Below are positions 1-64,000 of a DNA stretch of 64,000 nucleotides, piece after piece. Source of the DNA: an uncultured bacterium (GTDB taxonomy: Bacteria; Bacteroidota; Rhodothermia; Rhodothermales; UBA10348); contig CALSQR010000001.1 in assembly GCA_943788505.1 (NCBI GenBank), positions 744,001-808,000 of the forward strand, given 5' to 3'. Within the stretch, counting starts at the first letter, position 1. Every line of letters begins with the position of its first letter. The notes beneath the pieces were generated by a model. It saw only the letters and a list, made by a program, of their open reading frames with translations, had not been told where the DNA came from and made no database searches. A program made the position numbers and the translations under genes.

Positions 1-1
1 C

Positions 2-1288
2 CAGCTGGTTGGAAAAGGGCTGCCCGTTCCGGTCATCGGCGAATTGATCCTGTATAACCTGGCTTACATGTTAGTTCTGGCAGTTCCTATGGCTGCCTTG
101 ATTGGAACGGTCATGGCGTTTGGCAAATTGGCAGAATCAAACGCCTACGTCGTAATCAAGGGATCTGGCGTTTCTTTCCCTCAGCTTGTCTGGCCTGTCT
201 ACCTCGTGGGTATTCTACTAACGGCCGGTATGTGGATGTTTAATACTGAATTTCATCCTGAAGCCAACTTCAGAGCCCGCAACTTGTGGCAAGATATTCG
301 ATCTGCTAAGCCTGGATTCGATCTGCAAGCTGGCGTCTTCTACGATGGTATCGAAGATTACCGAATCTTGGTGGGCTCGATTCCACCCGACGCACCGAAT
401 GAACTCGAGGATGTCACGATCTTTGATTATACCGAAGGGGCCCGGTTCCGCACTGACATCCGTGCTTCAAGAGGATATCTCCAGCCCATTCGAGATGGCG
501 CCACCCTGCATCTCGTCCTGTTCGATGGAGAGGTCCACCGCAAACGGCCGCCGGGAAGTGGGAATGAGGACCGGTACGAGCGCTTAGCCTTCGATCGACA
601 CCTCATGCGGATATCACTGGAAGATCTGAATTTCACGCGTTCTGACCCCAGAGAGGGACGACGTACCGATCGGACTATGAAGTCGCGTGAAATGATCGAC
701 TTAGTGGACTCTCTCGATGCGACAGTAGCGACACAACAAAGACATCTTTCAGATATAATCGCGCTGCTAGGAACAGGAGCGGTTACACGCGATGAAGTCG
801 GGACCCTTATACGGGACGAGGCCCGCTTCACGCTGGCGCAGAATGCTGCCGGTGGTAGTGTTGCGCTTTCTGATGACGCTACCATCCGCACCATTCGAGC
901 ACTTCGCATGAAAGTGAATTCAGCGCGGGCCGAAATTCAATGGGCGGCCGAGCGAGCGGACAGATACCGAGTTGAGATCCACAAGAAGTACTCTATCGCA
1001 CTGGCCTGTTTGATATTCATGATGATCGGTGCTCCGCTTGGGCTCTTCGTTCGCAAAGGTGGTCTTGGCACTTCAGCCACGTTGGCTGTGGCGATTTTCC
1101 TTTTCCACTGGGTATCACTCGCAAACGGTGAAAAACTGGCCGACCGGGGATTCATCGAGCCGTGGCTGGGTATGTGGCTCGCGGATATCGTGACCGGGGG
1201 TATTGCCATATGGCTAACCTTTGTGGTGTGGAAAGACCTCAGGTCTATTCCATCCTATTCATTCACTCTGCCCTGGCGAAGATCGTGA
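2..1288 (+). CDS. LptF/LptG-family LPS export permease, 5' partial
   Basis: This is a membrane permease of the Lpt ABC exporter that lifts lipopolysaccharide from the inner membrane to the periplasmic bridge. The open frame runs off the left edge: codons from base 2 read QLVGKGLPVPVIGEL, so the TTG at 44 is internal and the first membrane segment is missing. Visible are the family segment around VPMAALIGTVMAFGKLAES with GSGVSFPQL after it, a long periplasmic jellyroll-like middle, and three C-terminal membrane segments beginning IALACLIFMMIGAPLG. It overlaps the next gene by four bases, which suggests translational coupling. LptF and LptG are hard to separate by eye, so I give no symbol. Confidence 0.88.
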   Translation, partial: QLVGKGLPVPVIGELILYNLAYMLVLAVPMAALIGTVMAFGKLAESNAYVVIKGSGVSFPQLVWPVYLVGILLTAGMWMFNTEFHPEANFRARNLWQDIRSAKPGFDLQAGVFYDGIEDYRILVGSIPPDAPNELEDVTIFDYTEGARFRTDIRASRGYLQPIRDGATLHLVLFDGEVHRKRPPGSGNEDRYERLAFDRHLMRISLEDLNFTRSDPREGRRTDRTMKSREMIDLVDSLDATVATQQRHLSDIIALLGTGAVTRDEVGTLIRDEARFTLAQNAAGGSVALSDDATIRTIRALRMKVNSARAEIQWAAERADRYRVEIHKKYSIALACLIFMMIGAPLGLFVRKGGLGTSATLAVAIFLFHWVSLANGEKLADRGFIEPWLGMWLADIVTGGIAIWLTFVVWKDLRSIPSYSFTLPWRRS

Positions 1289-2019
1289 TCGTTGACCGAC
1301 CTGGAATATTATACCTCGTGCCTACGCCTATCGGAAATCTTTCCGACATGAGCGCTCGCGCTATTGAAGTCCTCAGTTCTGTTTCTCTGATAGCCTGCGA
1401 GGACACTCGTACGTCCGGTGTTCTTCTGAATCACTATGGCATCACGACGCCCAGAACATCGTTTCATGCACACAACGAGCACGGCAAGAGCAAACGCATC
1501 CTTGATGAGCTTCGGTTCGGAAAGGATGTTGCACTTATTTCAGATGCTGGATCTCCTGGGATTTCGGACCCAGGGTACCTCCTAGTTAGGGCAGCACTTG
1601 ATGCACATTTGGATGTGACAGCCCTTCCGGGCCCTTCAGCTCTTGTGCCTGCCTTGGCAGCGAGTGGGTTGCCATCGGATCGGTTTGCCTTCGAAGGTTT
1701 TTTGCCCCAGAAGAAAGGACGGCAGACGCGGATCAAAGCGATTGTAGAAGAAGACCGAACCGTGATATTGTACGAGTCGCCTCATCGCCTCCATAAACTG
1801 TTAAAACAACTTGCCGAGTTTGCAGGAGAGGACAGGCAAGTGGTTGTGGCGAGAGAGATTTCAAAAAAATTCGAGGAGTTTCGAAGGGGCACATTGACCG
1901 ACTTGTTAGCCTGGTGCGACTCGCTCGAGAGGGTACGTGGAGAATGCGTTGTTCTACTTGCCTCGGCTCGAGCGTCTGAGCGTCTTAACGAAGCTGCAAA
2001 AAGCACTGATGTAGCGTGA
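1285..2019 (+). CDS. rsmI: 16S rRNA (cytidine(1402)-2'-O)-methyltransferase RsmI
   Basis: RsmI methylates the 2'-O of C1402 in 16S rRNA, in the decoding site, using S-adenosylmethionine. The tetrapyrrole-methylase fold is plain: LVPTPIGNLSDM near the start, ACEDTRTSG, ISDAGSPGISDPG around residue 85-95, then ALPGPSA and LPSDRFAFEGFLPQKKG. I chose the GTG at 1285 because it overlaps the upstream stop as GTGA and puts the conserved start eleven residues in. The open frame reaches back to 1162, but that part only reads the LptF/G gene in another frame. At 244 residues it lacks the short C-terminal extension of the 286-residue E. coli protein. It probably shares a transcript with the LPS permease. 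Confidence 0.95.
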   Translation: MIVDRPGILYLVPTPIGNLSDMSARAIEVLSSVSLIACEDTRTSGVLLNHYGITTPRTSFHAHNEHGKSKRILDELRFGKDVALISDAGSPGISDPGYLLVRAALDAHLDVTALPGPSALVPALAASGLPSDRFAFEGFLPQKKGRQTRIKAIVEEDRTVILYESPHRLHKLLKQLAEFAGEDRQVVVAREISKKFEEFRRGTLTDLLAWCDSLERVRGECVVLLASARASERLNEAAKSTDVA

Positions 2020-2097
2020 ACCCAATCGGAAGGGACTGCGTTGTAGCCGCCATATTGAGTACCTGAATCCGTTCCGACAGCCGTTTACCTGAAGCCC

Positions 2098-4959
2098 ATG
2101 CAGTTCAAACGCACCGAAAAGGTAGTAGCCGCCTTAGTTTTCGTCTACTCCTTGGTGATTTACCTCTTCACTGTAGCGCCAGCTACCTCTTTCTGGGATT
2201 CGGGAGAGTTCATAGCTATCGCAAACCGACTGCAGGTTTCCCACCCGCCCGGAGCTCCTTTTTTCATGCTCGTGGGCAGGCTGTTTTCGATGTTCGTGCC
2301 GCAAGACTACATCGCTCTGTCGGTGAACCTGGTGTCCGTCCTCTCAAGTGCCCTGACGGTCATGCTTTTGCACCTGATCATCGTGCGGCTTATTCGTGAA
2401 TGGCAGGGCGCCCCAGCAACCTGGAACCCAATTGACCGCCTCGTTGCAATGGCTGGTGGCGTGGTTGGAGCATGTACATTTGCCGTCACAGACTCCTTCT
2501 GGTTTAACGCCGTTGAAGCCGAAGTCTACGCTCTTTCAATGCTTTTCACGGCACTTGTTGTTTGGCTGATCCTAAAGTGGCGGGAAGAGGCTGCTCTCGA
2601 AGAGGAGCGCCTTACAGGCGGACAGCACCGGTTTGGACTAGCCACTAATCGCTATCTGATTCTGATCGCATATTTGTTTGGTCTTGCCATCGGGGTCCAC
2701 TTGCTGAACCTCCTAGCCATCTTCTTCATTGCGCTCATCGTCTTCTTCATGGAGTTTGAGAACCCAGAGTGGACGACGCGTCAGCGCTGGATGGGCATCA
2801 TTGCGACCGGTATCGTGTCCTCTCTTGCCTTCTTGGTTGTCTACCCAGGGATCGTGCAGGTCCTTCCAGGTGTCATTGGCGAGTCTTCCGCCCCCGTAAT
2901 GTGGACGGTAGTCTTCTTCGCCCTAATCGGTTTTGGCGTCTGGTGGAGTCATTCACGAGGCATGCAGGCCCTGAACATCGTCATGCTTTGCATTACGGTC
3001 GTGATGATCGGCTACTCTACCTACTCGCTCATCTTTATTCGCAGCGCCTCGAATCCGCCGATAGATGAAAACGATCCGGAAACAGTTGAAGCAATTGTCT
3101 CTTATCTGAAGCGCGAGCAGTACGGGGAAACGCCCATCCTTAAGGGCTTCACGTATAACAATAGCCTCGGATCACTCGATTCCCGACGCGAAAAATGGTT
3201 TCCTCGCAGGCATTCACAGGACCCAAATCACGGCCGGGCTTACAATCTCTACAATTCTGATAGCGAATATTTCTGGAGCTACCAGATTGGCCACATGTAT
3301 GTGCGCTACTTCCTGTGGAATTTCGTCGGTCGCGCCAGCGATGTACAGGATGCTCCGGCCATAACAGGCTTTTCGAGTAAGGAGCACGATCAATTCCTTT
3401 ATCAAACTCCGAGTGAACAGGCGAGTCGAAACGCATATTACGGTTTGCCATTGCTTCTGGGACTTATCGGAGCGGCATTCCACTTCATGAGAGACTGGAG
3501 GCGAGCGTTTGCCGTCCTTGTGCTCTTTCTTGTCACAGGTGTGGGCATCATTTTCTATCTGAACCAGACGCCCTTCCAACCTCGAGAACGAGACTATGCC
3601 TATGTGGCTTCGTTCTTCGCCTTCAGTATTTGGGTTGGGATTGGAGCAACTGGATTACTGCGTCTAATTGCGGATCAGATAAAAGATCGCTTCAATAGCG
3701 GAGCGCTTAGAAGCGTGTTGGCCGCGGTTGCAGCAATCATATTCCTCGCAGTCCCTGCGCTTATGCTGATCGTGAATTACGATGACCATGACCGAAGTGG
3801 ACGGTACGTAGCGGGCGATTATGCGTACAACATGTTGATTGGCTTGGAGGAAGATGCCATCATCTTCACCAACGGGGACAATGACACGTTTCCTCTTTGG
3901 TACGTGCAAGAGGTTGAAGGTGTGCGACAAGATGTTAGGGTTGCAAACCTATCCTTGCTTAACACTCCCTGGTACATCAAGCAGCTAAAAAATCAGGCGT
4001 CGCGCGACTCTGATCCGCTACCGATTTCATTGCCGGACGATGTCATCGATCAGATGGAAATCATCCGATGGACGCCTCAGCAGTTGGAGTTGCCGGTGAA
4101 TAGAAATCGACTATTCGGCAATGAAATGGGATCCTTCATTCAGGATGAAGACTCCTCGCTTATCGAAAGTCCGATGCGATGGACACTCGATGGCCGCCCT
4201 TACTCGCAGGACCTCAATCTTCTTTATGGAGCTGATCAGGCGGCACTGAATATTCTGATGACAAACGCTCAGCAGAATTGGAAGCGTCCGATTTACTTCG
4301 CCGTAACCGTTGCGCCAGACGGTCAGCTGGGCCTACAGAATTATTTCCAGCTAGAAGGTCAGGCGTACAGGATTGTACCCATCAGTCACGATGAACAATT
4401 GGGGCGTGTGGTCTCCGGAGTCACGGCTGAAAAACTGCGTCTATTCCGGTTCACGGGGCTTAATGATCCAGACGTCTACTTCGACGAAAACATTCGCCGC
4501 ATGGTGGATAACTATCGCAACATCTTCTCTCACACGGCTGAATCATTGGCTCGAATGGGACAGGCTGATAAAGCTGCGGAATTGCTTGATTGGTTCATGG
4601 AGCAAGTTCCATTTGAGACCATCCCAGGCGATGAGACATCCTATGCCTTTATGGCCCAGGCTTATTCCGTTTTGGGTGAGATAGAGCAGTCGGCAGCGCT
4701 GTGGCAGGACGCTGAACCGCTGGTCCTGAATCGCCTGCAAAACGCAATCGGATCAAACAACCAGAACTCGTTTGCCCGCGTAGCCCGATTCATCGAAATC
4801 ATTCAGGGAGCCTACCTTGAAGCTCAGGATTTCGAAGCATACGCTGCGTTTACAAACAGAATTGGAGAGGTAATTGGCGACTCTACGTACCGTCAGAGTG
4901 CAGCGGAAGTTGAGGCGATGTATAACGAAATGATGGAGTTGGGAGAAGATGGACAATAA
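2098..4959 (+). CDS. DUF2723 (GT117, TMEM260-like) membrane glycosyltransferase with C-terminal TPR-like region
   Basis: This is a 953-residue polytopic protein. The N-terminal 170 residues are the DUF2723 block: a membrane anchor, then the luminal signature FWDSGEFIAIANRL followed by HPPGAPFFMLVGRL. That acidic loop is typical of C-type membrane glycosyltransferases using lipid-linked sugars. About ten further hydrophobic segments follow to residue 570. A soluble periplasmic domain comes next (NGDNDTFPLWY motif near 600) and helical TPR-like repeats fill the last 120 residues. The family is widespread in Bacteroidota, and the TMEM260 relative is a protein O-mannosyltransferase. The exact sugar and acceptor here are unknown. 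It lies 78 bases after rsmI in the same direction. Confidence 0.85.
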   Translation: MQFKRTEKVVAALVFVYSLVIYLFTVAPATSFWDSGEFIAIANRLQVSHPPGAPFFMLVGRLFSMFVPQDYIALSVNLVSVLSSALTVMLLHLIIVRLIREWQGAPATWNPIDRLVAMAGGVVGACTFAVTDSFWFNAVEAEVYALSMLFTALVVWLILKWREEAALEEERLTGGQHRFGLATNRYLILIAYLFGLAIGVHLLNLLAIFFIALIVFFMEFENPEWTTRQRWMGIIATGIVSSLAFLVVYPGIVQVLPGVIGESSAPVMWTVVFFALIGFGVWWSHSRGMQALNIVMLCITVVMIGYSTYSLIFIRSASNPPIDENDPETVEAIVSYLKREQYGETPILKGFTYNNSLGSLDSRREKWFPRRHSQDPNHGRAYNLYNSDSEYFWSYQIGHMYVRYFLWNFVGRASDVQDAPAITGFSSKEHDQFLYQTPSEQASRNAYYGLPLLLGLIGAAFHFMRDWRRAFAVLVLFLVTGVGIIFYLNQTPFQPRERDYAYVASFFAFSIWVGIGATGLLRLIADQIKDRFNSGALRSVLAAVAAIIFLAVPALMLIVNYDDHDRSGRYVAGDYAYNMLIGLEEDAIIFTNGDNDTFPLWYVQEVEGVRQDVRVANLSLLNTPWYIKQLKNQASRDSDPLPISLPDDVIDQMEIIRWTPQQLELPVNRNRLFGNEMGSFIQDEDSSLIESPMRWTLDGRPYSQDLNLLYGADQAALNILMTNAQQNWKRPIYFAVTVAPDGQLGLQNYFQLEGQAYRIVPISHDEQLGRVVSGVTAEKLRLFRFTGLNDPDVYFDENIRRMVDNYRNIFSHTAESLARMGQADKAAELLDWFMEQVPFETIPGDETSYAFMAQAYSVLGEIEQSAALWQDAEPLVLNRLQNAIGSNNQNSFARVARFIEIIQGAYLEAQDFEAYAAFTNRIGEVIGDSTYRQSAAEVEAMYNEMMELGEDGQ

Positions 4960-5049
4960 TTCCCCTTCGATAATCCCCCATCTTTATCGGCCGTCGCCTT
5001 CCTGCACAGGAGCCTTATTAACGTAGCAGAATCGACACCTGGCCGAACG

Positions 5050-5589
5050 TCAATTAGCCACCGGTGTGTTGACCACGAATGGATGAGACACGTCGTTCAG
5101 CTTCATGGAGTAGGAGCCGGGAATATAATTGCCATCCAAGTCAACATAATACCGGTATGGCCGCAGTACGCTGGCACACACACCACCTTGAGGCCGGCGC
5201 ATGGTTAGCGTAACCAGTATCAGGTTTCCAGCCCTCTGTTGATCCACTTCGTGCAACTCAGAACATGAGTCTGGAAACGAGCCTTTTACTAAGACTTCAA
5301 CCGCAACGCCACTAGCTCGGTTGGCGGCAGTTACTTCGGCCGGACGAATAGTTACGTTGTCATAGCTGGCATCAAATAAGCGGTACTCTACGCCGTCTCT
5401 AGCTGGCGTGATGGCGATAGTGGTTCGACCATCTTCTGTCTGCCCTTCCACCCGATGACCAAATGAATCCTCCACTTCAGGCGCAGCAGGCTTCAAGACG
5501 GCACACGCACTGACAAACGCCGTGAGCATAATGCACGAAACAGGGAACGCAAGGTATCTAGAGCAGGCCATGTGGCTGAGACAAATCAT
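5050..5589 (-). CDS. Hypothetical lipoprotein
   Basis: This is a 179-residue protein that I do not recognise. A signal sequence ends in a lipobox, AFVSAC, so it is probably an envelope lipoprotein. The ATG seven codons in (5571) gives a cleaner signal peptide than the first ATG and may be the true start. The mature part is rich in beta-forming residues and keeps two spaced cysteines (DSCSEL and GGVCAS) that could form a disulfide. It follows rsfS on the same strand, about 100 bases downstream, and converges with the GT117-like gene. No enzyme motif is visible, and I infer no function. Confidence 0.6.
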   Translation of the reverse strand: MICLSHMACSRYLAFPVSCIMLTAFVSACAVLKPAAPEVEDSFGHRVEGQTEDGRTTIAITPARDGVEYRLFDASYDNVTIRPAEVTAANRASGVAVEVLVKGSFPDSCSELHEVDQQRAGNLILVTLTMRRPQGGVCASVLRPYRYYVDLDGNYIPGSYSMKLNDVSHPFVVNTPVAN

Positions 5590-5686
5590 AGTACTCTCGA
5601 AGGCAGCAAGAGCAGCCTGATTGATGAATACGGCCCGGGCATTGCGTTTTCAGCCCGGTTCAATAAGCGTTGGTGTGATCGGCCAG

Positions 5687-6109
5687 CTACGCCAGCAGTT
5701 TAACGTCGGAAGCCGACTGTGACTCGGTGACTTCTTCCCGAGGAGCATCTCCCCAAAGTCTTTCTAAGGAATAATATTCACGTTGTTCAGGAAGAAAAAC
5801 ATGCACAACGAGATCCACATAGTCTAGGAGGACCCAATTATAATGGTCGTTGCCTTCGACATGCCAAGGTCGCTCGCCCGCCTCTTCCTTCAGTTTTGCA
5901 CGAACCGATTCTACAATGGCTCGATTTTGTAGATCGGAATCTCCCGTGGCAAGGATAAATATATCCGCGACGCCATTAACCTCGTGAATATCAAGAACCA
6001 GAATGTTCTTGCCTTTTTTCTCCAGAATGGCGTCGACGGCTAGCCGGGAAATCTCTCGGGTCGACGCCGCGGTCTGTCTTTTCTTGTCTTCCGTACGTGC
6101 TGGGACCAA
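5687..6109 (-). CDS. rsfS: Ribosomal silencing factor RsfS (YbeB/Iojap family)
   Basis: RsfS binds protein L14 of the large ribosomal subunit and blocks subunit joining in starvation. Family landmarks are present in order: ILVLDIHEVNGVADIFILATG, WHVEGNDHYNWVLLDYVDLVVHVF and the C-terminal YYSLERLWGDA. The only usable start in this frame is the TTG at 6109, since an in-frame stop lies about 25 codons upstream with no ATG or GTG between. That gives about 20 residues more than E. coli RsfS at the N terminus. A Ser-rich C-terminal tail is also extra. It follows the LytR_C gene by 69 bases and is probably cotranscribed with it. Confidence 0.92.
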   Translation of the reverse strand: MVPARTEDKKRQTAASTREISRLAVDAILEKKGKNILVLDIHEVNGVADIFILATGDSDLQNRAIVESVRAKLKEEAGERPWHVEGNDHYNWVLLDYVDLVVHVFLPEQREYYSLERLWGDAPREEVTESQSASDVKLLA

Positions 6110-6178
6110 GTCCTGTGCGTCGGAATGTTGTTGCTTATCGCTCAGTGTTCTGCTCCCCGGAATTACCCGGTTCTTTGC

Positions 6179-6679
6179 TCATTCACCACTGTCTTCTTCC
6201 GACGAATCCTCTTCAACAGGAGAATCCAGTAGGTCGACAAATGGTTTGATCGTTGCGTAGTCCGCTCCTAAGACAATAGTCGCATCTAGGTACCACGTTA
6301 GCTCCAACTCCTCTGAGATACGATCCGTTTCCATGCCAAGAGCTAGCGCTACCTGTTCGGCAGCATCCCGGTTTCCAATTCGGTCCAGAATGGCTGTCTC
6401 ACGGATGGACTGTGAAGTATAATTACCCGTATCTACGACGTCGAACCCAAGGTCACGCAAGTATTCACTCATGCGAGCTGCCAACTCCGGCTCATTTGTG
6501 CCATTGCGCACTTCAAGCTGAATAATTGAACCCAATAAATTTCCCGGGTTCTCGAGCCGTTCAGGATCTGGACGCGGTGAGCTTACTCGTTGGCTGAACG
6601 ACCAAAGCAGAGCTACTGCAATCAGCAACACGACGGCAAGCGTGGTGTTCAGGGCCATATTGCCAACTTTAGAGGCCAA
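6179..6679 (-). CDS. Membrane-anchored LytR_C domain protein
   Basis: This 166-residue protein has one N-terminal membrane segment (about 9-28) and a periplasmic LytR_C domain (about 50-150). The domain shows LEVRNGTNEPELAARMSEYL, then GFDVVDTGNY, ETAILDR and ATIVLGADY, the usual order for this fold. LytR_C domains occur at the C terminus of LytR-CpsA-Psr cell-wall ligases and also alone, as here. No LCP catalytic domain is attached. The tail is strongly acidic (EEDSSEEDSGE). It is the first gene of a run with rsfS and sits just after a strong terminator. The function of solo LytR_C proteins is not established. Confidence 0.75.
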   Translation of the reverse strand: MASKVGNMALNTTLAVVLLIAVALLWSFSQRVSSPRPDPERLENPGNLLGSIIQLEVRNGTNEPELAARMSEYLRDLGFDVVDTGNYTSQSIRETAILDRIGNRDAAEQVALALGMETDRISEELELTWYLDATIVLGADYATIKPFVDLLDSPVEEDSSEEDSGE

Positions 6680-6708
6680 AAGCGTACGGATCGTCGGATT
6701 AAAGAGTC

Positions 6709-6747
6709 AAAAAGGTAGGGCGCGACAGGATGTGTCCTGTCGCGCCC
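6709..6747 (-). terminator. Rho-independent terminator (minus strand)
   Basis: There is a perfect 13-bp inverted repeat, GGGCGCGACAGGA at 6718-6730 pairing with 6735-6747 around a TGTG loop. On the minus strand five T residues follow at 6713-6709. It ends transcription of the exported-protein gene at 6819-7397 before the LytR_C gene. Confidence 0.85.
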
Positions 6748-6818
6748 TAAAATACGTAGTCAGAATGGAAGGATGCGTCATCCGAGAATGGAATGCGCGA
6801 ACTTCTCATCTGGTTGGT

Positions 6819-7397
6819 CTAGTTAAGCCGATCGTTCCAGAACAGCTCACGACCTATATCACCAAAGTCAGAGCGGAAAGACGACGTGTTGTACCCATTT
6901 GAATACCCGTCATAGCCATGCCTGCTGTATCCACCCATTCCGTAAGGACTCATAAATGAACCGTAAGGGCTACGCCTCATGCTCAGGTGCACCTGAACGT
7001 TGTCCGTTGGTCGATAGGCTAGCTCAGCATTGCGAACAAACACCTGACTACTGTTCTGACCCATGGCATTTGCCAAACGGGAGTCAGCCATCGGTGAATA
7101 AGCAGCTGCAACATCCAACCGTGCGGCTAATTTGCTGCTGAATTGCCACTGCATCGAATTGGTATACATCGCGAGCGAAGAACCGCCGCCATAGCTACTC
7201 GAAGACGCCTCAAAAGTGTGGCTCATTCGGAAATGCTGAGGCGTGAAAAACCGATTCAACGAGAAGCCTGCACCACCCTGGTCATACAATTTGACACTGC
7301 TTTGCACGCCTGAGCCGGAAGGACGCAGTTGGGCTTGGGCTGGCGCAACCGCCAACAGAATCGCAACAAGCAGTAATGCGGTAAGAGATGAACGCAT
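6819..7397 (-). CDS. Hypothetical exported protein, Ser/Gly/Tyr rich
   Basis: This is an unrecognised protein of about 192 residues. The ATG at 7397 gives a standard signal peptide, hydrophobic LTALLLVAILLAVAP ending AQAQ. A GTG twelve codons upstream is possible but adds nothing signal-like. The mature part has QWQFSSKLAARLDVAAAYSP and ELAYRPTDNVQVHLSMRRSP, alternating patterns like strands of a small outer-membrane barrel. It ends in a Gly/Tyr/Ser-rich segment (SPYGMGGYSRHGYDGYSNGY). The gene stands alone: a strong terminator lies downstream and about 230 bases separate it from tsaD on the other strand. It could be a structural outer-membrane or surface protein, but that is inference. Confidence 0.65.
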   Translation of the reverse strand: MRSSLTALLLVAILLAVAPAQAQLRPSGSGVQSSVKLYDQGGAGFSLNRFFTPQHFRMSHTFEASSSSYGGGSSLAMYTNSMQWQFSSKLAARLDVAAAYSPMADSRLANAMGQNSSQVFVRNAELAYRPTDNVQVHLSMRRSPYGSFMSPYGMGGYSRHGYDGYSNGYNTSSFRSDFGDIGRELFWNDRLN

Positions 7398-7627
7398 AGG
7401 GTTCTGGGTCAATTTGGAATGTCCGTATTTCACGTCAGCTTGGCGGGCATTTCGTATAATACACGGTATATACGGCCCATGTCAAGAACGTTCCGGTAGC
7501 CCATTTATTTTACCCCCCATAGAATAATGTCTGCAGGTGGACTTGCACCTAGAACTATCGTGCGAATGCTCTACTTCGTTGAACCCAACTATCTTTCCGT
7601 TTATCGCGCCGAGCATAACAGAAATCG

Positions 7628-8644
7628 ATGAGCCATCAACCTATCATTCTGGGCATTGAAACATCCTGCGATGACACGGCTGCTGCTGTCGTGGCAGGCG
7701 GGCAGTTGCTTGCAAATTCGGTTTCAACACAACTTGAGCATGAAAAATGGGGTGGGGTTGTTCCTGAAATCGCCTCTCGGGCCCATGAACGGCAGATCGT
7801 TCCAGTCGTCAATGACGCCCTGGCCAAGGCAGGCATTGATCGCGCAGACATAGATGCTGTGGCTGTCACGGTCGGACCCGGACTTATCGGATCTCTTTTG
7901 GTGGGCGTTTCTTTTGCGAAAGCTCTCTGCCTCGGTCTCGATCGCCCCTTGATTGCCGTAAATCATCTCGATGGCCATCTAGCATCATTGTATCTGGCTC
8001 CTTCTCCCCCACCATGGCCACATCTTTGCCTGATCGTAAGTGGAGGACATACGCAGCTGATGCGCGTTGATGGTCCTGGCGAAACGACCTTGCTCGGTCG
8101 AACACGCGATGATGCAGCCGGCGAAGCCTTCGACAAAGTCGGCAAGCTACTTGGCCTCTCCTACCCTGCAGGCCCGCAGGTTGACCGCTTGGCCCGGGAA
8201 GGCGACCCAACGTTTCATGCCTTTCCGCGAACTAGGCTAAAAGGATATGATTGGTCATTTTCCGGTATAAAAACGTCCGTACTTTACTACCTAAACGCTC
8301 TTCCAGAAACCGAACGGTCAGGTTTTGCCGCGCGACACCTGTCCGATTTATGTGCCTCTTTTCAAGAAGCTGTGGTGGATATGCTTGTTGCACCCGTCAA
8401 AAAAGCCATGCAAGACACGGGCATTCGACACGTGGGACTCGTAGGGGGCGTTAGTGCAAATACACGGCTTAGAGAGCGTCTTGGGGAACTCTGCACTACC
8501 CAACGGGGTGCCTTGTACGTTCCGCCAATGGAATACTGCATGGACAACGCCGCTATGATCGCTATGGCTGGCTTGCATCGATTCCAATCCGGCCAAACAA
8601 GTCCACTCACTGTTTCCGCTGATCCCTCACTGACCCTTACATGA
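7628..8644 (+). CDS. tsaD: tRNA threonylcarbamoyladenosine biosynthesis protein TsaD
   Basis: TsaD transfers the threonylcarbamoyl group to A37 of ANN-decoding tRNAs, working with TsaB and TsaE. The ASKHA fold is clear: LGIETSCDDTAAAVV at the N terminus, GGVVPEIASRAHE, the metal-binding VNHLDGHLA with H113 and H117, LIVSGGHTQL, GEAFDKVGKLLGL, and near the C terminus LVGGVSANTRLRE with CMDNAAMIA. The length of 338 residues is normal. The stop overlaps the next gene's start as ATGA, so the two are coupled. No TsaB or TsaE gene lies in the window. Confidence 0.97.
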   Translation: MSHQPIILGIETSCDDTAAAVVAGGQLLANSVSTQLEHEKWGGVVPEIASRAHERQIVPVVNDALAKAGIDRADIDAVAVTVGPGLIGSLLVGVSFAKALCLGLDRPLIAVNHLDGHLASLYLAPSPPPWPHLCLIVSGGHTQLMRVDGPGETTLLGRTRDDAAGEAFDKVGKLLGLSYPAGPQVDRLAREGDPTFHAFPRTRLKGYDWSFSGIKTSVLYYLNALPETERSGFAARHLSDLCASFQEAVVDMLVAPVKKAMQDTGIRHVGLVGGVSANTRLRERLGELCTTQRGALYVPPMEYCMDNAAMIAMAGLHRFQSGQTSPLTVSADPSLTLT

Positions 8645-9012
8645 AGTCTATCAACGAATTGATCGAGGGACTGTCCCGACTTCGTGATCAGGGAGACCCT
8701 ACCTCTCAGGAGGACTCAGAAGCCATTACCGCTTGGCGTGACAGGATCGATGCCATTGACCGCATTGTCCTTGCCTTACTCAATGAGCGCAGCCGGAGTG
8801 CCAATGCCATAGGTCATGTTAAACAACGGCTGAATCTTCCCATTTATGTGCCTGAACGAGAACAACGGGTGCTCGAAAACGTGCTCAGTGGCAATGGCGG
8901 CCCGCTGGAGGATGCGGCCGTACGACATTTGTTTGAACGTATCATTGACGAAACACGCTCGCTAGAACGCCGAAAATATCAAGCAAAAGGGAATGACCAC
9001 AATCTGGAATAA
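8641..9012 (+). CDS. Chorismate mutase, AroQ type
   Basis: This 123-residue all-helical protein would convert chorismate to prephenate for Phe and Tyr synthesis. From residue 32 it carries the AroQ pattern WRDRIDAIDRIVLALLNERS, then IGHVKQRLNLPIYVPEREQRVLENV, with the Arg and Lys positions that grip the substrate, and ends with LFERIIDETRSLERR. The first 30 residues are a short extension. It starts inside the tsaD stop codon. It is not fused to prephenate dehydratase or DAHP synthase. Such free-standing mutases can also assist a partner enzyme, which the sequence cannot show. Confidence 0.85.
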   Translation: MKSINELIEGLSRLRDQGDPTSQEDSEAITAWRDRIDAIDRIVLALLNERSRSANAIGHVKQRLNLPIYVPEREQRVLENVLSGNGGPLEDAAVRHLFERIIDETRSLERRKYQAKGNDHNLE

Positions 9013-9082
9013 CCATCCCCATTGGTATTGAAAGAACTCTTTTTTGTCGACTTCGACCACGTCCTGAAGACCTAGCTATCCG

Positions 9083-10150
9083 GTGAAGAAAGATCTACAA
9101 CGCCTTATCGCAGTTCTGGCTCTGATCCTTGTCGTGGTCGGACTGGCGGGGTATGACCTGTTTCTACGATCGGCTACACCGGAATTCGAGGGCGAGCTGG
9201 GCGTAAATATCCATCCCGATACAACTCCCGCTGATGTTGCCGAGCGTTTAATTGAAGCTGGTATTCTGGAGAATGGTAGTGGATTTCATTGGCTTGCGCG
9301 CCTCACTGGATGGGGTGATCAAATCAAAGTGGGTCACTACGAATTTGAAGCAGGCGTATCGAATAAGGAGATCTTGGATGTCCTTCGCAGGGGATTACAG
9401 GAACCCGTCCATGTGCGTATTCCGCCAGGGACGAGAAAAGAACGCATGATTAGGTCGATGGCATCAGAAATGGCCTTCACAGAAGAAGAACTAACTGCCG
9501 TTTTTTCGGACGTTAGCCTCGCTACAGAGCTACAGACCGACACGACCCACTTGTGGGCCTTCATGGTACCGGACACCTACTTCTTCTATTGGCTGACTAA
9601 ACCTGAAGACGTAGTTCGCCGTGTCAAGAACCGCTATGATGGGCTGATTGCCTCGGCTGTGGATTCTCTTGGCACCCTACCGCTAGATCTGTCCGCAGAT
9701 GAAGTCGTCAGGATGGCCGGAATCGTGGAATGGGAAACGGCCCATGTGCCCGAAAAACCAACCGTAGCGGGTGTCTATTACAATCGGATCAAGAATGGAT
9801 GGCGCCTAGACGCAGACCCAACTGTGCAATATGCCGTTATGAAGTTAGAAGGTGACAAACGGCGTCTATTCTTCAAGGACTATGACCTGAACCACCCGTA
9901 TAACACCTATCGTCGGCGTGGACTTCCACCGGGACCCATTACAAATCCGACAGCAAGTTCAATACAATCGGTCTTGTATCCAGCAGACCATCGGTATTTC
10001 TTTTTTGTTGCCACGGGCGAGGGTACACACATCTTCAGTCGTACGCTGGCTGAGCACCGACGAAATGCCCAGAGTTACTACAGAGTTATGCGCGAAAAGC
10101 GCGCAGCAGCTGCGGCGGCAGAAGCTGCAGCAGAGGCTACATCCGAATAA
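9083..10150 (+). CDS. mltG: Endolytic murein transglycosylase MltG
   Basis: MltG cuts nascent peptidoglycan glycan strands at the inner membrane and may set their length. The gene starts with GTG. An N-terminal anchor (about 8-27) is followed by a LysM-like part with IHPDTTPADVAERLIEAGIL and VGHYEFEAGVSNKEIL. The YceG core follows, with MVPDTYFF, MAGIVEWETA (acidic residues 216 and 218, the region of the catalytic Glu), RLDADPTVQYA, NTYRRRGLPPGPITNP and the C-terminal HIFSRTLAEHRRNAQSY. The tail is Ala/Glu rich. Its 355 residues fit the family. It is 70 bases after the chorismate mutase gene. Confidence 0.95.
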   Translation: MKKDLQRLIAVLALILVVVGLAGYDLFLRSATPEFEGELGVNIHPDTTPADVAERLIEAGILENGSGFHWLARLTGWGDQIKVGHYEFEAGVSNKEILDVLRRGLQEPVHVRIPPGTRKERMIRSMASEMAFTEEELTAVFSDVSLATELQTDTTHLWAFMVPDTYFFYWLTKPEDVVRRVKNRYDGLIASAVDSLGTLPLDLSADEVVRMAGIVEWETAHVPEKPTVAGVYYNRIKNGWRLDADPTVQYAVMKLEGDKRRLFFKDYDLNHPYNTYRRRGLPPGPITNPTASSIQSVLYPADHRYFFFVATGEGTHIFSRTLAEHRRNAQSYYRVMREKRAAAAAAEAAAEATSE

Positions 10151-10174
10151 CCGACTTCTAGACGTTCGCACCGC

Positions 10175-10741
10175 CTAGAAAAAGCTGAAGACAAGAATTC
10201 TGATCAGGATCAGTCCAAGAGAGGCACCAATCAGGAAAGAAAGCGCGTAAAAAGCCTGCCTGCCCTCCGGAACCGTCAAAAAGTGAATAGCCGTTCCATG
10301 TAGCACAGTAGTTGCCGCTAGCATTAGCCAGAGTTCCTCAAATGGCCCTGGTGGCTGAATAAGCTTCAGCACTATCAACGCAGGGCCGACAATGCATAGC
10401 GCGAAAAATAATAGGAATAGCACCATCATTGCGGGCAACAAAGCAAGACGGGACGGCTTTTTGCCAACCACTTGCTCAACGAAGTTGCAAAAAGCCATGT
10501 TATAAGAATACGCCAAGGCCGTCAAAGGCAGCATTCCGAGTCCAATAACGGGGACGATCTCGGCGGAAGTACGATCATATCCCTGACCCACCAAGAACCA
10601 AATAGCCAGGCCTAATTGACTACCCCACAATAAAGCCATGCCAGGCAGAAGCCTGCTCTTGATCATCGATGAGAGGGGTTGTTGTGACATGTAGACAAGG
10701 TACGCTACCGTTAAAATATTGTGTGACATAGAGTCATTCAT
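10175..10741 (-). CDS. Hypothetical integral membrane protein
   Basis: This 188-residue protein has about five hydrophobic segments: LLPGMALLWGSQLGLAIWFLV, IVPVIGLGMLPLTALAYSY, LLPAMMVLFLLFFALCIVGP, LWLMLAATTVLHGTAIHFL and FYALSFLIGASLGLILIRIL. The spacing loosely resembles Yip1-type membrane proteins, but I cannot fix a family. Several ATGs lie in the first 26 codons, so the start is uncertain. It converges with mltG with only 24 bases between them and is divergent from the cytochrome gene. No function is inferred. Confidence 0.6.
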   Translation of the reverse strand: MNDSMSHNILTVAYLVYMSQQPLSSMIKSRLLPGMALLWGSQLGLAIWFLVGQGYDRTSAEIVPVIGLGMLPLTALAYSYNMAFCNFVEQVVGKKPSRLALLPAMMVLFLLFFALCIVGPALIVLKLIQPPGPFEELWLMLAATTVLHGTAIHFLTVPEGRQAFYALSFLIGASLGLILIRILVFSFF

Positions 10742-10950
10742 CTACATAAGAATCCATTTCCCATTGGATTTTTTTAGTAGATAGGGATTCCCTCACAGCG
10801 CGAACGGATGGCATCCTACCATGTCCAGATAGATCATCCTGCACAAAAGGGGACATACCTGACCGATCTTAGGGTTGGAAATGAATATTCGGTGGGACTA
10901 ATCTTGGCCGCACCGCACATCGATCAGCACATCACCTGCTGAGGTACGTT

Positions 10951-11556
10951 ATGAGAACAGTACAGGCCCCTAGAGACCATCAGGAGCATATCAATCATCC
11001 TCTGCGGTTCTTTGCCTTCACACTGATAGTGCTCATACTAGCCATGCTGATAATGGCATCATCGCAATTATCCCCACGTCCAGTGGATGGAAAAGAGGTC
11101 TTTGATCGAGTTTGCACTACGTGCCACCAAATTGATCCACCTGCGGCAATGATGGCGAAGATGCAGTCAGCCGACTCTGACTCAATGAGCGCAGAAACAG
11201 CCGCGGATAAGCCGATCGCTCCTCCTATGAAAATGATCGCATCTCGCTATTTGGCGGCTCATGAAACAGAGGCTGAGGCAGCTGCCAGTATCCGATCATG
11301 GCTAGAAGGCCCCAGTGAAGAAAAATCACTAATGCCAGCCATGGCTATAGCAGAACACGGCCTCATGCCCCCTGTCAACTTGACCGAGGAAGAACGCAAT
11401 GCTGTCGCTTCTTACGTCTTGACCCTAGGCTCCTCAGACATGCAATCGATGATGCAAGGCATGATGAATGGTAAGCATGGTGGCATGAAAGGGATGAAGC
11501 CTGACTCGACAAAAGGCAACATGAAGGGTATGGGCAAAATGAAGCACAACAACTAA
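10951..11556 (+). CDS. Membrane-anchored c-type cytochrome with Met/His-rich tail
   Basis: This 201-residue protein has one N-terminal membrane anchor (about 18-37) and a single c-heme motif CTTCH with C55, C58 and H59. The likely distal Met is in LMPPVNLTEEERNAVASYVL, the usual helix of class I cytochromes. Two parts are unusual. There is a Met-rich insertion between the heme motif and that helix (AMMAKMQSADSDSMSA), and a C-terminal tail of about 40 residues made mostly of Met, Lys, Gly and His (MQGMMNGKHGGMKGMK). Such tails resemble copper-handling sequences. The gene stands alone. A role in electron transfer or copper handling is inference. Confidence 0.8.
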   Translation: MRTVQAPRDHQEHINHPLRFFAFTLIVLILAMLIMASSQLSPRPVDGKEVFDRVCTTCHQIDPPAAMMAKMQSADSDSMSAETAADKPIAPPMKMIASRYLAAHETEAEAAASIRSWLEGPSEEKSLMPAMAIAEHGLMPPVNLTEEERNAVASYVLTLGSSDMQSMMQGMMNGKHGGMKGMKPDSTKGNMKGMGKMKHNN

Positions 11557-11627
11557 GCTCATTGCCCTCCTTCTGATCGCAGTTGCGATCGAAAATGAAC
11601 TAATCACCCGTTGCCCATACACAGATC

Positions 11628-11660
11628 GGCCGGGCCAGCTCATTCTGAGCTGGCCCGGCC
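11628..11660. terminator. Long GC-rich hairpin between convergent genes
   Basis: There is a perfect 15-bp inverted repeat, GGCCGGGCCAGCTCA at 11628-11642 pairing with 11646-11660 around TTC. It lies between the convergent cytochrome and porin genes and could end transcription both ways. Neither side has a strong T tract. Confidence 0.6.
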
Positions 11661-11706
11661 GTCATATTTCGTGCAGCCATCAGGCTACATATCCTGAATC
11701 GCTCGG

Positions 11707-13269
11707 TCAGAAGCCGTACGAGAATCCGATCTGGAAACGAGACCGGGTCACTTCTTCGAGCATGTAAGGTGCGTCCGTAACGTCGATATAAAGATCCGTA
11801 CGGTCATCAAAGCTCTCTTGCATCCAGGCGATGTCAATACCCATACGGTCATTTAGACGATATCCGAGCCCGAGGGATGCAACATCGCGTTTGCGGTCAA
11901 CGGTTGGAAAGCCCTCTCCACGAAAATCCTGTGTCGATCGAGCGTCCGGATACCTACCAAAGCCGGCTCTCACCTGCCAATCGGCTACATCGTAACTCGC
12001 TGCTAAACGGATATTCAATACAGATTCAAGGGAGTTACGGATTTCAAGGTTTTCGGCCTTGAAATCATAATCATTGGCATCGAATTCCATCTGTGACCAG
12101 TCCAGCCACTCTACATCACCCATAACGGCTAGATTGCCGACAGAATAGCTTGCTCCCGCACTCAGTTTCCACGGTGTTTTAAGCGTGTAATCAAAAGAGC
12201 CTGAAGCCGCATTTTGCCCCGATGCGTCGCCGTAGGAGTAGAAGTCTCCATTGTCGAACTCTGTTTCGAGATAGGTTGAATAGGACTCTTCGATGGCGTA
12301 ATAGGTCGGTGTTTCTATGGTTGCGCCAACACGGATATTTTCATCCGGCTGCGCAGACACTCCAAAGCGAGCATTCACACCAACAATGTCAGTCCTTAGC
12401 TCCTCTGAAAAATAGAGGTGAGCAAAGTCCGTAGTTCCGCCCGTTCCATCATTGTCGTTTAGATAGTCATCTTCCTCCAAAACGCGGAAGCGTTCAAAAC
12501 TCCCAACTGGAATATTGAGAGAGAACCCAACCATAACATCTTTTGCAGCTTCAGCTGCGCCACCAAAGTTTAACTCGTACATCTTCCCTGTATCCTCGAC
12601 AAATCCGAACTGAGCAACAGTTCCATAGGAAACGGCAGGTAGAAACGGCACGTTTTCTCCAGCAGCGAGTAACCCGCCATCGAGATCAATCGCATACGTT
12701 TCAAAGGCTATAAAAGAGAGAGGACGGGAGAACTCTGGAAAAACGCCACCATCTCCGTCATCAACCAATTCAAATTCACCCGAGAACGGCATGAAGTAGT
12801 CCGTTACGGAATTAGAGCCATTGTCACCATCAAATGACATCGTTCTATTCCATGACATTACTTCGGAAACAGATGCCCCTAGAACTATAGACCCTTGGGA
12901 TGTCGGTGCCTTAAATAGGTAGGATAGACTTCCCAAACCCGACTCGCTGAACTCGTCTTCGATCGACGTACTGACTCCAGGAGCATTGAAATTCCCTTTG
13001 TCACTTGTTACTCCGCTAGCAAACGATCCTGCCGCCGTCGAACGTTCCGCCCAGCCAAGTCCAGCCGGGTTAGAAAAGAACGCGGAGGCATCCATCACAC
13101 CCGCAACGCCCGTTCCGGCTAGACCCATATTACGAGCCGTCAAACCGGGGGTCCGGTCAGCCAGTCTAAGAGCATCATCACCAGTCTGGGCTGAAGCCGA
13201 CATTGGTGCACTATGAAGTAACAGGAAAGCTAGCAGAAAGAAACCTGCATGCAACGTCATTTTTTTCAT
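11707..13269 (-). CDS. FadL/OMPP1-family outer-membrane protein
   Basis: This is a 520-residue beta-barrel of the FadL/TodX group, which takes hydrophobic compounds such as long-chain fatty acids through the outer membrane. A signal peptide ends MSASAQ. The mature N terminus has the family hallmark: TARNMGLAGTGVAGVMDASAFFSNPAGLGW, a variant of the GxxG...NPAGL region, given here only to point to residues 45-75. Alternating strands follow and the protein ends in RSRFQIGFSYGF, a C-terminal aromatic residue typical of barrel insertion. A duplicated 19-bp repeat lies 32-69 bases upstream of the ATG. It is not next to fatty-acid catabolism genes, so the ligand is unknown. Confidence 0.85.
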   Translation of the reverse strand: MKKMTLHAGFFLLAFLLLHSAPMSASAQTGDDALRLADRTPGLTARNMGLAGTGVAGVMDASAFFSNPAGLGWAERSTAAGSFASGVTSDKGNFNAPGVSTSIEDEFSESGLGSLSYLFKAPTSQGSIVLGASVSEVMSWNRTMSFDGDNGSNSVTDYFMPFSGEFELVDDGDGGVFPEFSRPLSFIAFETYAIDLDGGLLAAGENVPFLPAVSYGTVAQFGFVEDTGKMYELNFGGAAEAAKDVMVGFSLNIPVGSFERFRVLEEDDYLNDNDGTGGTTDFAHLYFSEELRTDIVGVNARFGVSAQPDENIRVGATIETPTYYAIEESYSTYLETEFDNGDFYSYGDASGQNAASGSFDYTLKTPWKLSAGASYSVGNLAVMGDVEWLDWSQMEFDANDYDFKAENLEIRNSLESVLNIRLAASYDVADWQVRAGFGRYPDARSTQDFRGEGFPTVDRKRDVASLGLGYRLNDRMGIDIAWMQESFDDRTDLYIDVTDAPYMLEEVTRSRFQIGFSYGF

Positions 13270-13300
13270 GTCTGGACGCCTCTATAACAGCGATGTAAAG

Positions 13301-13338
13301 TTTGAATTAGATGCACGTATTTGAATTAGATGCACGTA
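13301..13338. repeat. Perfect 19-bp tandem direct repeat upstream of the porin gene
   Basis: TTTGAATTAGATGCACGTA occurs at 13301-13319 and again, without a gap, at 13320-13338. It is 32-69 bases before the porin ATG on the minus strand, where a promoter or operator would lie. It may be two sites for one regulator or a recent small duplication. Confidence 0.8.
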
Positions 13339-13437
13339 CGACCCGCCAGCAGAATGCCGGCCGCGTGAAAACGTATCGGATGAAAGCGTTGCCTTGACGA
13401 ATTGAGCCTAGCCCGGAGACTACGAGGCGGCGCACTA

Positions 13438-14652
13438 TCAGTTGTTACGTCCAGAGCGGGAGGAAGAACTTTTTGAGCTCGATCCGGACGAGCGGTTGCT
13501 ACTTCCAGAGGAACGTGCACCCGAAGAACGGCTGCTACTTCCTGAAGAGCGAGCACCCGAAGAACGACTACTGCTTCCTGAAGAGCGAGCACCTGAGGAA
13601 CGGCTACTGCTTCCTGTAGATCTGCTAGTTGATGTCCGTCGCGTTGAACTGCTTGATTTCCCTGCGCTTGATGGCCTAGTACCTACCCTGGTAGTCGAAC
13701 GACTTGGAACGGCTCGGCTTCCGGTGCTAGAACCAGCCCTTCGTGCCGTGCTGCTTCTTGGTCGCGTTGTCCGTGTTGATCGCGTAACAGATCGAGTAGC
13801 TGGCGACGACGTTCTAGTGGCACTCGTGCGGGAGGCACCCGTAGTCACCCGACTCGTGCGTGAACCTGAATCATTGAGTACGCTACGCGAACGACGATCA
13901 TCGGACGTTTTAGAAGCGCCATTCGCACCACCCGTATTAACAATAGAACGCGTTCCAAACGTATCGGTGGATGAATTGATTGCTCCCCTTGAACCCACAA
14001 GAGCATCGGCACTTCGTCCACCACGAGTTTCTCCACCCCGACTAGTCAGAGCACTTCTGGCCATGGTAGATCCACGAGGGGTGTTATTCGTGCCACGAGC
14101 TACGGATACAGCGCTAGTTGAGCCACCATACCATGCGTAGGATGGGTAGTGAGAATAGGGACGATGATATCCACCGTATCCAAAGCTGTACGGGCTGTAA
14201 TTATTATATCCGAAACCTAGACCATAGTAGGGTGCTCCCCAGTATCGGGTCCCGAAACCGAATCCGAGAGTGAAAGACGAATAACCATAAGAGGGACTGC
14301 AATACATGATGTCCCAGCAGTAGCCCCCGCCCAAATAGGGATCATAGAAGCTATCAAAGTAGCGCGCATATCCGTACGGGCGGTGATAGTACCAATCGTA
14401 TTCGTCATAGACTTCTTCCTCTACATACCCATCTTCATAGTACTTACGAACGAGTACATCGCCATCGTCACCGTAGTCTACGACCATTTGGTCTATCCCA
14501 TCATGGGGTGCGTCTATGATTGCCAACTGGCTATAGCAGCCCGTCAAACCGACCATGAAAACAACAAGGAATGCCAGCATTGGCAGCCTTAAGATGATCG
14601 GAAGTCCACTTTGTTTTCTAGTGGTAGACGTGAGCAGCTGTGTGGCCTGCAT
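13438..14652 (-). CDS. Ser/Arg-repeat lipoprotein
   Basis: This 404-residue low-complexity protein has a long N-terminal region, a hydrophobic stretch LPMLAFLVVFMVGLTGC with a good lipobox, an acidic segment (YEDGYVEEEVYDEYDWYY), a Tyr/Gly-rich middle (about 85-180) and a Ser/Arg/Thr-rich C-terminal half. The end carries three tandem 12-residue units of the form SSGARSSGSSSR. The very basic tail could bind nucleic acid, polysaccharide or anionic lipid. I do not recognise a family. It may be a surface or matrix lipoprotein. The opposite strand has a long mirror frame caused by the repeats. Repeat number may vary between strains. Confidence 0.65.
   Translation of the reverse strand: MQATQLLTSTTRKQSGLPIILRLPMLAFLVVFMVGLTGCYSQLAIIDAPHDGIDQMVVDYGDDGDVLVRKYYEDGYVEEEVYDEYDWYYHRPYGYARYFDSFYDPYLGGGYCWDIMYCSPSYGYSSFTLGFGFGTRYWGAPYYGLGFGYNNYSPYSFGYGGYHRPYSHYPSYAWYGGSTSAVSVARGTNNTPRGSTMARSALTSRGGETRGGRSADALVGSRGAINSSTDTFGTRSIVNTGGANGASKTSDDRRSRSVLNDSGSRTSRVTTGASRTSATRTSSPATRSVTRSTRTTRPRSSTARRAGSSTGSRAVPSRSTTRVGTRPSSAGKSSSSTRRTSTSRSTGSSSRSSGARSSGSSSRSSGARSSGSSSRSSGARSSGSSNRSSGSSSKSSSSRSGRNN
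13493..13620. repeat. 36-bp tandem repeats inside the lipoprotein gene
   Basis: There are three contiguous 36-bp units (13493-13528, 13529-13564, 13565-13600) and a partial fourth up to about 13620. They differ at only a few bases. The length is a multiple of three, so gain or loss of a unit changes protein length by 12 residues without a frameshift. Confidence 0.85.
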
Positions 14653-15104
14653 CGTGGTGTCCCTCTTGTGGTCTGGCTTCGTCCGGATATCCGGTATGTA
14701 GGAATAATCCCCTGCCGGGCTATATCTGTCATATCGAGGAATGTTTCCTCTTACATAGCCGCCGCAAGCGGGGAAATCGAAACACGGAAGCCCTTTTTCT
14801 GCCTCTCCAGATTCAAGGACGCTCTAAGCATCCGATGGTCTGGACCAAGAGGCTCCTGTGTTCAGTGAAAACTGGGGCAAATACCCTGCCGAGTTGTGTC
14901 CGGCTCGTTAAAGCGGTGTATATATCCGCAAACTGACTGCTATTGTGGGCGGTTGGGGCCTGAGGTGTCGCACAGTGTACACACCCATGTACACTACCGC
15001 GCTTAGGTTCCGATTCCCGAGAACGGATTCCGAGGTTGGCTGTTATTCAGGCACCTTTGAGCAATACCCGTGTTGTCCTTTTCATCAATCCGACCCTTCC
15101 GCAG
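14653..15104. other. Intergenic region between the lipoprotein gene and proS
   Basis: This is 452 bases between divergent genes, expected to hold both promoters. I see a 7-bp palindrome, GTGTACA at 14975-14981 paired with TGTACAC at 14988-14994, about 110 bases before the proS ATG. I see no tRNA-like fold or riboswitch that I can name. An open frame reaching back to 15036 in the proS frame lacks family similarity. Confidence 0.5.
14975..14994. promoter_or_regulatory. Palindrome upstream of proS
   Basis: There is a perfect 7-bp inverted repeat with a 6-base spacer (GTGTACA, CACCCA, TGTACAC). It resembles an operator for a dimeric regulator. It has no T tract and is far from the preceding gene end, so it is not a terminator. 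Confidence 0.35.
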
Positions 15105-16577
15105 ATGGCCGAAGCTATAACCCCCCGCGCTACCGACTACTCACAGTGGTATCTGGATGTCATTAAAAGTGCTAAACTGGCCGATTACTCGCCGGTACGT
15201 GGCTGTATGATCATCCGACCGAACGGCTATGCACTATGGGAAAACATGCAGGCGGCACTGGATGGCATGTTCAAGGAAACAGGTCATGAAAATGCCTATT
15301 TCCCCATTTTCATTCCGCAGTCGTTCTTGGCTAAGGAAGCCGATCACGTCGAAGGGTTTGCTAAGGAATGCGCGGTCGTTACGCACTCTCGCCTAAAAGT
15401 TGATGACGAGCATGGTTTGATTGCCGATCCAGATTCTAAGCTGGAGGAAAACCTGATTGTTCGCCCCACGTCGGAAACCATTATCTGGGATACCTACAGT
15501 AGATGGATTCAGTCCTGGCGAGATCTACCTATCCTGATGAACCAGTGGGCTAATGTCGTGCGCTGGGAAATGCGTACGCGGCTCTTCCTTCGGACGATGG
15601 AGTTTCTCTGGCAAGAGGGCCATACTGCCCATGCCACAGAGCAAGAAGCTGTGGACGAAACACTGACTATTCTGGATATCTATGCCAAGTTTGCCGAAGA
15701 ATACATGGCCGTACCGGTCATTAAAGGAGTAAAGACAGCCTCCGAGCGGTTTGCAGGAGCCGTTGAGACGTACTGCATCGAAGCCCTAATGCAGGACGGC
15801 AAAGCGCTTCAGGCTGGTACCTCTCACTTCCTGGGGCAGAATTTTGCGAAAGCCTTTGATTGTAAATTCCAGAATAAAGACAATGAGCTGGAATACGTTT
15901 GGGCTACGTCTTGGGGTGTGTCTACTCGCCTCATCGGAGCGTTGATCATGATCCACTCGGATGATCAGGGACTTATTCTACCGCCTCGCCTAGCGCCCAA
16001 GCAGGTAGCACTCGTGCCGATTTACCGCAAAGATGAAGATATGCAGGTTGTGTTGGCTGCGGCGGCTGAGATCGAAAAGGAGCTTAAAGCTGCTGGCATT
16101 CGCATCTTTGTCGATGACCGCGACGGATTCCGTCCGGGCTGGAAGTTTAATGAGTACGAAGTTCAAGGCGTCCCTATCCGGCTTGCCCTCGGGCCCCGCG
16201 ACGTTGCCAACGGAACAGTTGAGGTAGCTCGTCGGGATACGGGTGAGAAACAGAGTATGTCCCGCGAGGGTCTTGCTGATTCAATTGCTGAACTGCTTGA
16301 ATCTGTACAGCAAGGTCTTTTTGACAGCGCTTTAGCTCATCGCGAGGAAAACACGCGGTCGACAGATTCTTACGATGAGTTCAAACAGATTCTAGATGAG
16401 AAAGGTGGCTTTGTAAGCATGCACTGGGACGGTACGGCAGAGACCGAACTACGAATCAAGGAAGAAACCAAAGCAACCATTCGCTGCATTCCACTGGAAG
16501 GATACGAGGAAGATGGAGTTGACCCTGTTTCCGGTCAGCCATCGAAAAGCCGCGTGCTCTTTGCTCGGGCCTATTGA
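15105..16577 (+). CDS. proS: Prolyl-tRNA synthetase, eukaryote/archaea type
   Basis: ProS charges tRNA-Pro with proline. The protein is the short class II form without the bacterial editing insertion: [21 protein letters not shown] at the N terminus, [20 protein letters not shown], motif 2 around [26 protein letters not shown] (residues about 150-175), and motif 3 near [20 protein letters not shown]. An anticodon-binding domain follows, and a C-terminal zinc-like domain ends RVLFARAY. I chose the ATG at 15105, since typical family members begin MAEAITPR. Length is 490 residues. This type is common in Bacteroidota. The gene is monocistronic and converges with the sulfatase. Confidence 0.95.
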
Positions 16578-16623
16578 TTTCCAACGGCGCATAGCGCCCA
16601 ACGCGGATGCCCTCTTTCGCGAA

Positions 16624-18144
16624 CTAATTACGTCCGTCTTCGAGCGTTGGCCAAACCGCCTCAATAAACTGAGGCTCCGTTGCCTCGCTGCCAATCCTGT
16701 CGGTCAGTTCGTCGCCAATGCGTGAACGAGCATCCTCAATGTGCGTCAACAACTCTTGGACTACGTCAGGATACGTCTGCGAAACATCCACCGATTCACT
16801 GGGGTCCGCTTCGAGGTCGTACAAGGCGATGCCGATGATGGCAGGACCGTACGCTCCCGGATGCCCGCCTTCACCGGGTGATCCTCCGTACTCCTCTAAA
16901 ATTGATGTATAAGTATGCGGCACATGGAGTTTCCACTTTCCTTTTCGCATCGAACGCAGCTGACCCGATCGATAGAAAAATAGAGGCCGATTCGCGTCTA
17001 ACTCACTCTTTCCGGTCAGAGCCGAGGCTAGGCTTGCGCCGTCAAAACGATCGCGTCCTTCAATACCCGCCAATTCCAAAACAGTCGGTAGCACGTCCAT
17101 CACGATGGCAGGCTCGTCGATGACCTGCCCCGCCAAAATCTGACCTGGCGCTCGAATCAACGCCGGCATCCGGACTCCTCCTTCGAACGTGGTAGCTTTC
17201 CCCTCGCGAAACGCCCCCTTTGTGCCGCCGTGATCTCCCATCAGAAGCCATGGCCCGTTGTCCGACGTGAAGACAACGATGGTGTGTTCGTCGAGACCCA
17301 ATTGGGCTAGTCTATCGAGAATGCGCCCGGTCGAGGCATCTACTTCTTCGATGACATCACCATAAAGCCCGCCTTCGCTTTCCCCTAGGAAGGGATCCGA
17401 TACCCAAAGCGGCACGTGCGGCATGGAATGAGCTAGATACAAGAAAAAGGGCTCATCCTTGTGCGTATCGATAAACCCCAGAGCTTCCTGCGTGTAGCGC
17501 TCTGTCAACAGACGCTGATCGGGCTCACGCTCAACGATAGTAGTATCCCGGAAAAGTGGTAATTCCGGCCACATCACGGCATACGATCGAGGGTTATTGA
17601 TCGAGCGAGGACTGTAATCGTTCGAATAAGGCAATCCAAACCAGCTCTCGAAACCATGATTGGTTGGCAAAAAGACGGGATTTGCTCCAAGGTGCCATTT
17701 GCCCACCATTCCCGTCCGGTACCCGACCTCGAGAAATATCTCAGCGGCCGTTTCCTCTGCCTCAGGTAGTCCGCGAAGTGTTCTAGGACTGATAACTTCT
17801 CTGACGCCTGCCTTCAGTGGGTATCGCCCGGTAAGCAGCGCGGCTCTTGACGGTGAACAAGCAGGGGTTGGCACATAGAAATTGGTGAACCTTGCGCCCT
17901 CTTCCCCCAACCTATCCAGACTGGGTGTGGCCCATCTTGAGGCTCCGTATGATGAGAGATCTGTGTAGCCCATGTCATCAGCAAAGATGACAATGACGTT
18001 GGGCCGCTCGTCAGCGCGGTTGGCTTCCGGTTCTCTAGCGCAGCCAGAAAACACCATTAAAATGATGACAAGCAAAACGGCTACAGCATACGTGCAGTAT
18101 GACCGATAAGCTAGACCTTGTTGATACGAAGAAGAAAACTGCAT
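16624..18144 (-). CDS. Arylsulfatase-family lipoprotein
   Basis: This 506-residue formylglycine-dependent sulfatase has the activation motif CSPSR with C96 at the position that becomes formylglycine, followed by AALLTGRYP. Metal-site segments include IVIFADDMGYTDLSSYG near residue 50 and FTSDNGPW with DHGGTKGAFREGK near 295-320. The N terminus has a hydrophobic segment and a lipobox, MVFSGC, so the enzyme is probably lipid-anchored. The substrate may be a sulfated polysaccharide or sulfate ester, but no neighbouring glycoside hydrolase helps to define it. The downstream glycosyltransferase gene is 63 bases upstream in transcription. An anaerobic or oxygen-dependent formylglycine-forming enzyme is not in the window. 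Confidence 0.9.
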   Translation of the reverse strand: MQFSSSYQQGLAYRSYCTYAVAVLLVIILMVFSGCAREPEANRADERPNVIVIFADDMGYTDLSSYGASRWATPSLDRLGEEGARFTNFYVPTPACSPSRAALLTGRYPLKAGVREVISPRTLRGLPEAEETAAEIFLEVGYRTGMVGKWHLGANPVFLPTNHGFESWFGLPYSNDYSPRSINNPRSYAVMWPELPLFRDTTIVEREPDQRLLTERYTQEALGFIDTHKDEPFFLYLAHSMPHVPLWVSDPFLGESEGGLYGDVIEEVDASTGRILDRLAQLGLDEHTIVVFTSDNGPWLLMGDHGGTKGAFREGKATTFEGGVRMPALIRAPGQILAGQVIDEPAIVMDVLPTVLELAGIEGRDRFDGASLASALTGKSELDANRPLFFYRSGQLRSMRKGKWKLHVPHTYTSILEEYGGSPGEGGHPGAYGPAIIGIALYDLEADPSESVDVSQTYPDVVQELLTHIEDARSRIGDELTDRIGSEATEPQFIEAVWPTLEDGRN

Positions 18145-18207
18145 GGCTCGCTTTCTGAGGTGACCATCAAGTAGCCACTATTGTGCCAAAACGGTAATGA
18201 GCACGAC

Positions 18208-18996
18208 TTACTTTCCATTTAGAAGTCGTCTTTTTAAATACGCGAAAGCTCTTCGAGCTACCACTCGAATCGGCCTCCTTGGTAAGACATAGCCTTCCAT
18301 GTACCCCTCTATCCAGTCTGTAGGGGACATCTCTGAGTCGTTGTAAGGCGTTTTGAACGATTGAGGCTCGAAGCGATTCAGACTGCCCCATTTCTGCACA
18401 AAATAAGCTTCGCTCAAAGCCGCTGAGGCTGAACGTCCTAATCTATTCGTTGTCTGATGTCCTAAATGAATGAAAGGCGCATGGACGCGATGCCATCTAA
18501 TGCCTAGGAGACTGATTCGGTAATCCATATCAATGTCCTCCCACCAACATGGGTAAAAATTTTCGTCGAACCACCCACATAACTTTTGGAAACCGGGTCT
18601 TACCATAAAACAGCTAAAATCCATTTCCGCCTCAAAAGTCAATTCAAACGTCTTTCCACGTGACTCAACAATATCGTAGGGGTCCTCGAAGTATTTGGAT
18701 GCATCGCTCGGAACAGTCAGGACCACGTCCTGAGGAAGTTGTTGGGATTCCGCAACCCATTTATCGATGGTATCGGGAGCGAAAAGAACGTCATCATTGC
18801 TAACGATTACGCAGTCACAGGAGCGATCCCAGGCCTGCCTGATTCCAGTGTTCCAGGCCTTAGCCAAGGCTACTTTCTCGCGGTATTGAGGTTGAATTAA
18901 AAAAACCAACTCGTGCTCTTGCGACCTAGCCGAGGAAATAAAATCCAACGCTTGCGAAAAATTATTTAGTACCGGTACAACGATTCCGACGCGCAT
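18208..18996 (-). CDS. Family 2 glycosyltransferase
   Basis: This 262-residue GT-A enzyme starts MRVGIVVPVLNN, the usual first strand. It then has WNTGIRQAW, an acidic nucleotide-sugar site VIVSNDDVLFAP (about 70-80), SCFMVRP, and WWEDIDMDYRISLLGIRWHRV, a catalytic ED-containing motif seen in rhamnosyl and related transferases. No membrane segment is visible, so it acts at the cytoplasmic face. It is 63 bases before the sulfatase gene on the same strand. Together they could modify or degrade a surface glycan, but that link is inference. Donor and acceptor cannot be read from the sequence. Confidence 0.85.
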   Translation of the reverse strand: MRVGIVVPVLNNFSQALDFISSARSQEHELVFLIQPQYREKVALAKAWNTGIRQAWDRSCDCVIVSNDDVLFAPDTIDKWVAESQQLPQDVVLTVPSDASKYFEDPYDIVESRGKTFELTFEAEMDFSCFMVRPGFQKLCGWFDENFYPCWWEDIDMDYRISLLGIRWHRVHAPFIHLGHQTTNRLGRSASAALSEAYFVQKWGSLNRFEPQSFKTPYNDSEMSPTDWIEGYMEGYVLPRRPIRVVARRAFAYLKRRLLNGK

Positions 18997-19168
18997 GAGA
19001 AAATATTCGAGCAGTTGAATTAAACAATCAGAACACGAAGTGGGGATATTTCAGCATCTGCTGCCACGTCAGCAGGTGCAAGTTATGAACCCAATGGCTA
19101 GATATACGATTCAAAAGCTACGAATATCCACCCTGGTTGTTACCTAGACTTCACTCAATGAGGACTCT

Positions 19169-19560
19169 GTGCCAACAAGCCATCCACACCACAAAGACAA
19201 TCGTCACGAATTTGCATGGTGGGTCGGTATGATCATCAATCCGCTGGTCCTCCCTCTTCCACTCCCGTTTCTAATGGCAAGGCATGCTGACGCGTCGACC
19301 ATCGAACTGACCCGGATTATTGCAATGGCCCTGTTTGGGTACCTGGTTGTTCTTTTCGCGAAGTTATAGCTGGCTGTCTTTTCGTTTTACTAGTTCCGGC
19401 ACTTGAATTCTGGTTACTTCACGTGGGGAATCTGCTCTACCCCACTGGAACGATCTGAGCGTCGTCGGGTTGAGTTCATCTCGGCATCTCCATTCAAATC
19501 GGACGCGATTTCAGAACCGTTACTACGTAGTTTCCTGCTCACGTTGACCGGAGTTTTTTC
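19169..19560 (+). pseudogene. Degraded PAP2-like membrane phosphatase remnant
   Basis: A GTG-started frame encodes 66 residues with a hydrophobic stretch (WWVGMIINPLVLPLPLPFLMA) and stops at 19367-19369. Shifting by one base at about 19363 continues as VIAGCLFVLLVPALEFWLLH and LLYPT. Shifting back near 19440 continues with ERSERRRVEF. Joined, the segments look like the first third of a membrane protein of the phosphatidic-acid-phosphatase type: helix, helix, then a basic ER-rich loop. No catalytic PAP2 motifs follow before the TonB receptor gene. I read this as two indels plus a truncation. Family assignment is tentative, and the short frame alone could be a small membrane protein. Confidence 0.4.
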
Positions 19561-19600
19561 TCTCCCTGTCCGATTCATGAATCGACTCGCCTTTGCGCCG

Positions 19601-22114
19601 ATGAACAAGCGCTCTTCTTGGCTGGCTTTCTCCTCCTCCACTTTTCTCTGGGTTTTACTTGGGGCGGTAGTCCTGTGGCCATCGACGACCAACGCGCAGG
19701 AATGGGGAGCCGTTTCGGGCCAGATTACCGCTTCGGATTCACGGTTTCCGATCCCTGGTGCCACCGTGATCGTGGACGGGACCAACTTCGGAACGGCCGC
19801 GGATCCAGAGGGGAAATACCTCCTTCGCCTACCTGTTGGCGAGTATGTCCTCCGTTTTTCTTCGGTTGGCTTCTCGGTAGCCCGAGACTCAGTTGTCGTT
19901 CGCTCCAACATCACCACCTATCTCAATCGTTCTCTGGACCCTTCCACAGTGGAAATGGGCGAATTAACGGTCGAGGGACGAAGAAATGCAGAAGCCGGTG
20001 TCTTCGGTATTTCCCCGGAAGATGTGCGAAATATGCCAACGCCCATGCGCGATGCGCTACGCGCCTTGCGTGTTCTCCCAGGCGTAGTCACGAACAACGA
20101 GTTATCGAATCAATTCTCGGTTCGCGGCGGAGGCTTCAATGAGAATCTCTTTTTCTTAAATGGCTTCGAAATATTTCTCCCCTTCCGGCCCCGCACTGGT
20201 GAACAAGAGGGACTTTCGCTCATCAACGGTGACATGGTTGAGCGGATGACTTTGTACGCCGGCGGATTTCCCGTTCGATATGGTGGCAAGTTATCCTCAG
20301 CAGTCGAAGCAGAGTACCGAAGACCACAGCGCTCTGGTGAACCGCTTGGAGGAACTGCACACGTATCCTTGTTGGACGCGGGCATCTCAGCAGGTGGAAA
20401 GGCCCTTGGTGGAAAGCTTGGATGGCTGGGCGGCGTGCGCAAAGCACAGGCTCGACGATTTTTTCAGACGCAGGAATTGAAAGGCGAATACCAGCCTGAC
20501 TATACAGATGCCCAGGTCTACCTCGGCTACACGATTCGTCAAGGTCACGAGGTGGAATTTCTGGGGATGTTGGCAGAGAACGAGTTCCGGCTCGACCCGA
20601 ATGGCAGAAAGACATTTTTTGGCACTCTGAGCCAGAATGAGCTCCTTGCACCCTCTAATCTGCAATCACTTTGGATTCAGTTCGACGCGGATAACGAGGA
20701 AACAGACGCCTACTCGACACTCTTCTCTGGCCTCAGAGTGACGAATCGGCTCTCGCCCTCCTTCCGGATGGAGCACGATGTAGCCATTTATGACACAGAA
20801 GAAACCGAAGTGCTCGACCTATCGGGCACGGCCGTTCTTTATCAGGTCGATCCTGGCTCTGATAATCCGCAAGACGGAGAAGGCCTATTCCCCACCGGTT
20901 CTAGCAGGCAGGAAGATGCTGCGGACAACCGAATCGCGGTCCGTACGACCTCCGCACAGGGGCGCTACCTTCTGACCCGCGAACGTCATACTGCAGAAGT
21001 CGGTTGGGCGTTGCGGAGTTTAGACTTCGAGGATCGCATCAATGAAAAGTCAGTGGTCGTCGGTCGGAGTACCACTGGCGACATCGTTCGCATCGTAGCG
21101 GACAGCTTGAACGATGCGGCTTCTCTTTCAACCTCCCAAACGGCTCTCCATGTCCAGGAAACGGTCGATGTCTTTGCCGATGAACCAGGGCGGCTGGTAG
21201 TCACGGCTGGCCTTCGCGCGGATCACTACGGCTTCACGGACGAATGGACGCTTTCTCCAAGAGCATCGTTCACGTTCCAGGCCAACCCGATCACCTCCTG
21301 GTTCGGTTCCGTTGGTCTCTACCATCAGGCGCCCACGTATCGGGAATTGCGCGGAAAGCCCGAAGTTGGAGAATCTATTCTGGGTGCGCTAAATGATTCC
21401 TTGAAGTCCCAACGTTCTTTTCAGGTGGTCCTCGGGGGAGAATATTTCATCCCCTCCCGCCGTTTCTATCTACGGGGCGAGGCATGGATTAAGCAGATTG
21501 ATAACCTCATTTCCTATGACATAGAAAATGTTCGCGTCCTGTATTCCGGTGAGAACGATGGTCGAGGATCCGCTTTTGGTGTCGACCTGCAGCTTCGTGG
21601 TGAACTCGTGCCAGGCATGGAAAGTTGGCTGAACTACTCCTTTCTGTCCACGAGAGAGAAATTTGACCCGGCGTTTCAGACAAGGCAGAATACTGGCTGG
21701 GTAGCCCGACCAACCGACCAACGACACACTGTCAGTCTCTTTGTGCAGGACTATATACCGTCAGACCCTACTTGGCGCCTGCACCTTCGCACCCTATATG
21801 GATCAGGCCTGCCCTATACCCCGCCCATTCCGGGAGAACAGATCGGCAATATCGTCGAACAAGCCCCGGGAGATCGCTTTTCTGCTCGATATACGCGTTT
21901 TTTCCGCTTCGATATAGGTGCAACGAAAGAAATCACACAAGAGCGTACGGGCTCACGCGTGGCTGTGGAACTGACGGCTGAGATCCTGAATTTATTCGAC
22001 ATGATCAATACAGTATCCTATTCTTGGATTCCAGATGGTTCAGGCATTTGGCAGCGCATTCCGACCCGATTGACACCTCGTACGCTCAATGTTAGACTAG
22101 GCCTACGATTCTGA
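19601..22114 (+). CDS. TonB-dependent outer-membrane receptor with carboxypeptidase-like N domain
   Basis: This protein of about 837 residues starts at the ATG at 19601, which gives a signal peptide ending STTNAQ. The open frame extends further upstream, but that part belongs to the broken gene before it. Domains are a CarboxypepD_reg-like fold (GQITASDSRFPIPGATVIV, about 40-120), a plug with MRDALRALRVLPGVV and NQFSVRGGGFNENLFFLNG (about 145-260), and a barrel to the C terminus RTLNVRLGLRF. It imports a large substrate using the proton-motive force. There is no SusD partner, so it is not a classical polysaccharide-utilisation pair. The substrate is unknown. Confidence 0.9.
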   Translation: MNKRSSWLAFSSSTFLWVLLGAVVLWPSTTNAQEWGAVSGQITASDSRFPIPGATVIVDGTNFGTAADPEGKYLLRLPVGEYVLRFSSVGFSVARDSVVVRSNITTYLNRSLDPSTVEMGELTVEGRRNAEAGVFGISPEDVRNMPTPMRDALRALRVLPGVVTNNELSNQFSVRGGGFNENLFFLNGFEIFLPFRPRTGEQEGLSLINGDMVERMTLYAGGFPVRYGGKLSSAVEAEYRRPQRSGEPLGGTAHVSLLDAGISAGGKALGGKLGWLGGVRKAQARRFFQTQELKGEYQPDYTDAQVYLGYTIRQGHEVEFLGMLAENEFRLDPNGRKTFFGTLSQNELLAPSNLQSLWIQFDADNEETDAYSTLFSGLRVTNRLSPSFRMEHDVAIYDTEETEVLDLSGTAVLYQVDPGSDNPQDGEGLFPTGSSRQEDAADNRIAVRTTSAQGRYLLTRERHTAEVGWALRSLDFEDRINEKSVVVGRSTTGDIVRIVADSLNDAASLSTSQTALHVQETVDVFADEPGRLVVTAGLRADHYGFTDEWTLSPRASFTFQANPITSWFGSVGLYHQAPTYRELRGKPEVGESILGALNDSLKSQRSFQVVLGGEYFIPSRRFYLRGEAWIKQIDNLISYDIENVRVLYSGENDGRGSAFGVDLQLRGELVPGMESWLNYSFLSTREKFDPAFQTRQNTGWVARPTDQRHTVSLFVQDYIPSDPTWRLHLRTLYGSGLPYTPPIPGEQIGNIVEQAPGDRFSARYTRFFRFDIGATKEITQERTGSRVAVELTAEILNLFDMINTVSYSWIPDGSGIWQRIPTRLTPRTLNVRLGLRF

Positions 22115-22168
22115 TTTCGTGCTGGGATCTGCTCCGTTTCGATTGACTCTTTAGCTTAGGGAGGCTGC

Positions 22169-22707
22169 ATGAAATGCACTGTATACATGGCCATCAGCCT
22201 CGATGGCTTCATTGCCCGAAAAAACGGTGACCTAGACTGGCTCCCGGCATTCGGCGCAAACGAAGAAGACTACGGCTACCACAATTTTATGGAAAGCGTG
22301 GACGCTCTTGTGATGGGACGAAATACCTTTACGAAAGTACTCTCGTTTGGAGGAAAGTGGCTCTACGGCTCTAAACCGGTCATCGTCTTAAGCAGCCAGC
22401 CGTGTGACATACCAGACAGCTTGCCCGATTCCGTAGAGAATCTGCACGGTGATATGGGAGACCTCGTTGCAGGCCTTTTGCAACGAGGATTCGAACACCT
22501 ATACGTGGATGGAGGGAAAACCGCACAAATGTTCCTCAATAATGATCTTATAGACAGATATATACTTACTGTTATTCCAGTATTGATTGGTACTGGTATT
22601 TCTCTTTTAGACCAATAAGCACAGATAGAAGGCTTAAGTTGGCAGACCATAGATCTTGGCCAAGCGGTCTTCTTCAGCTAACTTATGATGTTACAAAGAC
22701 GAATTAG
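22169..22707 (+). pseudogene. RibD C-terminal/DHFR-like reductase, frameshifted
   Basis: The gene has a strong ribosome site (GGGAGG) and starts KCTVYMAISLDGFIARKNGD, followed by DALVMGRNTF, PVIVLSS and LYVDGG, all typical of the RibD_C/DHFR-like NADPH reductases. The frame ends early at 22618 after VLIGTGISLLDQ. In frame 1, one base off, the expected end is intact: RLKLADHRSWPSGLLQLTYDV, then a stop at 22705-22707. Adding one T to the TTTT run at 22605-22608 joins the halves into a normal protein of about 179 residues. It is therefore either a recent one-base deletion or a homopolymer sequencing error. The substrate of this subgroup is not established. Confidence 0.8.
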
Positions 22708-22715
22708 ACCTTCTT

Positions 22716-22740
22716 ATATGTAACTTTATATGTTACATAT
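22716..22740. promoter_or_regulatory. Perfect AT-rich palindrome upstream of xylulokinase gene
   Basis: ATATGTAAC (22716-22724) and GTTACATAT (22732-22740) form a perfect 9-bp inverted repeat with a 7-base spacer. It is 86 bases before the kinase ATG. TTTT follows, so it could instead be a weak terminator for the RibD-like gene. The symmetry and position also suit an operator. Confidence 0.55.
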
Positions 22741-22825
22741 TTTTCCTTTATAACTTGCAGTTTGGTCCACTCTGCATCTGCCTCTGTTGCTAGAAAAGCC
22801 CACATGAATACCCCTTCCCTACTAG

Positions 22826-24319
22826 ATGAATAAGTTCTTCCTTGGAATCGATATCGGTAGTTCGTCTGTCAAAACTGTCATTTTCGATGCACAGGAATGC
22901 AAGACAGTTGCACGAGCGACATGGCCTTCTACTGAACAACCCATAAATGCGCCTCGTCCTGGGTGGGCTGAACAGGACCCACAGATGTGGTGGGACAACT
23001 TCAAGATGGGATATGCGCAGGTTGTGCAAGAAGCAGCATTAGATACCAGTCAAATAGTGGCGATCGGTATATCCTATCAAATGCATGGCCTTGTGGCTTT
23101 GGACTCATCAGGCGAGGTCGTTCGACCTTCTATTATCTGGTGTGATTCACGAGCGGTCGACGTGGGGCAAAAGGCTCTTGAGTCTATTGGACTTGAGAAG
23201 TGCCTGGAACACTTCTTGAATTCACCCGGCAATTTCACGGCGGCCAAACTAGGATGGGTCCGGCAAAACGAACCGGACGTATTTGAGCGTATCTACCGGT
23301 TCATGCTTCCAGGTGACTATATCGCCTACCGCCTAACTGGCGAGATGACAACCACAGAGGGTGGTCTTTCAGAAGGTGTTCTGTGGGACTTCACAGAAAA
23401 GCGTCCTGCCGTTGAGGTGATGGCTGAGATGGGTATTTCTCCTTCCCTCCTCCCCGATCGAGTGCCTTCGGTGGGATTTCAAGGAGTGGTGAGCCCAACC
23501 ATTGCTGAAGCTTTGGGCCTAAGCGCTGACGTTAGGGTGACCTACCGAGCCGGTGACCAGCCCAACAATGCTTTTTCGCTTGGCGTCTTGGAGCCAGGAC
23601 AGATTGCAACTTCGGCCGGGACCTCCGCCGTTATCTACGCTGTGACGGACAAGAATGCTGCCGATAAGGCCTCTCGCGTGAACACCTTTCTGCACGTCAA
23701 CAATCAACCTGATAGGGCGCGCAACGGCGTTCTAGTATGCGTTAATGGATCAGGGATCTTGTACAGTTGGCTACGAAGACTATTGGGGAGTGCAGGCGCT
23801 GCCATGTCCTATCAGGCCATGAATGCGCTCTCAGATACTGCCAGCCCGGGAAGCGAAGGGCTTCTATTCTATCCATTCGGAAATGGAGCGGAGCGAATTT
23901 TGAATAATGCTCGACCGAACGCCAGCATACAGCAACTCGATTTCAATCGGCACGGGCCAGAACACTTGATACGAGCGGGGATGGAAGGCATAGTGTATGC
24001 TATGAATCTGGGGATCGACGTGCTCAGGGGGATAGGTGTGACATGCGAGTCGGTCCGTGCAGGTCGCGCAAATCTGTTTCTCTCTCCTGCCTTCCGGTCA
24101 ATCTTCGCCAACGTGACGAACATGCGGATGCATTTGTTCGATACGGATGGCGCCGAGGGCGCAGCCCGAGGCGCGGCATTGGGCGCTGGATATTATGCTG
24201 ATACCGATGAGGCCTTCAACTCATTACACTGCCTCGAAGTCGTAGAGCCTAATCCTGAACTTGTTGACATATACGATGAACTATCTGCTGCCTGGAGTGC
24301 GTCGTTTACCTCATCCTGA
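22826..24319 (+). CDS. xylB: Xylulokinase, FGGY family
   Basis: This 497-residue sugar kinase would phosphorylate D-xylulose for the pentose phosphate pathway. It has FLGIDIGSSSVKTVIFD at the N terminus, GISYQMHGLVALD and IIWCDSRA for substrate binding, and YRAGDQPNNAFSLG with the likely catalytic base D244. Then come GQIATSAGTSAVIYA and a C-terminal ATP-site segment, DGAEGAARGAALGAGYY. The MHG and CDSR motifs favour xylulokinase over glycerol or ribulose kinases. No xylose isomerase or transporter gene is adjacent, so it stands alone here. A perfect palindrome lies upstream and may bind a sugar-responsive repressor. Confidence 0.88.
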   Translation: MNKFFLGIDIGSSSVKTVIFDAQECKTVARATWPSTEQPINAPRPGWAEQDPQMWWDNFKMGYAQVVQEAALDTSQIVAIGISYQMHGLVALDSSGEVVRPSIIWCDSRAVDVGQKALESIGLEKCLEHFLNSPGNFTAAKLGWVRQNEPDVFERIYRFMLPGDYIAYRLTGEMTTTEGGLSEGVLWDFTEKRPAVEVMAEMGISPSLLPDRVPSVGFQGVVSPTIAEALGLSADVRVTYRAGDQPNNAFSLGVLEPGQIATSAGTSAVIYAVTDKNAADKASRVNTFLHVNNQPDRARNGVLVCVNGSGILYSWLRRLLGSAGAAMSYQAMNALSDTASPGSEGLLFYPFGNGAERILNNARPNASIQQLDFNRHGPEHLIRAGMEGIVYAMNLGIDVLRGIGVTCESVRAGRANLFLSPAFRSIFANVTNMRMHLFDTDGAEGAARGAALGAGYYADTDEAFNSLHCLEVVEPNPELVDIYDELSAAWSASFTSS

Positions 24320-24851
24320 CTAGCATGTCCAGACCCGTTATCCCCAGCATCACACCACCATAATCATTAGCCCCTAAACCAAGCCATAAGGCTCTGTTGG
24401 CTCCTTGTGTGAGATCTGTATGCGCGCCTTAAACGGTCTTTTAGGGCCTCTTGTGTGCTTTTATACCGTTTTCCGCGCCATATCTTCTTTTTCTGTTTTT
24501 CTTTTTCTCATGCAAATTACACCCCCTATTATTCATTTGTTTTGCTAGTTTTTTTGCTCGTTATACTATGTTTTTTTGCACCTGCTATCAGGACACCCAT
24601 CTACATCTTCTGACCCTATATTTTATCTTTATGTGATGTTATTTGTGTCTTTTTTTAAGCTATTTTTCGTCATAGGTCAAAGCATATTCCGCTATGAAGG
24701 AGTCAGTTAATAATTATGGGAAGAGTTTCCGTGCTGAAGTAACGCCTGAAATCATATTTGCTTACCGTTCGATCGGCCACAATATGGCATAACTGTGACT
24801 TAATCGGCCCTTAGAACACTCGGCTGACGCCTGATAAAAGCCTGCTTAAGC
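24320..24851. other. T-rich intergenic stretch
   Basis: This is 532 bases between the convergent kinase and EamA genes. The part from 24460 to 24670 is strongly T-rich on the plus strand, with several runs of five to seven T and a C/T bias. A short frame there translates to a Phe/Leu-rich nonsense-like peptide. I see no gene, tRNA or clear hairpin. It marks the left edge of the AT-rich accessory segment. Confidence 0.6.
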
Positions 24852-25781
24852 CTAGCTAAGATCCTTTTTAACTCGAGGCTTTCCACCGTAGAGAATTATG
24901 AGAGACACGGCGGACACCATGATTACGATGGCAATCAGAATCCGGGCATTGACCGCCTCACCCGCCAGCCACCAGCCCAGGAATACGGCCACAACGGGAT
25001 TAACGAAGGCATACGACGATATCTGCTTGGGCGGCGCATTCGCCAGTAGCCATACATAGGCTGAAAACGCTACCAATGAACCGAAGATCACCAGATACCA
25101 CCACGCCCATGCGGACTGTTCAGATATAGCTCCCCATTCAAACACGCTCCACTCCCCTAGTGCAAGTCCCAGGAGACCCATAACAGCCCCACCAGCCGCC
25201 ATCTGAATCGCGGAAGACATGAATAGGTTTTCTGGCATCGCAATCATCTTGCTACGCAACGAGCCAGCAGACCAAGACAATGTGGCTGCTAACACCGCAA
25301 ACACTGCCATGGCACTAGAATCTTGAGCTCCCGATATAATCTCTGGCCCAGTCAATATCACGATTCCAAAAAACCCAAGAATGAGTCCGAAGATAACAGG
25401 ACGTGTCGGCGCGCCACCCTTCAACATCTTCCAATCAAGCAGAACCAACCAGAGAGGAACCGCCGTAATAATGAGCGCCACAAATCCTGAGTCAATGTAC
25501 TGCTCTGCCCATGCAATTAATCCGGTCCCTATGCCCAACGTGAATATCCCTATCAACGCTCCATTGACAGTACGTTTCAACGGAGGTCGCTTAATGCCCT
25601 TCAACCGCAAGAAGCCATAGAGCACCATTCCGGCAAAAAGGAACCGTGACCCAATCGTCAGAAACGGTGGAATTGTATCAATAGCGAATGCAATCGCTAG
25701 ATATGTCGACCCCCACACGATGTAAATCATCGCGAAGGCAAGAATCATCTTGAGAGAACCACCCGGGGAAGGATTGGTCAT
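24852..25781 (-). CDS. EamA/DMT-family exporter
   Basis: This 309-residue inner-membrane transporter has ten predicted helices made of two EamA repeats. Repeat one contains MIYIVWGSTYLAIAFAIDTIP and FLTIGSRFLFAG, GLIAWAEQYIDSGFVALI, then VILTGPEI. Repeat two contains WSAGSLRSKM, AYVWLLANAPPKQISSYAFVNPVVAV and FLGWWLAGEAVN. It resembles the YedA-type metabolite exporters that move amino acids or related small molecules out of the cell. The ATG at 25781 is the natural start. It is divergent from the TPR-CHAT gene with about 190 bases between. The substrate cannot be read. Confidence 0.9.
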   Translation of the reverse strand: MTNPSPGGSLKMILAFAMIYIVWGSTYLAIAFAIDTIPPFLTIGSRFLFAGMVLYGFLRLKGIKRPPLKRTVNGALIGIFTLGIGTGLIAWAEQYIDSGFVALIITAVPLWLVLLDWKMLKGGAPTRPVIFGLILGFFGIVILTGPEIISGAQDSSAMAVFAVLAATLSWSAGSLRSKMIAMPENLFMSSAIQMAAGGAVMGLLGLALGEWSVFEWGAISEQSAWAWWYLVIFGSLVAFSAYVWLLANAPPKQISSYAFVNPVVAVFLGWWLAGEAVNARILIAIVIMVSAVSLIILYGGKPRVKKDLS

Positions 25782-25972
25782 GGTTTTTTTCGTGAATCCG
25801 GTCTTTGGATTGTGAAAAGCTAGATCTTCAGATTTGTCGCATGTAGTCGTAGGATTTCTCTGTTTTGCGTTTAATCAGGAAAGGGTTCGTCGCAAAGTTA
25901 CGAGGAGGGGAGACGAGACTCTTTAAATAATGAATTGAACGAAACAAGATTAATCTCGATAGAGGTATTGCA

Positions 25973-27865
25973 TTGAAATCACAACAAGCTAACGTATTCA
26001 TTACCCCAATATTATTTTCGGTATTTGCAATCGGTTGCCTTCAATTTCCTTCCAATCAAGAACAAGGCTCTCTTTCAGAGCGAGCGCTGAAAGCCTCGTT
26101 CCGTCTTCAATATTCTCAGGCCGACTCCTTATATCTTGCGGCCTCTGATTCAGCTTCAACAGAAGGTAATAATGACTTGGTACAAAGAATGATGATAGCT
26201 AGAGGTGAGCTATTGCTTGGTCAAGGAAAGTTCATTGAAGCCAAAACATTGTTCCTCCAGTTAGTTTCTTCCGTTGAAAACGAGAATGTAACTCACCACA
26301 GTCTATCGCTTGGTAATTGCTATCTGGCAGAAATCGCTATCAGAACAGGTGCCTTCTTCAAAGCCGACAACTACCTCAAAGAATGCTGGTATTTCATGCC
26401 ATCACTTGAGAAAGACCGGATTGATATTGAGCCATATTACTTCCACACTTTAGGCTTTTTACATCACCAACAGGCTCAGTTTGATCAAGCTCTAGAATAT
26501 TATGACATTGCTGTGTCCAAATATTCGTTAGACGATACCAACAGGACTCTTGCTTATACAAATACACTCAATAACATAGGCAATGTGTATTACAGAATGG
26601 GGCTGTACGACCAAGCTGAAGATATGCATAGTGACAATGTCATTGTGCGTTCATCTTTCCTTCCTAGTAATCATCCCAAGATTGCTGGTTCAATCGGTAA
26701 TTTAGGTATAGTATACTTTGCGAAAGGTCAATACAATAAGGCGCTTCAGTATCAGTTCAGGTCTCTCGATATATGGCGTAATAGTGGTCGAATCGAGGAT
26801 CTATCAATCGCTCTAACTTATGACAACATTGGACAATCTTACTCAGCATCGGGTGATTTTGTAAATGCTCTATCATACCTCAATAAATCCCTCGTAATAA
26901 AATCTAATTATCTCTCGGAGCATCACCCCTCAAAGGCCACCACATATTGTCACTTAGCATCTACTTTGTTAAGCCTAGGAGATTTGCGGAGTGCCGAAGA
27001 CGCCATCAATATCGCTTTGAGTATTCTTGAGTCAGAAAACCTGACAAGCAAGCCATTATACGTTCTTGCGATTGGCACAAAGGCTAAGTTACTAGCCCTT
27101 CGAGGAAGGGTCGCCGAGGCAACCGCCCTGATAACGCATGCTTATGAGATCTCGAGCCACCAATCTCATCCTGTATTCGCAAAAGTCCTAAACCATAAGG
27201 CTGACATATGCCTAGAGCATAGACTTTATGATTGTGCTGTGGAGACCGCTCACACTGCTTTATACACAATCCTTGGGGCACCTGGTTTCAAGAACGAACG
27301 TTTTTCTGCGATTAGATTGGATTACAAAAATGCAGAATCTCTTTTATCATCTCTAAATTTGAAAGGGAAGGCACTGTTTCAACGCGGCTTGTCCCTCTCC
27401 AGTGAAATTGACTTAAATGCATCTTTCGATTCTTATGAACGGGCAGTTCGTTTGATTAGCAAAATCTATAGGTCTGGCTCACACTATGATGAGAGTTACC
27501 TACCTGTATACCAAAATGAGGTGATTCAAGGCGCGCTAATGGTAGGCCTGGAGCTAATTGACCGAAGCGACAATTCAGATGAAATAATCAAAAGAATGTT
27601 CAGCATTGTTGATGACTCTCGGAGTAGTGGCATCGTCGATAAACGCCAGAGAGAAACATTCATTGGTCATAGGACGGCAACCCAGCGTCAAGGTCCATTT
27701 CAGACTAAAGATGTAGATGATACCGTCATTGTCAGAGACCCAAAAGCCAGCACCTCATCCTTGTCTCCTCATAAATTCGACAGAAGTAGTTATAACCATA
27801 CTCCTTTTTCTCTAGTCTCATCAATTATTGTGAAAGACGGTTATTCTTTAATAGAGTATTTTTAA
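25973..27865 (+). CDS. TPR part of a TPR-CHAT lipoprotein (ends at in-frame stop)
   Basis: The 630-residue N-terminal portion starts at a TTG, then has a lipoprotein signal (FITPILFSVFAIGC), so it is predicted to be envelope-anchored. Residues 60-470 are tetratricopeptide repeats, for example NTLNNIGNVYYRMGLYDQAE, SIGNLGIVYFAKGQYNKAL and LTYDNIGQSYSASGDFVNAL. It ends DGYSLIEYF at a TAA (27863-27865). The next codons, in the same frame, read IQDDIYAFIIKDKSIYL and run straight into the CHAT peptidase domain. The first residues of CHAT domains typically look like LVEYF...YAF, so the stop cuts one protein. GC content is clearly lower than in neighbours. Transferred origin is inferred. Confidence 0.8.
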   Translation: MKSQQANVFITPILFSVFAIGCLQFPSNQEQGSLSERALKASFRLQYSQADSLYLAASDSASTEGNNDLVQRMMIARGELLLGQGKFIEAKTLFLQLVSSVENENVTHHSLSLGNCYLAEIAIRTGAFFKADNYLKECWYFMPSLEKDRIDIEPYYFHTLGFLHHQQAQFDQALEYYDIAVSKYSLDDTNRTLAYTNTLNNIGNVYYRMGLYDQAEDMHSDNVIVRSSFLPSNHPKIAGSIGNLGIVYFAKGQYNKALQYQFRSLDIWRNSGRIEDLSIALTYDNIGQSYSASGDFVNALSYLNKSLVIKSNYLSEHHPSKATTYCHLASTLLSLGDLRSAEDAINIALSILESENLTSKPLYVLAIGTKAKLLALRGRVAEATALITHAYEISSHQSHPVFAKVLNHKADICLEHRLYDCAVETAHTALYTILGAPGFKNERFSAIRLDYKNAESLLSSLNLKGKALFQRGLSLSSEIDLNASFDSYERAVRLISKIYRSGSHYDESYLPVYQNEVIQGALMVGLELIDRSDNSDEIIKRMFSIVDDSRSSGIVDKRQRETFIGHRTATQRQGPFQTKDVDDTVIVRDPKASTSSLSPHKFDRSSYNHTPFSLVSSIIVKDGYSLIEYF

Positions 27866-28996
27866 ATCCAAGATGACATATATGCTTTTATTATAAAAGA
27901 CAAAAGTATTTACCTCATGCGGATAGGTCCATCAATAGAAGTGGCCCATTTAACGAATAAATTGCGGGTTGCTTACGAGCAGAGCACAGCAGCCGACATA
28001 TTGAAATATTCGTTTTCGCTGTACAATCTTTTGCTTTTTCCAATGATGGATATTATCGGAGAAGACGATCTTATAATCATCCCCAATCAGTCACTTTCAT
28101 CAATTTCATTCGAAGCGCTTACGACATCACCAGTTGATTCACTGGAAGATTCTACACGTTTTGACGCTTTCCCCTTTTTGATAAAAGATCGAACCGTAAC
28201 CTATGGCTTCGCAGCTTCACTTCTAATGATGCAGTCATATCCTAAACAAAAGCTTTTCAATAATGACTTATTAGCTTTTGCACCCGTTTTTGATATTGAT
28301 GTTCAATATTCGCAAGTTGTTGCGAGCTTCGTGAATCGAAATTCCTCCGCTCAAGTATTTGACAGTTACAATTTGCTCCCACCGCTCCCGGGGTCGGAGC
28401 GTGAGGTGAAGTCGATTGCAAGTATCTTGAAATGGAAAGATGGTTGGAAAGGGGTGTTTACGTCTCCTCCGAGTGATGTTCTGTTGCGAGAAGAGTCTAC
28501 AGAGCACCGTTTGAAATCAACGGATCTGACTCAATACCGCTATTTGCACTTCGCAACGCATAGTTTTGCCGATAAAAACAATCCGGCAGAATCGGGCATT
28601 ATCCTAGAGACGAGCGGTTCTGATGGAGAGGATGGTATTCTTCACGCACATGAGATTTTTGATCTGAATTTGAATGCTGAATTGGTCGTATTGAGTTCTT
28701 GTGATACGGCTAAGGATGCTGCAAATGACAATTCAGGGCTATCTGGCTTTGCGAAGGGATTCATTTATGCAGGAGCCCGCAACCTGGTAGCATCGCTCTG
28801 GCCAAGCGACGATGTCGGGACTCAGATACTGATGCAGGAGTTCTATCAGGAGTTGGCCAAGGGGCTCTCCTCCGATGTAGCGCTTCGCAACGCCAAGTTG
28901 AACTTGATCAATTCAAAGGGCCCAATCGCCAAACCCTATTACTGGTCGGGTTTCATTCATATTGGTCCACCTGGGGCTAGTGAGACGGCACCATAA
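27866..28996 (+). CDS. CHAT peptidase part of the TPR-CHAT lipoprotein
   Basis: This is the continuation of the preceding frame. CHAT is a caspase-like cysteine peptidase fold. The likely catalytic His is in YLHFATHSF (codon 28559-28561) and the Cys in LVVLSSCDTA (28700-28702). These are residues 863 and 910 of the joined 1007-residue frame. Other family marks are LPPLPGSEREVKSIASIL, FAKGFIYAGARNLVASLW and the C-terminal PYYWSGFIHIG. An ATG at 27917 could start a separate product, but it would lack the first strand of the domain. All catalytic parts look intact, so the break is recent, an error, or read through. TPR-CHAT proteins act in proteolytic signalling and some defence systems. Confidence 0.82.
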   Translation: MQDDIYAFIIKDKSIYLMRIGPSIEVAHLTNKLRVAYEQSTAADILKYSFSLYNLLLFPMMDIIGEDDLIIIPNQSLSSISFEALTTSPVDSLEDSTRFDAFPFLIKDRTVTYGFAASLLMMQSYPKQKLFNNDLLAFAPVFDIDVQYSQVVASFVNRNSSAQVFDSYNLLPPLPGSEREVKSIASILKWKDGWKGVFTSPPSDVLLREESTEHRLKSTDLTQYRYLHFATHSFADKNNPAESGIILETSGSDGEDGILHAHEIFDLNLNAELVVLSSCDTAKDAANDNSGLSGFAKGFIYAGARNLVASLWPSDDVGTQILMQEFYQELAKGLSSDVALRNAKLNLINSKGPIAKPYYWSGFIHIGPPGASETAP

Positions 28997-29041
28997 GTCT
29001 CAAACCTCATGCGCCGATATGCACGGGGGGATTAGCTACTG

Positions 29042-30247
29042 CTACCTATTCCCCTGCGCCATTCGCGCGGCTTCGGGAAGCGATCGAAGGCGTAGCATGC
29101 TGACGATACCGAAGACGGGGCCTGGAATAAGGATGAGCCACGCCCATTCGTAGCCGACGGTGTCTACGAGGAACGGCATGGCTTGAAGCGTTACGAGTGT
29201 TAGGAGGAAGCCCAGACTCGTCTGCACTTGAAGAGCAGTGCCGACGTAGCTCGAGTCGGCAAGCTCTGATACGGCGGCGCTAAACTGAGCAGAGTCAGCA
29301 ATGACGGCGAAGCCCCAAAGCAGGCACACTATGGTGAGCAGGATGGGCTGATGGATGATTAATCCGACGACAGCGCAACAGACTCCTGAAATCGCGAGGG
29401 CAACGGCCGTGATCCGAGTGCGTCCGAGTCGATCTGCATAAATGCCGGCGAGAGTAGAGCCGAAAGCACCCGTTACAAACAAACCGAAGGCCGCGAAACG
29501 AGCCATCTGCTCACTAAGACCGGCCTCTTTATAGCTAACTAAAAGCATGATCGGGGCCCATGCCCAGACGGCATAGAGCTCCCACATATGGCCGAAATAG
29601 CCAAAGTTGGCTAGGCGTGTCGGGCGGTCGGTTAGACCCGAAGCAGCATGCTTCCAGCTGAATGCCGAGGCGCGCCCGAGGAAAGGACCCGATCGGATGA
29701 AAAACCAGGCAATCACGGCCGCCAGCGCTGCCTGAATGGAGGTGCCATACAGAACTAAACGCCATGGCGGAATGCCGCTAGCGCCGGCTGAGAGGGCATT
29801 CAGAAGATGGGGCATTCCTGATCCGATGGTCAATGCGCCCACGAGCAACCCAATGAATTTGCCGCGATCACCGGATGTCCAGGAGGCAATGATCTTCATG
29901 GCCGGTGGATAGACGCCCGCCATCGCCGCGCCAGTCAGAAAACGGAATACAATAGCCGACTCGGGGCCTGTAGATAGCAATGGAATACAGGCATTGACTG
30001 CAGCGCCCAATAAAGCACTGAGTGCCACTAACTTGTTGGCCTCCATCTTGTCCGCGAGGTTCAGGACGGCCGATAGTAGGGCTCCTGCTACGAAGCCAAT
30101 CTGCACGGACATCGTCATCCAAGCCTGCATCGAACCGCTCAGCCCCCATTCACGCGTCAATTGCGGAATGACAGCCGAGGCGGAAAACCAAAGTGATAAC
30201 GACAGCAACGTCGCTAGCGAAAGCAACGTGATGTTGCGAGCCTTCAT
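29042..30247 (-). CDS. Major facilitator superfamily transporter
   Basis: This 401-residue protein has about twelve hydrophobic helices. The N-terminal half carries LSLSLWFSASAVIPQLTREW and the loop after helix 2. The central loop has SWKHAASGLTDRP, and the second half includes GIYADRLGRTRITAVALAISG, the GxxxDRxGR motif A of the superfamily. It resembles the cyanate/nitrate-type and CynX-like branch by the N-terminal ALWFSA pattern, but that is tentative. It converges with the TPR-CHAT gene with 45 bases between and is followed in the opposite direction of reading by the OsmC gene about 110 bases away. The substrate is unknown. Confidence 0.88.
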   Translation of the reverse strand: MKARNITLLSLATLLSLSLWFSASAVIPQLTREWGLSGSMQAWMTMSVQIGFVAGALLSAVLNLADKMEANKLVALSALLGAAVNACIPLLSTGPESAIVFRFLTGAAMAGVYPPAMKIIASWTSGDRGKFIGLLVGALTIGSGMPHLLNALSAGASGIPPWRLVLYGTSIQAALAAVIAWFFIRSGPFLGRASAFSWKHAASGLTDRPTRLANFGYFGHMWELYAVWAWAPIMLLVSYKEAGLSEQMARFAAFGLFVTGAFGSTLAGIYADRLGRTRITAVALAISGVCCAVVGLIIHQPILLTIVCLLWGFAVIADSAQFSAAVSELADSSYVGTALQVQTSLGFLLTLVTLQAMPFLVDTVGYEWAWLILIPGPVFGIVSMLRLRSLPEAARMAQGNR

Positions 30248-30361
30248 GCGCCAAGGATGGATTGAATACGGGGTGGTGTAAATGCCTGATGGCTCAAAGT
30301 AGGGCTTGAATGGCTATCTGGGAAGTCAGTCCTCGGAAGGATCACTAAGGATTACTACCTA

Positions 30362-30829
30362 TTACCCGTGCTTTAGCACTGTGTTGAAGACAGAGGCCCC
30401 GCCGATGATGCGGTGTACAGGACACTTGCCGGCGATGACACCGATTCGTTCAACTTGCTCTGGGGTAAGCTCATCACCTTCGATTGTCACATGCATGCGA
30501 ATGACATCAATCATGCCCTTGGCATCAACCGGCACATCGTCTCCATTATACTCGTCCAGCCGCACTCGCTCGTGTTCTAATTCTATCTGAACGCCTTCCA
30601 TCGGCCATTCCTTGCGATCAGCATACATCCTGAGCGTGATCCCAGTACAGGCGCCTAGGGCGCCTAGCATCAAGGCTACCGGACGTGGTCCAAGATCTGT
30701 CCCGCCGATGCCTGGTGGTTCGTCAGCAATGAGCTTATGCCCTTCGATTTCAAGCTCGGTACGGTAGTGATCGCGGCCAATGTGGGCGCTTGCTCGGTGG
30801 ACGGTATGTCCTTTGTCAGATGATGCCAT
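30362..30829 (-). CDS. OsmC-family peroxiredoxin-like protein
   Basis: This 155-residue protein has the two conserved cysteines of the OsmC/Ohr fold: C61 in ALGACTGITLRMYADRK and C136 in GKCPVHRII. It also has the N-terminal EIEGHKLIADEPPGIGGTDLGP and the central MIDVIRMHVTIEGDELTPEQ. Members reduce organic hydroperoxides with thiols. The wording of the first Cys motif fits the YhfA/OsmC-like branch rather than Ohr. It is upstream of the MFS transporter gene on the same strand, about 110 bases away, and may share its transcript. Confidence 0.9.
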   Translation of the reverse strand: MASSDKGHTVHRASAHIGRDHYRTELEIEGHKLIADEPPGIGGTDLGPRPVALMLGALGACTGITLRMYADRKEWPMEGVQIELEHERVRLDEYNGDDVPVDAKGMIDVIRMHVTIEGDELTPEQVERIGVIAGKCPVHRIIGGASVFNTVLKHG

Positions 30830-30960
30830 GGGTTCAAAGCGATATGATCATTGTAGTTCTGCTCTAAAGATGCAGGCGTTGGTCACATGCTACGACGTGA
30901 GATAAGCGATGCGTGTCAGGACATCTTGCAAATGCTTGCGGAAAGCCTTGCAATCTGGGC

Positions 30961-30998
30961 AAAAGAAGAAAGGGGCGGCGACCTACGGTCGCCGCCCC
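30961..30998 (-). terminator. Rho-independent terminator after the metalloprotease gene
   Basis: There is a perfect 12-bp inverted repeat, GGGGCGGCGACC at 30972-30983 pairing with 30987-30998. On the minus strand a T-rich tail (TTTCTTCTTTT) follows. It lies 28 bases after the metalloprotease stop. Confidence 0.85.
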
Positions 30999-31025
30999 TC
31001 AAAAACACTAAACCCAAAGTAGGAA

Positions 31026-33506
31026 TTAGTCCTCCAGATCCAGGATGTCATCGATCCGCATAGACAGATCCTCGAGGTGTAGACGTGTCATGGAGTCACG
31101 GGTGCGGCTAGCTGCACGGTCTACTTGACCTTTCAGTGTCTGAAGCTCACCACGGACCAACATACGCAGATCGGACTCATCTGCATCAACGCTCTGCAGG
31201 CCTCTAGTAGCAGCAAACCCGGTTGCGTTGTAATCAACCGTCATCAATGACGAGAGTTTTTCGACATATCCACGCTGCAGATTTCGACGATACGCATCTA
31301 CAGAAGCTCCTGAAGCAAGCTCACTGAATATCGCTGCGCGCATATCTGACATCAGCTCACTGACTGTGTACTGATCACCGTCCCAACGAACTTCGCCTTC
31401 CATGAGGCGAGCCAGTTTCTGCGTGTCCAAGAGTCGAGCAATTCCGCCCACTTGGTAACCACGAACTCGGTTCACGATGCCCGCACTTTCGATGCGCGAA
31501 AGAATGTCATCCCGAATCAGCCATTCCGGCGTCGTAAATACGTGGTCCACCATCCATTGGACAGCACGGCGTTGCCGTTCTTCGGGCACCGGTGAATAGA
31601 CCACTCCTTCCTGATCTGTGGTCTTTGGCTGCTCGTAAACGCCGCCAACATTGGCCGCAACGTGGCCGATAAACGTAGAATACTGACCTCCAACCATGTT
31701 GTACAGCTCAGCTAAATCTTCCCAGTCTTCACCATCCTCTTCTGTCCATTCCACCAAACCATCCAGAATCCGCTTCAAGTTGAGGATTCCCAAGCTGGAG
31801 GCTTCCATTTCATCGTTGGAAAGGCTCTCGGACTGCACGCGAGGATCGCCATTACCCGAGAGGAACAACATTGCAGGATCGCTGGCACGCTCTTTGACCC
31901 ACTCATTGAGGATCAAGAATTCCTGCTCCGGCGTGCGATTGCCATCGATCCAGGAATAGGTCCATTTCGTGGCCCAGTCATCATATTCCCCGACCTGGGG
32001 TCGAGTCTGCGTGACACCATCTTCTGGCTGAGCTACGTAGTTGTATCGAGCATAATCCATGATGGTCGGAGCCGTTCCGTGGGTCGATGTGAACTCCGGA
32101 TCACGTAACTGATCGACTGTATAGGCATATGAAGAGCCCATGTTGTGCTGGAAACCAAGCGTATGACCCACTTCATGGGCACCAATCCAACGGACACCTT
32201 CATAAGCAATCCACTCATCCGTATCCGGGTCTTGGGCCTGCGGGTCATACCCGGCGGTGTGGATAAATGACCAGCGACGCACGAGTCCGAGTACGTTGTG
32301 ATACCAGTTGATGTCACTTTCGAGAATTTCGCCCGTGCGGGGATCATGCACGTGAGGCCCCGATGCGTTGTTGATTTCTGAAGCGAAATAACGGATCACC
32401 GAATAGCGGGCATCTTCCGGGCTGAAATCCGGATCTTCTTCCGGCGTCGGCGCCATTTTGCCGATAATGGCGTTCTTATACCCTGCGGCTTCAAAAGCCC
32501 GCTGCCAGTCGTTGACACCATCGATTAAAGCCTGACGCCATTTGACAGGCGTGTTCTGGTCGATATAGTAGATAATCGGCTCGATAGGCTCGACCAGTTC
32601 GCCCCGAGCATAGGCTTCCGGGTCGGAAGGCTCAAGGCGCCAGCGCGTCACGAAGCACTTGTTCTGGGCCAAATGCTGTTCTCCATCGTATTCCGTAAAT
32701 CTGACAGAAAATAGACCGACGCGCTCATCACAAAGACGTGGCTGCATCGGATCGGCAGGGAGAAGAACCATCGACTGCGCCATTTCCACGGTAATCGAAT
32801 TAGTCGAAGTGTTAGATGGCGCGGACTTCGCTTCGTACGTCATGACGTGACGAACTTCGATATTTTCTGGAAATGACTTGACCTTGTCAATGTAAGAGCG
32901 GCTTTTATCGAGATCGCCAACTGAAAAGGCACTTCTCCGCGAAGAAGGCAGGCCAATCGCACGTATGTCGTCCGTATACAAGCTTGTTGCATCAATCACT
33001 ACACCGGACGTGTCGGCATTCAACGCTTTGATATCAAACGCCTTGATGATCGGCTCGAGGTTGGAATTACGCACAGCCTCAAAGATTGGATCGTCCTCAT
33101 CACCACGGTTTGCATACCCAACTACGCGAAGGTGGATTTTGTCTCCTTGGCGCACCCAACGAACAACCTGCGTATTGGCTTTCTGTCCCCCATAGCCAAT
33201 GTTGTCGGCTGTCTTGGCGATTCTGGTTACCAGCAAAAACTCCTTGTCCAGCATGTCATCCGGAATTTCGTAGTAATACGCCTCGTTGTCCTGGTACACA
33301 TTGAACACCCCTTCGTCTTTGACGAAGTCATCCTTTATGACATCAGAAAATGCTTTGGGACCATCATCAGACTGTGGGGACGTCGAAGATGAGTCCGATT
33401 TAGCTGTATTTTGCGTATTGGACAATCCGTTGCTGGAGGCACAACCTGCAATAAAGAGCAGAGCCAACAACAGGACGGAGAGGGATTGTAGCTTCGTCAT
33501 GATCAT
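31026..33506 (-). CDS. Zinc-dependent metalloprotease lipoprotein (DUF5117/DUF5118 type)
   Basis: This 826-residue lipoprotein has the lipobox FIAGC at about residue 22. It has the gluzincin/metzincin-like motif HEVGHTLGFQH with H444, E445, H448 and H454, the zinc ligands and general base. N-terminal parts (VFNVYQDNEAYYYEIPDDMLDKEFLLVTRI; residues about 65-95) match the propeptide-like DUF5118/DUF5117 regions, and TIMDYARYNYVAQPEDGV follows the catalytic helix. Large proteins of this type are common in Bacteroidota and are probably secreted or surface proteases. It is monocistronic with a strong terminator. The substrate is unknown. Confidence 0.9.
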   Translation of the reverse strand: MIMTKLQSLSVLLLALLFIAGCASSNGLSNTQNTAKSDSSSTSPQSDDGPKAFSDVIKDDFVKDEGVFNVYQDNEAYYYEIPDDMLDKEFLLVTRIAKTADNIGYGGQKANTQVVRWVRQGDKIHLRVVGYANRGDEDDPIFEAVRNSNLEPIIKAFDIKALNADTSGVVIDATSLYTDDIRAIGLPSSRRSAFSVGDLDKSRSYIDKVKSFPENIEVRHVMTYEAKSAPSNTSTNSITVEMAQSMVLLPADPMQPRLCDERVGLFSVRFTEYDGEQHLAQNKCFVTRWRLEPSDPEAYARGELVEPIEPIIYYIDQNTPVKWRQALIDGVNDWQRAFEAAGYKNAIIGKMAPTPEEDPDFSPEDARYSVIRYFASEINNASGPHVHDPRTGEILESDINWYHNVLGLVRRWSFIHTAGYDPQAQDPDTDEWIAYEGVRWIGAHEVGHTLGFQHNMGSSYAYTVDQLRDPEFTSTHGTAPTIMDYARYNYVAQPEDGVTQTRPQVGEYDDWATKWTYSWIDGNRTPEQEFLILNEWVKERASDPAMLFLSGNGDPRVQSESLSNDEMEASSLGILNLKRILDGLVEWTEEDGEDWEDLAELYNMVGGQYSTFIGHVAANVGGVYEQPKTTDQEGVVYSPVPEERQRRAVQWMVDHVFTTPEWLIRDDILSRIESAGIVNRVRGYQVGGIARLLDTQKLARLMEGEVRWDGDQYTVSELMSDMRAAIFSELASGASVDAYRRNLQRGYVEKLSSLMTVDYNATGFAATRGLQSVDADESDLRMLVRGELQTLKGQVDRAASRTRDSMTRLHLEDLSMRIDDILDLED

Positions 33507-33665
33507 GCCTTCGGAGAGTGGAAAGTGGTAGGGTGGGATGCAGGAAATTAAACGTCCGTAGAATGGACGGTGTTGAGTTCGAATCCATTCCCGGACTACA
33601 AAAGCAATTTATGGGCGCGGCACAGTCTAGCCGAATAATGCTTGAATCAACGTGAATCGTAACGA

Positions 33666-34976
33666 TTAGCGAGTCAACATTCCCTGCACTGCGACTAGTC
33701 TGTCTGTCTGCCGAGTGATATCATTTAGATAGACAAACGTTGTGAAGAGGTTTTCAACCTGAGGCACTCCTGCAGCTAGTGATTGCTGGAAGCTAGGATC
33801 GGAAGAGGCATACCGGTACTCATGCTGCCCTTGCTTCATGGATACGACCCCTTCGTACCATCCCTCGGATGGATTCCATTGCATCACGTTTTCAGTTCGT
33901 GCCTCCCAATTCGAAAAAGTGCCTAGGACAAACACATCTCCTGGCACAGGTGCTTGATTAGGAGGAACGAGTCGCAAGGTGACATCGATATATTCCCCAG
34001 AATAGTCTGGGTCTGGCATTGAACGGACGCCACCTCGAATCAATGATTGACCATTGAGAAAAGGCGCCACCCCTGATGCTCCGAGGTCTGCATAGTCTGG
34101 CTCAATGGAGACTTGCCAAGGGATGCTCTGCTGGTTGGTTCGTTCAATACGCCCACCTGTTCTGATATCACCAAGATTCACGTAGTAAGGAGCTGTCTGA
34201 GGGGCGAAGGATTCTCTAGGCTCGAGGTAGTACCGAACATCGGGGCGCATATCTAACGATGGATTATCAACGCAACGAGATGAGGCATACCCAGTGTCCC
34301 GAACGAAACAGACCGTGTAATCGAATATGTTTATGGTCGGGTCAGGCGGCGCAAACCGAACAAATGGCTGAATAGAGGAATACTGACGCCCTGCTACGAG
34401 CACATTTTCAATCCGCATGTCAACGGGTGTTGACTGCTCTGAAATGAAAAAAGCGCGTTCGAAAAGCACTTCGTCTTCTCTACCTTGCTCGCTCACTCGA
34501 AGGATATAATTACCACTCAATCGAAAGTCGATCGTCGCATTGGGGAATTCGTACTCATAATGGACATAATCGACAAACGTGGCCCGGGAAGAGCGGTAGT
34601 CCATGATATCATCACGATGAAAACCGCTTAGATACTCAGCTGGCATTAGGTCCCGTTTCCACTCTTTGTTCGCATGATAGAATGTTACAGTTAGTGGACG
34701 ACCTCTCGAGGACATAATATCGAAGGCCAAGCGCAGCGGAACGCCCATGCCCAGTTGTAGGATGGGTAATGCAGTTTCGCCAGAGCCAGCATGCAGCTGC
34801 ACGGATGCTACTTCATCTACGTCAGTAGCAAGCTGAAACCCCTTAGGCGCACGCGTTCGTTCTGGACGATCTCGTGTTTCTTCCGAGGCCGCACACCCAG
34901 ACATGAGAGATACGCTCAGAAAACAGCTCAGCAAGAACGAATAGCGTATCACAGAGTGGCTCGGCGTTGGGCTCAA
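33666..34976 (-). CDS. DUF5103 domain lipoprotein
   Basis: This 436-residue protein follows the DUF3078 gene and starts at a TTG that overlaps the upstream stop as TTGA, so translation is probably coupled. A signal ends in MSGC, a lipobox. Family features are SVQLHAGSGETALPILQLGMGVPLRLAFD, VTFYHANKEWKRDLMPAEYLSGFHRDDIMDY and YEYEFPNATIDFRLSGNYIL, located at about residues 55-150. A C-terminal immunoglobulin/E-set-like part has VFVLGTFSNWEARTENVMQW, resembling glycogen-binding domains. The role of DUF5103 proteins is not known. They are conserved envelope proteins of Bacteroidota. Confidence 0.85.
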   Translation of the reverse strand: MSPTPSHSVIRYSFLLSCFLSVSLMSGCAASEETRDRPERTRAPKGFQLATDVDEVASVQLHAGSGETALPILQLGMGVPLRLAFDIMSSRGRPLTVTFYHANKEWKRDLMPAEYLSGFHRDDIMDYRSSRATFVDYVHYEYEFPNATIDFRLSGNYILRVSEQGREDEVLFERAFFISEQSTPVDMRIENVLVAGRQYSSIQPFVRFAPPDPTINIFDYTVCFVRDTGYASSRCVDNPSLDMRPDVRYYLEPRESFAPQTAPYYVNLGDIRTGGRIERTNQQSIPWQVSIEPDYADLGASGVAPFLNGQSLIRGGVRSMPDPDYSGEYIDVTLRLVPPNQAPVPGDVFVLGTFSNWEARTENVMQWNPSEGWYEGVVSMKQGQHEYRYASSDPSFQQSLAAGVPQVENLFTTFVYLNDITRQTDRLVAVQGMLTR

Positions 34977-35872
34977 AGGAACTGGTACGAAACGCCCACA
35001 GAGAAAATCTCTTTGAGCTGAACGTTTTTACTAACGTCCTCATCGTACAGGACGCCCCATTCGAAGTTCACCTGGAGCCAGGAATTAACCTTCATGCCAA
35101 CTTGCGTTTCCCAGAACATGTCTGGGCTATCAGGCTTGTTGAACAACGCAAAAAGCCCGAGAGTGGACTTGACGTTCACATTGGTAAAGATCTCCTTTTG
35201 GTACTCGGTATAGGCTTCAATACCGAATTCTACTCGAACGGTTTGATCGGCGTCCAAGCTATAAAGCTCACGCAGTTCTTCATCGAGCACAACAGTCTGT
35301 TTGCCTCCAACACCAAGGCGCTGCGATAAGTATTCACTGTGCTGATACGTCATACCAACAGCTTGAGAAAACGTACCAGGCGAAAGGAAATCCGAAACTT
35401 TTACCGGCAACGCCTTCGTTTCTTCGAATGGATTTTTCTCGTAGTTAAACCCCGCTGCAAACTGGGATCGGGCAGTCAGTGCAACGGTCGGACTGAATTT
35501 ATCGAGCGAGCCAGTTCCAAGATGCTGAAAAGTAGCCTGCAACCGAATCATGTCCTCTGCTTTTCTGACATCAGATGTGTCTTGTTTGACCAGCCCAAAG
35601 GCAAGTCTGGACTGGTACTTTTGGTGCCATCCTCCACTCGTTCTCTCGGCAGCCCCATCAAGCCCCGATGAGAAGGCCAGCGTGTTCACACCACCTTCAG
35701 CCCAGTTTTGAAATCCTGCCTGAGAACCGGCCAGCTTCCCAATCAGATCCTTCTTCCACGCTGCTGGATCTTCCACCTGGTCTGCCTCTTGAGCCAAGGA
35801 GGAATGCAGGACACCCACCGATGACAAAATTAGGAGGAGCACAATTCGGAAAGCACATTGCCATGTAAACAT
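34973..35872 (-). CDS. DUF3078 outer-membrane protein
   Basis: This 299-residue protein has a signal peptide (RIVLLLILSSVGVLHSSLAQ). The mature start has KKDLIGKLAGSQAGFQNWAEGGVNTLAFSSGL, the FxNWAxGGxN signature of DUF3078 (residues about 42-72). Alternating strand patterns and a C-terminal SVGVSYQFL suggest a small outer-membrane barrel. It is the first gene of a pair with the DUF5103 lipoprotein (four-base overlap). The family is restricted mainly to Bacteroidota and related phyla, with no assigned activity. Confidence 0.82.
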   Translation of the reverse strand: MFTWQCAFRIVLLLILSSVGVLHSSLAQEADQVEDPAAWKKDLIGKLAGSQAGFQNWAEGGVNTLAFSSGLDGAAERTSGGWHQKYQSRLAFGLVKQDTSDVRKAEDMIRLQATFQHLGTGSLDKFSPTVALTARSQFAAGFNYEKNPFEETKALPVKVSDFLSPGTFSQAVGMTYQHSEYLSQRLGVGGKQTVVLDEELRELYSLDADQTVRVEFGIEAYTEYQKEIFTNVNVKSTLGLFALFNKPDSPDMFWETQVGMKVNSWLQVNFEWGVLYDEDVSKNVQLKEIFSVGVSYQFL

Positions 35873-35935
35873 GAGCGCGGACCTTAGTCAGTTAGATCGT
35901 TAAGCGCCGAGACGCTTGTAAATTGAAACAGATAC

Positions 35936-35970
35936 AAAATAGAAAAGGCCGTGCTAAATCAGCACGACCT
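35936..35970 (-). terminator. Rho-independent terminator after the Hc1-like gene
   Basis: A 10-bp stem, 35946-35955 pairing with 35961-35970 with one G-T pair, has a loop of five bases. On the minus strand CCTTTTCTATTTT follows. It lies 28 bases after the small histone-like gene. Confidence 0.75.
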
Positions 35971-35998
35971 TTCCTATCAAAACTTGGGAAAACGAGAA

Positions 35999-36172
35999 TT
36001 AACCGTTTTTCTTGTTCTGAACCTCAACACGAATGTCCTGAGCCATTCCCTTGAGATCCTGCATGGCTTTGCGGACACGAGTACCTGCCGCTTTGTTGCC
36101 TTTGTCGTAAAATTTGCTGAAGTCGTCTTCCAGTGCGTCTACGTATCCTTTAAGATCGGCGAACCTACTCAT
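35999..36172 (-). CDS. Histone H1-like protein, Hc1 family
   Basis: This is a 57-residue basic protein. I chose the ATG at 36172 because it has a GGAG ribosome site ten bases upstream and gives the normal family N terminus MSRFADLKGYVDALEDDF. Longer frames upstream lack similarity. The core YDKGNKAAGTRVRKAMQDLK and MAQDIRVEVQNKKNG match the Hc1-like group (PF07432 type), which binds and compacts DNA. It is shorter than chlamydial Hc1 and lacks the long Lys/Ala/Pro tail. It has its own terminator and stands alone. Confidence 0.9.
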   Translation of the reverse strand: MSRFADLKGYVDALEDDFSKFYDKGNKAAGTRVRKAMQDLKGMAQDIRVEVQNKKNG

Positions 36173-36397
36173 AGTGATTGCTCCAAAGTTTGATGTGTTC
36201 TGTCGGCGGGGAAACAGATTGGAACCCCGTAATGATCTCATCTAAAGTAAGGGCATTGCTATCCTCTGTCAAGAAAAAATCAGCACTTGAGCACGATAAA
36301 CGGCAATTATTTAAAAAAAGGCCCTCACGGGTGCTTCACCAAAGCGCTTCTAGAGGCGTCTTCGTCACATGAATTGTCAGGCCTGAAGCCCTTTGTT

Positions 36398-37075
36398 TCA
36401 AATCACTTCCACCCATCGTTTTTCAGCTAGCCATTGCACGTGAGAGAGACAAAATGAAGGTTGAAAACTGCCTCCCTGAGGCGACGAAAAAAACGTGGCT
36501 ACTGACCGGATAGATGATAAAGAAACAGGCTCCGAGCGTGCTTCTGCCTCCTTCACTTCGCTCGTAAGCCGTTGTGCCAGATGAACTATCTGTATATCTG
36601 CGTCCAATGATGCTTTGATTGCGTGAGCAAGTACAAGGGGGTGCATATCACAGCAATTCCCGTCCATATTTCGCCCAGAAGACGTCAAAACAGCCACTAT
36701 GCCAGGTGCCTGCCAAAGGCTAGAAAGTAGCCGCTTGGACAGCCGAATTGAACCCTTTTCAAGCACGACTAAACCCCTATCTGAGCCCAACATTCCGACA
36801 GTGTGGATGCTTTCATCGGTTAAGCGCGACACAACCTTCCTGTTTTCCTCTCGAAGGGCCGTTTCGAGGTCTGGATGGGTGGTCATGAGGGCTCCATTCA
36901 CTCTCTTGACGCCCTCTCCAATCGTTTCCAATTGCCTTTCGGTATACTCACCCGAGCCGAGAATAAGGGCTCTGCGCACGCTCATATCAGGAGGTCCCGA
37001 AAATGACCGGGCCAGTTGATCCCAAATCATCAGATCTTCCTGTGCTGCGAGGTCAATGGATATCAATTGAATCAT
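36398..37075 (-). CDS. Divergent amino-acid-kinase-like protein
   Basis: This 225-residue protein has a pattern recalling the acetylglutamate kinase branch of the amino-acid kinases: VGMLGSDRGLVVLEKGS where those enzymes have a VGLSGxDGG segment, then PGIVAVLTSSG, and NCCDMHPLVLAHAIKASLDADIQIVH where they have NINAD...AAALxA. The N-terminal Gly/Lys phosphate loop (KxGG) is not visible, so it may be inactive as a kinase or act on another ligand. It is divergent from dnaE. A signal peptide and membrane segments are absent. I put this forward as a weak family call. Confidence 0.45.
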   Translation of the reverse strand: MIQLISIDLAAQEDLMIWDQLARSFSGPPDMSVRRALILGSGEYTERQLETIGEGVKRVNGALMTTHPDLETALREENRKVVSRLTDESIHTVGMLGSDRGLVVLEKGSIRLSKRLLSSLWQAPGIVAVLTSSGRNMDGNCCDMHPLVLAHAIKASLDADIQIVHLAQRLTSEVKEAEARSEPVSLSSIRSVATFFSSPQGGSFQPSFCLSHVQWLAEKRWVEVI

Positions 37076-37257
37076 TATTTCTGTTTGTCAATTTCGGCCT
37101 TACACCCGGGTTGACTGGAACCTCGCGGGGGCATTCAGACTTACCAACATGCGTTGATTCCGAAGGGTCTGAAACCGTTCTTCTTACGGCCGGCAACCTC
37201 TTTCTTTCCACACACGTCTGGGCATCTTGATTACGCCCAATCCTTCCGTTTGATCAC

Positions 37258-40200
37258 ATGGATTTCTGTCATCTGCACTGTCATACCCAATACTCCTTGC
37301 TGGACGGTGCGGCACGGATCAATCGATTGGTAGCCAAAGCAGAAGAGCTAGAGATGCCAGCGCTGGCTATTACAGACCATGGTAATCTGTTTGGAGTCCC
37401 CGAGTTTTACACCTCTGCAAAGAAGGCAGGCATCCGCCCCATCATAGGGTGTGAGTTTTACGTCACTGCCTCAGGCATGACCGACCGCTCCGACCGTGTT
37501 CGCTACCATCAGGTCCTACTTGCCAAGAATGATGCGGGGTACCGTAACCTGATCCGTCTTTCGTCACTCTCTTACACTGAAGGCTACTATTACAAGCCGC
37601 GCATTGACATGCAGACGCTGCGCGATTGTTCGGAAGGATTAATCGCGACGACGTGCTGCCTTCAGGGTCAGGTGCTTCAAACTATTTTGAAGCATGGCGA
37701 AGCCGAAGCCAAAAAAGTATTTGAAGAATGGCTTGGCATTTTTGGCGACGACTACTACATCGAGCTGCAGGATCACAACATTCCGGACCAGCACAAATGC
37801 AATGAAGTGCTGCTCCGCTGGGCAAAGGAATATGAGGTAGAGACCATCGTCACAAACGATGTGCACTACGTCGAACAGGAAGACGCTGCGGCACAGGATG
37901 TGCTTCTCTGCCTTCAGACAGGACGCGATTATGACGATCCGACCCGAATGCGTTTTGAGAATGACCAATTTTACCTGAAAAGCGCTCAGGAGATGGAATC
38001 TTCCATCCGTCATGCGGATGACGCAACGGTCCGAAAAGCGATGGCAACAACAGTTTCTATCGCTGATAAATGCACATTTGAACTCCCAATGGGTGATCTG
38101 CTCATGCCGCATTTTCCGCTTCCGGCGGAATTCGGCAATGACATGGACGCCTATCTGAAGCACTTGTCTTTTGCTCGGGCTACGGAACGATTTGGTCCCA
38201 TGTCGACCGATTGGGAGGAACGACTTAATCTAGAATTGGGCATCATTTCCCAGATGGGATACGCTGGGTATTTCCTCATCGTTCAGGACTTTACGACCGT
38301 TGCGCGAGAATTAGGTGTCTCAGTAGGACCGGGTCGTGGCTCTGCCGCTGGGAGCTTGGTGGCCTATGTCCTCGGCATTACGAATGTAGACCCTCTGAAA
38401 TACGATCTTCTATTTGAACGTTTTCTGAATCCTGAACGCGTTTCAATGCCGGATATCGATATTGACTTCGATGATCGAGGTCGCTCCAAGGTCATCGATT
38501 ACGTCGTCGAAAAATATGGCCGCCAGAATGTGTGCCAGATCATCACGTTTGGTACGATGGGCGCCCGTTCCGTCATACGAGATGTCTCGAGGGTGCTACA
38601 GATACCGCTACCCGAAGCCGACCGAATCGCCAAGATGATTCCTGATGGCGTTGGGGTGAATCTAGAGTCGGCGATGAAAGATGTGCCGGAATTCCGCAAA
38701 CTACAAGACGATCCGAACGAGCAGATCAGAAACTTGATGCACTATGCCAAAGTGCTCGAAGGATCCGCGCGTCATACAGGGGTCCATGCGGCTGGTGTAA
38801 TCATCGCGCCCGGTGATGTAAGTAAATATGTCCCTGTTTCGATCGCAAAGGGAAAGTCTGGAAGCGAAGACGTTGTTACAACGCAATACGATGGTAAATG
38901 GGTTGAGTCATTTGGCCTTCTGAAAATGGACTTTCTCGGTCTAAAAACGCTTACCGTCATCAACGACACGCTTGACATCATCAAGCAAACGCATGGGCAG
39001 GACATTGATGTCGATGAAGTCCCTCTGGACGATGAACGCACGTATGAGCTCTTCCAAAAAGGCGATACTGTATCCATTTTCCAGTTTGAATCCAGCGGGA
39101 TGCGCGAGTGGCTGCGTAAGCTCAAGCCAACGACGATCAATGATTTGATTGCAATGAACGCATTGTATCGGCCTGGTCCGATGGACAACATACCGACCTA
39201 CATCAACCGAAAACACGGTCACGAAGAAGTCGCTTACCCGCATGAAATGCTAGAACCCATTCTAGAGGCGACCTATGGTATTCCAGTGTATCAGGAACAG
39301 GTCATGCAGATGGCCCAGGTGATGGGTGGCTACACACTAGGTGGAGCTGATATCCTTCGTCGCGCCATGGGCAAGAAGAAGGAATCGGAGATGGTCAAGC
39401 AACGCGAGGTCTTCCTCAGGGGAGCAGCTGAGCGTGAAGTGGACGAAGAAACGGCCAACGATGTCTTCGACCTGATGGCCAAGTTTGCCGGCTATGGATT
39501 TAACAAATCCCACGCGGCTGCATACTCCATCGTAGCGTACCAGACAGCATGGCTAAAAGCCCACTACACGGCTGAGTTTCTGGCTGCTGCAATGACAAAC
39601 GAAATGAACGATACCAAGAAGTTGGCCATCGTTCTTGAAGAAGCTAGGCATCTAGGTCTTGAGCTCCTTCCCCCTGATATCAATGCAAGCTCGGCCCGTT
39701 TTACCGTCGAGAAAAGCAAAATAAGAATGGGCATGGGCGCCGTGAAAGGTGTAGGTCTCGGCGCTATCGAAGCCATTATCGATGAGCGCGAAAAAGCTGG
39801 ACCCTACAAAAGTTTATTTGACTTCGTGGGTCGTGTTGATCTTCGAACGGTAAACAAAAAGGCGGTTGAAAGTCTTACGCGCGTTGGCGCCATGGATTGT
39901 TTAGACGGACACCGTGCTCAGCTGGCGGAGGCGGTAGATATCGCCATTCAGTATGGGCAGAAAGCGCAGGCAAATGCTGCTGCGGGAATGATCTCACTTT
40001 TTGGAGAAGCCGGCGGCGACGGGGCCGCAGGACTGGAGCCATCCCTCCCAACGGCGGAGCCATGGCCCAAGTCCAGGCTCTTGAAGGAAGAGAGAGAATC
40101 CGTGGGGTTTTACGTAACAGGCCATCCACTCGAGGCGTATACAGCCGAAAATCGCGCCTTTGCATCTGCCCAGATAACCGATGCTGCTGCCATCATTGAG

Positions 40201-40749
40201 CGCGAAGGACCCGTCGACGATTCGTGGGCTGGGCGTCAAAACAGGCCTCAGCATACGTTCTGCGGCATTATCACAAGCGTTCAACATCGGATGACCAAGG
40301 GCGGAAAACCTTGGGCTTCTGCTCATTTTGAGGACTTTTCAGGTCAAGCCGAACTAGTCTGCTTTTCTAATACCTACGATCGCGTTCAGAACTATCTGAA
40401 CGTAGATGAGATCATTCTTATCAAAGGACCCGTCGAGATGAGAGGCGGTATGGCCAAAGTGATGGCCAACGATGTTATTCCCATGTGGAAGGTCCGCGAG
40501 CAGTTGGTAAAATCCCTGTCTATCCGCATTCAGGCAGCCGAACTCAACCTTTCTCACGTTGATGAACTCGAGACTCTGCTTAGCGAGCATCGTGGCACTT
40601 GCAAGCTGTATTTCGACCTAGTCGATGAAGAGCGTCCTCAGCCAACGCGGATTTTGTGCCGTTCCTTTGTGGTCGACCCAAATACTGAGGTGATGCAAGG
40701 CATCGAAAAAATATTTGGACGGCGCTCCATCGTGGTTGAAGGCGACTAG
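37258..40749 (+). CDS. dnaE: DNA polymerase III alpha subunit
   Basis: This is the replicative polymerase, 1163 residues, cytoplasmic. The PHP domain begins at once: FCHLHCHTQYSLLDGAAR and ITDHGNLFG. The family C palm follows, with GPGRGSAAGSLVAYVLGITNVDPL and the catalytic acids PDIDIDFDDRGR (about 400). Then come ARHTGVHAAGVII, LYRPGPMDNIP, PVYQEQVMQMAQVMGGYTLG and FNKSHAAAYS. A tandem HhH region has MGMGAVKGVGLGAIEAI, and a C-terminal OB fold begins HTFCGIITSVQHRMTKGGKPWA. The ATG at 37258 is right for the family. No proofreading domain is fused. It is divergent from the kinase-like gene. Confidence 0.98.
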   Translation: MDFCHLHCHTQYSLLDGAARINRLVAKAEELEMPALAITDHGNLFGVPEFYTSAKKAGIRPIIGCEFYVTASGMTDRSDRVRYHQVLLAKNDAGYRNLIRLSSLSYTEGYYYKPRIDMQTLRDCSEGLIATTCCLQGQVLQTILKHGEAEAKKVFEEWLGIFGDDYYIELQDHNIPDQHKCNEVLLRWAKEYEVETIVTNDVHYVEQEDAAAQDVLLCLQTGRDYDDPTRMRFENDQFYLKSAQEMESSIRHADDATVRKAMATTVSIADKCTFELPMGDLLMPHFPLPAEFGNDMDAYLKHLSFARATERFGPMSTDWEERLNLELGIISQMGYAGYFLIVQDFTTVARELGVSVGPGRGSAAGSLVAYVLGITNVDPLKYDLLFERFLNPERVSMPDIDIDFDDRGRSKVIDYVVEKYGRQNVCQIITFGTMGARSVIRDVSRVLQIPLPEADRIAKMIPDGVGVNLESAMKDVPEFRKLQDDPNEQIRNLMHYAKVLEGSARHTGVHAAGVIIAPGDVSKYVPVSIAKGKSGSEDVVTTQYDGKWVESFGLLKMDFLGLKTLTVINDTLDIIKQTHGQDIDVDEVPLDDERTYELFQKGDTVSIFQFESSGMREWLRKLKPTTINDLIAMNALYRPGPMDNIPTYINRKHGHEEVAYPHEMLEPILEATYGIPVYQEQVMQMAQVMGGYTLGGADILRRAMGKKKESEMVKQREVFLRGAAEREVDEETANDVFDLMAKFAGYGFNKSHAAAYSIVAYQTAWLKAHYTAEFLAAAMTNEMNDTKKLAIVLEEARHLGLELLPPDINASSARFTVEKSKIRMGMGAVKGVGLGAIEAIIDEREKAGPYKSLFDFVGRVDLRTVNKKAVESLTRVGAMDCLDGHRAQLAEAVDIAIQYGQKAQANAAAGMISLFGEAGGDGAAGLEPSLPTAEPWPKSRLLKEERESVGFYVTGHPLEAYTAENRAFASAQITDAAAIIEREGPVDDSWAGRQNRPQHTFCGIITSVQHRMTKGGKPWASAHFEDFSGQAELVCFSNTYDRVQNYLNVDEIILIKGPVEMRGGMAKVMANDVIPMWKVREQLVKSLSIRIQAAELNLSHVDELETLLSEHRGTCKLYFDLVDEERPQPTRILCRSFVVDPNTEVMQGIEKIFGRRSIVVEGD

Positions 40750-40840
40750 AATGAGCCGCAGCAATCGAACGGCGCAACCCGACTTGCAAAGCCGCGTAGC
40801 GATCTGTTTCCTATCACCTCAATCTCGGACTTTGCATTCG

Positions 40841-42094
40841 ATGCACCAGCACCGAACACCTTCCTTATTGATCATTCTTCTTTCCATCCTGGTGCTGCCT
40901 GGACTTACAGGATGTAGCGCTAAACTGGAAGAGATGCGCGAGCGATATCAGCCGTCCTCAGCTAGAGAAGCGTACATCCAAGGGTTGGAAGATACCGGAA
41001 TCGATGACTCGGCCGTTGCCATCGAGTGGCTGAAACAAGGGGAAGAAGCCCTGCAAAGCCTCATTGAGCCAGCGCTCCCCTATCGCGAAGAAGGTCGTTT
41101 GGTTGCAACAGATATAATGGCTGTGGGATACCGACTGTCCCTTCGACGTGGACAGCAATTGAAGGTAGAAGCTACAGCACAAGGCTATTTTGACGTCTTT
41201 ATCGATGTGTACGAACTGCTCGAAGAAGAAGGACTGCCACCTCGTAGGATCGCGAGCGCCGATTCTGGTGGAGTATTGGAAGTGGACATTCATCGCACGC
41301 GAGACCTACTCCTTCGGATACAACCTGAGATTTTATCTGAGGGTTCATTCGCTGTAACAATTCAAACGGGCGCTTCCCTCGTCTTTCCCGTTGCAGGCCG
41401 ATCAACAGGGAGTGTTGGGTCCTTTTTTGGGGATATCAGAGACGGTGGACGCCGAGACCATCACGGTCTGGATATTTTCGCTCCACGTGGTACACCGGTG
41501 GTGGCCGTTCGACCGGGCCTGGTCAGAAGCACTAGAACTACAGGCATTGGAGGCAAGCAAGTATGGCTGAGGGACGAGTTCGGAAACAGCTTCTACTACG
41601 CTCATCTTGATGAGTGGCTGGTTAGCGAAGGGCAACGATTAGCCCCCGGCGATACCCTTGGGCGTGTAGGAAATACAGGAAATGCTCGCACGACACCTCC
41701 TCATCTTCATTTCGGGATATATCAACGAGGTCCACACGATCCCTGGCCATTCGTCTACACTCCGGATCGGAGTCCCCGTCCTGTCGTGGTTGATCAATCA
41801 GTTTTTGGCTCTTGGAGGCAAGCTTCTGTGTCAGACATGACCCTTAGAAGAGCTCCGGACAGGGCTTCAGAACCCATTGCTGTCATTGACGCATCCTCTC
41901 CCCTTCTCGTAATTGGTGGTGCGCGGAACTGGTACCACGTTCGCTTGGCAGATGGATCTGTCGGCTACCTTGAGGCATCGGCTATGACGGGTTCATTGGC
42001 CGTTGACAGGCCTAACACTCGCAACAGACCTAGCGGACAAGGTCAACGCTCAGTAGAGCCATACAATCAAGAGGAGCCTGTATCCGGCACCTAG
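40841..42094 (+). CDS. M23-family peptidase lipoprotein with SH3-like domain
   Basis: This protein of about 417 residues starts at the ATG at 40841, which gives a lipoprotein signal, LIILLSILVLPGLTGC. The open frame continues upstream into dnaE but carries no further match. The middle has a beta-rich region. The LytM/M23 domain (about 195-305) shows HHGLDIFAPRGTPV with the HxxxD zinc site, VWLRDEFGNSFYYAHLD and PPHLHFGIY with the HxH site, so it should be an active glycyl or DD-endopeptidase on peptidoglycan. A C-terminal SH3-like region follows (SDMTLRRAPDRASEPIAVI ... GSVGYLEASAM). It lies 91 bases after dnaE. Confidence 0.9.
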   Translation: MHQHRTPSLLIILLSILVLPGLTGCSAKLEEMRERYQPSSAREAYIQGLEDTGIDDSAVAIEWLKQGEEALQSLIEPALPYREEGRLVATDIMAVGYRLSLRRGQQLKVEATAQGYFDVFIDVYELLEEEGLPPRRIASADSGGVLEVDIHRTRDLLLRIQPEILSEGSFAVTIQTGASLVFPVAGRSTGSVGSFFGDIRDGGRRDHHGLDIFAPRGTPVVAVRPGLVRSTRTTGIGGKQVWLRDEFGNSFYYAHLDEWLVSEGQRLAPGDTLGRVGNTGNARTTPPHLHFGIYQRGPHDPWPFVYTPDRSPRPVVVDQSVFGSWRQASVSDMTLRRAPDRASEPIAVIDASSPLLVIGGARNWYHVRLADGSVGYLEASAMTGSLAVDRPNTRNRPSGQGQRSVEPYNQEEPVSGT

Positions 42095-42143
42095 GCATTC
42101 AGGATGGAAGAAACCTTCTATTGTCCGATATCGTCCACAGGAA

Positions 42144-42437
42144 ATGTGGCACGCTTTATATACTCTCCCAAGAAATCTGCTTAAGGGTGGTGTACGGCTT
42201 TATCGCCTGATTCTTTCTCCGCACTTGGGAGCAGCTTGCCGTTTTACACCTACCTGTTCTGAATATGCGCTACAGGCATTGGATAAGTATGGCGCAATGA
42301 AAGGCTTTGTCCTTGCCGTCCATCGCATCACTCGGTGTAATCCATGGGGCGGGCACGGATATGACCCACCAAAATGGTATTTCGAAGAGTATTCCGAGCC
42401 GAGCGCCGAAAGGCAAGAAAACGAGAATCCGCAATGA
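42144..42437 (+). CDS. yidD: Membrane protein insertion efficiency factor YidD
   Basis: This 97-residue protein has an amphipathic N-terminal helix (LKGGVRLYRLILSPHL). It also has the conserved CRFTPTCSEYALQALDKYG and RITRCNPWGGHGYDPP with three of the usual cysteines. YidD assists the YidC insertase at the inner membrane. It is not next to rpmH, rnpA or yidC here, as it often is elsewhere. Its stop overlaps the start of the next gene as ATGA. Confidence 0.95.
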   Translation: MWHALYTLPRNLLKGGVRLYRLILSPHLGAACRFTPTCSEYALQALDKYGAMKGFVLAVHRITRCNPWGGHGYDPPKWYFEEYSEPSAERQENENPQ

Positions 42438-42934
42438 GCCTTGATGAACACATCGAAAAGGGGCGAGTCCTGCGTGCACGGTGCGCCGTGATCACCTGTA
42501 GTGATACACGAGACGAGTCCTCAGACACGAGCGGGGCCTTGGTTGAACAGTTGCTTCTAGAAGCAGGTCATGAAGTCACACAGCGCACGATCGTACAGGA
42601 CGAGCCATCTGAAATCCTCGCAGCACTCGAAGCCGCGCGAGGCTCGGACATTCGACTACTTATCATCAACGGAGGCACAGGAATTTCTCGCCGTGACTCC
42701 ACGTTCGAAGCCATCAGTCAGGCCATAGACACGCCACTGCCCGGTTTTGGCGAGCTATTTCGGATGCTCTCATTCGAAGATATCGGCGCAGCAGCCATGA
42801 TGTCCCGCGCTACGGCCGGACTCAGCGATGGCATGTTCGTGTTCTCTCTGCCGGGATCGCGTAATGCGGTCGATTTAGCCATGAGAAAGCTCATCCTTCC
42901 GCAGATTGGTCACCTGCTGGCGGAACGATCCTGA
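42434..42934 (+). CDS. MoaB/Mog-family molybdopterin biosynthesis protein
   Basis: This 166-residue protein starts at the ATG in the YidD stop. It has the MoCF-binding fold: ARCAVITCSDTRDESSDTSG, IVQDEPSEILAAL, LIINGGTGISRRDSTFEAI, LPGFGELFRMLSFEDIGAAAMMSRATAG and VFSLPGSRNAVDLAM. Those segments match MoaB/MogA, which adenylate or bind molybdopterin in the last steps of cofactor synthesis. By length and the N terminus it is closer to MoaB. Other moa or moe genes are not present in the window. Confidence 0.9.
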   Translation: MSLDEHIEKGRVLRARCAVITCSDTRDESSDTSGALVEQLLLEAGHEVTQRTIVQDEPSEILAALEAARGSDIRLLIINGGTGISRRDSTFEAISQAIDTPLPGFGELFRMLSFEDIGAAAMMSRATAGLSDGMFVFSLPGSRNAVDLAMRKLILPQIGHLLAERS

Positions 42935-42970
42935 TAAGGCTGAATCTAGAGCTGCTTCAACTGCAATTCC

Positions 42971-44188
42971 CTACTCGAAGCGCAACGCATCAATCGGATT
43001 TAGAGCAGCCGCTTTTCGGGCCGGATAGAAACCAAAGAAGATCCCCACTGCTCCCGAGAAGATGAGCGCAATCATCACTGTCTGGGAATTGACAACCGTA
43101 TTCCAGCCCATGGTCGTGCCTAACAGGTTTGCTCCTCCGACCCCAATGGCTACACCGATCGCACCCCCAAGAATACTCATCACAATCGATTCGATCAGAA
43201 ATTGTGTCAAGACATCAGCGCCTCTGGCCCCTATTGCCATTCGGATTCCGATCTCCCGTGTGCGTTCCGTAACCGAGACAAGCATTATGTTCATGATTCC
43301 GATACCGCCGACCAACAACGAAATGGAGGCAATAGCCGCCAGAAGCATGGTCATAACCTCGGTTGTTCCCTGAGCTGCTTCACTAAGCTGATCCTGATTT
43401 TTGATCTCAAAATCGTCAGGCTCCCACTCGGCAAGTCCATGTGATTCGCGCATGATGGCGCGCAGTTCAACTTGGGCTTCATCGATATCGTCCGGCGAGT
43501 AGGTATTTGCGAGAATCTGTCTAATAAACGTCCAGTTAGACAAACGCCGCTGGACCGTCAGCACTGGAGCAAGGGCTACGTCGTCCTGGTCATTTCCGTC
43601 TGGTGTCTGGCCTTTTTTCTCGAGTACACCAATTACATCCATAGGGACATTTCGCACGAGGACGCGTGTACCAACAGCGTCTCCATTGGGAAAAAGATTT
43701 TCGGCAATTGTGGCGCCCAAGACGATCACTTTTTTGCCCGTACGCTCTTCACTAGCATCGAAGAAACGTCCCGATGTCAGCTCCCAGTCTCTGATAGTCA
43801 CGTACTCTGTCGTTACACCATGGATAGTGGATCGCCAGTTACCTGTACCACCCACAATTTGGGTGCGAGTGAAGACCACGGGTGAGACACCAGCAATAAA
43901 TGCTGACTCATTTCGAATTTTTTCAGAGTCATCAATATTGAGGCGATTGAAGCTGGAAGCTCCCTGATTTACGCCACCTGCATTACTTGTGCCAGGAGTA
44001 ATGACCAGCATGTTCGTCCCCAGATTTTTGATCTGGTTTTCTATCTGCGACTGGGCTCCTTCACCAATAGCAACCATGACGATGACGGCCCCAACACCAA
44101 TGATGATGCCAAGCATCGTAAGTAGCGTCCGCATCTTGTTCTTTACGATGCTTTTGCCAGCGACCTTGATCAAACGTAAAGAATGCAT
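42971..44188 (-). CDS. MacB-type ABC transporter permease (FtsX fold)
   Basis: This 405-residue permease lacks a fused ATPase. An N-terminal MacB_PCD domain starts MHSLRLIKVAGKSIVKNKMRTLLTMLGIIIGVGAVI (residues 1-36) and contains LGTNMLVITPG. The C-terminal FtsX domain has ASISLLVGGIGIMNIMLVSVTERTREIGIRMAIGARG (about 285-320) and ends NPIDALRFE. It follows its ATPase gene by eleven bases and forms a tripartite efflux pump with the MacA-like adaptor upstream. It is the last gene of the sigma-factor operon. Substrates of MacB pumps include macrolides, peptides and lipopeptides. The actual one is unknown. Confidence 0.93.
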   Translation of the reverse strand: MHSLRLIKVAGKSIVKNKMRTLLTMLGIIIGVGAVIVMVAIGEGAQSQIENQIKNLGTNMLVITPGTSNAGGVNQGASSFNRLNIDDSEKIRNESAFIAGVSPVVFTRTQIVGGTGNWRSTIHGVTTEYVTIRDWELTSGRFFDASEERTGKKVIVLGATIAENLFPNGDAVGTRVLVRNVPMDVIGVLEKKGQTPDGNDQDDVALAPVLTVQRRLSNWTFIRQILANTYSPDDIDEAQVELRAIMRESHGLAEWEPDDFEIKNQDQLSEAAQGTTEVMTMLLAAIASISLLVGGIGIMNIMLVSVTERTREIGIRMAIGARGADVLTQFLIESIVMSILGGAIGVAIGVGGANLLGTTMGWNTVVNSQTVMIALIFSGAVGIFFGFYPARKAAALNPIDALRFE

Positions 44189-44199
44189 GGGTTTCTGGG

Positions 44200-44988
44200 T
44201 CAGTCCGCGTCAGCGGTTTCTAATTCTTCTATTGTAGGATCATCAGCACCGCGCGCCACCAATTCGGCGAGGTCGTCTGCTGCTGAATCGGGCTCCTGAG
44301 GCACGTCACGAATAATTTTCCCATCGCGAAGCTCCACGATACGCTTTGCGTACCGAGCCACTTCATCTTCGTGAGTAACGAGAATGATGGTCACACCTTC
44401 ATCATTTAGCTCCTGAAAGAGCTTCATGACCTCGACAGTCGTTCTAGAGTCCAGGTTACCCGTCGGTTCGTCAGCAAGTACCAAGGCAGGATTGGTGACT
44501 AGTGCTCGCGCTATGGCTACACGCTGCTGCTGACCGCCCGACAACTCGTTCGGATGGTGATCGGCCCTATCCCCGAGACCTACTCTCTCTAGCGACCTGC
44601 GCGCAGCTTCACGATGCTTCTTGATCCTGTTGGACCGGTCGTAGAGCAGTGGCAGCTCAGTATTTTCTAACGCTGAGGTGCGGGCAAGCAAGTTGAATCC
44701 CTGAAAGACGAATCCAATTTTCTGATTCCTAATATCTGCCAGGTCGTTCTTGCCCAGCTTGCTGATCTCAATATCATCAAGGACATAGGACCCTGACGTA
44801 GGGTAATCGAGGCCGCCGATGATGTTCATCAAGGTTGACTTTCCTGACCCGGATGCGCCCATGATGGCAACCAACTCCCCTTGCAAAACCGTAAAATCCA
44901 CCCCTTGCAGGGCATGGACTTTCGTCTTACCCATTTGGTAGGTCTTTCGGATCTCGCGGACTTTAATGACCGCTCGTTTCTCACTCAT
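44200..44988 (-). CDS. MacB-type ABC transporter ATPase
   Basis: This 262-residue ATP-binding subunit has Walker A GASGSGKST (44-52), a Q-loop in IGFVFQGFNLL, the ABC signature ELSGGQQQRVAIARAL and Walker B ALVLADEPTGNLDS. A short acidic C-terminal extension (about 230-262) is not usual in LolD or MacB ATPases. It is separated from the adaptor gene by about 33 bases and from the permease by eleven. Together they make an energised efflux system at the inner membrane. Confidence 0.95.
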   Translation of the reverse strand: MSEKRAVIKVREIRKTYQMGKTKVHALQGVDFTVLQGELVAIMGASGSGKSTLMNIIGGLDYPTSGSYVLDDIEISKLGKNDLADIRNQKIGFVFQGFNLLARTSALENTELPLLYDRSNRIKKHREAARRSLERVGLGDRADHHPNELSGGQQQRVAIARALVTNPALVLADEPTGNLDSRTTVEVMKLFQELNDEGVTIILVTHEDEVARYAKRIVELRDGKIIRDVPQEPDSAADDLAELVARGADDPTIEELETADAD

Positions 44989-45021
44989 AGTCGTACTGCC
45001 TTTGAATCGAATGAACGGTGG

Positions 45022-46332
45022 TTAGAATCCGCCGCCGCGGCTGAAACGACTTTGCATGCTACCGCTTTCAGAACTCTGGAATGGATTCCTGATGCCCCCG
45101 ACTTCTTCAATCACGGATACCCCAGCAATAATTTGCATACCGGCTTCAATACCCTCACCGATGACCTCGGTCTGCGACCCATCCGTAATGCCTGTTCGTG
45201 CTCGAAGAACGGAAATATCTCCGTTTTCATCCAAGTACCACAGCGTAACCATATTTGTGTTTGCTCCCGATGACCATCCTCCAGGTGCTCCTCCTCCCGG
45301 AAAACCACTTGCCTGACCGGAAGGCCGACCGCCAGAGGGACGAGCCTGGCTGCCATCGCCGCTGGAATCTCCTTCTGAGGCTCTCTCGGCCTCCATTCGG
45401 GCCCTCATCTGAAGCATCATCTGCTCGTTGGGACGGAATCGAAGCGCTGCATTTGGCACTTTCATGACGCCTGAAACTTGGTCAATGATAAACTCGGTCG
45501 TTGCCGTCATGCCGGGTAGTAACCGGCCGTCTGTATTGTCCACACCAACAACGGCTGTATAGGTTACCACATTCTCCTGTATCGCGGACTGCAGTCGCAC
45601 TTGGCGTACAGTGCCGTAAAACACATCTTCGTCGTAGGCTTGCACAGTGAATCGAACGGTCTGACCATCCTTGATCAAGCCGATGTCACTTTCGTCCACG
45701 CTGACCAATATTTCCATGTCGGCCAAGTCATTAGCGATGAGGAAAAGCTGCGGTGCATTGAGCGAAGCCGCTACTGTCTGCCCCTCATCCACATTGCGTT
45801 CGACTACAACGCCGTTTATTGGTGAGACGATGGTGGCGTAGTCCAGATTGCGTTGTGCGCGCTGCAAGTTAATCTGCGACGATACGATGGTCGCTTCCGC
45901 AAGATCGAAATTATATTTCGCTTGATTGTATTCAACTTCAGTTGCAAAACTCTTCTCGTAGAGATTCTTGACGCGATCAAACTCGGTTCTCGAAAAGTCT
46001 AGCTGAGCCTGATTTCGGCTAAGTGTTGCGCGGGCATCTTGAACGGAGCTAATCAATAACGTGGTGTCGATTCGAGCAATAATCTGCCCCCTACGAACCT
46101 CGTCATTGAAGTCGACATAAATATCATTCACGATTCCTGAGACTTGGGTACCAATCTGCACCGTAGTCACAGCGCTCAGGTTTCCTGTTGACGCAACGAC
46201 GGATTCAAGGTCACCATTTTCAACGGTTACAAAGCGATACTCCATCCGAGCGACCGCTTCTGCACTGTTTGTGTACCAGATAGCGGCCACAACGACGATA
46301 ACAACAATGACCAGGGCTATAATTCGTTTCAT
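45022..46332 (-). CDS. MacA/HlyD-type periplasmic adaptor
   Basis: This 436-residue protein has an N-terminal anchor (about 3-20) and a lipoyl-like part (SVVASTGNLSAVTTVQIGTQVSGIV, 44-70, then NDEVRRGQIIARIDTTLL). A helical hairpin follows (SVQDARATLSRNQAQLDFSR), then VSPINGVVVERNVDEGQTVAAS and barrel domains (LPGMTATTEFIIDQVSGVMKVPNAAL). A Gly/Ser/Pro-rich insertion of about 50 residues near 325-365 is unusual. It links the MacB pump to an outer-membrane channel. No TolC gene is present in the window. Confidence 0.93.
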   Translation of the reverse strand: MKRIIALVIVVIVVVAAIWYTNSAEAVARMEYRFVTVENGDLESVVASTGNLSAVTTVQIGTQVSGIVNDIYVDFNDEVRRGQIIARIDTTLLISSVQDARATLSRNQAQLDFSRTEFDRVKNLYEKSFATEVEYNQAKYNFDLAEATIVSSQINLQRAQRNLDYATIVSPINGVVVERNVDEGQTVAASLNAPQLFLIANDLADMEILVSVDESDIGLIKDGQTVRFTVQAYDEDVFYGTVRQVRLQSAIQENVVTYTAVVGVDNTDGRLLPGMTATTEFIIDQVSGVMKVPNAALRFRPNEQMMLQMRARMEAERASEGDSSGDGSQARPSGGRPSGQASGFPGGGAPGGWSSGANTNMVTLWYLDENGDISVLRARTGITDGSQTEVIGEGIEAGMQIIAGVSVIEEVGGIRNPFQSSESGSMQSRFSRGGGF

Positions 46333-46417
46333 TAATTCAGACCGCTAAACAACGGAAAGGTTGGAGGTTCAAAATGGAAGGAAATCAAGACTACTGTTAG
46401 AGTAGGTAGTCGAATAT

Positions 46418-46873
46418 TCACTGAGACGAGGATGAATCAGCCTGAGCCGTAGCGGTAGAGTCAACAGCGGTAGAATCGGACGATGGACGCGGTGTACGCC
46501 GCGCAGATTCCGGAAGAGTGGTAATTCTCTCGAGATACGGTTGAAGTTTTTCTTTCTGCGGTTCCGATAAGATCGGTAGTAATTCCTCTTCGAAAGACTC
46601 CATCAATACCACACGGTGCCTCATGTAATGACGCCAAAATGGTCCTAGTGTGTCTTGGTAGGCGGTGGCCAATGTCCGCAGTTGCTTTTCCTGCACTGAG
46701 TCTTCAGGCTCGATATACCGGGTAATGGAGCCATAAAACCCACCTTCACGGCGCATGCGATCAAGTTGTTCTGCCCGGTAATTGTGCACACCGCTCCAAC
46801 CCAACGCCCCAATGGCTACCCCAATTAGGAGCGTACTAATCAGCACAATGACGGTTTTTGAATGCATTTTCAT
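46418..46873 (-). CDS. CpxP/Spy-like periplasmic protein
   Basis: This 151-residue protein has one N-terminal membrane segment or uncleaved signal (VIVLISTLLIGVAIGALGW), then a helical periplasmic domain (about 30-125) with many Arg, Glu and Gln residues. EELLPILSEPQKEKLQPYLERI resembles the LTPEQ...L region of Spy/CpxP-type zinc- and stress-sensing chaperones. It ends in a Ser/Thr/Ala-rich tail. It sits between the anti-sigma and adaptor genes, which fits a stress sensor. The family assignment is inferred from pattern and position only. Confidence 0.55.
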   Translation of the reverse strand: MKMHSKTVIVLISTLLIGVAIGALGWSGVHNYRAEQLDRMRREGGFYGSITRYIEPEDSVQEKQLRTLATAYQDTLGPFWRHYMRHRVVLMESFEEELLPILSEPQKEKLQPYLERITTLPESARRTPRPSSDSTAVDSTATAQADSSSSQ

Positions 46874-46883
46874 ACTACAGACC

Positions 46884-47261
46884 TCAATGATCTTCGAAAC
46901 TGAGATCGTATGCCGAAGCGACCGTTACAGGCTGTAGGCCAAGTACCATTTCCGTGGTGGATTGATTGAAATCATTTTGTTGGGAAAGTTCGAAGTTGAA
47001 GGCTGCAAGCCCAAGAATAACGATGGCTCCAGCGACAAAAACCGGTTTGAACCAGCTTAACAGCTCGCTTTCCAACCAAGACTCGATCCGATTACCACCG
47101 GCCTGGGCTAATTTCACAGCTCGCATAACTCGCTCGGTCGGCATGGTCATCATGGAAACGGCGCGCTCGTGCTCCACGAGTTCACGCAATGATGAGACCA
47201 AAGCATCTGATGCTTCGAACTGCGGGTCGCGGTGATGCGATTGGTTAGTTGTGTGTTTCAT
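46884..47261 (-). CDS. Probable anti-sigma factor
   Basis: This 125-residue protein has one membrane segment (about 73-90, PVFVAGAIVILGLAAFNF). The cytoplasmic N-terminal part of about 70 residues has DALVSSLRELVEHERAV, and the periplasmic tail is short. It begins 15 bases after the ECF sigma gene. That position, size and topology are the standard arrangement of a membrane anti-sigma factor. No zinc-binding HxxxCxxC motif is visible, so it would be a non-ZAS type. The role is inference from context. Confidence 0.6.
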   Translation of the reverse strand: MKHTTNQSHHRDPQFEASDALVSSLRELVEHERAVSMMTMPTERVMRAVKLAQAGGNRIESWLESELLSWFKPVFVAGAIVILGLAAFNFELSQQNDFNQSTTEMVLGLQPVTVASAYDLSFEDH

Positions 47262-47276
47262 GTTTCTCTTCTCCGA

Positions 47277-47864
47277 TTAGCCTTGCTCCAAATCGATTGC
47301 GTTTCCGAGATCCTTTTTCAGTTTCTCGAGTCCCCTTTTTAGTCGGGACAAAACCGTTCCGTAGGGAATATCAAGTACCTTGGCGGTTTCTTCCGTGCTC
47401 AGGTCTTCAATAAGTCGTAATACGACAACAGCCCGTTGACTCTCTGGGAGTCTATTGACGGCTGCACGTAGTACTAAATTCCGTTCTTGACCCGTAATCT
47501 CTGCATCCGAGGATAGATCTGAAGGCGGATCCCATGTCTCTTCTGATGACCAAGGTTGCATCCAGCGAGATCTCTTTCGCTTCCGCAATGCGTCTAGGCT
47601 CTTGTTTATGGCCATTCTGACCACGTATGTCTTCAAAGAGGCATCGCCACGGAATGAGGGAAGCGAACGGTGCAACTTGATGAACACTTCCTGAACGACA
47701 TCATCAATCTCGGGCACAGGACCTAACACCCCCGTGACAGTCCGGGATACTTCGTCCATGAATCGTTCGACAACCATCCGAAATGCTTGATCGTCACCAC
47801 CCATGGCGGCGTCAATCAAGACTTCATCCGGACTTTTCCTGTCGATCATCGCAGCGCGGCTCAT
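47277..47864 (-). CDS. ECF RNA polymerase sigma factor
   Basis: This protein of about 195 residues has region 2 with EIDDVVQEVFIKLHRSLPSF and LKTYVVRMAINKSLDALRKRKRSRW, and region 4 with LPESQRAVVVLRLIEDLSTEETAKVLDIPYGTVLSRLKRG. It is the first gene of a six-gene operon with a probable anti-sigma factor, a CpxP-like protein and a MacAB pump. I chose the ATG at 47864. A TTG 24 codons upstream is less likely. A palindrome lies about 90 bases upstream. ECF operons of this type usually regulate themselves. Confidence 0.9.
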   Translation of the reverse strand: MSRAAMIDRKSPDEVLIDAAMGGDDQAFRMVVERFMDEVSRTVTGVLGPVPEIDDVVQEVFIKLHRSLPSFRGDASLKTYVVRMAINKSLDALRKRKRSRWMQPWSSEETWDPPSDLSSDAEITGQERNLVLRAAVNRLPESQRAVVVLRLIEDLSTEETAKVLDIPYGTVLSRLKRGLEKLKKDLGNAIDLEQG

Positions 47865-47950
47865 TTTTACCCGAGAAAACGGGAAAGGATACGTCAAGGA
47901 TGGTGCTATGATTGAAGTACTGTGCAAAGAGCGCAAGGATTGTCAGATAT

Positions 47951-47967
47951 TTCGTTCTTTGAACGAA
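47951..47967. promoter_or_regulatory. Palindrome upstream of the sigma-factor operon
   Basis: TTCGTTC (47951-47957) and GAACGAA (47961-47967) make a perfect 7-bp inverted repeat around TTT. It is about 90 bases before the chosen sigma ATG. The GAAC half-site is reminiscent of ECF minus-35 elements, and the symmetry also suits a repressor site. Confidence 0.45.
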
Positions 47968-48108
47968 TTTTGGGGATTAAATAAGGATTTTACCGCGGTA
48001 GTTGCCTGTGCTAGCCCTGATCCCTCCACTGACCTCTTCCTGCTGCGTCCACAAAATTTACTTGACCCGTGGCGCAGTTTCCTTATCCAGTACGAGTACT
48101 GTCGTTAG

Positions 48109-48255
48109 TTAAGCAAAATTAGAGTCAAATACTTGCTTCATCTCCTCTGGGGACATCCGCCGACCTTGTGCAAAAAGCGTCCCTGCAGAGACCAAGAAGA
48201 GTAGCAGAAACAAGGGCAATCGCTGCGTGGTCGCAACCATAGATTTCGTACTCAT
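48109..48255 (-). CDS. Small secreted peptide, unknown
   Basis: This 48-residue frame from the ATG at 48255 has a signal peptide (RLPLFLLLFLVSAGTLFAQ) and a mature part of only 19 residues (GRRMSPEEMKQVFDSNFA). An upstream start at 48303 adds 16 residues. SPEEMKQ resembles the beginning of a Spy/DUF3106-like helix, so it may be a truncated relative of the CpxP-like protein, but no continuation is found in other frames. It lies upstream of the sigma operon on the same strand and is divergent from cysS. It could be a real micropeptide or a remnant. Confidence 0.4.
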   Translation of the reverse strand: MSTKSMVATTQRLPLFLLLFLVSAGTLFAQGRRMSPEEMKQVFDSNFA

Positions 48256-48382
48256 TTCCGAGGTCTCTGACTTTGAATGTAGGTTCTTGGCAAAATTTGA
48301 CAATGTTTTCCGTTAGACGATTTTAAATCGTTTACATTCCACCATTACCCTCTTGCTGCACACTCAATTATATCATTCCAAC

Positions 48383-49885
48383 GTGACCAGGGAATTCAGG
48401 ATTTATAACACGCTGACCAACCGGATCGAAGAACTCGAACCGCGTAAACCGGGTCATTTGACGTTTTATTCGTGCGGGCCCACGGTCTATTCCTATGCCC
48501 ATATCGGCAATTTCCGATCCTTTCTAACGGCGGATCTGATTCTACGCACCGCCCAGGCTATTGGATGGGAGGTGACGTATGCCACGAACGTGACCGATGT
48601 GGGTCACTTGACTGAAGATGACTTGACCGACCCATCGGGCGAAGACCGCATGGTAAAGGCGCTTCAGTCAAAAGAAGGCGAAGCATTTGTCAACGTCTGG
48701 GACTTGGCTCGGTATTACACTCAGACGCTGATTAAGGACTGGCATCGCCTCAACTTGCGCGAACCTTCTGTGAGGCCGCGCGCCACAGAACATATGCGCG
48801 AACAGATTGCCGCAGTTCAGAAGCTCGTTGAGAATGGCCACGCATACGAGACGGAGAAAGGAGTTTATTTTTCGGTGACCTCCTTCCCGGATTACGGCAA
48901 ACTTTCCGGCAATACACTCGACAACGAGCTGGAGCAGACGGTCAGGGATGTTGTCGTAGACACGGACAAGAAAGACCCCCGAGACTTCGCTCTCTGGAAA
49001 AAAGACGACAAACATCTGATGCAGTGGTTCAGTCCGTGGGGCTGGGGCTTCCCAGGCTGGCACATCGAATGCTCAGTGATGGCAATGAGCTATCTAGGTG
49101 AGGAGATTGATCTTCACGCTGGCGGCGAAGATCTCATTTTTCCCCACCATGAATGCGAAATAGCCCAATCAGAATCCCTGACTGGTAAACCATTCTCACG
49201 AATTTGGGCGCATACCCGATTTCTTCAGGTGGAAGGCGAGAAAATGTCCAAGAGTACTGGCAATTTCTTTACGGTAAGAGACCTATCAGCCTCGGAAGCT
49301 GAAGGCGGCAAAGGAATTGACCCATTGGCGGTGCGCATGACTCTATTATCGGGTCACTACCGCAAACCGTTCAACTTCACGATGAAGACCCTTCGCGGCA
49401 ACGTCAAGCATTGTGATCGGCTCCAAGAAGTCATAAAATTGGTAGGTGATCCATCCGAAAACCACGGATCCTACGAAACAGAAGCAGGCGTTATTCTTGG
49501 GGGCATGTACCAGCGCGCGCTAGAAGCCATGCTTGATGATTTAAATACGCCGACGGCTCTCGCTTCCCTCTTTGGAGGTACCAAGCTAATCCTGGGCAAG
49601 GGCGATGCGCTCGATGAGCCACAGAAGGCAGACGTGCGCCGATGGCTTGCTGACATGAATGCATTGCTTGGCGTCGTGTATCACGACGAACAGACGCCCG
49701 CAGAGGCAAACGAAGAAGACCCTCTTGCCGCTAAGGTCGATCCCTTAATAGAAGAACGTAGAGCTGCTCGCGCGGATGGAAACTGGGCCCGAGCTGACGA
49801 GATCCGAGATGAGCTTGCTGCTCTAGGTGTTGATATTATGGACTCCGCGGAAGGAACTACCTGGAAACGCAAATCCTCAGTCTGA
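48383..49885 (+). CDS. cysS: Cysteinyl-tRNA synthetase
   Basis: This class Ia synthetase charges tRNA-Cys. It has REFRIYNTLTNRIEELEPRKPG, FYSCGPTVYSYAHIGNFRSFL with the zinc Cys and the HIGH-type AHIGN, WHIECSVMAMSYLGEEIDLHAGGEDLIFPHHECEIAQ (zinc and specificity), the KMSKS motif in GEKMSKSTGNFF, and an anticodon-binding C-terminal domain. I chose the GTG at 48383. The frame opens at a TTG ten codons earlier, which has no better support. Length is 500 residues, slightly above E. coli's 461. Confidence 0.97.
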   Translation: MTREFRIYNTLTNRIEELEPRKPGHLTFYSCGPTVYSYAHIGNFRSFLTADLILRTAQAIGWEVTYATNVTDVGHLTEDDLTDPSGEDRMVKALQSKEGEAFVNVWDLARYYTQTLIKDWHRLNLREPSVRPRATEHMREQIAAVQKLVENGHAYETEKGVYFSVTSFPDYGKLSGNTLDNELEQTVRDVVVDTDKKDPRDFALWKKDDKHLMQWFSPWGWGFPGWHIECSVMAMSYLGEEIDLHAGGEDLIFPHHECEIAQSESLTGKPFSRIWAHTRFLQVEGEKMSKSTGNFFTVRDLSASEAEGGKGIDPLAVRMTLLSGHYRKPFNFTMKTLRGNVKHCDRLQEVIKLVGDPSENHGSYETEAGVILGGMYQRALEAMLDDLNTPTALASLFGGTKLILGKGDALDEPQKADVRRWLADMNALLGVVYHDEQTPAEANEEDPLAAKVDPLIEERRAARADGNWARADEIRDELAALGVDIMDSAEGTTWKRKSSV

Positions 49886-49957
49886 TCCTCTCTGCGATAC
49901 TGCCTGCACCTGCTTCACAGCCTGAATTATAACACGAAAGATTCAACCCAGTCAGAC

Positions 49958-50470
49958 ATGGCTTATCCGACAACATTACTGGATTACGGAGAATTAAGCG
50001 GCGGTCTCGTGCGCATGATGGAGCGGTTCAGGACCGAGGGTAACCTGACCAAAGATCCTGATGCGGACCGTTTTCTCATGGAGGATGCAAATGCAGCCCT
50101 TTTGGGAATGCTCTACGATCAACGGGTGCTGGCAGAATACGCGTTCACTGGACCTATCCGTCTGAAAGAGCGATTGGGGCATCTTGATATGAAACGATTG
50201 TCCGAAACGTCATTGGATGACCTCCGTGTGCTATTTGCGGTAAAGCCGGCAGTCCACCGTTTTACGAACGTAATGGCTGATCGGACCCATCAAATCGCTT
50301 CTATTCTGGTTGAAGAATATGATGGAGACGCCGCCAACATGTGGAATGACGGATCCGATTTTTCCGTCATCCAAAAACGCCTCATAGCGTTGCCTGGATT
50401 TGGCAAGATGAAAGCGAACAAGATGAAGTACGTACTTCACTACTTCGGGCATCGGGACTTTAGCGAATAG
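49958..50470 (+). CDS. HhH-GPD-type DNA repair protein
   Basis: This 170-residue protein matches the short HhH-GPD base-excision group. FLMEDANAALLGMLYDQRVLAEYAFTGPIRLKERLG (40-75) has the family pattern LLxGMLxDQ...EWAFxGP, followed by KPAVHRFTNVMADR, VEEYDGDAANMWND and the helix-hairpin-helix LIALPGFGKMKANKMKYVLH. It ends ten residues after that helix, with no clear catalytic Asp in the usual place. It would bind damaged DNA bases and might work as a glycosylase. It is downstream of cysS by 72 bases. Confidence 0.75.
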   Translation: MAYPTTLLDYGELSGGLVRMMERFRTEGNLTKDPDADRFLMEDANAALLGMLYDQRVLAEYAFTGPIRLKERLGHLDMKRLSETSLDDLRVLFAVKPAVHRFTNVMADRTHQIASILVEEYDGDAANMWNDGSDFSVIQKRLIALPGFGKMKANKMKYVLHYFGHRDFSE

Positions 50471-50563
50471 GGCCACCGACTGCTCGAGTTACGTTTCGAT
50501 TGTTCGAGAAGTGAGGCACGTGTAATTCGATAAGCGATAGATCGTCTATGATAGAGGCAGCTT

Positions 50564-50824
50564 TTAAGCGGCTGACTCTAGCATGCCGTTCATCGATACC
50601 CCAACTGGACTGACGACGAAATAATTTCCAGCCCTATGAATGTCCAGAGTCGGACATTCGCTTCCATTTTCATAGGAAAATAGCTCCCAAGCGATGTCCA
50701 CGGCTGCATCTATAAGATCCGCCGCCGCCCATTTACCGGAATGGGAAAAGATGCTCCTTTCCCAAGCGATGGCACCACCGGGTACATTCCGGATGTATTT
50801 TTCGAGGTATTCGTGTGCTCCCAT
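50564..50824 (-). CDS. Hypothetical 86-residue protein
   Basis: The frame starts with ATG at 50824 and encodes a soluble protein without signal or membrane segment. It reads AADLIDAAVDIAWELFSYENGSE and ends PVGVSMNGMLESAA. I do not recognise it. It lies beyond the TrkH terminator and has no good ribosome site, so its expression is uncertain. Overlapping frames on the other strand look worse. Confidence 0.4.
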   Translation of the reverse strand: MGAHEYLEKYIRNVPGGAIAWERSIFSHSGKWAAADLIDAAVDIAWELFSYENGSECPTLDIHRAGNYFVVSPVGVSMNGMLESAA

Positions 50825-50910
50825 CTGGTTTTCTTACTTCGAGGAAATTGGACTCCCTGTCCCTTTCCATGAGTTAATGCAGTCTGACTTCGAGTATCGT
50901 CAGAGTTGCT

Positions 50911-50945
50911 GAAAACAAAAGGCAGTAATCGAATGATTACTGCCT
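50911..50945 (-). terminator. Rho-independent terminator after trkA-trkH
   Basis: There is a perfect 11-bp stem, AGGCAGTAATC at 50920-50930 pairing with 50935-50945 around GAAT. On the minus strand TTTTGTTTTC follows. It lies about 94 bases after the TrkH stop. Confidence 0.8.
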
Positions 50946-51038
50946 GTAGGAGAGCAAAGCACGTACTGGGAACGAATCGCCGCATTCCGAACAGTCGGAT
51001 TACATATGCGAACGGCCAAAGACTGAATCGTCCTTACG

Positions 51039-52547
51039 TCATCGGCGCCAGAATGCAGGAACGAAAATGATAATTGCAGTGAATATTTCTAGCCGACCAG
51101 CCATCATGAGGAAGGAAAGCACCCATTTTGCCACAGCTGGGAGGTGTGCATAGTTCTCGGTTGGGCCCAATGTCCCAAAAGCAGGTCCAATGTTACCAAC
51201 GCTGGACAGCGTGGCTCCATAAGCAGTCAGAATGTCTAAACCCAGAAACGCCATAGCCATCGTTCCAATGCCAATCAAACCGAAGTACAGGACAATGAAC
51301 GACAACACATTGCGCATGACGTCATTTGAAACTACTCGGTCTCCCATGCGGATTGGGATCACGGCCTGTGGATGAATCAGCTGCTTGATTTCCTTGAAGG
51401 AGTTTTTAAACATCAAGACGTGTCGAATGACCTTCACACCACCACCTGTAGACCCAGCCATACCACCGATATAAAAACACAAGAAAACCACCCCGATGGC
51501 CAAAGGCGGCCATATTTCATAGTCTGTAGTGCCAAATCCAGTCGTCGTCACGATGGCAACAGCCTGGAAAGCGCCATAGCGAAGTGCTTCGAGAATACTG
51601 GCATGTCCTTCAAATGGACCTGCCGTCTCAAACGCCGGAAGAAACCGCAATGTTGGAGCCCAAATACCGAACGTCATGAGGAGCGTAGCTACGGCGGTTA
51701 TACCGACATAGACTCTGAATTCTGTGTCGCGAAAAACCGTGATTGCTTTTCCACGAAGCATTCTAAAGTGAAGGGCGAAGTTGACGCCAGCAAGAAACAT
51801 GAAGGCAGTTATTACCCAATCGACATAGGCCGAATTGAACTGCCCAACGGACCCATTTTTGGTTGAAAAGCCGCCTGTCGCCATGGTTGCGAACGCATGG
51901 TTTATAGCGTCGAACGTCGTCATAGCCGGCAATAATAGCAGGATCTCGATGAACGTGATCCCAACATAAATGAGCCACAAGCGCTTGGCCGTTTCCTGAA
52001 CACGTGGCGTGAGCTTATCGGCGGAGGGACCCGGTACTTCGGCTTTGTATAACTGCATTCCGCCCACGCCCAGCAGCGGAAGAATAGCCAATGTGAGAAC
52101 GATGATCCCCATACCACCAAGCCAATGGGCCAGGCTACGCCAGAACAAAATCGCCTTGGGGACCTCTTCTATTTGAGGATTCCCTGCCCCACCCAAAATC
52201 GTCGCCCCGGTTGTCGTGAAGGCGCTCATGGTCTCGAAAAAGGCATCAGTAAATGAGTCCAACACGCCGGAAAGAACGAACGGCAATGCCCCTACCAACG
52301 ATAGAATGACCCAAGCGAGTGCTACGATTACAAACCCTTCCCGAATCTGCAATTCCATTTCGTTGGGATCTCGAGCGTACCAACACATCCCACCTAACAG
52401 CATGGCGCCCAATGCTGTACTGCCAAAAGCCAACCATACATCTTCCCCGTAATACAGGGCTACACCTGTCGGAAAAAGCAGAGCGACTCCGAGAAAGAGG
52501 ACGAGAATCCCCAGCGTGTAAACGACGGCGCGAAGGTTGATGACCAT
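51039..52547 (-). CDS. trkH: Trk system potassium uptake protein TrkH
   Basis: This 502-residue membrane protein has the four-loop potassium channel arrangement. Selectivity-filter segments are visible as MSAFTTTGATILGG, FATMATGGFSTKNGS, AIVTTTGFGTTDYE and ATLSSVGNIGPAFG. HWLGGMGIIVLTLAILPLLG and FYIGGMAGSTGGGVKVIRHVLM are also typical. It imports potassium with TrkA as regulator. The trkA stop and trkH start are three bases apart. Confidence 0.96.
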   Translation of the reverse strand: MVINLRAVVYTLGILVLFLGVALLFPTGVALYYGEDVWLAFGSTALGAMLLGGMCWYARDPNEMELQIREGFVIVALAWVILSLVGALPFVLSGVLDSFTDAFFETMSAFTTTGATILGGAGNPQIEEVPKAILFWRSLAHWLGGMGIIVLTLAILPLLGVGGMQLYKAEVPGPSADKLTPRVQETAKRLWLIYVGITFIEILLLLPAMTTFDAINHAFATMATGGFSTKNGSVGQFNSAYVDWVITAFMFLAGVNFALHFRMLRGKAITVFRDTEFRVYVGITAVATLLMTFGIWAPTLRFLPAFETAGPFEGHASILEALRYGAFQAVAIVTTTGFGTTDYEIWPPLAIGVVFLCFYIGGMAGSTGGGVKVIRHVLMFKNSFKEIKQLIHPQAVIPIRMGDRVVSNDVMRNVLSFIVLYFGLIGIGTMAMAFLGLDILTAYGATLSSVGNIGPAFGTLGPTENYAHLPAVAKWVLSFLMMAGRLEIFTAIIIFVPAFWRR

Positions 52548-52550
52548 AGA

Positions 52551-53900
52551 TCAGTGAGCAAACAATTTTTCGACCTGGGAGATAACACTAGGCAACACAA
52601 AGACGTACGCCCGATCGCCAGCTTCAATTTGAGTCAAACCCGTTGCAATCTCGGTCTCCTTTCCTTTGAGAACGGCTGCAATCAGCGTCCCTCCTGGAAG
52701 GTCCTGATTCATCAAAATGTCCTTGGTAATGGGCGATCGGGTTTCAGCTTCTATTTCAAGCACTTCTGCGTCCAAACCATGTATGGTGGCTACGCTTTTT
52801 ACGTGCTTGCCCCTCAGAAAGCGCATAACCTCTCTTGAAACAGCCAGCTTTGTATTCACGGCAGCATCTAGTCCAATCGACTGACTGATTGGGATATAGC
52901 CTCCGTTTGAAAGCAACGCCACTGTTTTCTTGACTTGAAGATGTTTAGCCAACAGGCAGGTCACAAGATTGGACTCCTCGTCCGCCGTCACGGCCACAAA
53001 GGCATCCATGTCGGACAACCCCTCGCTTACCAACAGGTCGATGTCAGATCCATCGCCGTGAATGACCATACAACTTCCCAGCTTTTCGGCAAGTATTTCT
53101 GCCCGAGCCCTGTCTGATTCAATCAGTTTGACTCGCTTTGTCTTCTCCTCGCTCAGCATCAGAGCAACTTTTGCTCCAATGTCTGAACCACCTAGAATCA
53201 TGATGTTTTCGAGGCGCTTTTCCGATTTACCTAACATCGACAACACGGTAGGAATATTCTTGGGACGAGCCAAGACAAACACCTGGTCGTTTTTTCGCAA
53301 TCGCTCGTTGCCGTCTGGCAAAATGGTACGGATTCCTCGCGCAATCGCCATGACTCTGAATTTGACAGCAGGCTGTTCCATCACTAAGTCTTGGAGAGTT
53401 CGTCCAATCGCTGAACATTCCGGATCCAGACGTAGACCAACTAAATGCAGGCGGTCATCAGCTAACATGAGGACATCCGTTGCAGAGGCCCTGCGAATAA
53501 GTCGCACTACTTCAGCCGCCGCGCTCTCTTCTGGATGGATGATCATATCAATGCCGAAATCCGAGGCATTGAGCACATTATCTGTTGCCGTTAATTCATC
53601 GGAGCGCACTCGTGCGATGGTTGTCTCGACGCCCAACCTGTCCCCCAACATGCAGGCAATAATATTTACTTCGTCGATTGCCGTGACTGCGACGAGGATG
53701 CGCGCATTTCTGATACCCGCTTCTTCCAAAATGGTCGTAGACGTACCATTTCCTTGGACCGTCATCACGTCAAGCTTTTCGCGGACGTGCAATAGTGCAT
53801 CGGCATCTTTGTCCACCACAACGACGTCATGATCTGCCTGCGAAAGCAATTTCGCGACATCGAATCCGACTATACCGGCACCGATTACGATTGCTCTCAT
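52551..53900 (-). CDS. trkA: Trk system potassium uptake protein TrkA
   Basis: This 449-residue peripheral regulator has two RCK repeats. Repeat one has the Rossmann motif VIGAGIVGFDVAKLLSQADHDV and VVVDKDADALLHV. Repeat two has IMILGGSDIGAKVALMLSE and KLIESDRARAEILAE near residue 235. RCK-C domains follow each. NAD(H) or ATP binding gates TrkH. It is upstream of trkH in one transcription unit. Confidence 0.96.
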   Translation of the reverse strand: MRAIVIGAGIVGFDVAKLLSQADHDVVVVDKDADALLHVREKLDVMTVQGNGTSTTILEEAGIRNARILVAVTAIDEVNIIACMLGDRLGVETTIARVRSDELTATDNVLNASDFGIDMIIHPEESAAAEVVRLIRRASATDVLMLADDRLHLVGLRLDPECSAIGRTLQDLVMEQPAVKFRVMAIARGIRTILPDGNERLRKNDQVFVLARPKNIPTVLSMLGKSEKRLENIMILGGSDIGAKVALMLSEEKTKRVKLIESDRARAEILAEKLGSCMVIHGDGSDIDLLVSEGLSDMDAFVAVTADEESNLVTCLLAKHLQVKKTVALLSNGGYIPISQSIGLDAAVNTKLAVSREVMRFLRGKHVKSVATIHGLDAEVLEIEAETRSPITKDILMNQDLPGGTLIAAVLKGKETEIATGLTQIEAGDRAYVFVLPSVISQVEKLFAH

Positions 53901-53945
53901 TTCAATTGGCTGATTTCATTAATAAAGATGGGAAAGAAAACCACA

Positions 53946-54713
53946 TCATATTGGCCATTCTTGTTTGGTCAACGCCTGCTCCCAAAACATCCATTCATAC
54001 CGAATGCTAGCCCTAAATGCTTCAATAGCTCTTTCTTGTTCTTCTGCGGTAATGCCTTCCGAGACGCGATCCAAAAGGCCTAACAGGTCCGAAGTGTACG
54101 ACACGAACGATGGATCAGCATAGGTGCGAAGCCAATCAGCATATGGATGGTCATCACGAATTCCGCCAGACCCATCGCTAACAGTAGGATTATTCAGTAT
54201 CCGCATTCCGATGTCTGTATAAAGCCAGGGGCACGGCGAAAGAGCTGCGAGCGCTTCGACTAGAGGAGCCCGCTGCGCGGCAACCATCATATGGTTCTGA
54301 TAGGCACGGTTGTTAGGAGTCAACGTAAGTGCCGCAACCTCACTTGGACCATATCCGAGTTGACGACCATACCCTGTATGAAGCTCTTGCTCAACTAGAA
54401 TGGCCAGCCGGGCACCATCTATGAACCACAATTTATCCGCAGGATCTACAAAGCGTGTCGATAGGATGCTACAGGTATCAGCATAGGCCTCAAGGTATCG
54501 GGCATCCTGCATCTGATAGAACCGAAAAATCTCTTTTTCGAGACTTCCATCTATCAGCTGACGCACAAACTCGTGGGTAGCTGCTTTTTCCCATTCCAAA
54601 CGGCATGCATTCAGACACTGGCCGGCAAATGTGGAAACGACCAGCGAAGACGTGGGAGGTTCAGCTTGATGTGCGATATCGGGTTCCAGCAACTCCTGGT
54701 GAGGATGGTCCAT
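53946..54713 (-). CDS. TenA/thiaminase II-family protein
   Basis: This protein of about 255 residues may release the aminopyrimidine for thiamin salvage. Family motifs are EWEKAATHEFVRQLIDGSLEKEIFRFYQMQDARYLEAYA, located about 45-85, then ELHTGYGRQLGY, TPNNRAYQNHMM, and SPCPWLYTDIG whose Cys is the likely nucleophile. HPYADWLRTYADPSFVSY and the C-terminal YEWMFWEQA follow. I chose the ATG at 54713. The frame opens 27 codons earlier and would add a non-homologous piece. It lies between the sensor kinase and trkA genes on the same strand. Confidence 0.88.
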   Translation of the reverse strand: MDHPHQELLEPDIAHQAEPPTSSLVVSTFAGQCLNACRLEWEKAATHEFVRQLIDGSLEKEIFRFYQMQDARYLEAYADTCSILSTRFVDPADKLWFIDGARLAILVEQELHTGYGRQLGYGPSEVAALTLTPNNRAYQNHMMVAAQRAPLVEALAALSPCPWLYTDIGMRILNNPTVSDGSGGIRDDHPYADWLRTYADPSFVSYTSDLLGLLDRVSEGITAEEQERAIEAFRASIRYEWMFWEQALTKQEWPI

Positions 54714-54790
54714 CTGTTGGGACGTACCTGAACGGGATCGTGAATCGAGGATGTAAGGCGGGCAAAAGATAGACATCCACAAGAGGGGCG

Positions 54791-56758
54791 TCAATCAGGT
54801 AGTGCCTCACTTTGAACCAATGGAACGCGAATCCAAAACACGGTTCCTCGATCAAACTCAGTATCGAACCCTATTTCTCCATCCATACTTTCAACCGTCT
54901 TGCGCGCAATGGCTAGACCCAGACCCGTGCCACTGGTCTTCGTTGAAAAACTAGGCACAAAGATTTTGTCCCATAGATTTCTGGGAATACCTGAGCCGTT
55001 GTCTGCAACGCGACCTATAGCCCACGTACGACCGGTCGCATCCGGGTCAATCACTGTCGATACCGTAATTAGGGCCTCCCGGTCATCAGGAACGGCCTGT
55101 ATGGCATTCTTGATAAAGTTGACGTAAACCCTTCGCAACGCTTCCCTGTCTCCGCTGACAACAAGGGGCATGTCGTGTAGATCGGTCTCGATTGTAACAT
55201 TCTCCTCGGCCGCCATGAGGCCCACCGCCTCCATAATGACTTCGTTCAGGTCGATTTCCTCCCGAATATGGGTTGGCATGCGACCGAAAGAGGAAAACTC
55301 ATTGGCAATGCGAGCAAGGGTATCAATCTGTTCAATGAGCGTGGTCGTTGTCTGAGAGAACTTACCCGAAAATTTCTCGTCCTCGGATCCATCGTCCGCT
55401 TTGCGCAAGAAGGCCGCCCTGAGATGCTGAATAGACAGCTTCATTGGCGTGAGAGGGTTTTTGATCTCGTGCGCGACCTGGCGAGCCATTTCGCGCCAGG
55501 CCAGCTGGCGCTCCTGCTGGGACAGCAGGGAGCGGCTCTCTTGGAGCTGATCCTGCATCGTGTTGAATGAATCCACTAGATCTGCGATCTCATCTCCAGA
55601 ATCCACCTTAGAGATCCGCTCGAAATGGCCCGCCGCCACGGCCTGAAGGCCTGCGCGCAGCTGCGCAATGGGACGCGTCAAGGCATTGGCCAGCAACGAG
55701 GCCGTCACCATCACCACAAGAACGAGCAATAACAGCGCCCCAAACAGATATGCAACCGTCCGCGCCCTCTCCTCCTCTATTCGCTCCTGCTCGGGCAGCG
55801 TTGGAATCGAGACTACATAATGCGGCGTCCCCCGCTCGTCTGTCATCGCACGATAGCCAGCGGTGTAGGCGAACGTGCCTAGGTTTTCATCTACGGTTAC
55901 AAATCGAAAGCCATCGAAATAAAGTGCCTCGAAGGCCTCCACAGGCAGTCGGCGCTCGATGAGTCTGTCACGAATTAGCTCGGGGCGGGAAGCCTGCTCC
56001 ACCTCCAAGTTGTGATATACCACCAGGTCAAGTCCGACACGAGCTGCCAATGAATCAACGCTCATCCGATCAAGAACGCGGTAGGGTAACTCTTCCCCCC
56101 TTGCTTCAAGCTCGAGTGTTTCCTCCACTCTGTCCAGATGCTGTCGAAGCCAAGACTCGATTGCTCGTTCGTTCTCTCCCGTAACGACCCGAAGTCCGAC
56201 TACGCCCATTGCCACGACCGTGATGATTCCCACGGAGAAAAACGCGTTTAGCACCCTATCGCGGAAATGGCGAATCTGAACCTTGGGCTCCGGTCTTCTC
56301 CAGCGAATAAAAAGGCCAGCGATATATACTGGGAACGCCAGAATGAGCCCTGCTACAATAATCCGCAACAGGTGATAAAGCTGATCGAATACGTTGGTCG
56401 TCCTTCGCCTCACGGCCGTCACGACCTGCCCCTCTCCAGAAGCGATGTTTTCCTTGACCAGATAATAGGTCTGGTAGGTTCGATCCCTAATCGATTCTCT
56501 CAGCCAGAGGCTCTCTTCCCCTTGGAGTTGCTGTTGTACTTCTTCGTCAAGCACACTTCGGCCATAGGATTGTCCCTCGGTCTGCACAAGCACCCCATTT
56601 CTGAATTCGGCGATGGACAGATCTGCATATCGATCTCCGTAGTATCCCGCAGGAGATAGAACCCGGGGAAACGGGTGTGCCGGCTGATTCGGTAAGAACC
56701 CGCTGCTCGGCACGGATAAGCAAGTATCCACCGACGGATAGGTCCCTAAATCCAGCAT
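54791..56758 (-). CDS. C-terminal part of an NtrY-like sensor kinase (frame broken upstream)
   Basis: Real coding probably begins near 56698, where the frame of the larger N-terminal piece is lost. After LPNQPAHPFPRVLSPAGYYG come a periplasmic domain, two membrane segments, HAMP (SLLANALTRPIAQLRAGLQAV), and the dimerisation helix WREMARQVAHEIKNPLTPMKLSIQHL with the phosphorylated His codon at 55469-55471. Kinase boxes N (NFIKNAIQAVPD), G1 (VADNGSGIP), F (IFVPSFSTKTSGTGLGLAIA) and G2 follow. The N box and long linker fit the NtrY type. Sequence before 56698 in this frame is noise from the other frame. No response regulator is adjacent. Confidence 0.88.
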   Translation of the reverse strand: MLDLGTYPSVDTCLSVPSSGFLPNQPAHPFPRVLSPAGYYGDRYADLSIAEFRNGVLVQTEGQSYGRSVLDEEVQQQLQGEESLWLRESIRDRTYQTYYLVKENIASGEGQVVTAVRRRTTNVFDQLYHLLRIIVAGLILAFPVYIAGLFIRWRRPEPKVQIRHFRDRVLNAFFSVGIITVVAMGVVGLRVVTGENERAIESWLRQHLDRVEETLELEARGEELPYRVLDRMSVDSLAARVGLDLVVYHNLEVEQASRPELIRDRLIERRLPVEAFEALYFDGFRFVTVDENLGTFAYTAGYRAMTDERGTPHYVVSIPTLPEQERIEEERARTVAYLFGALLLLVLVVMVTASLLANALTRPIAQLRAGLQAVAAGHFERISKVDSGDEIADLVDSFNTMQDQLQESRSLLSQQERQLAWREMARQVAHEIKNPLTPMKLSIQHLRAAFLRKADDGSEDEKFSGKFSQTTTTLIEQIDTLARIANEFSSFGRMPTHIREEIDLNEVIMEAVGLMAAEENVTIETDLHDMPLVVSGDREALRRVYVNFIKNAIQAVPDDREALITVSTVIDPDATGRTWAIGRVADNGSGIPRNLWDKIFVPSFSTKTSGTGLGLAIARKTVESMDGEIGFDTEFDRGTVFWIRVPLVQSEALPD

Positions 56759-58886
56759 ATCGAAACCGGTTTTGATCGCTGGTTCCGGTAAGTTTTTCGA
56801 TCATGGATCCCGATTCACCAAAGTCGTCGTACATGGCTCGAAAGAGGACGTATTCAGTTTCGTCCTCTGCATCCCTTAGCGGTCTGGGGAGCCGTCTGGC
56901 AAGATTGCTATACCGTCCAAGTACCCTTCCCGCCTCTGAAAACAGCGTCACTGTCACATCGTAACTCGATAAGGCGGACAGCATGAAACCTGTGGTGACA
57001 GATTCTGCTAGTGAATCAATGGCTGGACGGCCAAAGGCTAGATCATCTTGTCGATGGCGCGCGAGCGCTTCCGTCATACCGTTGTCGTCAGCAGCATCCA
57101 GCACCTGAGAAATAGCGAACATGGCCCTCGCATCCCTGTCCTCTAGGAATGAACCTGCAGCCTCTTCCATCCGCAGCCGAATCTTATCCGTAGAGCTGAT
57201 TTCAAGCATTGGAAACAGGGCCAGCGATGTAACGATCACAAGAGGGACTATGCGTCGAAGAACGACGATTGGAGATTGGTCGACAGGTTGAATCGGGCCA
57301 AGCATTGCTGCCGTCCACGCCAGAATGGTCATGATGGCTAGCACGAACGCGGGCATCAGGATTCCAGCGCCTAGATTTCCGGGTCCAAGTAGCCCCCCAG
57401 CCATCGACATCAAAGCAGCAGCAATTGCATAAATCACGAAAACCAGTGTCACCGTGACGGCCGGAGAAGGCAGATCATTTTGAACCACCTTCAACCGATC
57501 GAATAGCAACCAGCCACAACGAGCAATCAACAGAATACTCGAAAACACCAGCATCAGGAGGGACCCAAATACGAGTAGGACCAAACGGCCGGGCAATAGA
57601 CCGCTTCGTTCAAAGAAGTCGAGTGTGCTATCCAGTATGGTGTGATGAGCTATTTGAAAGAGCAGCAGCGTACCAGCGAGGATTACTAGTTGCTGCAGAA
57701 TCAGACCGGCAATAAGGCCAGCCGCTGGCTTTCCTGAACCGAATCTCAGTGCGGCAACAGCTCGGCGACGAACTGGGGACGTCACCCGCATAACAACAAG
57801 CGCAACGAGCGTAAAGAAGACGGCAGAAATAAAGAGGTCGCCGATGGTGCTCATGGCACCCCATCCATAAACTGATGCAAGGTGCTGCGCATCAAAAAGG
57901 GGCGCAAATGGGGCTTTGCCTGACTGCCAACGTCCAGGAAGGTTCAGAAATAGAAACGCCCATCGCGTAAGTACGAGCCACGTGACCCAAGACAAAAGAA
58001 TCAATCCTTGCTTCGCCCCATCTGGCGGGATATGCCACAGCAGCCACGTCCAGCGGATAACCAGAAAAAGCATGGCCAAAAACAGCCAAAAAAGGACGGT
58101 ATCGTTATAGCGCCCCTGACGCTCATTGCGCCACCCCTCAAACGCCGGCGCAGAAATTGTTACGCTACCAACAAATACATCTTGTGGAGATCGCAGTACA
58201 AATCGGTCCGCACGCTCCCGTAGTTCATTACCTCCGAAAGTAAACTGAACCGGTTGCCCTAGTCGTTCACTCCATTCCTCACCCCAGGTATAATCACGTA
58301 GATATTCGTTCCGCAGCGGCATCCGACGCTCAACGATTTCGCCTACGCGGACAACCCCTACAATGGTTGACCCATCCAGAACGGGTGTCCAAACGGTGAG
58401 GGCTGTCCTTCGGTTTGCATCCAGCGCCACGCTCTCCTGCACCTGGAGCATGAATCGCTCTTGCCGCACGGCCCCATCGACAGGGAACGCCGCACCACTC
58501 CATGCTTGTAGACTTGGCGTTGGATCATAGATTTCAACGAATCGCAGAGGATTCTTGCTGATTCGCGTTGCACGTCGAACGAGCTGTTCTTGCCCGCTTC
58601 CCGCATCCACCAGACCTCTCAGACCCTGAACGATGTCTGGATCCCGGGCGAGCAGCGCCGCCTCAGCTCTGATTGCTGCAAAGGATTGATCCACTTCATT
58701 TTGGATCTCTACAGCTGACGCGCTTCGTTGCTCGGAAATGGATCGTTCAAAAGAATCTTCGGCACGTGAAACATCCCATTTCCCAATGCCCCAAGTGAGC
58801 AGGGCTGCCAAAAGGAGGCCTGTCAAGACCCAGCCAGTGCCTTTGCCCTTTACTACCATCACAAGATGTTGGCGTAGCTCACTCAT
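56547..58886 (-). CDS. N-terminal part of the same sensor kinase (frame broken at about 56700)
   Basis: This starts at the ATG at 58886, which overlaps the DUF4783 stop as ATGAGTGA. It has one anchor (WVLTGLLLAALLTWGI), an extracellular sensor region to about 270, then about eight membrane segments (from LFWLFLAMLFLVIRWTWLLW to about 580) and a second periplasmic sensor region ending SVGGYLLIRAEQR. From there this frame gives only unrelated residues to 56547, while the next frame continues sensibly. Removing one G from GGG at 56699-56701 joins both parts into one protein of about 1365 residues. The real gene therefore spans about 54791-58886. Confidence 0.82.
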   Translation of the reverse strand: MSELRQHLVMVVKGKGTGWVLTGLLLAALLTWGIGKWDVSRAEDSFERSISEQRSASAVEIQNEVDQSFAAIRAEAALLARDPDIVQGLRGLVDAGSGQEQLVRRATRISKNPLRFVEIYDPTPSLQAWSGAAFPVDGAVRQERFMLQVQESVALDANRRTALTVWTPVLDGSTIVGVVRVGEIVERRMPLRNEYLRDYTWGEEWSERLGQPVQFTFGGNELRERADRFVLRSPQDVFVGSVTISAPAFEGWRNERQGRYNDTVLFWLFLAMLFLVIRWTWLLWHIPPDGAKQGLILLSWVTWLVLTRWAFLFLNLPGRWQSGKAPFAPLFDAQHLASVYGWGAMSTIGDLFISAVFFTLVALVVMRVTSPVRRRAVAALRFGSGKPAAGLIAGLILQQLVILAGTLLLFQIAHHTILDSTLDFFERSGLLPGRLVLLVFGSLLMLVFSSILLIARCGWLLFDRLKVVQNDLPSPAVTVTLVFVIYAIAAALMSMAGGLLGPGNLGAGILMPAFVLAIMTILAWTAAMLGPIQPVDQSPIVVLRRIVPLVIVTSLALFPMLEISSTDKIRLRMEEAAGSFLEDRDARAMFAISQVLDAADDNGMTEALARHRQDDLAFGRPAIDSLAESVTTGFMLSALSSYDVTVTLFSEAGRVLGRYSNLARRLPRPLRDAEDETEYVLFRAMYDDFGESGSMIEKLTGTSDQNRFRYAGFRDLSVGGYLLIRAEQRVLTESAGTPVSPGSISCGILRRSICRSVHRRIQKWGACADRGTILWPKCA

Positions 58887-59367
58887 CCGCACGCTCGATA
58901 ACCATCTCTCTAATTTTCCAGATCCCACCACTTACTTGGTACCTAACAGTCCATTTCAATCGTCCTACAGAAGCGCTGGTACCCATTTCTGCTTCAACAA
59001 ACCCAGCCGACGGTGTCCTTGTAAATCGATCTACGCGGAATCCCGAAGGTGGATAATCCTTGAACACGTTTTTCAGCAGCAATGTCGCTTGCCCTCTCGA
59101 ATAGAATCGTCCCTCACCGAAAAGAGCAATTTCAACCGAGTACGTTGTTTCCGCTGCAAGGCTAGCAGCATCTGCGGCAAGAACGCGGGCGCGAAGTCTA
59201 TCGGCAACCGCTTCCCCTGAACGAAGAGATGAGTTTTGGGCGACAGCAGGCTGGAGTGCAAAGGAAAGCATCAGCATCAGCATCAGCATCAGCAACAACA
59301 CCATCACGACACACTGATGCCGTGTCGGTGAGACGATAAAGCGGTATGATCTGCAGGAAATGTGCAT
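58879..59367 (-). CDS. DUF4783-family exported protein
   Basis: This protein of about 162 residues has a signal region built partly from a hexanucleotide repeat (LMLMLMLM) and ending PAVAQ. The mature domain has VEIALFGEGRFYSRGQATLLLKNVFKDYPPSGF (about 75-110) and KWTVRYQVSGGIWKIREMVIE, the order seen in DUF4783 proteins of Bacteroidota. Function is unknown. The start is uncertain between ATGs at 59367 and 59304. It is upstream of, and overlaps by eight bases, the sensor kinase gene. Confidence 0.7.
   Translation of the reverse strand: MHISCRSYRFIVSPTRHQCVVMVLLLMLMLMLMLSFALQPAVAQNSSLRSGEAVADRLRARVLAADAASLAAETTYSVEIALFGEGRFYSRGQATLLLKNVFKDYPPSGFRVDRFTRTPSAGFVEAEMGTSASVGRLKWTVRYQVSGGIWKIREMVIERADE
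59268..59291. repeat. Hexanucleotide microsatellite in a signal peptide
   Basis: Four perfect copies of GCATCA are present, then one imperfect copy. It encodes Leu-Met pairs in the hydrophobic core of the DUF4783 signal peptide. Changes in copy number keep the frame. Confidence 0.85.
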
Positions 59368-59597
59368 GCACGCCAAAAGTAGCAAGAAATGCGCCCAATT
59401 GGTCGGTTAAGTGGGCTGAATCGACATGATCCTCTAATAATGCTCGTATGAAAGGTTTCTGGTAGGTATCAAGGGGCTATTCCCAGAGTAAACCGTACGT
59501 CCCTTACCTCGCGAGGACTTATTGGTCAGGGTCGATGTACCCAAAAGCAGACACAGCCGTCCAGCTTACGACCAATAGTCTACAACCAAGACCGAAC

Positions 59598-62039
59598 TCA
59601 TGAAGCAAAATGGATATGTGTCACTCCTGCTCCGCCTTCCATGATTGGCGCTTCGTCAAAGCGACTGATGCCGTCTACGGTAGATAGAAAGTCGTGTAAA
59701 ACTGAACGTAAAGCACCTGTTCCTTTGCCATGAAGGACTTCGATACGTTCGACACCTGCTGCCAATGCTCGATCCACAAACGGGACGATCTCTGCTAGCG
59801 CTTCGTCTGCTCTCTTTCCTCGAATATCTAATCGGGTCGATACGGACTGAACTGAGAGACCGCTCGCTGTCGTAGAAGCGCCTCGGACTTTGACTTCTTG
59901 CTTGGACTTGCCACCCACGCGAATGAGCCGATCTAGGTCGATTTTCATTTGCATGCTCGCAAATGCCACCAGAACCTGATTCTTTTTCATTTCTAAGACC
60001 TCCCCGATCGTCTGGCCATCGCTAAGTCGGACGCGGTCTCCAACTCGAATGGGACCTGAGATCACATCTGGCAGGCTAGAATCAGATTGTTTTCGGCGAG
60101 AACGGGAGCGGCGCTTTTTCTCTGTTTTCTTAACCGCCTGTTTGACTTCCGCTTTTTTCTCTTCGAGCTGCACCCGCGCCTGCTTTGTCCGCTCAGGATT
60201 CGCAGCAGACTCCCGAATATCTCGAATAGTCTTCTCGACGGCTCGGTTAGCGTCCCGCATGATCGTATCAGCGGATCTGAGAGCGTCTTCCTTTATTCGA
60301 TCACGTTCTTCCTGCAGGCCATCCAATCGCGTTTGAAGTGATTCCTTGCGCGCTTCTAAGTCCTTCCTCATGGCCTCCGTATGAATCAAGGACTCTTCCA
60401 GCATCGCATTGCGACGCATGAGGTCCTGAATCAAGGACTCGGCGCTCGCTTGACCGGAATCGACAAGTTGTGCGGAGCGCTCAATCACTTCGTCAGGCAT
60501 GCCGGATCGCGCAGCAATTTCTCGGGCATACGATGAACCCGGAATACCCGGATTGAATTCGTAGGTCGGCCGAAGAGCGTCTTGATCAAAAGTCATCGAG
60601 GCATTTTGAATGCCATCGGTTTCGTGTGCAAACAACTTGAGGGGCCCGTAATGGGTGGTCACAATAGTTCGGACACCATTTCGGTGTAGGACCTCAAGAA
60701 TCGCCCTGGCCATCGCTCCACCAGCCTCCGGATCCGTACCCGTCCCTGCCTCATCTATCAATGCTAGGTCCCGAGGACCAGCCGTTGTGATGATATTTGA
60801 CAGGTTTTTGAGGTGTGATGTGAATGTCGAGAGGTCATCTGACATGGACTGCTCGTCCCCAATATCCGCATGGACAGTGTCGAAGAGATCGAAGCGAGAG
60901 CCGGGTGCAACGGGAATGGGAAGTCCCTTCGATACCATCAAAGCCATCAAACCGACCGCTTTCATGGTAACGGACTTGCCACCAGCGTTTGGGCCCGAAA
61001 TAACAATCATGGTGTTGTCACCGCCCAGATCCAGATCAAAAGGAACGACCGAGCGCTTCCCGCCTTCTCGGTTAAAGACTAACATCAGTTCCGGATTTCT
61101 GGCCTGGATGATCTGTATCCCTCCATTATGCTCCACTGAAGGCACAATGGCATCCATTTCATTGGCAAGTCGGGCTTTTGCTTGGAGGATGTCGGCTCTA
61201 ACTAAGCGCAACCAAGCAGCTTTCAGTAGTGGTCTCACCTCTCGAAACAGCTCGGTCAATTCCACCCGTATTCGGTGACACTCCCTGATTTCGTCGTACT
61301 CTAATTCTCGGACACGATTATTGCTCTCCAAACTTGCAGCAGGTTCGATATATACGGTCTGACCACTTGCCGAAACATCGTGCACAAAGCCATCTACCCT
61401 GCGTTTTGCTTCCGCACGAACAGGAATGACGAGCCGGCCACCCCGAATGGTAGGTTGCTCTTCTGCGGCAAAACCGGCAGCAGAGGCTTTACGTAAGGCA
61501 TCTAATGCCGCTTTACGCGCGCTGCCCTGCGCTCGCGTAAGTCCTCTTCTAATACGCTGCAATTCGGAAGAGGCAGAATCCAGAATCTCTCCTGATAAGT
61601 CAATCGCTTTGAACACTTCCCGAAAAGGGAGTTGGTCCGTTTCAGGATCGGATAAGGCACGGAAAAGAAGTGGATACTTCTCGGTGCGATCCTCAAAATA
61701 TCGATGTACGGTGACGGCTGAACGAGCCGTGTGTGCTAGGAGAAGGAGGTCAGTTGCATCGAGTGCAACGCCTGATGGTCCAATTTCTGAAAGCTGTTGA
61801 CGGATGTCGGCATAAGGACCCAATAGAAACGGGTCGTCATGTCGTAAGCATTCCTGCAGTTCAGCTACCGTACTAAGTTCTTTTCGGACGGCTTCTAGCC
61901 CGTCGAATTCCAGAGACGCTGCCAAGTGCACTCGAGATTCCTCTTCGAGGAGTAGCTCGGCCAGTCGAGCGATAACCACGTCTAGCCCCAGCTTATTGCC
62001 AGCTTCATGCCGGCCTGACGCGTCGGATTGGGAACTCAT
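59598..62039 (-). CDS. mutS2: MutS2 endonuclease / ribosome-rescue ATPase
   Basis: This 813-residue protein has a MutS core without the mismatch-reading domain: a helical clamp region, Walker A ISGPNAGGKSVTMKAVGL (about 345), then DIGDEQSMSDDLSTFTSHL, ALIDEAGTGTDPEAGGAMA and ATP-site C-terminal parts. A long coiled coil with Lys/Glu-rich KAEVKQAVKKTEKKRR and a C-terminal Smr nuclease domain follow (LDIRGKRADEAL, VLHGKGTGAL). It may cut stalled or branched nucleic acid and split collided ribosomes. Its ATG overlaps the upstream stop as TAATG. Confidence 0.96.
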   Translation of the reverse strand: MSSQSDASGRHEAGNKLGLDVVIARLAELLLEEESRVHLAASLEFDGLEAVRKELSTVAELQECLRHDDPFLLGPYADIRQQLSEIGPSGVALDATDLLLLAHTARSAVTVHRYFEDRTEKYPLLFRALSDPETDQLPFREVFKAIDLSGEILDSASSELQRIRRGLTRAQGSARKAALDALRKASAAGFAAEEQPTIRGGRLVIPVRAEAKRRVDGFVHDVSASGQTVYIEPAASLESNNRVRELEYDEIRECHRIRVELTELFREVRPLLKAAWLRLVRADILQAKARLANEMDAIVPSVEHNGGIQIIQARNPELMLVFNREGGKRSVVPFDLDLGGDNTMIVISGPNAGGKSVTMKAVGLMALMVSKGLPIPVAPGSRFDLFDTVHADIGDEQSMSDDLSTFTSHLKNLSNIITTAGPRDLALIDEAGTGTDPEAGGAMARAILEVLHRNGVRTIVTTHYGPLKLFAHETDGIQNASMTFDQDALRPTYEFNPGIPGSSYAREIAARSGMPDEVIERSAQLVDSGQASAESLIQDLMRRNAMLEESLIHTEAMRKDLEARKESLQTRLDGLQEERDRIKEDALRSADTIMRDANRAVEKTIRDIRESAANPERTKQARVQLEEKKAEVKQAVKKTEKKRRSRSRRKQSDSSLPDVISGPIRVGDRVRLSDGQTIGEVLEMKKNQVLVAFASMQMKIDLDRLIRVGGKSKQEVKVRGASTTASGLSVQSVSTRLDIRGKRADEALAEIVPFVDRALAAGVERIEVLHGKGTGALRSVLHDFLSTVDGISRFDEAPIMEGGAGVTHIHFAS

Positions 62040-63040
62040 TACCCTTTGACTTCGCTGTGATCGCCAATATTAAGCCGTCCGCTGAAGTCTTCGACAACAG
62101 CGTCTCGACCCACGAGGGAATCCGTCAATTCAGAGTTAGTAATCTGAGCACCGGCAAAAGCAATTCCGTGTTTCATTCGGGTGTTTTTAAGCGTAGAACC
62201 AGCCTCAAGTGAGGTTTCTGGGCCAATTTCGCCCCCTTCAACTGTTACACCGGGGCCAATATAAACGGGTTCGTGGACCACGGCATTGCGAATGGCGCCT
62301 TCAGGAATGACGGGGTTGTCGTGGCGGATAAGAAAGCGCGTAGTATCGGCAAGAGCCTCGACCGTGCCGCAATCGAGCCACTCAGTAACGGTTGCCGTAC
62401 GGAAGATGCATCCTGTTTTCAACAGGCGGTCAAAAGCATCTGTAAGTTGAAATTCGTTTCCAATACCTGTGATGTTATGGTCCATCAAATAGGCAATTTC
62501 ATGCCTCAAACGCGCCAGGTCCTTGACATAATAAATGCCAATTAACGCTTCCGTTGAGATCAATTCCTGCGGCTTTTCGACGAGCTCAACTATCCGATCG
62601 CCTTCACGCACGGCAACGCCAAACCGGGAAGGATCATCTACATGTTTGACCCAGGCCACAACATCCGAATCGCCCAAATCAAAACCCGGCTCCATAAAAA
62701 ATAGGGTATCAGCAAAGACAACGATGCCTTCTCCCTCGAGATGATCCCCTGCACAAGAGACCGCATGAGCAGTTCCGAGAGCCGTTTCCTGAACCCCAAA
62801 ACTGGCGGTAGCGCCGTGCCGTTCACATATCTCGGTCAACTCATTTCGAACGTCCTGCCCAAAATCGGAGCCTAGAATAAAAATTCCTTCCGTTATCGGG
62901 CGGGGTAATACAGCTGAAAATGTATCCACAATCCGCTCAACCATGCTCTTGCCGCAAACGGGTAAAAGAGGTTTGGGAGTTACATGAGAATGGGGACGAA
63001 CGCGGGTACCGCGACCTGCCATCGGGATAATTAGTTTCAT
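62039..63040 (-). CDS. Sugar-phosphate nucleotidyltransferase
   Basis: This 333-residue enzyme would activate a sugar-1-phosphate with a nucleoside triphosphate. KLIIPMAGRGTRVRPHSHVTPKPLLPVCGKSMVERIV (2-38) is the nucleotide loop, followed by GVQETALGTAHAVSCA, IVVFADTLF with the metal Asp, VELVEKPQE and WLDCGTVEALADTTRFL. A left-handed helix tail is visible (IRNAVVHEPVYIGPGVTVEGGEIGPETSLEAG). It resembles RmlA/GlmU-like enzymes of cell-envelope sugar synthesis. The gene is one base from mutS2 and divergent from the LOG gene. Confidence 0.9.
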   Translation of the reverse strand: MKLIIPMAGRGTRVRPHSHVTPKPLLPVCGKSMVERIVDTFSAVLPRPITEGIFILGSDFGQDVRNELTEICERHGATASFGVQETALGTAHAVSCAGDHLEGEGIVVFADTLFFMEPGFDLGDSDVVAWVKHVDDPSRFGVAVREGDRIVELVEKPQELISTEALIGIYYVKDLARLRHEIAYLMDHNITGIGNEFQLTDAFDRLLKTGCIFRTATVTEWLDCGTVEALADTTRFLIRHDNPVIPEGAIRNAVVHEPVYIGPGVTVEGGEIGPETSLEAGSTLKNTRMKHGIAFAGAQITNSELTDSLVGRDAVVEDFSGRLNIGDHSEVKG

Positions 63041-63194
63041 GCTACCAGTAGTGGACTTTATTCCTAGTATTCGTTCAAGTCACAAGATACGTTTCCTATT
63101 GCCGCGGCGTCATGACGAAACCGATAATTCCCGTGAAGGAACGATCTGGGCTACCATCCGGTTGCGATGGTTTCACCATTAGATTTACGTCATC

Positions 63195-63911
63195 ATGAGC
63201 CTCATACAATCCCATCACAAACCAAAAGACACGAATAATGGGTACGACGTTTGGCAGGATGCTCGCATCAAAGATTTATGGCGCGTATTTCGCATCATGG
63301 GAGAATTTGTCGATGGTTTCGAAACCCTCTCGGAAGTTGGACCATGTGTATCCATCTTTGGCTCAGCTCGAACCAAGCCTGGGCATCCAGACTACGAAAC
63401 CGGCCGGCAAGTCGCGGCAGCTCTTGTAGGGAAGGGATTCGGCGTCATAACGGGTGGTGGCCCGGGGATCATGGAGGCTGCTAACAAAGGAGCAAATGAA
63501 TCTGGTGGCGTTTCTGTTGGCCTAAATATCGATCTGCCTCATGAACAGGCAGCCAATCCTTATATCGACAAAGAACACCTGATTGACTTCGATTTTTTCT
63601 TTGTCCGAAAAGTCATGTTCGTCAAGTATGCGCAAGGCCTTGTAGTACTCCCAGGTGGATTCGGGACGATGGATGAGCTATTCGAGTCACTTACTCTGAT
63701 CCAAACTAAAAAGGCAAAGATGTTTCCAGTAGTTCTAATGGGGACTTCGTTCTGGTCCGGTTTAATTGATTGGCTCAAGAACACCATGCTTGAAGCTGGA
63801 AACATATCAGAGAAAGACCTCGACATATTCCACGTAACCGATGACGTAAATGAGGTGGCTGAAGTCATTTCGTCCTTCCATGATCAACGCCGTATGGAAC
63901 CCAATTTCTAG
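63195..63911 (+). CDS. LOG-family (TIGR00730) protein, phosphoribohydrolase-like
   Basis: This 238-residue Rossmann protein has VSIFGSARTKPGHPDYETGRQVAAAL, FGVITGGGPGIMEAANKGANESGG, DFFFVRKVMFVKYAQ and the signature PGGFGTMDELFESLTLIQTKK. LOG proteins split nucleotide 5'-monophosphates to base and ribose phosphate, as in cytokinin activation or purine recycling. The PGGxGTxxE residues and the Arg of FVRK are intact. The remaining 89 bases to the window end show no gene. Confidence 0.93.
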   Translation: MSLIQSHHKPKDTNNGYDVWQDARIKDLWRVFRIMGEFVDGFETLSEVGPCVSIFGSARTKPGHPDYETGRQVAAALVGKGFGVITGGGPGIMEAANKGANESGGVSVGLNIDLPHEQAANPYIDKEHLIDFDFFFVRKVMFVKYAQGLVVLPGGFGTMDELFESLTLIQTKKAKMFPVVLMGTSFWSGLIDWLKNTMLEAGNISEKDLDIFHVTDDVNEVAEVISSFHDQRRMEPNF

Positions 63912-64000
63912 CGAATACAAGGTTTTATTAGGGTATAACGTCGCTGCAGGGTGGACAATTCGAACAACCTTTGCACAGGATTGAACCCAGGCAATTAGTT

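Follow-up and report, generated by a model that had tools for sequence, protein, structure and literature searches.

An in-frame stop codon in a TPR-CHAT lipoprotein gene: probably a recent nonsense allele

Introduction

A stop codon in the middle of an otherwise complete bacterial gene can mark a dead gene, a leaky stop, two separate proteins or a sequencing error. Such a case is found in the window, the whole stretch of 64,000 nucleotides that was analysed, where one frame of 1007 codons (25973-28993, + strand) encodes a lipoprotein signal, TPRs and a CHAT domain, and the sole internal stop is a TAA at 27863-27865. In-frame stops have been proposed as leaky for many bacterial genes, and conserved ones are reported to be common (PMC7918605). 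Here, we ask which of these readings fits the interrupted TPR-CHAT gene, and what the intact members of its family might do.

Reading Frame and Encoded Protein

The original prediction of one frame broken by the TAA alone is borne out; the other two forward frames are full of stops (41 and 57 upstream of the TAA, 27 and 23 downstream). Neither an IS remnant nor a frameshift is present at the stop. The gene starts with a TTG at 25973, and a GAGG (25962-25965, +) that may serve as ribosome-binding site lies 7 nt 5′ of it; a promoter scan was uninformative, with no hit 5′ of this TTG and a lower number of promoter-like sites than in shuffled sequences. The 5′ part (25973-27865, +) encodes 630 aa that comprise the lipoprotein signal, the TPR solenoid and a short linker, and the 3′ part (27866-28996, +) encodes the CHAT domain of 376 aa and ends in a natural stop at 28994-28996. 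The first in-frame ATG past the TAA, and the only likely re-start site, is at 27917-27919 (+).

All three parts of the predicted protein were recovered. The signal has a lipobox-like FAIGC, of which the Cys is residue 22 (codon 26036), the Pfam TPR_12 match (8.1e-33) lies upstream of the TAA, and the match to Pfam CHAT PF12770 (8.7e-59) lies downstream and covers profile positions 6-288 of 289, which is the whole domain. The His codon at 28559-28561 (+, HFATH) and the Cys codon at 28700-28702 (+, LSSCD), which had been named as retained, indeed fall in the HxATH and SSC columns that are invariant in 16 relatives (alignment A2). They correspond to H232 and C279 in the numbering of the 3′ part and are the retained catalytic-type pair of PF12770. 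The codons directly after the stop (IQDDIYAF), proposed to complete the first CHAT strand, align without gaps with the strand past the stop column in the relatives. The segment between TPRs and CHAT (window positions ~27600-27850, and orthologs at loci L064, L066, and L072) aligns poorly in the window gene; this linker is shorter in the genus mates of the window genome, and a longer helical linker is retained in other genera.

At the N-terminus, 12 orthologs have a lipobox-like Cys, and those of G010, G021, G011, G017, and G025 have a hydrophobic anchor that lacks the Cys, so the family is, judged from sequence, probably exported and membrane-anchored.

Orthologs and Genomic Context

The window genome (G000; 2.75 Mb, two contigs, 97% complete) contains the TPR-CHAT gene in single copy. 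A T9SS plug protein encoded nearby suggests that the genome belongs on the Bacteroidota/Rhodothermota side. Intact one-frame orthologs of about 970-1060 aa are present in the same genus and family, and the chromosomal place is shared by several related genera. In the window, the gene is flanked by a divergent EamA transporter gene (24852-25781, -) and a convergent MFS transporter gene (29042-30247, -), both identified by Pfam and conserved in synteny. The order EamA(-), TPR-CHAT(+), MFS(-) is common to G000, G010, G021, G005, and G011; in G017, G004, G006, and G003 it can be followed across contigs that are split or short. The MFS side is also retained in G013, G024, G025, and four genomes of the genus g3. 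In G002 the EamA and the MFS gene are each located at a contig end, so that an assembly gap probably hides its TPR-CHAT copy. The TPR-CHAT gene is vertically inherited. A scan of the collection for close relatives yielded one distant Calothrix locus. In G011, the EamA gene (L067, G011:C87, 6135-6830) apparently lacks its N-terminal third, next to an intact TPR-CHAT gene.

Because the gene is divergent from one neighbor and convergent with the other, it stands alone without an operon partner. No partner gene was found in the conserved neighborhood of the orthologs, which sit singly between EamA and MFS, and the earlier remark that no partner is obvious is thereby strengthened.

The TPR-CHAT gene changes much faster than its neighbors: identity to the two best-placed relatives is 38-53% for the CHAT part and about 25-28% for the TPR part, vs. 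64-75% for the neighboring genes. Its GC content is also lower than that of its flanks (0.425 vs. 0.50-0.55), as had been noticed. That this AT-richness is special is, however, not supported, since most close orthologs are likewise AT-richer than their neighbors (G010, G021, G005, G013, G011, G017, G006, G025, G015, G014, and G007); no such bias is seen in G004, in G003, or in the more distant copies of g3. Horizontal transfer as a source of the AT-richness was considered and rejected on the basis of the synteny and the AT-rich close orthologs.

The Stop Codon in Comparison with Relatives

At the stop column, where the window gene reads IEYF-stop-IQD, the relatives read IEYVDID, IQYYEVE, VEYIEVD, VEYVQIR, and LEFFELD, so that the residue in the nearest relatives is Asp, Glu, or Gln. 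An order-wide survey (114 genomes, about 90 CHAT matches) found no stop at the same column elsewhere; the other stops that it reported, where checked in relatives, are natural gene ends. Relatives with two separate genes, which would have spoken against an interrupted gene, were also looked for; none is split in two, and the relatives have one uninterrupted frame. Intact orthologs at this locus thus lack the disabling lesion, as is expected if the window copy is a pseudogene.

The CHAT half shows no decay. Of the invariant columns, the window copy retains 49 of the 50 that follow the stop and 15 of the 18 that precede it, and its CHAT branch length (0.56) is close to that of its sister G010 (0.54). 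In a neutral simulation that included indels, the probability of no further lesion after inactivation was 0.22 at 0.005 substitutions per site and dropped to 0.04 at 0.01 and to 0.0025 at 0.02, so that no more than about 0.01 substitutions per site can have accumulated since the event. A death of the gene would have to be very recent.

Two other members of the family are broken independently. One ortholog has an in-frame TAA in the TPR region (L070, G025:C239, about 6658), and in another an IS3-type orfA/orfB pair (L009, G024:C216, 2292-3403) has inserted immediately 5′ of the CHAT part. Altogether, three of the 13 assessable TPR-CHAT orthologs are broken vs. none of the 37 flanking MFS and EamA genes with an internal stop. 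An inactivation hot spot is suggested by these counts, but the difference is not significant per base, given the roughly threefold greater length of the CHAT gene. The independent breaks hint, without statistical firmness, at a dispensable, fast-evolving gene.

Sequence Errors in the Window Genome

The apparent error level of the assembly was estimated in two ways. A hexamer survey for stop-split genes in a 1.26 Mb sample of the window genome detected one further clear case, a comM/yifB-like gene (L172, 8419-9954, -) with a TAG at G000:C1:449355, between the ChlI and Mg_chelatase domains; its cut-off would not have caught the window gene, whose 5′ score is 0.11, and such genes may therefore be undercounted. 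The comM/yifB-like gene is intact in nearly all relatives, and G006 has one TAG somewhere in the gene. For frameshifts, 291 frames of G005 were compared, of which 89 orthologs could be assessed; several of the 89 were antisense artefacts, and after removal of antisense and start-site artefacts by eye a single plausible frameshift was left, at about 56673 in a sensor histidine kinase gene of the window (54791-58931, -). This gene consists of two overlapping frames with the break near 56673-56695, beside a C-run, and corresponds to one 1375-aa frame in G005. The break is either a frameshift or an indel error.

Origin of the Stop Codon

A real, recent, and lineage-specific nonsense mutation that inactivated the single-copy, vertically inherited TPR-CHAT gene of this genome is the likely origin of the stop. 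The gene is the sole copy, one open frame exists at the same locus in related genera, and the stop is unique; the undecayed CHAT half, the simulation, the lack of a stop-reading tRNA and the independent losses in relatives point the same way. Counted against a nonsense allele are the frameshifted kinase gene in the same window, by which consensus errors may exist, and the perfect downstream half, which is also expected of an error or of a gene that is still expressed. These points bear on a base-calling or consensus error at 27863 that would leave the gene intact in the living cell. The two contigs suggest long reads, and the kinase break beside a C-run could be an assembly error; yet the lesion here is an in-frame codon instead of an indel, only one other clear stop-split gene (comM) in the 1.26 Mb sample and one plausible frameshift among the 89 assessed orthologs were found, and a rate that yields two nonsense codons should yield many more frameshifts. 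As the apparent error level is low but not zero, an error at 27863 is unlikely but keeps an appreciable share of the probability. Among the three options of the original prediction, recent nonsense is thus best supported and an assembly error is the lesser possibility, while readthrough is favored by the open frame alone.

Leaky termination, by which a short TPR lipoprotein would be made together with a little full-length TPR-CHAT protein, agrees with a frame and an active site that are unbroken past the stop, and is very improbable. TAA is the most efficient stop codon in bacteria. Among the 38 tRNA genes of the window genome none has the anticodon TTA, CTA, or TCA, the 120 nt downstream of the stop are no more stably folded than shuffled sequences (z -0.70), and the stop is conserved in none of the relatives. 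The marks of programmed readthrough or recoding, a conserved stop and either a suppressor tRNA or a stimulatory RNA element, are therefore missing. The gene resembles the published in-frame-stop genes in that one stop interrupts a frame that is conserved elsewhere along its length, but the stops in that study are conserved (PMC7918605), whereas this one is present in one genome only. Slighter still is the chance of two separate functional proteins, with translation of the CHAT part beginning anew at ATG 27917. This ATG follows the stop by 17 codons and precedes the entire Pfam CHAT match, but it has no Shine-Dalgarno-like sequence, its product would lack the export signal and the first CHAT strand, and the layout is found in none of the relatives. 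Also improbable, if marginally less so than leaky termination, is a tolerated stop that serves as an on/off allele of a TPR-CHAT sensor-protease, an exported and fast-evolving protein that is repeatedly switched off in this bacterial family by nonsense mutation and IS insertion. It would fit a costly self/non-self or envelope-surveillance protein, of which the short TPR lipoprotein may be a decoy.

With the nonsense allele as the preferred reading, translation in the window genome most likely stops after 630 residues, and the outcome is probably an anchored TPR lipoprotein that lacks the protease-like domain. Whether a nonsense allele or a consensus error, the interruption is an ordinary event in a protein of a known kind and has little significance as such.

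The Intact Family and Known TPR-CHAT Systems

What deserves attention is the intact family, with a probably exported, membrane-anchored TPR-CHAT protein, a fixed chromosomal locus, fast evolution and no partner gene. In the intact relatives, the protein would be tethered to the membrane by its lipid or hydrophobic N-terminal anchor and would face outward. Its fast-evolving TPR solenoid is probably where a protein or peptide ligand binds. A defence role is not favored because the protein is probably exported, defence-gene neighbors are absent (the gene is surrounded by EamA, MFS, OsmC, DUF4953, and T9SS plug genes), and a CHAT-type PADLOC match is absent. PADLOC assigned the window protein to a generic TPR model only, with none for the CHAT part, and gave one relative a weak BovA match (5.6e-5).

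The best-studied TPR-CHAT protease is Csx29 of type III-E CRISPR (Craspase), which has a cytoplasmic CRISPR effector as partner. Like the window protein, it has N-terminal TPRs followed by a CHAT domain with a His-Cys pair, and its TPR segment relays binding to the CHAT site by allostery (PMC10028731). By analogy, ligand binding in the window family would probably open the His-Cys site to cut a substrate that is encoded elsewhere. In contrast to Csx29, the family is probably exported, Cas7-11 and Csx30 genes are missing both around the window copy and in the conserved neighborhood, and a PDB search with the CHAT profile gave no match to Csx29. The only solved chain matched by this profile is a CHAT protein (PDB 8rot/8rw5, E 7.3e-9), which covers 149 of 380 profile positions, in the catalytic half; with the full-length profile, the matches listed are TPR proteins only. 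Although the CHAT domain is N-terminal in HetF of cyanobacteria (aa 1-555), in contrast to its C-terminal position here, and the heterocyst context is absent, HetF likewise combines TPRs, a CHAT domain and one membrane segment in a putative protease (PMC8406250).
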